Part shown: in pieces, positions 1 to 26,124 of the stretch
How positions within the stretch are numbered: position 1 is the stretch's first letter
Layout of the letters: each line of letters starts with the position of its first letter
Virus record (IMG/VR): IMGVR_UViG_3300020473_000111
Coordinates: 1-26,124 of that record
DNA length: 26,124 bases
Direction: 5' to 3' (one strand)
From: a virus
Made by a program: the position numbers and the translations under genes
The notes under the pieces: generated by a model
Told to the model about the DNA's origin: nothing
What the model saw: the letters and a program-made list of their open reading frames with translations, nothing else
Databases searched by the model: none

Positions 1-40
1 ATTGCCTGTTTAAATGCTATTGATTTAATTGGTAATTGTA

Positions 41-688
41 TTACTCTGCTGAGTAAGTTAGTGCTGAATCAGTTGCTAATTGTCCGCTTGTATTAGGAGC
101 AAATGCAGATACTTCAGAAACTGTTATTGCATCTCTGATAGTACCAGTATTTGATGATACTGGAGCCGCCGTAACAGCCGTTGTAGATGATTCTCTTACA
201 GTAACACTTGAAACCTGTGTTGGGTCATACACCAAAACGTTTTCAGTTTTTGTTGTGTTTAATGCTTCACCGATCTTATCTGCTATGTAATCTGCTTTAG
301 TGGCAGTAGAAGAACCGTCAATTGATGTTCCTGTTGTTGGAATGTAGTCACCATTCTCAAATACCAAACCAAACGCCAAGTTTGTGATTGGTGAATCACC
401 CTCATCCGCCGCATATGTTGTTACGATGTTTACTACTCTGAAATTTGTTCTAACAGCCAAAGCCTCCATCATCATTTTCCATCTCATATTTCCTCTTGAA
501 ACTTTTAGAGACTCTGCTAATGTTGTTGGTTTTGTTGCGAAGTCCGATGCTATGCAAGGAGATACTCTTCCACCTGCTGTACTAGACGCATCTGAAAAGG
601 CACCTTGTGCGATCGCTACTGTAAAATACTTTTGTTGTGGTTCTGCTGGAGAAACACCATATAATGCTTTTGGTTCTACTGTTGCCAT
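41..688 (-). CDS. Putative virion structural protein, 215 aa
   Basis: I do not recognise a named family. The protein is rich in Ala, Ser and Thr, has one Cys, no membrane segment and no signal peptide, which is the usual look of a phage structural or decoration protein. The start ATG at 688 is supported by an AAGGA Shine-Dalgarno about 10 bases upstream and a perfect T4-type late promoter at 713-720, giving a leader of about 19 nt. Near its N-terminus it has a K-YFTV block also seen in the 132-aa protein at 21628-22026 (KTYFTV), so the two could be distant relatives. The role is inferred from composition and late expression only. Confidence 0.8.
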   Translation of the reverse strand: MATVEPKALYGVSPAEPQQKYFTVAIAQGAFSDASSTAGGRVSPCIASDFATKPTTLAESLKVSRGNMRWKMMMEALAVRTNFRVVNIVTTYAADEGDSPITNLAFGLVFENGDYIPTTGTSIDGSSTATKADYIADKIGEALNTTKTENVLVYDPTQVSSVTVRESSTTAVTAAPVSSNTGTIRDAITVSEVSAFAPNTSGQLATDSALTYSAE

Positions 689-712
689 ATTAGTTTAGTT
701 CCTTTGTAAACT

Positions 713-720
713 TATTTATA
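713..720 (-). promoter_or_regulatory. T4-type late promoter
   Basis: The minus strand reads TATAAATA, the exact T4 late consensus recognised by the gp55-type sigma factor with gp33/gp45. It lies 24 nt before the ATG at 688, leaving room for a leader with a Shine-Dalgarno. Confidence 0.8.
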
Positions 721-732
721 CGATTATTTATG

Positions 733-1197
733 TTATTTGTAGAATGACCAAGTCTTAGACGGGTAGCGAATACAAGCATTATTTGTAATATGCCTGCTTT
801 TTCCGTTCACTTGTATCCAACTTTGGTACGTTCTGCACTGTCTAGTGCCCAAAATATATGAGTGTATTACTCGCACTTTACCGCCTGCAAGACGGTCTTT
901 GCTATACCAACTTGTAATTTCGCCATCTCCTGTGTTTCCAAGAGCATGATATACTGCTTGTTTGTGTAAATCCTTTTCACTGGATTTTAGATTGAATGCA
1001 ATATATTGGCTATACTTCCAAGGTAAAGCGGCGATACTGTATTCATAGCCTTCTCCCAAGAACAAGGGTCTTGGCATATCGTTCTGCAAGAAACTACCAT
1101 TAGTTTCTGTCAAATTTTGTGTTTTACTCATGTGCGTAGTACAATTTGTTAAGAACAAAATACTACTGAATAGAATGATAACCTTTAACGATCTCAT
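733..1197 (-). CDS. Lipoprotein resembling the 17-kDa surface antigen family
   Basis: The N-terminus is a lipoprotein signal: a basic start, a hydrophobic stretch and a lipobox-like LTNC with Cys at about residue 19. The C-terminal half matches the pattern of the bacterial 17-kDa surface antigen / RT0821 outer-membrane domain: an A-x-x-x-A-L helix start, GDGEITSWYS, then GGKVRV, CRTY, NGK, an AC pair and a closing W. The usual glycine-zipper segment is missing. It is the last gene of an envelope-protein operon and overlaps the preceding gene by 35 nt in another frame. An outer-membrane lipoprotein in a phage suggests altering the infected cell's surface (for example superinfection exclusion) or helping lysis; that role is inference. 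Confidence 0.8.
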   Translation of the reverse strand: MRSLKVIILFSSILFLTNCTTHMSKTQNLTETNGSFLQNDMPRPLFLGEGYEYSIAALPWKYSQYIAFNLKSSEKDLHKQAVYHALGNTGDGEITSWYSKDRLAGGKVRVIHSYILGTRQCRTYQSWIQVNGKSRHITNNACIRYPSKTWSFYK

Positions 1198-1522
1198 ATC
1201 CTCCTCCGTCTAGTCTTTCACAAGCAATAGATCTTTGTGGAATGACCTTTCCGTTTATGTTCATTTGCCAATCAAAGAACTTACAGTTCTTGGCAATGCC
1301 CATTCCTTCTAGGAAATCGGATGCTCCGTCATCACAGACAACCTTTTCTTTGGTCTCTTCGTTTACCAGATTGCCGTTTTGGTCTATTGTCTTTATAGTC
1401 TCTGTCTCAATGTTGCAGTACTGGTTGGACCACGGTCCACCTGCATCTGCTCTGCTGATGTAAGTAAGAACAATTACTATCGTCAGCACCACCAGGGCGA
1501 CTGTTTTTATTAACAATTTCAT
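1163..1522 (-). CDS. Secreted 119-aa protein related to its neighbour's C-terminus
   Basis: Residues 1-27 form a signal peptide or membrane anchor with a plausible cleavage after ADA. The mature part has four Cys. Its last third shares exact spacing with the lipoprotein at 733-1197: C-x2-[YF]-x6-NGK-x7-AC-x-R. The two neighbouring genes therefore look like diverged duplicates of one surface-antigen-like fold, here without a lipobox. It is co-transcribed with the LPP20-like gene 7 nt upstream and runs 35 nt into the next gene. Likely periplasmic or exported; function unknown. Confidence 0.8.
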   Translation of the reverse strand: MKLLIKTVALVVLTIVIVLTYISRADAGGPWSNQYCNIETETIKTIDQNGNLVNEETKEKVVCDDGASDFLEGMGIAKNCKFFDWQMNINGKVIPQRSIACERLDGGGYEIVKGYHSIQ

Positions 1523-1529
1523 GTCCGCC

Positions 1530-2078
1530 CTAGTTCAGTACTTTTTTTGCCGCATCATTAATTTTCTTTGTATCAATGATTGCAGGTTTACTATCAAGTT
1601 TTGCTATGATCTTCTCGATGTCTTTCTTAGAAACTTCAAGCATAACATATACTCTAAATGACTTGTTTGCTGTCATAAAGATTTCTTGTTTGCTTACCTT
1701 GTAGTGTCTAACAAGAGTATCGCTGATCACGTTTACTACTGTGTCTTGAGATCCTGCTTGTACAGTCAAGTTTTCGTTAGTACCTGCTTCGTTCTTGTTG
1801 ATAGTGGTTCTATTATTCATTTCACCATTTATTCTATCAGCCAATTTAGCCTTTGCAAGTATTACTGCCTTCTTAACCGCAAGTTCCATATCAGGAGATA
1901 CTGCTGTCGCAGTTTCTTGATACTTCTTCCAAGTCTCGTGTTTGTAGTCAACATACCAATCTGGAGTTTTATTAACGATTCCATTCTTAGCCATATCAGA
2001 TTTTATCTTGTATGTAGAACAGTTTGTTAATACCAAAGAGGCCATCAACACTAATAGTAAGGTTTTGATTTTATTCAT
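1530..2078 (-). CDS. LPP20-like lipoprotein, 182 aa
   Basis: A lipoprotein signal ends at LTNC (Cys about residue 20). The following region has the LPP20 layout: TPDWYVD near residue 38, an Ala-rich helix with repeated A-x-x-A-x-x-KLA steps near residues 65-85, and a closing beta segment containing FRVYVMLEV. LPP20-type lipoproteins are outer-membrane proteins of bacteria. Finding one beside a 17-kDa-antigen-like lipoprotein marks this operon as envelope-directed. The start is supported by a GAGGA Shine-Dalgarno inside the end of the 57-aa gene just upstream, so the two are probably translationally coupled. The family call is by pattern. Confidence 0.8.
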   Translation of the reverse strand: MNKIKTLLLVLMASLVLTNCSTYKIKSDMAKNGIVNKTPDWYVDYKHETWKKYQETATAVSPDMELAVKKAVILAKAKLADRINGEMNNRTTINKNEAGTNENLTVQAGSQDTVVNVISDTLVRHYKVSKQEIFMTANKSFRVYVMLEVSKKDIEKIIAKLDSKPAIIDTKKINDAAKKVLN

Positions 2079-2080
2079 CC

Positions 2081-2254
2081 TTATCCTCTACTTTCTTGAA
2101 TGTTATCAATAATTTCCACTATTCCTGCGAACATATTGCTTATGATATTGAACACACCATCAACATTGAAGTCGTTCTGAAATTGCTCATAACCGTTTCC
2201 GATCATAGGATACACCGCGAAAAATATTGCTATCAATATTATTAACCTAAACAT
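2081..2254 (-). CDS. 57-aa single-pass membrane or secreted peptide
   Basis: This small ORF starts MFRLIILIAIFFAVYP, a typical uncleaved signal or transmembrane helix, followed by a moderately acidic tail rich in Asn, Ile and Gly. Its stop codon lies 2 nt before the ATG of the LPP20-like lipoprotein gene, and its last codons hold that gene's Shine-Dalgarno. It is the first gene after the sigma-70 promoter at 2261-2288, whose -10 ends only 6 nt before the ATG, so the mRNA is probably leaderless. No family is recognised; a small holin or spanin-like role is possible but unsupported. Confidence 0.65.
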   Translation of the reverse strand: MFRLIILIAIFFAVYPMIGNGYEQFQNDFNVDGVFNIISNMFAGIVEIIDNIQESRG

Positions 2255-2260
2255 AGTATA

Positions 2261-2288
2261 ATAATAACATATTTTCCAAATACGTCAA
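2261..2288 (-). promoter_or_regulatory. Sigma-70 promoter of envelope operon
   Basis: The minus strand reads TTGACG (2283-2288), a 16-nt spacer and TATTAT (2261-2266). It lies inside a 24-bp sequence repeated exactly at 4136-4159. The -10 to ATG distance is 6 nt. Confidence 0.75.
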
Positions 2289-2291
2289 CCT
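2268..2291 (-). repeat. Exact 24-bp promoter repeat, copy 1
   Basis: Identical to 4136-4159, same orientation. It covers the -35 element and nearly all the spacer, including the core TTTGGAAAATATG, but not the -10. Conservation of spacer bases beyond the -35 points to a recent duplication or a regulator site. Confidence 0.85.
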
Positions 2292-2330
2292 AGTTGATCT
2301 TGGATAAAAAGTCGCTATTTTGTTGATGTT

Positions 2331-2621
2331 TTACAGGATAGTTTTGATGAAACCAATGCCATCAATGCCCAAATATACCAAATACATCACAGTGAAACCA
2401 AAACTCTTACGGCTCCAGGCACCATACATTAGGAATACTGTGGCAATCAAAAAGAAAATATATGCAATGAACATTGGCGGATTTGGAGAATACCACATCA
2501 GGATAAGTGATGCAATCAAATTTGAAAGCATTCCTATTACTTCGCAACAGAATCTAAAAGGATTAGATTTATAATCCTCTTCTATCCATTGTAATGTTGA
2601 TTTTCTTCCTACCCTTGCCAT
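2331..2621 (-). CDS. 96-aa membrane protein
   Basis: A soluble charged N-terminus (residues 1-25, with WIEEDYKSNPFRF) is followed by three or four hydrophobic segments: about 27-45, 49-67 and 73-93. This resembles small membrane proteins common in T4-like marine phages, but I cannot name a family. It follows the 118-aa gene by 15 nt and is probably co-transcribed from the promoter at 2999-3027. Function unknown. Confidence 0.75.
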   Translation of the reverse strand: MARVGRKSTLQWIEEDYKSNPFRFCCEVIGMLSNLIASLILMWYSPNPPMFIAYIFFLIATVFLMYGAWSRKSFGFTVMYLVYLGIDGIGFIKTIL

Positions 2622-2636
2622 GATGGTAGTAGTTAT

Positions 2637-2993
2637 CTATCTACGCATCTTTGCGATGTCTTTTGCATCTTCCTCATCAAACACAGGAACCATATTAGAT
2701 TTATGCATTGTGGCAATGCCTAGTAATTTACGTTCACCGCTATAAACTTGTGGCTGTTTTTTGGAACCACCTGTTGTAGGAATCTTATCCGAACATTTTG
2801 GATAGTTTGGATCTGGTTCCCATTTTGGAAATTCATATCCTTTGAATGTTTTCATTCTTTTCTTTAGAGTTTTGTCGTCAAGTCCTTTGGATTTCAACCA
2901 AGCCTTATACTGCCTTCTTGCTTCTCTCAATCTACTAGTGTTTGCAAGTTTGACCTTGATACGTTTTTTCTGTGGAATCTGTATAAAACCCAT
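2637..2993 (-). CDS. Conserved basic phage protein, 118 aa
   Basis: The N-terminal third is strongly basic with a helix around RLREARRQYKAWLKSKG. The C-terminal block (YSGERKLLGIATMHKSN, then PVF and a closing DIAKMRR) has the compact look of a conserved domain found in many phages, though I cannot assign a function. Nucleic-acid binding is plausible from charge alone. A perfect TTGACA-17-TATAAT promoter ends 5 nt before its ATG, so its mRNA is predicted to start at or beside the start codon, with no Shine-Dalgarno. Confidence 0.8.
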   Translation of the reverse strand: MGFIQIPQKKRIKVKLANTSRLREARRQYKAWLKSKGLDDKTLKKRMKTFKGYEFPKWEPDPNYPKCSDKIPTTGGSKKQPQVYSGERKLLGIATMHKSNMVPVFDEEDAKDIAKMRR

Positions 2994-2998
2994 ATCTT

Positions 2999-3027
2999 AT
3001 TATACCCTTATGGAAGTTTTCTGTCAA
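2999..3027 (-). promoter_or_regulatory. Consensus sigma-70 promoter, leaderless layout
   Basis: TTGACA (3022-3027), a 17-nt spacer and TATAAT (2999-3004) match the E. coli consensus at all 12 bases. It lies at the 3' end of the upstream glucosaminidase gene. The ATG at 2993 starts 6 nt after the -10. Confidence 0.85.
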
Positions 3028-3691
3028 GTATGGTTTTGTGTATTATGTTTCCGTAGTCGGGTGTGGTACTCCAGGCATTTATTAATGCTAGAAGACTAGG
3101 ATAATTCCATTTGCCTTCTTCAACTTGCAGGTCTCTTTCTGCTCTAAATTCTGCATATGCAGGATGATTGTTCAAAATCCTTATCATATCCTTTACACTC
3201 TGACATTTTGTTTTGTATTTCTTTACACCCCAATTGGCGTCTGGATTTCCTTTTGCTTTCATGTGTGCAACATTTTTCAAATCCCAAGTTCTAATGCCAA
3301 ACAAGTTATTGCCTTCTACTGCGAACCTACTAGTACCCCAAGCAGACTCAACACCTGCCATTGCAATTATCATAGATGTAGGTATTCTTTGTCTACGGTC
3401 ATTTGTAAAGTTGATATATTCTATACATTTTTTAGTTGTATCAATGAAACTTAATGAATCATTAAATTCAAATTCCGGTTCTTGTAAACCTAAAAATTTA
3501 ACCTTCTCAACTTCTTGTGTGTGAATTTTGTCTTTTAATTTTTGTACTGTGAAATTATTTGGATAGAATGTGCCACCTCCAAATGATAATGCTATGATTA
3601 CGAATAAGGTTATTGCTAACCACATTATTGCGTAAAGTTTTTTTGCTAACGGTCTTTTGTCTTGTTGTAAATTTTGCTCACTTCTTTTCAT
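3008..3691 (-). CDS. Membrane-anchored glucosaminidase (Bax/GH73-like), likely endolysin
   Basis: Residues 1-17 are cytoplasmic and charged, about 18-39 form a membrane segment, 40-85 a linker, and about 88-227 a glucosaminidase domain of the Bax/FlgJ type. The signature GVESAWGTSRFA places the likely catalytic Glu at residue 115, followed by the typical GNNLFGIRTW. These enzymes cut the GlcNAc side of peptidoglycan. The uncleaved N-terminal anchor recalls signal-anchor endolysins, which reach the periplasm without a classical holin. It sits among envelope-directed genes, which supports a lysis role. A Shine-Dalgarno AAAGGA precedes the ATG. The family is confident; endolysin versus virion enzyme is inference. 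Confidence 0.88.
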   Translation of the reverse strand: MKRSEQNLQQDKRPLAKKLYAIMWLAITLFVIIALSFGGGTFYPNNFTVQKLKDKIHTQEVEKVKFLGLQEPEFEFNDSLSFIDTTKKCIEYINFTNDRRQRIPTSMIIAMAGVESAWGTSRFAVEGNNLFGIRTWDLKNVAHMKAKGNPDANWGVKKYKTKCQSVKDMIRILNNHPAYAEFRAERDLQVEEGKWNYPSLLALINAWSTTPDYGNIIHKTILDRKLP

Positions 3692-3707
3692 AAATCCTTT
3701 AAGTTTT

Positions 3708-3735
3708 GTGCCTAGGCTGTTGCCAACCTAGACAC
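3708..3735. other. Intergenic inverted repeat
   Basis: GTG-c-CTAGG pairs with CCTAG-a-CAC around a 10-nt loop, with one internal mismatch. It sits in the 53-nt gap between the 118-aa gene (stop at 3745) and the glucosaminidase start. No U-tract follows on either strand, so it is not a convincing intrinsic terminator. It could be an RNA processing site. Confidence 0.4.
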
Positions 3736-3744
3736 TATTTAAAA

Positions 3745-4101
3745 CTAGACAGCAATTTTGCTATCTGTAGACTCTGGAGAAACATCTGATTCAGGATATT
3801 TTGCTTTATATTCTGTTTCAGCATCTCTCATCATATTGTTCCAATCAGACTTTGACATACCAGTAAATCTAGTGATAATACCGTCTGCCATAATCTTAAA
3901 AGAACCTGCTAGTTTATGAGTTCCATCTGGTTGAAATTTATGAACAACACCAGTTGCCTTACCATCGACATTTTCTCTGCCCATGATATACATATAATTT
4001 CCAGATCTTCCCGTCCACTTATTATTAGTTTTGGTATCTGCTTGACATCTAAGTCTTGCCTGATCCATAACCAATTGTGCTTTTGCCGAACATTTATACA
4101 T
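3745..4101 (-). CDS. Unknown 118-aa protein
   Basis: No family recognised. It has a short N-terminal helix with Cys residues (MYKCSAKAQLVMDQARLRC), a central beta-rich part with several Gly, and an acidic Ser/Pro-rich tail. It is expressed from the promoter at 4129-4156 with a leader of about 21 nt and a strong purine-rich Shine-Dalgarno (AGAGGAGAG), so it is probably well translated. The next gene downstream is the glucosaminidase. Confidence 0.75.
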   Translation of the reverse strand: MYKCSAKAQLVMDQARLRCQADTKTNNKWTGRSGNYMYIMGRENVDGKATGVVHKFQPDGTHKLAGSFKIMADGIITRFTGMSKSDWNNMMRDAETEYKAKYPESDVSPESTDSKIAV

Positions 4102-4128
4102 AAGTTCTCTCCTCTTTCTATTACCTTA

Positions 4129-4156
4129 ATTGTAGCATATTTTCCAAATACGTCAA
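4129..4156 (-). promoter_or_regulatory. Sigma-70 promoter in repeated context
   Basis: TTGACG (4151-4156), a 16-nt spacer and TACAAT (4129-4134). The -35 and spacer belong to the 24-bp repeat shared with 2268-2291. It drives the 118-aa gene at 3745-4101. Confidence 0.8.
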
Positions 4157-4159
4157 CCT
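4136..4159 (-). repeat. Exact 24-bp promoter repeat, copy 2
   Basis: Identical in sequence and orientation to 2268-2291; the downstream -10 elements differ (TACAAT here, TATTAT there). Confidence 0.85.
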
Positions 4160-4175
4160 GGTATTACCTTCCAGT

Positions 4176-4376
4176 TTAATTGAGTTTTTTCCACTGTCTA
4201 CAAAGTTTGACATAGATATTTTGCCATATTTTTTTGAAATCCTTATCCTTGGCATTAAGCATCATTTGTTGTGCGTTGTTGATTAATCTGTCTGCGTGTG
4301 GTTCATACAAATCTTTTAGGAATTGATCGTTCTGCATTAGTTTTTCTAGATCTTTATCCACTTCATATTTTGCCAT
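4176..4376 (-). CDS. Unknown 66-aa helical protein
   Basis: A small charged protein predicted to be almost all helix, with no signal peptide and one Cys near the end. The start overlaps the previous stop as TAATG, so it is translationally coupled to the 166-aa gene. Nothing identifies a function. Confidence 0.7.
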   Translation of the reverse strand: MAKYEVDKDLEKLMQNDQFLKDLYEPHADRLINNAQQMMLNAKDKDFKKIWQNIYVKLCRQWKKLN

Positions 4377-4876
4377 TACTTCAATCCTTTCAACATATCT
4401 TGTTCTTTGTTTAACTTCTCTTCTAGTTCTTCTTCTAGTTCTTCTTTTGATTTCTTTGGCTCAGGCTCTAAATTTTTAGGCGGGTCTATTGGAAATCCGC
4501 CATTGTCAAACCATCTTCCGTCTGCTGTCACTGTGCATTGTGATCTAAAATTTTTTCCATCTAATCCTTTCAACAATCTATATTTGTGTGATAGTTTTCC
4601 ATTATATTGTGTGCCATCTTTTTGTGTCAAAGTTTGTCCATACATACCACCATACACTCTATCAAAGGGAGTCCAATAATCAACAATACCATCATCGTCG
4701 ATCTCTTTAATCCATTTGATCGGCTCATAACTTTTTGGTAATGGTGTGATACCGCTTTCGTGTGCTGATTTCCACATACGGTTTGTGTCTGGTAGGGTTG
4801 GCTTTGGTTCAAACCTGTTTGGTTTGGCCACTATCTTATTCAAGTTGTCTAGTAATTCTTTGCTTTTCTTACTCAT
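4376..4876 (-). CDS. Unknown 166-aa protein with acidic coiled-coil tail
   Basis: No family recognised. The middle (about residues 50-130) is Gly, Tyr and Trp rich, including a WTPFDRVYGGMYG stretch. The last 35 residues are an E/K-rich coiled coil. It is the first protein gene after the structured RNA at 4889-5037 and lies 12 nt past it, with no clear Shine-Dalgarno. If that RNA is a cis-acting leader, this gene is its target. The next gene overlaps by one base (TAATG). Confidence 0.72.
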   Translation of the reverse strand: MSKKSKELLDNLNKIVAKPNRFEPKPTLPDTNRMWKSAHESGITPLPKSYEPIKWIKEIDDDGIVDYWTPFDRVYGGMYGQTLTQKDGTQYNGKLSHKYRLLKGLDGKNFRSQCTVTADGRWFDNGGFPIDPPKNLEPEPKKSKEELEEELEEKLNKEQDMLKGLK

Positions 4877-4888
4877 TATTTCTTATAA

Positions 4889-5037
4889 GGTTAGGCCTAA
4901 CACCGGGCATAAGTCTATGCAGTCTCGCGGTTTAGCCTTACGACCTCCGCTTTTCTAAATGCATAAGCCTAAAGGGGCGAAGTTATGATTAACGAATGAG
5001 TTATTGCACACTTATGACCCCGGTGCTCGCCTTTATT
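4889..5037 (-). ncRNA. Candidate structured RNA (leader or small RNA) with pseudoknot
   Basis: A roughly 150-nt non-coding stretch is much richer in GC than the DNA around it, a hallmark of structured RNA in AT-rich genomes. The ends pair: 4901-4907 with 5019-5025 and 4908-4914 with 5010-5016, 14 bp in all with a 2-nt bulge at 5017-5018. Inside, 4916-4921 pairs with 4960-4965 (TATGCA/TGCATA), 4927-4930 with 4947-4950 (GCGG/CCGC), and 4931-4935 with 4955-4959 (TTTAG/CTAAA). The last two interleave as an H-type pseudoknot. A perfect sigma-70 promoter at 5044-5072 puts the RNA start near 5037 on the minus strand. A 12-bp palindrome (4890-4901) closes it before the 166-aa gene. I do not recognise a riboswitch or tRNA-like core; marine-phage motifs such as manA or wcaG would be the first comparison. 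Confidence 0.65.
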
Positions 5038-5043
5038 GTTACC

Positions 5044-5072
5044 ATTATATATTGTATTTGGTTATTTGTCAA
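5044..5072 (-). promoter_or_regulatory. Perfect consensus sigma-70 promoter of the structured RNA
   Basis: TTGACA (5067-5072), a 17-nt spacer and TATAAT (5044-5049) match consensus at all 12 positions. The -35 lies inside the last codons of the 52-aa gene. Predicted start is about 5037. Confidence 0.88.
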
Positions 5073-5220
5073 CCTCATTGTTTTTGCCCATATTCTCGTA
5101 CCAATCCTTAGGTATTTCCTTTTTTTTCGGTCTAGATGCGAAGTAAAATGCAACACCAAAACCTAAAATAGTAAGTGTAGTTCCTAAAAGGAAAAATATG
5201 AAGCCGTGTGTTGCGTCCAT
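5062..5220 (-). CDS. 52-aa single-pass membrane protein
   Basis: A short N-terminus (MDATHG) leads into a hydrophobic helix of about 22 residues (7-28), then a basic stop-transfer RPKKK and a polar cytoplasmic tail. Its ATG overlaps the stop of the HNH-like gene upstream as TAATG, a sign of real translational coupling. The tail codons also hold the -35 of the next promoter. Function unknown. Confidence 0.7.
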   Translation of the reverse strand: MDATHGFIFFLLGTTLTILGFGVAFYFASRPKKKEIPKDWYENMGKNNEVDK

Positions 5221-5738
5221 TATTCCCTATATCCTATCATGTTAAAATGATCTTCTATTGTCCATTTACCAAAATCAATAACAGTGCCTTTGACATTTTT
5301 AATTGTTTTATTATAACCACTCAATTGATATCTCTTAAAAGGATATTTCCATGTTGCTCCGGTCTGCCATTCGTTTTCTAGTATGTGCTTATCTGCGTCA
5401 TCTATCATACACAACGGCATTTGCAACACCATCTTTGCCGGGATCATGTCATGTAGGTATGCGTTTATAATTTTACTTTGTGGAACCACGTGTTCGAGGT
5501 GTTGTTTTTGTATATCAACTGCTCTGTAATGGGCACCCATTGGTGCTAATTTTTTTTGCATTGTTCTGATATAAAGAATCAATGACGACTTAATAACTTT
5601 TTTAATTGCTAGTGACCATTGATCATCGAAAAGGTCTTTTTTAAGTTTATCAATATACAGGGCAATCTCATCTATTGAGGCAGATTGTTTTGATTTGTAT
5701 TCGAAGTTAGGTAGTTGTACGTTATCTAAGTCTATCAT
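5220..5738 (-). CDS. Possible HNH-like endonuclease, 172 aa
   Basis: The key feature is HLEHVVPQSKI at about residues 80-90, which resembles the first His block of HNH/beta-beta-alpha-metal nucleases (EHV-x-P). The rest is helical and basic in the first half, with a W-rich C-terminal half. I chose ATG 5738 because a GGA-type Shine-Dalgarno lies before it and overlap with the previous gene is then only 17 nt; in-frame ATGs at 5750 and 5774 would add 4 or 12 residues. It lies in a tightly overlapping operon downstream of the ParB-like gene. The second half of an HNH motif is not obvious, so nuclease activity is tentative. Confidence 0.6.
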   Translation of the reverse strand: MIDLDNVQLPNFEYKSKQSASIDEIALYIDKLKKDLFDDQWSLAIKKVIKSSLILYIRTMQKKLAPMGAHYRAVDIQKQHLEHVVPQSKIINAYLHDMIPAKMVLQMPLCMIDDADKHILENEWQTGATWKYPFKRYQLSGYNKTIKNVKGTVIDFGKWTIEDHFNMIGYRE

Positions 5739-5865
5739 TGTCTTTTCCATGCAAGAAGTTTTTAACATATTCATAACCTGTCTGTAAGTATGTCCAAATC
5801 ACCACACCAATCACTAGCAATATTGCTAATGGGTAAAAAATAATATAATAGAAAATATTACTCAT
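5722..5865 (-). CDS. 47-aa single-pass membrane protein
   Basis: MSNIFYYIIFYPLAILLVIG starts a hydrophobic helix to about residue 26, followed by a charged tail (HGKDNDRLR). The chosen ATG at 5865 overlaps the end of the ParB-like gene in ATGAGTAA fashion, which fits coupling better than the longer frame upstream. Function unknown. Confidence 0.68.
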   Translation of the reverse strand: MSNIFYYIIFYPLAILLVIGVVIWTYLQTGYEYVKNFLHGKDNDRLR

Positions 5866-6940
5866 TTTTAATATACTTGTTGAAGGCCGATCTTGCTTCT
5901 GACTCTGTTGAAATATCTCCATCTTCCAGTTTCAAAGATACATTATTAGTATAACTTGGTTCAAATGTTCCGTCCTCGATTAGATATACTTCTCGTAACA
6001 TATGAGCCATTGCCACAGGTGCGTCCCAACCAACACCATTTGCGTGTTGCCATTGTTTTTTAGTTGCAGTATGTAATAACTTACCGCTTTCACAAACTTG
6101 TTTGGCCGCTTCAAGCATTTTAAACATCCAATCATCAGGTAACCTTTGCAATCTTTTTGCTTCAGCACCCATTTGATATTGCTTTATTAGTCCTATGAAA
6201 AGTCCTTGTTCTATCTCGTTGTCCACTTCGTCTGGAAACACAGTTTTCAAAGCCATAAGTGCTTGGCGAAGTCCGTCCTCACCTGCCATTTTTATTCCTT
6301 TGTATGCGTAATCAAAATGCGAGAAGAAATACTTGTTTGGACCACGTTTGCCCGAACTCTTTCTAACACGTTTTGGCTCCAAATCAATTTGGCATTCATT
6401 GAATATTTCTTGAACCTTGTGTGCTGTCACCACTCTTTCTGTTTCTGTTTCTCCCATTTTGTATCTATGCAACAGGCATCTGTGTATCTCTTCTGTACCT
6501 GCACGTAATATACCCGAATCGTTTACAATCTCGAATGCCTCGGCATCGAAGGCGGGTTCATCTGTTTCTACAATAGTAACAGGTATTTCTTTGTATCCTA
6601 ATAGTGCTAATGATACTGCCCTATGTTGCCCATCAAAAATGTATAATGTTTTACTATCTGATCTTCTCACTGCTGACACAGGACAACAAACTCTTGGATC
6701 GAACTTTTTCATTATGTTCATCACGTGTCCTGCTCTCACATCACGTTGCACAGAATAATTAAATGCAAAATCATCCAATGGATGTGCCTCTGTACCTAGT
6801 GGTAGTTTTCTACCTTTTGCTAATTGATTTTTTAGATTTACTTTCGCTTCTGCGTATCGCTTTTCCCAGTTGGGAACGTCTTCTGGTGCTTCTCTTTGTA
6901 CGTCTGCTATGACGTCATTAAGCATCTTGATTTTACTCAT
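5858..6940 (-). CDS. ParB/Srx-fold domain protein, 360 aa
   Basis: Residues about 55-130 carry a ParB N-terminal / sulfiredoxin-like fold, marked by DGQHR at 103-107 within a FDGQHRAVSLALLGY block followed by IPVTIV. In phages this fold occurs in DNA-binding or NTP-hydrolysing regulators and in nucleases and modification enzymes. The C-terminal 230 residues are mostly helical with no recognised domain, and there is no ParB-type helix-turn-helix I can point to. Start at 6940 has an AGGAGA Shine-Dalgarno 5 nt upstream. It leads an operon from the promoter at 7018-7045 that continues through the small membrane, HNH-like and 52-aa genes. Confidence 0.8.
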   Translation of the reverse strand: MSKIKMLNDVIADVQREAPEDVPNWEKRYAEAKVNLKNQLAKGRKLPLGTEAHPLDDFAFNYSVQRDVRAGHVMNIMKKFDPRVCCPVSAVRRSDSKTLYIFDGQHRAVSLALLGYKEIPVTIVETDEPAFDAEAFEIVNDSGILRAGTEEIHRCLLHRYKMGETETERVVTAHKVQEIFNECQIDLEPKRVRKSSGKRGPNKYFFSHFDYAYKGIKMAGEDGLRQALMALKTVFPDEVDNEIEQGLFIGLIKQYQMGAEAKRLQRLPDDWMFKMLEAAKQVCESGKLLHTATKKQWQHANGVGWDAPVAMAHMLREVYLIEDGTFEPSYTNNVSLKLEDGDISTESEARSAFNKYIKNE

Positions 6941-7017
6941 CTTATCTCCTAAAATAACAGTTTCAGTTGTAACAAAGACAGAATTTCTACAATAGAATAA
7001 ATCTTAATTACTCTTAC

Positions 7018-7045
7018 ATTATAACAGATTTTATGAAAATGTCAA
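7018..7045 (-). promoter_or_regulatory. Consensus sigma-70 promoter, 16-nt spacer
   Basis: TTGACA (7040-7045), 16 nt, TATAAT (7018-7023). Leader about 70 nt before the ParB-like gene. Beside the -35 lies a 10-mer (7047-7056, GATCAACTAG on the plus strand) that also occurs, inverted, beside the -35 at 2283-2288. Confidence 0.85.
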
Positions 7046-7052
7046 CGATCAA

Positions 7053-7235
7053 CTAGTGTTGTTCGCAACTTGCTCGGATAACTTTAGGATTGGTTACTTC
7101 GGTAAATTCCCATTGTGCTTGTATGCAAGATTCGGCATCAGTGTGTGCTATACGATACCAGCCAAATCTATTTAGATCTTCTGCTGTGTGCCAACTACCC
7201 GCCACGAAGAAGTATACTACCAGAAACCATTTCAT
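7053..7235 (-). CDS. Small secreted protein with Cys pair, 60 aa
   Basis: The first 14 residues (MKWFLVVYFFVAGS) form a signal peptide or anchor. The mature part has two Cys, C-x2-A and a near-terminal CEQ. The two upstream neighbours at 7239-7445 and 7802-8023 have the same plan (hydrophobic start, C followed by A, final C-E), so this may be a shorter relative, although its Cys spacing is 20 rather than 29. It lies 3 nt after the preceding gene. Likely periplasmic with a disulfide; function unknown. Confidence 0.68.
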   Translation of the reverse strand: MKWFLVVYFFVAGSWHTAEDLNRFGWYRIAHTDAESCIQAQWEFTEVTNPKVIRASCEQH

Positions 7236-7238
7236 AAT

Positions 7239-7445
7239 TTACAGTGCGTTTGGATCTTGTTCGCATTTGTACTCTGATCTTTCAATTTGATATCCGTACA
7301 TGGCGAACGATTCTGATATCAATTTGTGTTTTTCTTTAGCAACTGCCATACAGTCATTATAGTTTTGATAATGAGCCATTGGGTCTTCGTGCATTATTAC
7401 ACACGGATTACCTAAAGTACACATTACAAGTATTACTTTCCACAT
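7239..7445 (-). CDS. Small secreted Cys protein, paralog A, 68 aa
   Basis: It starts MWKVILVMC and has the pattern C-x4-ED-x10-C-x3-A-x24-CE. The 73-aa protein at 7802-8023 has exactly the same spacing, so the two are paralogs despite low identity. The N-terminal hydrophobic stretch is short, so export is likely but not certain. No known family recognised. Confidence 0.7.
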   Translation of the reverse strand: MWKVILVMCTLGNPCVIMHEDPMAHYQNYNDCMAVAKEKHKLISESFAMYGYQIERSEYKCEQDPNAL

Positions 7446-7449
7446 AATA

Positions 7450-7731
7450 TTACCTCATATTCCTTTTACCTAGAAGGTCTCTCACTGCATCTTTGCAGGC
7501 GTCGTGCCAGTACTTGCCGCTATCTCTCAAGGCTTCGTTGGCTCTTCTTAATCTTTCTAGTTTCTTTTCCATTGCTTTGTATTTTCTATCCTTTAACTCG
7601 TTGCCCACTAGTTTTTCAAGTTGATTGAGCACATCGTCAATAGCAGGACAAGTTAGATCAGGCACCCTTGGCGCCTTCTTTCTAATTTTTTTCCAATACG
7701 TGGTGTAAGTTGCTTTGCTCAAATTAAACAT
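7450..7731 (-). CDS. Basic coiled-coil protein, 93 aa
   Basis: Highly charged and helical. The start (MFNLSKATYTTYWKKIRKK) is basic, and residues 30-85 look like a coiled coil with Leu at regular steps. No signal peptide, two Cys. A good Shine-Dalgarno (AGGGAG) stands before the ATG and a TTTAAATA late-type element at 7751-7758. It sits between the two secreted paralogs in the same direction. Function unknown. Confidence 0.7.
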   Translation of the reverse strand: MFNLSKATYTTYWKKIRKKAPRVPDLTCPAIDDVLNQLEKLVGNELKDRKYKAMEKKLERLRRANEALRDSGKYWHDACKDAVRDLLGKRNMR

Positions 7732-7750
7732 TTTTCTCCCTGACCAATAT

Positions 7751-7758
7751 TATTTAAA
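7751..7758 (-). promoter_or_regulatory. Possible T4-type late promoter (TTTAAATA)
   Basis: One mismatch to TATAAATA. It lies 19 nt before the ATG of the 93-aa gene, leaving a leader of about 14 nt with a Shine-Dalgarno. Confidence 0.45.
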
Positions 7759-7801
7759 TGTAAATTTGCGTTTATGAAGTGCTACTATTAGTTTAGTACA
7801 G

Positions 7802-8023
7802 TTATATCTTTTCGCAACCAGTCATTATAGATTCGTAATCAAATTTGCTTTCTTCGAAAATTCTCATGGTAGTTTCTAACTTGGCCTGTGCTTCTTCAAA
7901 GCATATTGCTTCTGAACGGAAAGTTCTGTTGATATCTTCGTAGTACGTTGTGCATTCCATTTTACTGGACATAGTGTCATCGGGATAAACCAACACACAG
8001 AGCACCGCAAAGATCTTAAACAT
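7802..8023 (-). CDS. Small secreted Cys protein, paralog B, 73 aa
   Basis: It starts MFKIFAVLC, parallel to MWKVILVMC in the 68-aa paralog, and shares the same C-x4-ED-x10-C-x3-A-x24-CE spacing. It therefore probably folds the same way around disulfides in the periplasm. A late-type element at 8029-8036 ends 5 nt before the ATG, predicting a leaderless mRNA. It lies just downstream of the tmRNA gene on the same strand, so read-through from tmRNA transcription is also possible. Confidence 0.7.
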   Translation of the reverse strand: MFKIFAVLCVLVYPDDTMSSKMECTTYYEDINRTFRSEAICFEEAQAKLETTMRIFEESKFDYESIMTGCEKI

Positions 8024-8028
8024 AATTG

Positions 8029-8036
8029 TATTTAAA
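8029..8036 (-). promoter_or_regulatory. Late-type promoter abutting start codon (TTTAAATA)
   Basis: One mismatch to consensus and exactly 5 nt before the ATG at 8023, the spacing that puts T4-type transcription start on the A of ATG. Confidence 0.5.
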
Positions 8037-8054
8037 TGATCTTTGGTAATTTAA

Positions 8055-8340
8055 GTGGCCCGTTCTGTTGCCAGGTGGGCCAAACCCCGAAATCAGTGGA
8101 CTAGGCCGCTAATCTCAATTTGGACATACCAACTGTTAAGTCAGCAAATCCTAATGCTCTTTTGTTTGCATTTAAAAACTGGCCGTTACCTCGTACCAAC
8201 TGGGTAAACTCCATTGTGCTTTCATAATACGTCGATCCTAAGTCACCCCCGGAAGGGTTTACATAAGCCACCAATCCTAGTATGGTGGAGGTGCTGGGTA
8301 CTGCCCCCAGGTCCGTCAAAACTATTACACAACTTCAACG
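8055..8340 (-). ncRNA. ssrA: Circularly permuted two-piece tmRNA
   Basis: tmRNA with SmpB rescues stalled ribosomes and adds a degradation tag. In minus-strand order there is an acceptor piece with T arm CTGGG-GGCAGTA-CCCAG (8294-8310), acceptor strand CACCTCC (8287-8293), discriminator A and encoded CCA (8283-8285). A 32-nt intervening segment (8251-8282) follows, then the coding piece starting GGGGGTG (8244-8250). That start pairs with CACCTCC over 7 bp (one G-U), and a D-loop-like CTTAGGATCGACG follows. The pieces also pair as a P2-like helix, 8323-8333 with 8213-8218 and 8225-8229, around a 6-nt bulge. A pk1-type pseudoknot (GTTTACC/GGTAAC plus AGTTGG/CCAGTT) precedes the resume codon GCA (8167-8169). 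The 22-codon tag starts ANKRAL and ends KLRLAA before TAG (8101-8103). A GGCCC/GGGCC hairpin (8057-8081) closes the coding piece. The permuted order is typical of alphaproteobacterial tmRNA. The outer ends are estimates. Confidence 0.92.
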
Positions 8341-8351
8341 CCTACAAAATT

Positions 8352-8380
8352 ATTTAAGCATAGAGTTGACCTTTTGTCAA
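8352..8380 (-). promoter_or_regulatory. Sigma-70 promoter of tmRNA
   Basis: TTGACA (8375-8380), a 17-nt spacer and TTAAAT (8352-8357) on the minus strand, start near 8345. Its -35 and that of the plus-strand promoter form an inverted repeat, TTGAC-cttttGTCAA-like, so the two promoters are divergent and share about 15 bp. Confidence 0.65.
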
Positions 8381-8394
8381 GTTTATAGTATTAT
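8366..8394 (+). promoter_or_regulatory. Sigma-70 promoter of the bL12 operon
   Basis: TTGACC (8366-8371), a 17-nt spacer and TATTAT (8389-8394) on the plus strand. The ATG at 8402 follows after 7 nt, so the first gene is predicted to be leaderless. It overlaps the divergent tmRNA promoter. Confidence 0.75.
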
Positions 8395-8401
8395 TTTTTA
8401 T

Positions 8402-8605
8402 ATGCCAAAAATGAGAAAATTTAAATTTGACGACGGAAAGGAAGTCAAGGAAGTAGAAGCATTATCTTTCAAGAAGGCTGTGAAGTCATTTCAGGGGTCT
8501 TCTAAGGCAAAAATGGTAACTATTGAGTGGACGACGAAGAAAGGTATAGAGTTCGTCAAACAACAAATTTTACCATTAGGTAGAGCCAAAAAATTAGGAA
8601 GATAG
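8402..8605 (+). CDS. Basic 67-aa protein in translation module
   Basis: It starts MPKMRKFKFDDGKEVK and is rich in Lys (net positive), with alternating beta-type and helical segments and a basic end (LPLGRAKKLGR). The frame is open further upstream, but ATG 8402 is the first start after the promoter, and no Shine-Dalgarno exists. It heads the operon that continues into a 51-aa gene and bL12. Nucleic-acid or ribosome binding is a reasonable guess from charge and context. No family recognised. Confidence 0.72.
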   Translation: MPKMRKFKFDDGKEVKEVEALSFKKAVKSFQGSSKAKMVTIEWTTKKGIEFVKQQILPLGRAKKLGR

Positions 8606-8606
8606 A

Positions 8607-8762
8607 GTGATAATAAGTCATAACCCGTTGATTAGAATGTTAGTTAGGTTGAGAATGTGGTATGCAGATATCCGAGGGCATCATGGAAAAAGATGGGACT
8701 ATGAGCCTGGAGACAACTACATGGGCATGAAGAAATCGAAAAAACATGGCAAAAACGATTGA
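8607..8762 (+). CDS. 51-aa basic peptide overlapping bL12 start
   Basis: GTG at 8607 follows the previous stop after 1 nt and has AGGA 7 nt upstream; an internal ATG at 8637 would give 41 aa. The peptide is rich in Arg, His, Trp and Lys and ends KKSKKHGKND. It overlaps the bL12 ATG by 17 nt, so translation is probably coupled. The basic, Gly/His/Lys-rich tail loosely recalls ribosome-binding rescue peptides, but similarity is too weak to assign. Its place between a basic protein and bL12 suggests a translation-related job. Confidence 0.55.
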   Translation: MIISHNPLIRMLVRLRMWYADIRGHHGKRWDYEPGDNYMGMKKSKKHGKND

Positions 8763-9111
8763 AACATTAGTAGAAGAATTGGGAAAACTAACAGTTGTAG
8801 AAGCACTAGAACTGTCTAAAAGATTAGAAAAAGAATGGGGAGTGACTGCAACAGCAGGAGCACCAGCAACAGCACCAGTCGAGGCAAAACCTGCAGATGC
8901 ACCAGTCACTGTAATATTAACTGGATTTGGTGAAAACAAAAAAATTCCTGTATTGAAAAAAGTAAGAGAGTTCACAAGTTTAGGATTGCTTGAGGCAAAA
9001 CAGTTTGTAGAAGCATTACCAAAACCCGTCAAAGAAGACATTGACAAAGAAGAAGCAGATAAAATCAAAGCGGCCTTAGAAGCAGAAGGCGGCACAGTCG
9101 AAATCAAATAA
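8746..9111 (+). CDS. rplL: Ribosomal protein bL12 (L7/L12), 121 aa
   Basis: Full length and intact. Residues 1-35 are the dimerisation domain (VEELGKLTVVEALELSKRLEKEWGV), 36-52 an Ala/Pro hinge, and 53-121 the factor-binding domain with VILTGFGENKKIPVLKKVRE, then LGLLEAKQFVE, PKPVKE, and a closing E-A-E-GGTVEIK. bL12 forms the ribosomal stalk that recruits EF-Tu, EF-G and other GTPases. The ELSK-x-LE-x-x-WGV motif is the alphaproteobacterial form. Some changes are visible: T-E/D-F before VIL is replaced by DAPVT, and GLGLKEAKDLV is GLLEAKQFV. In the phage it could replace host L12 on ribosomes late in infection. It is third in the operon from 8366-8394 and converges on the 407-aa gene with no gap. 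Confidence 0.96.
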   Translation: MAKTIETLVEELGKLTVVEALELSKRLEKEWGVTATAGAPATAPVEAKPADAPVTVILTGFGENKKIPVLKKVREFTSLGLLEAKQFVEALPKPVKEDIDKEEADKIKAALEAEGGTVEIK

Positions 9112-10335
9112 TTAACTAAAAGTTGTAGAAGAAATATTAAAAGTAATTTGATCTTTTATTCGCTGAACATCGTCAGCATCTAGTTTGGATAGAAGCGATT
9201 TGGCTTGTCCATAAACATCTTTTCCCTCGGTATCCACATTTAATTGTTCACAAATTAAGGGTATTAGTTCTAGATCTGTGTACTTGTCGAATCCTTTTGT
9301 GTCCACGTTAGGATGTTTCTTTCCTTTTTCAACCACTGCTTCTATATCAAGATAATCTTTTACATCGGGTAAATTAGATTCTGCCAATCTTTGAGTAACT
9401 AGTTCATCTATATTTGTGCTTGTAGATAAGTCCAGTATCGGATTGACATTTGTTGCTCTATCTTTATAGTTTTCGTAATAGTCCTGCCAAGAAGGGTGTT
9501 GTGCAACTTTGGATAAAACTTTTGCAATATTTTCATCACTTGCCATACTTTGTAATTGTATTGTGTTCGCCACACTTGTACAAAAAGGTCTAAGTCCTAC
9601 TATGTTATCGTTTTCTCTTTTTACCTGTTGCAATATATCTTGTCTGTCTGCCAGTATTTGTGTCCTGTAAGTCAAGTAAGGTTCAGAACCTAATGCGTTG
9701 TACCATGTTGTATTTGCACTTGACATAGCAGAAGCAAGACTATCTAATGATTGTTGGAAGTCTGTTGAGTCTGCTTTCATATCAAGTATAAAGTTTTTTA
9801 AATTATTCACAGCAGTAATATAAGTTGTCTCTGCCGCTAGGTTTTGTGCTGATATATATTTTGCCGCATCTCTGATATTGATCATTGGTGGTCTAGAACT
9901 GTCAGATGTTTCAAGTAATATTCCTCTTAATGTGCCAAAATGGTCGTCAACACTTCTACCTTTATCCACAGCACTCACGCCATATGCTTCTGGTATGGTT
10001 ACCTGTAAACTTGCAACCAAAGAAACAATTTCAGTAAAGTCAGGTGCACTCTCTCCGGTAGTTAAAGGAATCAAACTTGCATTTAAAATATTTGCGGTGT
10101 GCCTACGTAAGTCTCCTAGCAATCTTCCAAAGTTTATATCGTGATTAATTGTTGCAAGTAAATCTGTTTTCTGTGAAGTAGTCATCACAGTATTGTTTTC
10201 TATTTCTAAATCTAAATTGTAAGTAGCCTGTATCCAACCGTCCTGTATGATATCTGCTATTGCATTTTCAATACCTTGATTTGAAAAATTTGGACTTGTC
10301 TCTGCAAGTGCTTTTTTACCTTGTCTTAATGGCAT
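9112..10335 (-). CDS. 407-aa partner of the PAAR protein, virion-type
   Basis: No family recognised. It is largely helical, Ser/Thr/Asn-rich, with several long helices (around residues 40-60, 165-190 and 195-250) and a Lys/Asp-rich C-terminal third. The ATG is 1 nt after the stop of the PAAR gene, and both follow one late promoter at 10642-10649, so it is probably a tail-tip or baseplate component, or cargo delivered with the spike. It ends directly against the bL12 stop codon from the opposite strand. Confidence 0.75.
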   Translation of the reverse strand: MPLRQGKKALAETSPNFSNQGIENAIADIIQDGWIQATYNLDLEIENNTVMTTSQKTDLLATINHDINFGRLLGDLRRHTANILNASLIPLTTGESAPDFTEIVSLVASLQVTIPEAYGVSAVDKGRSVDDHFGTLRGILLETSDSSRPPMINIRDAAKYISAQNLAAETTYITAVNNLKNFILDMKADSTDFQQSLDSLASAMSSANTTWYNALGSEPYLTYRTQILADRQDILQQVKRENDNIVGLRPFCTSVANTIQLQSMASDENIAKVLSKVAQHPSWQDYYENYKDRATNVNPILDLSTSTNIDELVTQRLAESNLPDVKDYLDIEAVVEKGKKHPNVDTKGFDKYTDLELIPLICEQLNVDTEGKDVYGQAKSLLSKLDADDVQRIKDQITFNISSTTFS

Positions 10336-10336
10336 A

Positions 10337-10633
10337 TTATCCTCCTGCGAAAACGTTAGGTGATCCTTGGACTACTACTGTTGGACAACCTGTTTTATCT
10401 CCAACTCTGCCAAGAGGTATACCGTTTGCGAATACAGTTGCTGATCCTGTCACTAATTTGTGTACGTGTCCACAACATGGATGAGGTGGGCATGGTCTAG
10501 TGTGTGGAGTGTTTGAATCACCAAGTCTACTCACAGGAATACCATTTGCAAACACATTAAATGATCCTTCCATTCTAGATGGTGCGGAACAATGTGGTGA
10601 TTCTTTATCGCCTATTCTTGCTACTGGTCTCAT
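10337..10633 (-). CDS. PAAR spike-tip protein, 98 aa
   Basis: PAAR proteins cap the membrane-piercing spike of contractile tails; T4 gp5.4 is the counterpart and is about the same length. The start MRPVARIGDKESPHC carries the PVARIGD signature. Two repeats of the form GS-x-x-VFANGIP-[LV]-x-R-[LV]-GD (around residues 23-40 and 63-80) build the sharpened cone. Several His and Cys (H14, C15, the CPPHPCCGHVH cluster) are candidates for the metal site at the tip. The late promoter ends 8 nt before the ATG. Confidence 0.92.
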   Translation of the reverse strand: MRPVARIGDKESPHCSAPSRMEGSFNVFANGIPVSRLGDSNTPHTRPCPPHPCCGHVHKLVTGSATVFANGIPLGRVGDKTGCPTVVVQGSPNVFAGG

Positions 10634-10641
10634 AGTACAAG

Positions 10642-10649
10642 TATTTATA
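10642..10649 (-). promoter_or_regulatory. T4-type late promoter for PAAR operon
   Basis: Exact TATAAATA on the minus strand, 8 nt before the ATG at 10633, giving a predicted leader of about 3 nt and no Shine-Dalgarno. Confidence 0.8.
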
Positions 10650-10669
10650 GGTGGAGAAAACCGCTCGTA

Positions 10670-11770
10670 TTATAATTTAAATTTAGAGAATTGATCTTTT
10701 TTAACGTCTTGTTTGATACCACCAACGATATAACTTTCAACTTCAGTTTCTTGTGGTGCAACCTGTAGTCCTCGAGAACTCAACCAGTGTTGTGTCCATG
10801 GTAGTGGATTGTTTGACGCAGGTACATCATAAAGTGGATCAAAGCCTAATGCTCTCAATCTTTTGTTCGCTATCCATTCTACGTACTTGCCAAGAAGTTT
10901 TTCATTGAGTCCTATAATAGAACCATCTTTGAATAAATGTTTTGCCCATGCTTTCTCTTCATCGACACAGTCTTTGAACATTTGAATTACCTGTTTGCCT
11001 GTGCCTTTCATTGCTTTGGTCATATCAGGATCATCGCCTTTTTGCCATGCTTTGATCACGTGTGTGGATAAGTTCAAGTGTGTTGCTTCATCTCTTGCGA
11101 TCAATGATAATATTTTTGCTGAACCTTCCATAAGTTTAAGTTCACCAAATGCGAATGTACAAGCAAACGATATATAAAATCTTAGTCCTTCTAGCAAATT
11201 CACAGTCATCATTGCAAGATATAATTGCTTTTTAAGATCAATAATATCACCTTTTCCTTTGACTGTATAATCCAAAGCCATCTTGTTAAAAGTATCATAG
11301 TGATGTGTAACTGATTTTGCTCTTTTTAGAATTGCTTCGTCATCTAGTATAGTATCAAATACTTCACTTGGATCTGGATAAACGTTTTTCATTATGTGCG
11401 TGTATGCTCTGCTGTGTATTGTTTCAAAAAAGTCCCAAGTAACAATACATCCTTCCAATTCAGGATTAGAACAGTATGGCAAAAATGCTAATGATGGTCC
11501 TCTGCCCTGTACACTGTCCAACAATGTTTGATATTTTAAATTAGATGTGAATATGTGTTTTTGTTCTGGCCTGAAAGTTTGATAATCTGCTCTATCTTTT
11601 TGTAAACTTACCTCTTCAGGTCTCCAAAAATATCCAAGCATGGTTTGATTTAATTTATCAAACTGTGGATGCTTGAATTGATCGTATCTTTGCACTGCTT
11701 GATCCTCACCAAAGAACATTGGTTGGGTCATCCAGTCTACTTTTTTCTGATTAAAAATAGTTTTTGTCAT
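10670..11770 (-). CDS. nrdB: Ribonucleotide reductase class Ia, beta subunit
   Basis: NrdB carries the di-iron tyrosyl radical that NrdA needs to reduce ribonucleoside diphosphates. Alignable with E. coli NrdB end to end (366 aa). The iron ligands are present: D85 (LLDSVQGR), E116 and H119 (FFETIHSRAY), E194 (LLEGLRFY), E228 and H231 (ARDEATH). The radical Tyr is Y123. The C-terminal FSKFKL matches the NrdA-docking tail. It lies 8 nt downstream of nrdA in the same transcript. It supplies dNTPs for phage DNA synthesis, as in other T4-like phages. Confidence 0.97.
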   Translation of the reverse strand: MTKTIFNQKKVDWMTQPMFFGEDQAVQRYDQFKHPQFDKLNQTMLGYFWRPEEVSLQKDRADYQTFRPEQKHIFTSNLKYQTLLDSVQGRGPSLAFLPYCSNPELEGCIVTWDFFETIHSRAYTHIMKNVYPDPSEVFDTILDDEAILKRAKSVTHHYDTFNKMALDYTVKGKGDIIDLKKQLYLAMMTVNLLEGLRFYISFACTFAFGELKLMEGSAKILSLIARDEATHLNLSTHVIKAWQKGDDPDMTKAMKGTGKQVIQMFKDCVDEEKAWAKHLFKDGSIIGLNEKLLGKYVEWIANKRLRALGFDPLYDVPASNNPLPWTQHWLSSRGLQVAPQETEVESYIVGGIKQDVKKDQFSKFKL

Positions 11771-11778
11771 GTAATCTC

Positions 11779-14217
11779 TTATATTGTGCAGGCATCACAG
11801 TCTTCTTCTGCGTCCGGCGATGTACTTACCTTGACTTCTGTTTTTGAGTGCCCATTTACATGACCGTTAACATTTTCAGGAAGTATGATATCTTCACCTT
11901 CATCTTCTTCTTTTACTGCATTTAAACCTGCTGGTTGTACATCCTCTTCTTCGCCTTTAAAGTCGTATGTGTTTTGATAATAAGATGTCTTCCATCCCAT
12001 TTTGTATGACGTCAACATATCTGAAGCCATTACTGATAAAGGTACTTCGTTGTTATCATACTGTAATGGATTGTAACTCCAGTTACCCGAGATTGCTTGA
12101 TCGAAATACTTTTGCATCATAGCAACAACATTGATATATCCTTCATTGCTAGGCATATCCCAAAGTAATGTGTAGTCATTTTTAAGTTTTGTAAATTCTG
12201 GAACTATTTGTTTAAGTGGACCTTTTTTGGATTTCTTGATTGACAGTAATGCTCTTGGTGGCTCTATTCCATTTGTTTCGTTACTAACAACGGAAGAACT
12301 TTCTGAAGGCATTTGTGCTGATAAAGTCGAGTGCCTCAAACCATACTTGGCAATGTCTTTTCTTAAACTTTCCCACGCCATTCTCTGTTTGTGTGGTACA
12401 ATCTTATCAACATCTTTTTTGTAGTGATCTATTGGAAGTAAACCATCTGCATACTTTGTTCTTTCAAAATATTCACACTTGCCTTTTTCTTCTGCAACAT
12501 CACAACTTGCTCTCAGTAAGTGATATTGGAATGCTTCTGAAAGTCTGTCTACTATTTCCCAAGCCTTTGGATCAGAATACTTCACACCATTTTTAGCAAG
12601 ATAGTGTGCCAATCCTATATAACCTATACCTAAACTTCTTCTTCGCCTTGTGCTTACCTCTGCCGCTTTCACAGGATAATCTTGATAGTCTATGATTTGA
12701 TCTAATGCTCTCACAGACAAATCACATAAGTTTTCTAATTCACTCAAGTCTTTTAAGGCACCTACATTAACAGCGGAAAGAATACAAAGTGCAATTTCTC
12801 CTTTGTCATCATCAATATGTTGTATTGGTGTTGTAGGTAAAGTTATTTCTTGGCATAAGTTTGACATTGAAACTTTATCTTTGAATGAACTATGAGAATT
12901 AGAATGATCAATATTCATAATATAGATTCTTCCTGTTTCTGCTCTTTCTTTTAAAAGATCAAATATTAAACTTTGAATGCTTATTTTCTTCTTAGGTATT
13001 TTTTTATCTTTTTCATATTTTACGTAAAGGTCATCAAACTCTTCTGTACCATAAGCATCATAGAGTCCAGGTGCCATGTGAGGAGATATTAAACTTATTT
13101 CTTCGTCTGCAATAAATCTTTCGTAAAACAATTTGCTCATCTGTATGGAATAATCCATACGTCTAACTCTGTTGTCTTCTGTGCCTTTGTTGTTTTTCAA
13201 TACTAGGATGTCTTCTATTTCAGGATGCCATATAGGAAAGTGTACAGTTGCGTTTCCGCCACGCACACCATTTTGTGTACAACATCTCACAGTGGATTCG
13301 AATTTTTTAAGGAACGGAATGACTCCTGTGTGTTGAACCTCTCCACCTCTTATTTTAGAATTGATCCCTCTGATACGTCCTGCGTTGATTCCTATACCTG
13401 CTCTTCTGGCAACATAAAGTCCAATAGCCATATCGCTCGAAAAGATCGAAGGAAGTGTGTCGTCGGTGTCTACAAGAACACAAGAAGCAAATTGCCTTAT
13501 AGGTGTTCTCACTCCTGCCATCACCGGAGTTGGTATATTAATTTTGTGTAATGAGATTGCATCATAATATTTTTTTACATAACTCATTCTTGACTTGGAA
13601 GGATAGTCTGCAAACAATGTTGCCGCTATCATCATGTACATATCTTGAGGAGTTTCGTATAGTTCACCTGTGCTTCTGTCTTGCACAAGATACTTGTCCA
13701 CAACTTGCCTTATACCTGCATAGGTAAATTTAAGATCTCTATCTCTTTTGATCCATGTATTGAATTTTTTTAATTCGGTCTTTGTGTATTTTTCGAGGAT
13801 GCCTTTGTCATAGACACCCAGTCTTATATTTCTAAGAATTAATTTCAATAGAGGCATATATTCATATTGTCCATGTGCTTCTTTTCTTACATCATATAAC
13901 AAAAGTCTTGCCGCCGCATATTGATAATTTGGATTTTCTAAACTAATTAGATCATTTGCAGACCTTATTAAAACATTTTGAATATCTTTTGTTGTCATTC
14001 CATCATAGAACTGAATGTTAGAGTTCATTTCTATTAATGACGACGATACACCAGGAAGGTCTTCGCAGGCCTCTTCAACTACGAAGTGAATTTTATTAAT
14101 GTCTAATGGTTCAAGTCTTCCGTCTCTCTTTTTTACGAGAATGTTATTGGGATTTCCTTTGGACATTAATATCTTTTTAAATTTTTTCTCTTTGAATTTG
14201 GTTGTTGTATAAGACAT
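11779..14217 (-). CDS. nrdA: Ribonucleotide reductase class Ia, alpha subunit
   Basis: Catalytic subunit, 812 aa. The N-terminal ATP-cone region (about residues 25-115, ILVKKRDGRLEPLDINKIH) is present, so dATP/ATP overall-activity control may be kept. The active-site Cys pair is C246 (SCVLVDTDD) and C478 (ALCILSAVN). The thiyl-radical Cys is C455 with N453 and E457 (SNLCQE). The radical-path YYQNT is present, and the C-terminal swing-arm Cys pair is CDAC. Compared with E. coli, the start has about 17 extra residues; an in-frame ATG at 14166 (MSKGNPNN) would match better, and neither start has a strong Shine-Dalgarno. It has a promoter at 14326-14354 and a hairpin in its leader. Confidence 0.97.
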   Translation of the reverse strand: MSYTTTKFKEKKFKKILMSKGNPNNILVKKRDGRLEPLDINKIHFVVEEACEDLPGVSSSLIEMNSNIQFYDGMTTKDIQNVLIRSANDLISLENPNYQYAAARLLLYDVRKEAHGQYEYMPLLKLILRNIRLGVYDKGILEKYTKTELKKFNTWIKRDRDLKFTYAGIRQVVDKYLVQDRSTGELYETPQDMYMMIAATLFADYPSKSRMSYVKKYYDAISLHKINIPTPVMAGVRTPIRQFASCVLVDTDDTLPSIFSSDMAIGLYVARRAGIGINAGRIRGINSKIRGGEVQHTGVIPFLKKFESTVRCCTQNGVRGGNATVHFPIWHPEIEDILVLKNNKGTEDNRVRRMDYSIQMSKLFYERFIADEEISLISPHMAPGLYDAYGTEEFDDLYVKYEKDKKIPKKKISIQSLIFDLLKERAETGRIYIMNIDHSNSHSSFKDKVSMSNLCQEITLPTTPIQHIDDDKGEIALCILSAVNVGALKDLSELENLCDLSVRALDQIIDYQDYPVKAAEVSTRRRRSLGIGYIGLAHYLAKNGVKYSDPKAWEIVDRLSEAFQYHLLRASCDVAEEKGKCEYFERTKYADGLLPIDHYKKDVDKIVPHKQRMAWESLRKDIAKYGLRHSTLSAQMPSESSSVVSNETNGIEPPRALLSIKKSKKGPLKQIVPEFTKLKNDYTLLWDMPSNEGYINVVAMMQKYFDQAISGNWSYNPLQYDNNEVPLSVMASDMLTSYKMGWKTSYYQNTYDFKGEEEDVQPAGLNAVKEEDEGEDIILPENVNGHVNGHSKTEVKVSTSPDAEEDCDACTI

Positions 14218-14291
14218 ATTTATCGTATTTTCTTTTTCTAGTGTAAGTTTATTTTTTTTGTCATTTTTTTTACTCTTCGTTCGGCTAAAAA

Positions 14292-14311
14292 CAAAACATC
14301 GTTTGATGTTT
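14292..14311 (-). other. 5'-leader hairpin of nrdA
   Basis: AAAACATC and GATGTTTT pair perfectly (8 bp) around a 4-nt loop, followed on both strands by a T-rich run. It begins about 8 nt after the predicted nrdA transcription start. It could be an mRNA-stabilising 5' hairpin, an attenuator, or a bidirectional terminator stopping late transcripts of the tail spike gene. Confidence 0.55.
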
Positions 14312-14325
14312 TTATTCTATACTGC

Positions 14326-14354
14326 TATTATGACATAAAAAGTTTTTTTTGTCT
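14326..14354 (-). promoter_or_regulatory. Sigma-70 promoter for nrdAB
   Basis: TAGACA (14349-14354), 17 nt with an A-tract and T-tract, CATAAT (14326-14331); one mismatch in each hexamer. The rest of 14218-14392 is AT-rich with no gene seen. Confidence 0.65.
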
Positions 14355-14392
14355 ACAGAAAATTGCACACAACTTATAATTTTATTGGACTA

Positions 14393-16060
14393 TTATGCGA
14401 AATGAGTAACCTGGTAATCCATTGTAGCGGCTGTACCAGTGTTGGTAGTGGTATATTTTACAATCACTGTTTCGTTACCTGCTGTTGAATCTAGGTTATC
14501 AAGTACAGCAGATAAAGTTACACCAACATCACCGTTACTTTCGTTGTATGTGTCGTCACTTGACACAGCGGTTGTTGATGCATTCACAATAAATTGTCCT
14601 ACTCTGAAAGTAGTACCTCTATTGATCTTGTAATTAATAATAATTGACTTGCCGTTTAGTGCTGGCAAACGTATTCCAGTGGTAGTGGCCCCCGATTGGT
14701 TGTTTGCCAAAGTAATTTGTTTTGTTGTTTCTGTTTGTACACCTATACCTTGTACAGTTGGAATAGGGTTGAGTGCTACTGAACGTCTTTGAGCACCATC
14801 AAAATAATCTCCTATAGATTGACATTCGTCTGTTTCAAAATTTAAAATTGGTGATTCGTTAATACTAGAGTCTGCTGTTTGGAAATCTGTACTTACATCA
14901 GATGCAAAATAATTACCAAAACTAATAAAGTTTCTTACTTCACCTACACCTGAGTTTGCACTTGATGAACTTCCCATAACTCTAACTGCATTATTTCCGA
15001 TTGTAGCAAAACTAGAATTTAAAACTTTTACATTTTTTGGACCAATTGTCAAACCTGCTGTTGAACCATCCACTTGCTCTCCTACTATCATTCCATAAAA
15101 GGCTGTGCTGAAATCACATTGACTAAAAGTTACTCCAGTCACGTCATATGATAAATCAACTAATCTAGCAAATTGTGTAAATGTACATCTGTTAAAATGT
15201 ATGTTTGAACATTTTAAAGCATTTGTACTTCTAACTGTAATTCCTTTTGAACTCGTTGCGTCTGCACCGTTACTGGAATAAGTTCCTTGGAACTTGCAGT
15301 TGTCAAAAAATACATTTGCCGCTGTATCAACAGACACACCGCCATATGCTTCTGAGTTTTTAAAAGTTATACCTCTTACAAAAATATCTCTAGGTGTAGT
15401 TGCACTACCGCTCAATGTTCCGCCTGACTTACCGTACTGTGTTGCACCATCCAAGTTTCTGCCTGCGGCATCTTGGAATCTAGCAACCACATTGTTTGAT
15501 CCTGTTTGTCTAATAATTGTTTTATCTATTCCTTCACCTTCAAGTTCTGCGTAAGGAGGAATTTCAAGTGTCATTACTGTAGAACCATCTCTGGTATCAG
15601 TTCCACCTACTTTATATTCACCTGCAGGAAAATATAATATTCTTCTTGATCTCTCATCAGTCTTGTCTGTGTCTATGTAAACTTCATCTATTGCTCTTTG
15701 TATAGCCGCTGTGTCGTTTGTACTACCATCACCTATGGCACCAAAGTCTTTTACTGAAACTCTTTCGTCTAATTTTTCTTGTACAGTTCTTGTAAAGTTT
15801 CCTGATGCTCCTGTTACGATAGGTGTACTAGAACCTAGGTAACCTTTGTAAACATATGAAAGTGCTGATGAAAATGCTGATGATCCTGTAGTAACAATTT
15901 CAGTATTTCCTACTGCTGGGGCGCCATCTGCCACGGTGCCGTTCCCAATATATAATCTCTGTTCATCTACAACCCAACCCAATTCTCCAGCCGCTAATTG
16001 GGGTAAATCCGTTGCTTTTCCACGTCTGTGTTGTATTCTTGATATCTGTACTATTGCCAT
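14393..16060 (-). CDS. Tail spike/fibre with pectate-lyase beta-helix, 555 aa
   Basis: Residues 1-45 form a virion-attachment module seen in many phage fibres (IQHRRG, LPQLAAGELGWVVDEQRLYIGNG). About 100-400 is a right-handed parallel beta-helix of the pectate lyase 3 / tailspike type, opening with VSVKDFGAIGDGSTNDTAAI. About 430-555 is a beta-rich C-terminal domain, probably for trimerisation or receptor contact. Such proteins bind and may cut surface polysaccharide. No catalytic residues can be fixed by eye. An AATAAATA late-type element sits 8 nt before the ATG. Confidence 0.9.
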   Translation of the reverse strand: MAIVQISRIQHRRGKATDLPQLAAGELGWVVDEQRLYIGNGTVADGAPAVGNTEIVTTGSSAFSSALSYVYKGYLGSSTPIVTGASGNFTRTVQEKLDERVSVKDFGAIGDGSTNDTAAIQRAIDEVYIDTDKTDERSRRILYFPAGEYKVGGTDTRDGSTVMTLEIPPYAELEGEGIDKTIIRQTGSNNVVARFQDAAGRNLDGATQYGKSGGTLSGSATTPRDIFVRGITFKNSEAYGGVSVDTAANVFFDNCKFQGTYSSNGADATSSKGITVRSTNALKCSNIHFNRCTFTQFARLVDLSYDVTGVTFSQCDFSTAFYGMIVGEQVDGSTAGLTIGPKNVKVLNSSFATIGNNAVRVMGSSSSANSGVGEVRNFISFGNYFASDVSTDFQTADSSINESPILNFETDECQSIGDYFDGAQRRSVALNPIPTVQGIGVQTETTKQITLANNQSGATTTGIRLPALNGKSIIINYKINRGTTFRVGQFIVNASTTAVSSDDTYNESNGDVGVTLSAVLDNLDSTAGNETVIVKYTTTNTGTAATMDYQVTHFA

Positions 16061-16068
16061 TGTAATGT

Positions 16069-16076
16069 TATTTATT
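16069..16076 (-). promoter_or_regulatory. T4-type late promoter (AATAAATA)
   Basis: One mismatch to consensus, 8 nt before the spike ATG, the same spacing as for the PAAR gene. Predicted leader about 3 nt. Confidence 0.6.
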
Positions 16077-16779
16077 AAAGGATAGACTTGTAGTATTGTT
16101 CCAATTTAGCATACCATTGTCCTACCCAATGGTCGTAGTTGTCAATTTCAAATGTTTGGAATTCGTTATTCTGTGTGCATATAAAAACCCTGCCCGAACT
16201 TATTTTCGTGTCATAAATTTTGTTGTGTGCTTCTGCATAGGCAACCAATTGTAAAAAGTAATCCTCGACCCATTCTTTTTTCTTTAACTTACGAGCCTGC
16301 TTAAAGTCCATGATTGCGGGTGCACCTTTGTAAACGCCAACCAAGTCTGTGGTACCTGCATAAAGTTCAGGATAGTGTAAACTTACTTCAGATCCCCAAA
16401 CTTCACTTACATCGGTAAGTCCGTTGTCAATAATAATATTTGCCATTTGGTGTGCTTTTTGATGTATTAAGTTTGAACCAGGTTTCCGTTCTATACCTTT
16501 AACGTGTTTTTCTAAAGAGGAGTGCATCACTGTTCCAATGTTTGCTGATTCTGTTGTAATCCTTTGTGCGTTTTCAACACCAACTCTTTTACGCCATGCG
16601 TGTAAATGTGTCATGTCTTTTGTCGCTGATAGCACCGTAGTCACAGATGGTACTGTTCTACCGTCCGGAGTTTGGTAATGCCTTTTACCATCCCTGGCAG
16701 TCTTAGACAATTCGCTGTATGGATATTTTTCAATTAGAGTAATGCCTTTACTCTTTAACACATCTTCAGATATCTTCAT
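16075..16779 (-). CDS. RecB/Cas4-like PD-(D/E)XK nuclease, 234 aa
   Basis: The RecB-family motifs are all present and in order: H86 (GTVMHSS), D145 (AGTTDLVG), D158-x-K160 (IMDFKQ) and Q177-x3-Y181 (QLVAYA). This points to a metal-dependent DNA exonuclease fold of the type seen in many T4-like cyanophages, possibly for host DNA breakdown or recombination. I chose ATG 16779 (MKISEDV); ATGs at 16785 and 16797 are in frame but lie at or upstream of the predicted transcription start. No iron-sulfur Cys cluster is present, unlike Cas4. It diverges from the radical SAM gene. Confidence 0.85.
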   Translation of the reverse strand: MKISEDVLKSKGITLIEKYPYSELSKTARDGKRHYQTPDGRTVPSVTTVLSATKDMTHLHAWRKRVGVENAQRITTESANIGTVMHSSLEKHVKGIERKPGSNLIHQKAHQMANIIIDNGLTDVSEVWGSEVSLHYPELYAGTTDLVGVYKGAPAIMDFKQARKLKKKEWVEDYFLQLVAYAEAHNKIYDTKISSGRVFICTQNNEFQTFEIDNYDHWVGQWYAKLEQYYKSIL

Positions 16780-16786
16780 AAGCATA

Positions 16787-16815
16787 ATTATATACAAATG
16801 GGCATATCAAATCAA
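16787..16815 (-). promoter_or_regulatory. Sigma-70 promoter of the nuclease gene
   Basis: TTGATT (16810-16815), 17 nt, TATAAT (16787-16792). The ATG at 16779 follows 7 nt later. The promoter overlaps the first codons of the divergent radical SAM gene, so the two genes may interfere. Confidence 0.7.
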
Positions 16816-18099
16816 CCACCAAAACCCTTTCCTATTAAAAAAGGATTACCATGTCAATTAAAGTGGACTCATTCTACTGTTTATTTGACTGATGGTGTAT
16901 CTGCGAGTTGTCACAGGGTCGAAGGTGATCCTTTGGAAATAAGGAATGGCGAATTAAATTTTCATAATTTGCCTGCGAAGTTAGAAGCAAGACGCAAGAT
17001 GCTCAATGGACAATGGCCAGGTAGAGGGTGTGAACACTGTAAACATATCGAAGAGGCCGGCGGGAAATCAGATAGGCAAGTGCATTTGAATTTAGAAGGA
17101 ACCACTGCACCACCAGAGTTGGATCATGATCTCAATGCAGTTGACGTGACTCCAAGACAATTAGAAGTATATTGGGGTAACACCTGCAATCAAAAATGTA
17201 TCTATTGTGGTGCTCATTACAGCAGTCAAATACAACAGGAAGAAGAAAGATTTGGAGTATTTAAAAAGGAAGGTGTAACCATTGCACCATGGTGGAAAAA
17301 AAATCCAAAAATAGAAGAACATACAGAATTACTTTTCAAATGGTTTGAAAAACATTTACATGAATTACACAAAATAATGGTAATGGGTGGTGAGCCTTTC
17401 TTACAAAAGGAAACTTTTAGATTTATAGAATTTCTTGAGAAGGGTGACTATCCTGATTTAACATTGGTGTTCTTCAGCAATCATAATGTAGAACATGAAA
17501 GATTCAAACGTTGGATGGATAGGTTAGAAAAATTAAGAACTTCAGGCAGATTAGATAAGATACAGATATTTTTCAGTTGTGATGCATTTGGTAGTGCTGG
17601 AGAATATGTGAGAACAGGTCTAGATCTAAGTGTTGCAATAAAGAACTTTGAATACATTTTACATCATACAGGAATTGAGCAAGGTATAAACAGTGCATTA
17701 ACAGTTACCGCAGTTCCTGGTATGCCGGAAATGGTCAAATACATTAATAAATGTTCTGAGAAGAAACCAATTTACTGGAGTATGATGAAAGCAAACCAAC
17801 ACGAAATAGGTCCGCGAGAATATATGTATCCAGGAATATTTGGAAATAAAATAAATCGAATTGGACTCGCTGAAGCAATAGAAATGTTTGATACCAACAG
17901 TTATGGACATCCTGATTCAGTCAAGTTAAGTCATAAAGAATATATGCAAGGAATAATGAACGAATTTGAAAATCGAGAACCCAATCCAATACGACAAAAA
18001 CAATTAAAGATATATTTGAAAGAATTAGACAGAAGACGTGGTACTGACTTTACAAAAGTTTACAAAGACAATATTGCTGAATGGGTAAAAGATCTGTAA
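16798..18099 (+). CDS. Twitch-type radical SAM protein, 433 aa
   Basis: The radical SAM cluster motif C130-x3-C134-x2-C137 (NTCNQKCIYCGAHYSS) and the GGEP motif (197-200, VMGGEPFL) are intact, so it should bind a 4Fe-4S cluster and SAM. Extra Cys lie in front of the core: C19, C38, C78 and C81 (GRGCEHC), suggesting an auxiliary cluster placed N-terminally rather than in a C-terminal SPASM domain. Such proteins commonly modify peptides or RNA; the phage substrate is unknown. It is a plus-strand singleton among minus-strand virion genes. There is no Shine-Dalgarno and no clear promoter. It ends flush against the 118-aa gene's stop. Confidence 0.88.
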   Translation: MGISNQPPKPFPIKKGLPCQLKWTHSTVYLTDGVSASCHRVEGDPLEIRNGELNFHNLPAKLEARRKMLNGQWPGRGCEHCKHIEEAGGKSDRQVHLNLEGTTAPPELDHDLNAVDVTPRQLEVYWGNTCNQKCIYCGAHYSSQIQQEEERFGVFKKEGVTIAPWWKKNPKIEEHTELLFKWFEKHLHELHKIMVMGGEPFLQKETFRFIEFLEKGDYPDLTLVFFSNHNVEHERFKRWMDRLEKLRTSGRLDKIQIFFSCDAFGSAGEYVRTGLDLSVAIKNFEYILHHTGIEQGINSALTVTAVPGMPEMVKYINKCSEKKPIYWSMMKANQHEIGPREYMYPGIFGNKINRIGLAEAIEMFDTNSYGHPDSVKLSHKEYMQGIMNEFENREPNPIRQKQLKIYLKELDRRRGTDFTKVYKDNIAEWVKDL

Positions 18100-18456
18100 T
18101 TATTTTCGTCTGTTCATTGCAGACTTGGCCATCTGCTTAACTTTATCTGTAGAACCTTGATTATCAAAATCCATTTGTGGATCTTGTTCTGCGTCCTTTT
18201 CAGTTTTTACAATTATTTTTTCTTGATCAAAATCTTTTATAACATTTTGTAGTGCCTGACTTTTGTCATACATTGTTTTAAAAAGATTGTAGTTGAATGT
18301 TGGGTATCCAGTATTTTTCATTAACTTGTCTACCGCATCAAAACTTATTTGTGCTGTTGTGTTTCTGTCATCAGCATCTCCACGTAAATTCGTTAATGTA
18401 TTAATGAGTGCTGACTCAATTTCTTTATTGGATGATTGAAATTCTGCAAGTCGCAT
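18100..18456 (-). CDS. Unknown 118-aa protein
   Basis: Mostly helical and acidic with a basic tail (MAKSAMNRRK). It lies 5 nt after the 282-aa gene and probably shares its late transcript. Conserved position next to an acidic helical protein suggests a capsid or assembly accessory role, but no domain is recognised. Confidence 0.72.
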   Translation of the reverse strand: MRLAEFQSSNKEIESALINTLTNLRGDADDRNTTAQISFDAVDKLMKNTGYPTFNYNLFKTMYDKSQALQNVIKDFDQEKIIVKTEKDAEQDPQMDFDNQGSTDKVKQMAKSAMNRRK

Positions 18457-18461
18457 TTGAC

Positions 18462-19310
18462 TTACTTTCCTGATAGTTTGCCGTAGATTCTGTTTGACTG
18501 TTCAAACACTTCTCTTGATTCTCTTTGCTCTCTACCTTCTGGTTCAGTACCACCTGCTTCGGCATCCGCGGCACCAAATTCGTCTGCTTCTTCGTCGCCT
18601 TCGCTATCAAGTGAATCTAGGTCTGCGTCTGTATTCATGGAGTCATCTGCACCAATAGTATCTGTTGCAGTTTCCTCACCTGTAAGCAATCTTACACCTT
18701 TGTCTAATTCTTCTCTAGTTGATCCAAGTGTTGTTTCTGCTTGTTCGATTGCAGGTTTAATTGCTTGAACAAAAGCATCTGCTTTTTCTACACCCATTTC
18801 ATCTCTGATTCTGTCTGCTAATTCTAACATACCTTCAGTTTTCATAGATGCTAGATCTTCTAGGAATGCTGTAACCTTGTCCATCATATCTTTAGCGGCA
18901 AGTATAAGTTCTGATTGTTCTTCAACACCTTCTTGCATTTCTTTTTGTGGCATAAGTTTTGCCGCCGCTTTTCTTTCATCTTGACTTAAAGCGACACCTT
19001 TTGCAAGTTTATCTTTAATTGGATCTATTGCTTTTTGTATAATTGGATTTGGACTATCACCTACTTCTTTAATCTTTTGATTTACTATATCAAGCATCGC
19101 TTGACTTTTTTGGTAGTTGTGGTCTTTTAGTTCTTGACCAAAGTGTGTGTTTTGTGTGATTTCGTGAATCTTTGTTCTAATTTTGTTTGCGTAGTCTTCT
19201 AATTCTTCCTTCGTAAATTTGCCCAAATCCATTGTTTGATTGAATCTAGACTCGAATTCTTGTAATAATGACTCAGTTGTTATCGGTTTTGTAAGTTCTG
19301 TACTCTGCAT
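18462..19310 (-). CDS. Acidic helical virion or scaffold-like protein, 282 aa
   Basis: Residues 1-200 are almost all amphipathic helix (for example FTKEELEDYANKIRTKIHEI and GVEEQSELILAAKDMMDKVT). About 205-262 is a very acidic, Asp/Glu/Ala/Gly-rich tract, ending in a short basic tail. This composition resembles phage scaffold or internal head proteins, but no family is recognised. An ACTAAATA late-type element 5 nt before the ATG predicts leaderless late expression. Confidence 0.75.
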   Translation of the reverse strand: MQSTELTKPITTESLLQEFESRFNQTMDLGKFTKEELEDYANKIRTKIHEITQNTHFGQELKDHNYQKSQAMLDIVNQKIKEVGDSPNPIIQKAIDPIKDKLAKGVALSQDERKAAAKLMPQKEMQEGVEEQSELILAAKDMMDKVTAFLEDLASMKTEGMLELADRIRDEMGVEKADAFVQAIKPAIEQAETTLGSTREELDKGVRLLTGEETATDTIGADDSMNTDADLDSLDSEGDEEADEFGAADAEAGGTEPEGREQRESREVFEQSNRIYGKLSGK

Positions 19311-19315
19311 AGTCT

Positions 19316-19323
19316 TATTTAGT
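19316..19323 (-). promoter_or_regulatory. Late-type promoter abutting start codon (ACTAAATA)
   Basis: Two mismatches to TATAAATA but the TAAATA core is intact, and the 5-nt distance to the ATG at 19310 equals that of the perfect site at 22990-22997. Confidence 0.5.
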
Positions 19324-19325
19324 CA

Positions 19326-19844
19326 TCATGAGGCAAACGTATTACTGAAATTTTGTTGTATTTCCTTCTTGATGTTATCCGCTAGGTAGTTTGCGTCGTC
19401 TAATCGCTGTTGATATATCTCTGCCCTATTATCATCCTTTTGTTTTAACGCCATTTTAAGCATACGTTTTGCATTTGTAATCTTAAACAACTGTGATGCA
19501 AAATGTGTGTCTTTTTCAAGTATGTGTGTTGGCACCACACTTTCTTCTGCTAGATGGTGTGCTACCATTATGGCTGTCTGTTTAAGTGCTATGCTTTCAT
19601 ATAAAACTTTTGCTTGTACCATGTCGGCAATAATATACACATACCTTGTGCCTGTGTCCTTTTTAGGTACTATGGCAACGTTGCCAATCAAGATGCCTTT
19701 TGAAAATTGTTTGGGTAGATGTTTGAATGGTCTACGTTGTGCTTCTTTGACTGCGATCTCGTGCAGTTTTTCCTTAAGACCGTAGGCCTCTATCTGTCGG
19801 ACCAGTTCCTTGAATGAATTAGTGTTACGTTTTTTTGAAGCCAT
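19326..19844 (-). CDS. Unknown 172-aa basic protein
   Basis: It starts MASKKRNTNSF and has a basic helical N-terminus, a central beta-rich segment (GILIGNVAIVPKK, RYVYIIADMV) and a helical C-terminus with coiled-coil character. ATG 19844 is preferred over an in-frame TTG 9 nt upstream. It overlaps the end of the 79-aa gene by 20 nt. No family recognised; late-gene neighbourhood. Confidence 0.72.
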   Translation of the reverse strand: MASKKRNTNSFKELVRQIEAYGLKEKLHEIAVKEAQRRPFKHLPKQFSKGILIGNVAIVPKKDTGTRYVYIIADMVQAKVLYESIALKQTAIMVAHHLAEESVVPTHILEKDTHFASQLFKITNAKRMLKMALKQKDDNRAEIYQQRLDDANYLADNIKKEIQQNFSNTFAS

Positions 19845-20064
19845 ACTTTTCAAACCTTATCTTTCTATTTAAAGCATATTGAACGCCGTTGTCAAGTTTT
19901 TTACGAACGAATATACTTTTGTCTGCCATTGTCTTTGCAGTAGCAACCTCTTCAGGTTGTAAATCGGTATTTTTAAAGTATGGTAAATTGTATACCTTTT
20001 CCAAGAGAGACACCTGTGGTTTGGTCAAGAATACTCTAACTCCTGGTAATATTTTTATGAACAT
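19825..20064 (-). CDS. Unknown 79-aa basic protein, possibly winged-helix-like
   Basis: The order helix (TKPQVSLLEKVY), acidic turn (DLQPEEVATAKTMADKS), then a basic beta-hairpin (VRKKLDNGVQYALNRK) resembles a small winged-helix layout. That would suit DNA binding, but this is by eye only. It lies 19 nt after the 101-aa gene and overlaps the next gene. Confidence 0.65.
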   Translation of the reverse strand: MFIKILPGVRVFLTKPQVSLLEKVYNLPYFKNTDLQPEEVATAKTMADKSIFVRKKLDNGVQYALNRKIRFEKYGFKKT

Positions 20065-20083
20065 TAATTTGGTAAAATTCTAA

Positions 20084-20389
20084 TTAGCCTGGCATCTTCA
20101 TCAGGATCACTACTACTGTTGAAAGTAATCCTGCAACCACTGTGCCGGCTGTTGCAATAATTGTCTTTGCTGTGCTTTTTTGACCAGCAGTCATTTCTTC
20201 ATTCATTTTTGCCAGTCGTATTTCGATTGCTGATAGCCTATCGTGTAGGCCCTTATATCTCTCACTGCACAAATCTACGTGTGCTTCTAGGTTTTGTTTT
20301 TCTAAATCTGTTGTACTCATATAATTTATTATCTCACTCTTAAGGTTTTGTACCTCGAATATTAGAGCCTGTAATTGTGCCTGAGTCAT
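20084..20389 (-). CDS. Coiled-coil protein with C-terminal membrane helix (XhlA/holin-like)
   Basis: Residues 1-73 form an amphipathic coiled coil and about 77-97 (TIIATAGTVVAGLLSTVVVIL) a single C-terminal membrane helix, with a short basic end. This is the layout of the hemolysin XhlA family, which assists holin-endolysin lysis. Length (101 aa) fits. An in-frame ATG 23 codons downstream would still keep part of the coil. An AATAAATA element lies at 20436-20443. A lysis role is inferred from topology alone. Confidence 0.68.
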   Translation of the reverse strand: MTQAQLQALIFEVQNLKSEIINYMSTTDLEKQNLEAHVDLCSERYKGLHDRLSAIEIRLAKMNEEMTAGQKSTAKTIIATAGTVVAGLLSTVVVILMKMPG

Positions 20390-20434
20390 AGCCTAGATTG
20401 CCTTTATGTGAGCCTGTTATTGCCTTAATCATTA

Positions 20435-20905
20435 TTATTTATTTGATTCGCCTGCATATGAAAAGTAGGTGTTTTTTGTTGCAGGGTCTAGGGTTATGAA
20501 AGTAGAGGTTGGAAACGTAGCAGTTTCTTTACAAAAATTAATAACAGGTACTAAATTAAAATCTTCTAAAAGTGATCCAGTAGGGTCATTTATATCACCG
20601 TAAACTTCGTTTTGTTCAGTGAAAAATGTGAAGTGCCAACTCATTTGTTTGCCTTCGTATGCAGTACCAAAAGAACTGTTGCCTATTGTGTCATGTATTC
20701 GCACAGGCGGGTTTTCCCATATCACGTTACCTCTCATTTGTAACAGTTGCAGGACAGTTGTCCAGTTGTTGTTTTGGTCACGTGCTATCCTTAATGTGTC
20801 CTTATCATGCACCACTTCACCGCTCAATGTTTTAAATGGAAATGCTTTGTTTAATGATCCGTTTTGTGTGATATCTACTAGGGTGTGTACTCTATATTCG
20901 TACAT
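20435..20905 (-). CDS. Unknown 156-aa beta-rich protein
   Basis: A soluble protein with many short beta-type segments (YEYRVHTLVDI, VIWENPPVRIHD, SWHFTFFTEQNEVYGD) and one Cys. It starts in TAATG overlap with the stop of the 212-aa gene, so the two are coupled. It may be a baseplate or tail part given the late neighbourhood; no domain recognised. Confidence 0.72.
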   Translation of the reverse strand: MYEYRVHTLVDITQNGSLNKAFPFKTLSGEVVHDKDTLRIARDQNNNWTTVLQLLQMRGNVIWENPPVRIHDTIGNSSFGTAYEGKQMSWHFTFFTEQNEVYGDINDPTGSLLEDFNLVPVINFCKETATFPTSTFITLDPATKNTYFSYAGESNK

Positions 20906-21543
20906 TAAACAGCCTTTATGTAGTGTTCGTAATCGGGTGCTAGGTAATCTTCTAACTTCTTAGACAGTTCATTACTATTTTTGACTACATCTTGGAACTT
21001 TGGCAAAACACTTTCAAATATGGTTTCAACCCACTTAACTTTTTTGTATCTTGGTCTTACCCATGGAAACTCCCATTTTAAATTTAGGTCATATTTTTTA
21101 ATCATGGTTTCCATTTTGAAACTTAAATCTCTGTCTATCTTTATCCATTCAGTGACATTTTGCACTTGGTCTATCTGTTCACTGTATCTAAAAGTGTATC
21201 TATCAAAGTGTGGGAACCATTCCATAATGTCGTCATGTTGCCACCATTCGTATGTGCCAAAGTTGGAACTCCACTCAACTATGCCTGTCCAGTATCTATG
21301 TTGTGGTTCTGCTAGGCACACAAACTTTTTACCTGTGTGATCTTTGACTTTGTCTTTGGGCACTTCTGATATATCATCTTTATGATATCCTTGTAGCCAT
21401 GACATGATACTATTTTGGGCACCACCTGTTAGGTGTAGCCAACTAATATCTTTGCCTTTGATGTCGACCACCACTGCGTCTTTGTGTCTCATTCCGTTAC
21501 TAGGTGATCTGATAATGTTTAATACTGTGTCGATGTTGCTCAT
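20905..21543 (-). CDS. Unknown 212-aa Trp-rich protein
   Basis: Rich in Trp, Lys and Asp (for example WTGIVEW, TYEWWQHDD). It ends DYLAPDYEHYIKAV, which loosely recalls the C-termini of sulfotransferase-like proteins, but no PAPS-binding loop is visible, so I do not assign that. An ATTAAATA late-type element is 8 nt before the ATG. It follows a strong terminator for the upstream 132-aa gene, so it needs its own promoter. Confidence 0.72.
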   Translation of the reverse strand: MSNIDTVLNIIRSPSNGMRHKDAVVVDIKGKDISWLHLTGGAQNSIMSWLQGYHKDDISEVPKDKVKDHTGKKFVCLAEPQHRYWTGIVEWSSNFGTYEWWQHDDIMEWFPHFDRYTFRYSEQIDQVQNVTEWIKIDRDLSFKMETMIKKYDLNLKWEFPWVRPRYKKVKWVETIFESVLPKFQDVVKNSNELSKKLEDYLAPDYEHYIKAV

Positions 21544-21551
21544 TATGTAGG

Positions 21552-21559
21552 TATTTAAT
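21552..21559 (-). promoter_or_regulatory. Late-type promoter (ATTAAATA)
   Basis: Two mismatches to consensus with the TAAATA core intact, 8 nt before the ATG at 21543, just after the terminator at 21567-21600. Confidence 0.5.
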
Positions 21560-21566
21560 TCAAAGA

Positions 21567-21600
21567 AAAAGGGCGAACCTAATTAAAGATCCGCCCTTTT
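21567..21600 (-). terminator. Intrinsic terminator after the 132-aa gene
   Basis: A perfect 9-bp stem, AAAAGGGCG with CGCCCTTTT, around a 16-nt loop, followed on the minus strand by more T residues (TTTTTCTTT). It isolates the 132-aa gene as a single-gene late transcript. Confidence 0.85.
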
Positions 21601-21627
21601 GGTAATATGTTACCCTAAGGTAAACTA

Positions 21628-22026
21628 TTAACTTACTGCCGCCGCTGTTAAGATACCAAGTTTAGTTTCTGTTACAGTTGCAGAACTTACAGTTGCAGAT
21701 ACTTTTCCACCACCGTGTAATGCTCTGATAGCCGCTTGTAGTGCCGCGATAGTTGTTGTTGAAGATATTGAATCTAAACAATCTGTTCTAGTCGCGTAAG
21801 TTTTTTGCGTGTTAGAGTCTGTTAAAGGACCTTCCGCTAAAACTGGTACACCGTTGTTTTCTATAGTTGCTCTAGTTAATTCTAAACCAGCAGTTGAACC
21901 TGAAGCAGATAAATCAGATGTTTCTGAGTTCATCGCACTTATGAAATCAACTGTGAAATAAGTTTTGTCTACTGAACCTACTTCGTAGTTTTCGTTTCTA
22001 GAGAAGTTATTTTTAGTTGCCGCCAT
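21628..22026 (-). CDS. Abundant-type small virion protein, 132 aa
   Basis: Ser/Thr/Ala-rich, one Cys, no membrane segment. The N-terminal half has KTYFTVDF, and the C-terminal half TTTIAALQAAIRALHGGGKV then beta-type VSATVSSATVTETKLG. Its expression signals are exceptional here: a perfect TATAAATA, a 5'-terminal 8-bp hairpin, a GGAGG Shine-Dalgarno and its own terminator. That set-up fits a protein needed in many copies, such as a decoration or tail-tube-associated protein. The KTYFTV block also occurs (KYFTV) in the protein at 41-688. Identity unknown. Confidence 0.8.
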   Translation of the reverse strand: MAATKNNFSRNENYEVGSVDKTYFTVDFISAMNSETSDLSASGSTAGLELTRATIENNGVPVLAEGPLTDSNTQKTYATRTDCLDSISSTTTIAALQAAIRALHGGGKVSATVSSATVTETKLGILTAAAVS

Positions 22027-22061
22027 TGTAATACCCTCCGTTTTTCTGTTTTACATTGCGT

Positions 22062-22082
22062 TTGATGTCGCTCAGACATCAA
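22062..22082 (-). other. 5'-terminal mRNA hairpin of the 132-aa gene
   Basis: TTGATGTC (22062-22069) pairs perfectly with GACATCAA (22075-22082) around a 5-nt loop. From the late promoter, transcription should start near 22085, so the stem begins about 3 nt into the RNA, a position typical of stabilising hairpins. Confidence 0.65.
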
Positions 22083-22090
22083 GTTGCAAG

Positions 22091-22098
22091 TATTTATA
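22091..22098 (-). promoter_or_regulatory. T4-type late promoter of the 132-aa gene
   Basis: Exact TATAAATA on the minus strand, 64 nt before the ATG at 22026, leaving a leader of about 59 nt with hairpin and Shine-Dalgarno. Confidence 0.85.
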
Positions 22099-22138
22099 TC
22101 AATGATTGGTAAATTATCCGTTAATATAACGATTTTGG

Positions 22139-22984
22139 CTATTTTTTTGCTCTATCACGTATTGATTGCAATAATCGTACATAAGTGAAGCCACCTTTGG
22201 CAATATCGTCTATCATTTGTACTATCGGTGCGTATGCGGCCATTATAGGAGCCGGCACTGCCTTGCCCTGTTTTATCATGTCAACTGCAACCTTGGCTCT
22301 TCTCACATTAGAAGCACCAACAAGAACTCTGTATGCGGCCATTTCGTCTGGAGTCAACTCACTTCCAGGTACACCTTTTCTTTCAGCATCTATAACATTG
22401 TCTAATTCTAGTTTTTGTTTGTCGGCAAACTCTTGTGCTTTTCTTTGTATATCTGTTCCTGCCAACTTGGCCTTCAATGCTTGTAACAATCTGGTCACTG
22501 TGACTTGTTTGCTTCTGCTATCTAGATTTGTGTAGTCACCTATGGCTCTACGTAAATTTCTGTAGGCACTATTTGATATGCCCAATGCTCTTTCAAGTTC
22601 TGTTAAAAACTTATAGTCGTCTGTCAGTGTTCTTAGATATCTTCTTATAGAAAGTTCAGGCACCGAACGTCTTTCTCTCTGTGCCATTGCTTGATTTTTG
22701 TTTGCAAGTTTCATTACTATTTCTTTATTACCAACTACCACTGCCATCATGTTTGCTAGGTCATTTGCAGTTGTTCTAACTCTATCAAAATTTCCACTTG
22801 AAACTGTTTGTGTTGCATATGTTTTAACAAAACCTGCTGTTTGTGAATAGTTTTTCATTAATGATAAAGCCAAGAAACTCAAATAGATCCTCTCTGTGAT
22901 CTCGTCAAATGTGTATCTTTCCAAGTCGCTTTGCCTTCTTACGACCCTTGCTTCTGCTACATACTGTATAAATGGTGTTAACAT
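22139..22984 (-). CDS. Putative virion protein, helical, 281 aa
   Basis: Almost entirely helical and basic, with no membrane segment and no recognised domain. ATG 22984 (MLTPFIQYVAEARV) is the start; an in-frame TTG 8 codons upstream lies inside or before the late promoter and is unlikely. The TATAAATA at 22990-22997 is exactly 5 nt from this ATG, so the mRNA should begin on the A of ATG. Other phage proteins opening with a short hydrophobic helix and a long helical body are often head or neck components; this is only a guess here. Confidence 0.78.
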   Translation of the reverse strand: MLTPFIQYVAEARVVRRQSDLERYTFDEITERIYLSFLALSLMKNYSQTAGFVKTYATQTVSSGNFDRVRTTANDLANMMAVVVGNKEIVMKLANKNQAMAQRERRSVPELSIRRYLRTLTDDYKFLTELERALGISNSAYRNLRRAIGDYTNLDSRSKQVTVTRLLQALKAKLAGTDIQRKAQEFADKQKLELDNVIDAERKGVPGSELTPDEMAAYRVLVGASNVRRAKVAVDMIKQGKAVPAPIMAAYAPIVQMIDDIAKGGFTYVRLLQSIRDRAKK

Positions 22985-22989
22985 ATAGG

Positions 22990-22997
22990 TATTTATA
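22990..22997 (-). promoter_or_regulatory. T4-type late promoter abutting start codon
   Basis: Exact TATAAATA followed by CCTAT and then ATG. With T4 geometry (-13 to -6) the +1 base is the A of the start codon. Confidence 0.85.
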
Positions 22998-23002
22998 GAA
23001 CT

Positions 23003-24049
23003 ATGCAACGTAACTTTTTCCTTACTGATTTAATGGGCACCGGTGATCCCGAAGTGTACGATAGTTTTTTCAATGGAAACACACTCACAGACCAACATAT
23101 TGACACTTGCAATGGTTACTTTGCTTTGCATTTATACGACCTGGACAGTTATGATAGACGTTTTGCCATCATAGATAGAAAACTTAACAGCCTCATAGTA
23201 GCAGATGAATACAAGAAAGAATTAGATCGTAGAATAGAACTGTTACATTCTCAAGGTTTCAAATTCATATTGGCCACTCCTTGGGAATCATTAGAAAATT
23301 GCGACAGTGGTTTCATTTATCCAAGAAACATAGAAAACTCCATGCAATGGACAGGGGGTACTTCTTGGTTCTGGAACTTGATGTATCATATGCACAAGGA
23401 CAAAAAATACAATTTTAATCATAACGAGAAACCTTATGATTTCTTTTACCTTAACAAGATGGCACGTACTCATAGAACAAAATTATATACAAAAATGCGT
23501 GATGAGAAACTACTTGATAACAGTTTGCACTCAAACCTACAGGCCACTACACCTACAAGGCTACCGCCAGAATATGAACTTCCATGGGTGGACGCAGACA
23601 ATTATCCAGAGTATGGGAGTGATCAGGATATATTTGAGAAACCTTATAATCACACCAAGTATAATCTAATATCGGAAACAAACGATAATGCGAGAGAAGT
23701 TTTTATCACAGAAAAACTATGGAAGCCAATTATTGCTCAACAGATATTTGTTGTACATGGCAACCATCTTTACTTGCAAGAATTAAGAGATATGGGGTTT
23801 AAAACATTTAACAATTATTTTGATGAGTCGTATGATTTAGAAAACGATTCAGACTTAAAGGTAGATAAAATTTACAAACTTTGTAAAGATCTACTTTCAA
23901 AAGATTGGAAAGATCTATATTTGCAGACACAATCATTGCGTCAACACAATTACAATACTTTTATGGATAAAGAAAAACTAGCAGTACAGATTAATAAAGT
24001 GTTACTTGGGTTCTTTGAATTTTTTGATAGCAGTGAGATTACGTCTTGA
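23003..24049 (+). CDS. GT10-like (fucosyltransferase-type) glycosyltransferase, 348 aa
   Basis: The C-terminal half has the donor-binding signature of family 10 glycosyltransferases as seen in marine phages: FFYLNKMARTHRTKLYTKM (147-165), then NLISETNDNAREVFITEKLW (221-240, with E225 and T236-E-K238) and PIIAQQIFVVHGN. The N-terminal half is less conserved. It could glycosylate virion proteins, host surface sugars or DNA bases; the substrate cannot be told. It is plus-stranded, diverges from the 281-aa gene with 18 nt between starts, and overlaps the next gene tail-to-tail by 48 nt. No clear promoter or Shine-Dalgarno is seen. Confidence 0.85.
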   Translation: MQRNFFLTDLMGTGDPEVYDSFFNGNTLTDQHIDTCNGYFALHLYDLDSYDRRFAIIDRKLNSLIVADEYKKELDRRIELLHSQGFKFILATPWESLENCDSGFIYPRNIENSMQWTGGTSWFWNLMYHMHKDKKYNFNHNEKPYDFFYLNKMARTHRTKLYTKMRDEKLLDNSLHSNLQATTPTRLPPEYELPWVDADNYPEYGSDQDIFEKPYNHTKYNLISETNDNAREVFITEKLWKPIIAQQIFVVHGNHLYLQELRDMGFKTFNNYFDESYDLENDSDLKVDKIYKLCKDLLSKDWKDLYLQTQSLRQHNYNTFMDKEKLAVQINKVLLGFFEFFDSSEITS

Positions 24050-25222
24050 AAATCCTAACCTATCAACAAGTTTGACTGCGTTACCTGTTTTATCAACTGC
24101 AACAAATCCTTCAGGCTCTGTAACTTCTAAACCGTTTTCGGTTTGATTAAATGCACCTATTGCCATTGCTTGATTCATTTTTTGCAATATAAATGCTTTC
24201 ATGGATTGTACTGCCTTATAAAAAGTTAACATCGCTTGTAATGGTGCTCGAACTTTTGTAAGGAACTGTGGCATTTGTTTCATTTTATCTTGTCTTAACT
24301 GCAAAGCCTTTTGTGCTTTAAGTCCTGCAATCTGTTGTTGCATTCTATCGTTATAAAACTTTTTAAATCCTAACAGGAATCTGTTTATATTAGATGGCAA
24401 TTCACCTTCTTTGACCATTGCATTAATATACATCTGGAACATTGGAACGAAGTCATTGTTTTGTCCTAATATTGATTGTAGATCCCTAGGAACATTTTGT
24501 AATAATCCTTCTAATCTGTCTATGCTGTTTCTAAATTTTGTTGTTTCATCGGCAGTAAATTTTGCTGATCCCGATACATCTTTGTAAGTGGCATTGTCAA
24601 AAAATACGTCGGATGATTGACCAAACGTTCCTGTGTTTGCACCTGCAGACGCAGTCATTGATTCTAATGTTTCGCCTTCGTATGTTGTATGGAATATAAT
24701 TCCAACTTTTGCATTGTCAATTTGTTTTCCTATATCGCTTTGCTCTGGAACTGCATAAGTGATTTGGTTTGGTGTGAAAGTGATATGTGGTTTGCCTTCT
24801 ATGTTTTTTCTTGTAATATCGTCATCAGTAAAAAGCAAGTCGCCCTGCACAACTCCTTGAATGTTGATTTTTTTCAAATGCACAAGACATTTTAATAATT
24901 TCTGTCCTAACTCATCGGTTCCGTGGTTTCTAGCAATATCTGATTTAGTGTAATTCACTTTTGCGTTTTTGGCAAATACAGATTTGGTGCCTACAAAAAA
25001 CTTACCTGTTTCGGGGTGTGTTCCACAAACAACAGCAGGAGCACCATCCCATTTTACTGATACCGATACTGCTTCTGAACTAGTGCCTTGTAGTGTTACA
25101 AGTAGTCCTTTAAAGTATTCCACTACTCTTTGGCCACCTTCAAAACCATCATACAAGATTATATCTTCTATGTGTTCTAAATGTGTTCTTTTAAACTCTG
25201 TTAATACATCTTCTATAAGCAT
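24002..25222 (-). CDS. Protein with covalent-nucleotidyltransferase (ligase-like) motifs, 406 aa
   Basis: Motifs of the DNA/RNA ligase and capping-enzyme fold appear in order: K57-WDG (VSVKWDGAPAVV, motif I, K-x-D-G), KFFVGTKSVF (75-84), VVQGDLLF (124-131, motif III-like), VGIIFHTTY (173-181, motif IV-like) and, at the C-terminus, E371-G-FV with VKLV (383-386, motif V-like). A long helical insertion (about 225-350) separates the last motifs, unusual for a simple ligase. Similar proteins occur in T4-like cyanophages as uncharacterised families. Late-type AGTAAATA stands 5 nt before the ATG, so it is made with virion genes. It may be a ligase-like enzyme or a virion protein that kept the fold. 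Confidence 0.75.
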   Translation of the reverse strand: MLIEDVLTEFKRTHLEHIEDIILYDGFEGGQRVVEYFKGLLVTLQGTSSEAVSVSVKWDGAPAVVCGTHPETGKFFVGTKSVFAKNAKVNYTKSDIARNHGTDELGQKLLKCLVHLKKINIQGVVQGDLLFTDDDITRKNIEGKPHITFTPNQITYAVPEQSDIGKQIDNAKVGIIFHTTYEGETLESMTASAGANTGTFGQSSDVFFDNATYKDVSGSAKFTADETTKFRNSIDRLEGLLQNVPRDLQSILGQNNDFVPMFQMYINAMVKEGELPSNINRFLLGFKKFYNDRMQQQIAGLKAQKALQLRQDKMKQMPQFLTKVRAPLQAMLTFYKAVQSMKAFILQKMNQAMAIGAFNQTENGLEVTEPEGFVAVDKTGNAVKLVDRLGFSRRNLTAIKKFKEPK

Positions 25223-25227
25223 ACGTA

Positions 25228-25235
25228 TATTTACT
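25228..25235 (-). promoter_or_regulatory. Late-type promoter abutting start codon (AGTAAATA)
   Basis: Two mismatches to consensus, TAAATA core intact, 5 nt before the ATG at 25222. It overlaps the stop codon of the gene upstream. Confidence 0.5.
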
Positions 25236-25974
25236 AAAGATTAATTTGAAATTTCTGCTCAACAGCCTTCCTTGTCAAGCCATTTGCAAGTCCGTTTAAG
25301 CCTAATGCAATTCCTTTGTGTACATCGTCTTGTAAAGATAATGGATCATTTATGTTATTTTTAACATTAAGCCAATGTGCCAAAATATCTTCCTGACTTC
25401 CTAACCATTTGTTGTGATCTTCTATAGTATAAGTGTACCCTATCTTTTGGAATTCGTCAACCGTAGCCTGTGGGGAATCATACATAACGGACCAATTAAA
25501 AACTTTATCTATTGCGGGTATTCTTTTGATATCTTCAAAATTATCATCCTTAAGTTTGTATAACCATTCGGCCACTGCTGTTGCCACAGGAATTTTGCTG
25601 TATGGCTTCCAAAGATCAGTCTGCCATTTGATCCATGAATCTCTCCATCCGTATTTCAGTGCCGGGTTATCTCCCAATTCTGCGATGTTTTTATGAAACC
25701 AGTTAAGCAAAAGCATTTCTCTATGTTTGTCTATGTAATTTTGTATCACAGTATCTTCTTCTGTGACTAGATTTTTTATGTTGTTGTAGTCTTGTGTGAT
25801 AACAATCCTTGTGCTTTTGGTTTTATTTTCAATGTGCATGAAATTTATAATCTCTTTTTCCTCACTGTGTGAACCTGCGTCATGATAAGTTGTTGCTTCT
25901 CCTACTTTCTTTTTGAGAAGTTGCATACAAATATAATTGTTGTTGCCACCCGATGGTGCTATAAAAAATATCAT
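25234..25974 (-). CDS. Unknown 246-aa protein
   Basis: It opens with a short beta strand and loop (MIFFIAPSGGNNNYICMQLL) that resembles a nucleotide-binding or sulfotransferase-like start, but no full P-loop is present. The rest is helical with many Trp. The ATG overlaps the stop of the amidinotransferase-like gene as ATGA, so the two are translationally coupled and may act in one pathway. Function unknown. Confidence 0.75.
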   Translation of the reverse strand: MIFFIAPSGGNNNYICMQLLKKKVGEATTYHDAGSHSEEKEIINFMHIENKTKSTRIVITQDYNNIKNLVTEEDTVIQNYIDKHREMLLLNWFHKNIAELGDNPALKYGWRDSWIKWQTDLWKPYSKIPVATAVAEWLYKLKDDNFEDIKRIPAIDKVFNWSVMYDSPQATVDEFQKIGYTYTIEDHNKWLGSQEDILAHWLNVKNNINDPLSLQDDVHKGIALGLNGLANGLTRKAVEQKFQINL

Positions 25975-26124
25975 GATATGTAATCCTCTCTATCGCCTTC
26001 TCTAATTAAATCAAGAGAACAACAATGCAGTCCTCCGTCCCAAAAATATCTATGACGTAATGGAACAATTACCGGCTCCACTTTGTGCTTCTTAAGGAAG
26101 TCAAATACATCTTTGTTGTAAGAA
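25971..26124 (-). CDS. Amidinotransferase-like protein, C-terminal fragment
   Basis: Only the last 50 or so residues are in the window; the gene runs off the right edge. They include RYFWDGGLHCCSLD, which matches the G-G-x-H-C segment holding the catalytic Cys of amidinotransferases and related guanidino-modifying enzymes (glycine amidinotransferase, arginine deiminase fold). The stop TGA overlaps the next gene's ATG. Amidinotransferase-like genes are known in T4-like marine phages. The family call rests on this one motif. Confidence 0.68.
   Translation of the reverse strand, partial: SYNKDVFDFLKKHKVEPVIVPLRHRYFWDGGLHCCSLDLIREGDREDYIS

Follow-up and report, generated by a model that had tools for sequence, protein, structure and literature searches.

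How tmRNA works in trans-translation, releasing stalled ribosomes and marking incomplete proteins for degradation, is established in general terms, and the reason phages carry tmRNA is an unsettled question. Among phages, 133 unique tmRNA structures have been described, 53 of them two-piece, and permuted forms occur in 17/47 Melnitz-like contigs (PMC9004378). The Methylophilales phage Melnitz (MZ577097; PMC9004378) is a marine T4-like myophage with a permuted alpha-type tmRNA. Its ssrA gene lies upstream of the late-transcription coactivator with a glutamine riboswitch and encodes a 14-aa tag, ANDNYVPVDYALAA. Permuted tmRNAs are also carried by Sphingobium phage Lacusarx and by Pelagibacter phage HTVC008M (KC465899, near 145182; L199), a SAR11 myophage in which the gene is unannotated and the tag, ANFNEYALAA, has 10 aa. 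A second translation component, bL12, is encoded by some phages and is able to enter ribosomes (Mizuno et al. 2019, PMC6375957).

The locus compared here lies on a 26-kb contig of a marine T4-like phage, IMG/VR record IMGVR_UViG_3300020473_000111, whose analysed stretch of 26,124 nt is called the window. Its T-arm/acceptor core is nearly identical to that of Melnitz (91% over 34 nt), but there is no overall DNA match between the two tmRNAs at the blastn level, the tag has 22 aa in place of 14, and the gene is divergent from a small protein gene, p67. HTVC008M also has a p67 homologue, but away from its tmRNA, near 30402 of the 147-kb record, and its tag is less than half as long as that of the window. 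When the window tmRNA and that of a relative (L101) were compared with 50,697 phage records by blastn, no match was found. Among the phage records only Melnitz, HTVC008M and Lacusarx were matched by a short tmRNA core, with weak E-values. With alphaproteobacterial ssrA (RF01849; Caulobacter) the window gene shares gene order, acceptor stem, T-loop class and the AACAGAA that follows the tag, but it scores 105 bits against RF01849, where bacterial genes mostly score 140-310.

Gene identity and RNA anatomy

The locus was examined using Rfam cmscan and ARAGORN. The alpha_tmRNA model (RF01849, curated cut-off 50 bits) matched over its full length, 1-355, at 8389-8054 on the minus strand with 105.1 bits and E = 5e-28. 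The tmRNA_permuted model (RF04321, cut-off 47 bits) matched 8345-8137 (-) with 88.9 bits. ARAGORN called a 'tmRNA*', its permuted class, with the tag ANKRALGFADLTVGMSKLRLAA. In both the cmscan alignment and the ARAGORN call the CCA-ended 3' part comes first, followed by an intervening sequence and then by the 5' part with the tag. The locus at 8054-8345 (-) is a phage-encoded permuted (two-piece type) tmRNA gene of the alphaproteobacterial type. The sequence-only reading had proposed a permuted tmRNA here rather than a 72-aa ORF, and the model matches and the covariation described below bear it out. Its view of the known phage tmRNAs as one-piece is outdated given the 53 two-piece structures, and a permuted form in a T4-like phage, which it considered notable, was already published for Melnitz (PMC9004378). 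We put the probability that the gene encodes a functional, trans-translating permuted tmRNA at about 85%.

The acceptor piece (8283-8345, -), delimited by the RF04321 start at 8345 and by helices and covariation, contains the 5' half of the inter-piece helix, the T arm, the 3' acceptor strand, A73 and an encoded CCA. The CCA is at 8285-8283 (-), directly after discriminator A8286. A 32-nt intervening sequence (8282-8251, -), placed by the permuted order in the cmscan alignment, lies between the CCA and the 5' acceptor strand of the predicted precursor and is predicted to be removed. It occupies the same place in relatives, well kept in most and replaced in some. The coding piece (8054-8250, -) contains the 5' acceptor strand, a D-like loop, the inter-piece helix, the pseudoknot region, the tag frame, a stop-codon hairpin and the 3' pseudoknot with AACAGAA. 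These assignments come from RF01849, ARAGORN, the alignment and pair counts, with the pseudoknots read by eye. Judging from the permuted gene order, the mature RNA would consist of two pieces.

On the minus strand, GGGGGTG (8250-8244) pairs with CACCTCC (8293-8287) to form a 7-bp acceptor stem split by the 32-nt spacer. The T arm CTGGG-GGCAGTA-CCCAG is at 8310-8294 (-), a D-loop-like GGATCGACG is near 8238-8230 (-), and the inter-piece helix starts at 8345 and finds its partner at 8209-8204 (-). The sequence-only reading had recognised each of these elements, as well as the encoded CCA end, and all were found in place. It had also regarded the T-loop GGCAGTA as a departure from the usual form; the Rfam alpha_tmRNA consensus at this position is GGCgGUA, and relatives have either GGCAGTA or a TTCRANT-like loop.

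Pairing was tested in 31 aligned relatives over the acceptor stem, T stem, inter-piece helix and stop-codon hairpin. Across the 31 sequences 94.9% of cells are paired, and sliding the pairing partners drops this to 33-45%. Changes on both sides were observed in 24/36 pairs, amounting to 214 such cells compared with a shuffled mean of 61. The acceptor and T stems are paired in 31/31 sequences, with compensatory changes. Inter-piece helices 1-3 have 89-99.5% of cells paired and compensatory changes in 16/17 pairs. The alanine-identity G3.U70 pair, A73 and the encoded CCA are invariant (31/31), and compensatory changes occur at two other acceptor pairs. A fixed G3.U70 pair among covarying neighbours is as expected if recognition by alanyl-tRNA synthetase is kept. 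Apparent compensating changes between the upstream and loop segments of the pseudoknot before GCA were seen by eye in the alignment. The cmscan E-value of 5e-28 and the compensatory changes in 24/36 pairs together exclude chance.

The window does have a 72-codon open frame at 8319-8101, which would make the stretch a protein gene and its likeness to tmRNA incidental. The base-pair covariation is overwhelming against such a protein. Furthermore, the frame, whose conservation the sequence-only reading had wished to see checked, is closed in nearly all relatives; only 2/41 sequences, one of which is the window, keep it open for at least 50 codons ahead of the tag. The 72-aa protein was rejected, and we give it virtually no chance. 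Fragments of ssrA are known in prophages (discussed in PMC9004378), so the locus might instead be a piece of host ssrA acquired when excision was imprecise, or a chimera created in assembly. The genes flanking the tmRNA are phage genes, however, and a complete tmRNA gene with the same neighbours is present in dozens of independent viral contigs. This synteny refutes a fragment or chimera, either of which would be very improbable.

The tag and selection on its core

The tag frame (8101-8169, -; GCA...GCC TAG), called by ARAGORN and kept in relatives, runs from the resume codon GCA at 8169-8167 (-) to the stop codon TAG at 8103-8101 (-). It ends in LAA and TAG, as first read. The sequence-only reading had remarked that 22 aa is longer than usual for a tag; the remark holds and proved the productive lead. 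Tags of alphaproteobacterial genomes, read likewise, mostly begin with ANDN and have about 10-13 aa. The ANDN start was present in 37/54 ARAGORN calls on bacterial loci, where many of the other calls look doubtful and come from small genomes; tags from small bacterial genomes that look wrong were left out as evidence. The phage tag, which begins with ANKR, falls outside the alphaproteobacterial host type (ANDN start, roughly 9-15 aa).

Relatives were collected from viral contigs in six scans, four based on patterns and two on proteins, and 45 distinct tmRNAs bearing a matching tag had been gathered before the last two of the six. The tags of this lineage follow the pattern AN[KRT][KR]-ALGFADLTV-GMSEL-RLAA, in which the five residues before RLAA vary. 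They have 22-25 aa, the 23-25 aa variants including ANKKALRFADLVAMPTSRSELRLAA. RLAA is present in 45/45 lineage members listed, but tag codons 19-20 take part in the stop-codon hairpin; its conservation is therefore partly at the RNA level and not assignable to the peptide alone.

Because a search by tag pattern biases the core, a tag-blind sample was picked by the intervening sequence alone. It consists of 38 distinct complete scaffolds, three of them read by eye. A long tag was present in 35/38 and a short tag in 3/38, ADESYAHEELALAA twice and ADENLALAA once. The sample includes 23 distinct tags of 22 codons, among which pN/pS was 0.06 (bootstrap 0.03-0.10) in core codons 5-13, nine codons in related, recombining sequences, compared with 0.62 in the flanking codons overall (0.59 in codons 1-4 and 0.65 in codons 14-18). 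The difference between core and flanks indicates that the peptide itself is selected. The tag core ALGFADLTV is under amino-acid-level selection. Given the short tags of sister scaffolds, the long tag seems to have arisen by replacement inside the phage lineage; that it displaced a short one, and not the reverse, is the direction we infer.

The RNA around the tag is a mosaic. The tag averages 82% identity, compared with 61-75% for the other tmRNA segments. In ten sequence pairs identity reaches 97% or more in one segment and is below 50% in another. For example, L105 and L108 are 98-100% identical in the tRNA part and 60% identical in the pseudoknot segment. The simplest reading of these comparisons would be segment exchange between phage tmRNAs.

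These results bear on whether the window encodes an ordinary host-type tmRNA that boosts ribosome rescue, with tag length and core the product of neutral drift in one phage lineage. The permuted tmRNAs of Melnitz, HTVC008M and Lacusarx have ordinary short tags, as do sister phages with the same intervening sequence, and both facts fit such drift. Neutral change does not account for a tenfold lower pN/pS in the core than in adjoining codons, nor for a tag more conserved than every other segment of the RNA. Drift is therefore unlikely, yet it keeps appreciable weight beside a selected tag.

The tag-core pattern was searched for in 240 sampled alphaproteobacterial genomes and was matched in one MAG (MED657), apart from one unrelated match. 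The MED657 matches are two phage contigs inside the MAG, and MED657's own tag is ANDNEMALAA. MED657, which bins two phage contigs with lineage tmRNAs (L023, L166, L167), is labelled Rickettsiales. Cultured phages yielded no homologous tag, and all known members of the lineage are metagenomic contigs. No paper naming the tag core was found in a literature search of mainly open-access journals. A permuted phage tmRNA is a known kind; the selected long tag, seemingly unreported, would be the new part, and it may have been listed earlier, for instance in a tmRNA tag database.

Other long tags occur as well. A second long basic tag of 24 aa, ANKRFVSEVKIPSNFVVGRELLAA, is present in related phages (L007, L011, L018, L019, L020). 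Further long tags called by ARAGORN, AKKSTTFASILPVKVERVSLVQEALAASA and AKASTGEVTVSAKNLKFRTLAAKGQSLAV (L002, L003, L017, L033), have unusual ends.

Proposed working of the phage tmRNA

The anatomy suggests how the RNA may be processed, charged, bound by SmpB and used in tagging. The tmRNA would be transcribed from a sigma-70-type promoter. Host tRNA-processing enzymes would cut out the 32-nt intervening sequence, leaving acceptor and coding pieces joined by helices, and the G3.U70 pair would direct charging with alanine. Host SmpB would carry the phage tmRNA, which would then rescue ribosomes stalled in infection and attach the 22-aa tag to their products. A search of 35 viral contigs, one of them 172 kb long, found no SmpB, so the RNA would depend on that of the host.

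In other bacteria the ANDN start overlaps the SspB-adaptor site, and in alphaproteobacteria ANDN would be this site. The phage tag lacks the ANDN/ANDEN stretch: in this lineage the ANDN start is replaced by basic residues, and the new core ALGFADLTV would alter the handling of tagged proteins. Since the tag ends in RLAA, tagged fragments would probably still be degraded by ClpXP-type proteases. No SspB was found in the 20 contigs searched. A strong ClpP homologue (251 bits; L241, on the lineage contig of L148) is present in 1/20 contigs, so ClpP is not a general partner. Selection has kept the core at the amino-acid level while compensatory change and segment exchange reshaped the scaffold around it, a contrast which suggests that the tag peptide has a function in its own right. 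We tentatively propose, at somewhat less than even odds, that a protease, an adaptor or another partner specifically recognises ALGFADLTV, and that during infection proteins with this tag are routed unlike host-tagged ones.

The RNA could also be mainly a decoy, sequestering host SmpB or obstructing trans-translation in the host, a role that has been proposed for a mycobacteriophage DS6A molecule with a tRNA-like part only. An RNA with only the tRNA-like domain inhibits tmRNA (PMC4131195), and a phage RNA from contigs without their own SmpB must share that of the host. A decoy, however, needs no coding part, stop codon, LAA end or selected tag core, and all are kept here. The DS6A-type molecule lacks a tag coding part; in the window the tag frame is present and conserved. 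A decoy is accordingly improbable, much more so than drift, and a tagging tmRNA is preferred.

Promoters, neighbouring genes and probable host

The putative promoter of the tmRNA, read from the sequence, is at 8352-8380 (-), outside the interval of the sequence-only reading. It consists of TTGACA (8380-8375), a 17-nt spacer and TTAAAT (8357-8352). TTGAC[AT]-N16..18-TTAAAT or TATAAT is at the same place in 41/41 relatives with enough flank, and this promoter is of the sigma-70 type. The -35 element is inside an inverted repeat of the TTGAC-N5-GTCAA type that is common to the tmRNA promoter and a divergent one; the repeat, with a spacer of 4-6, is present in 27/41 relatives. The candidate divergent promoter, for p67, p51 and bL12, is the best-scoring site of the scan (TTGACC, 17 nt, TATTAT; 8366-8394, +). 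A late-promoter reading of the -10 TTAAATA was set aside, as the total of HTAAATA motifs is below chance. In the window 17/17 of these motifs are on the minus strand, many just before start codons.

The gene p67 (67 aa; 8402-8605, +) is present in 39/45 relatives, always on the strand opposite to the tmRNA. It usually lies 220-275 nt upstream of the tmRNA resume codon. It has 269 relatives in viral contigs and a conserved P.GR..K end. A beta-beta-alpha-beta-beta fold is predicted; the predicted structure gave no significant fold match, and family searches returned no family. In 58/80 of the best p67 relatives no tmRNA was found nearby, within stretches some of which are short, so p67 is not tied to the tmRNA. 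The next gene, p51 (51 aa; 8607-8762, +), is kept beside p67 in 35/45 loci.

A bL12 gene with both L7/L12 domains (PF00542, 1.9e-25; PF16320, 1.5e-13) follows at 8746-9111 (+). It was considered as a linked gene and rejected, because it is found in only 7/45 tag-lineage loci, the window among them, and the constant partner is p67. Compared with the phage bL12 of Mizuno et al., a full bL12 is beside a tmRNA here, and the main text of PMC6375957 does not mention tmRNA. Relatives of this bL12, 55-82% identical, are present in 18 viral contigs, some of them without a tmRNA.

Other neighbours encode a tail-spike-like protein, a PAAR protein and a virion structural protein. The ribonucleotide reductase is closest to those of T4-like cyanophages (68-69% identity). 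Among the 50,697 phage records p67 homologues were found in only six, all Pelagibacter (SAR11) records of T4-like myophages and podophages. These homologues and the alpha-type tmRNA make a SAR11 host likely. An alpha-type tmRNA is possible in the phage of a gammaproteobacterial host, as in Melnitz (PMC9004378). The tmRNA-p67 unit has one orientation relative to nrdA/nrdB in 14 cases and the other in 10. That it is found both ways round with respect to nrdA/nrdB and p407 suggests repeated inversion of the segment.
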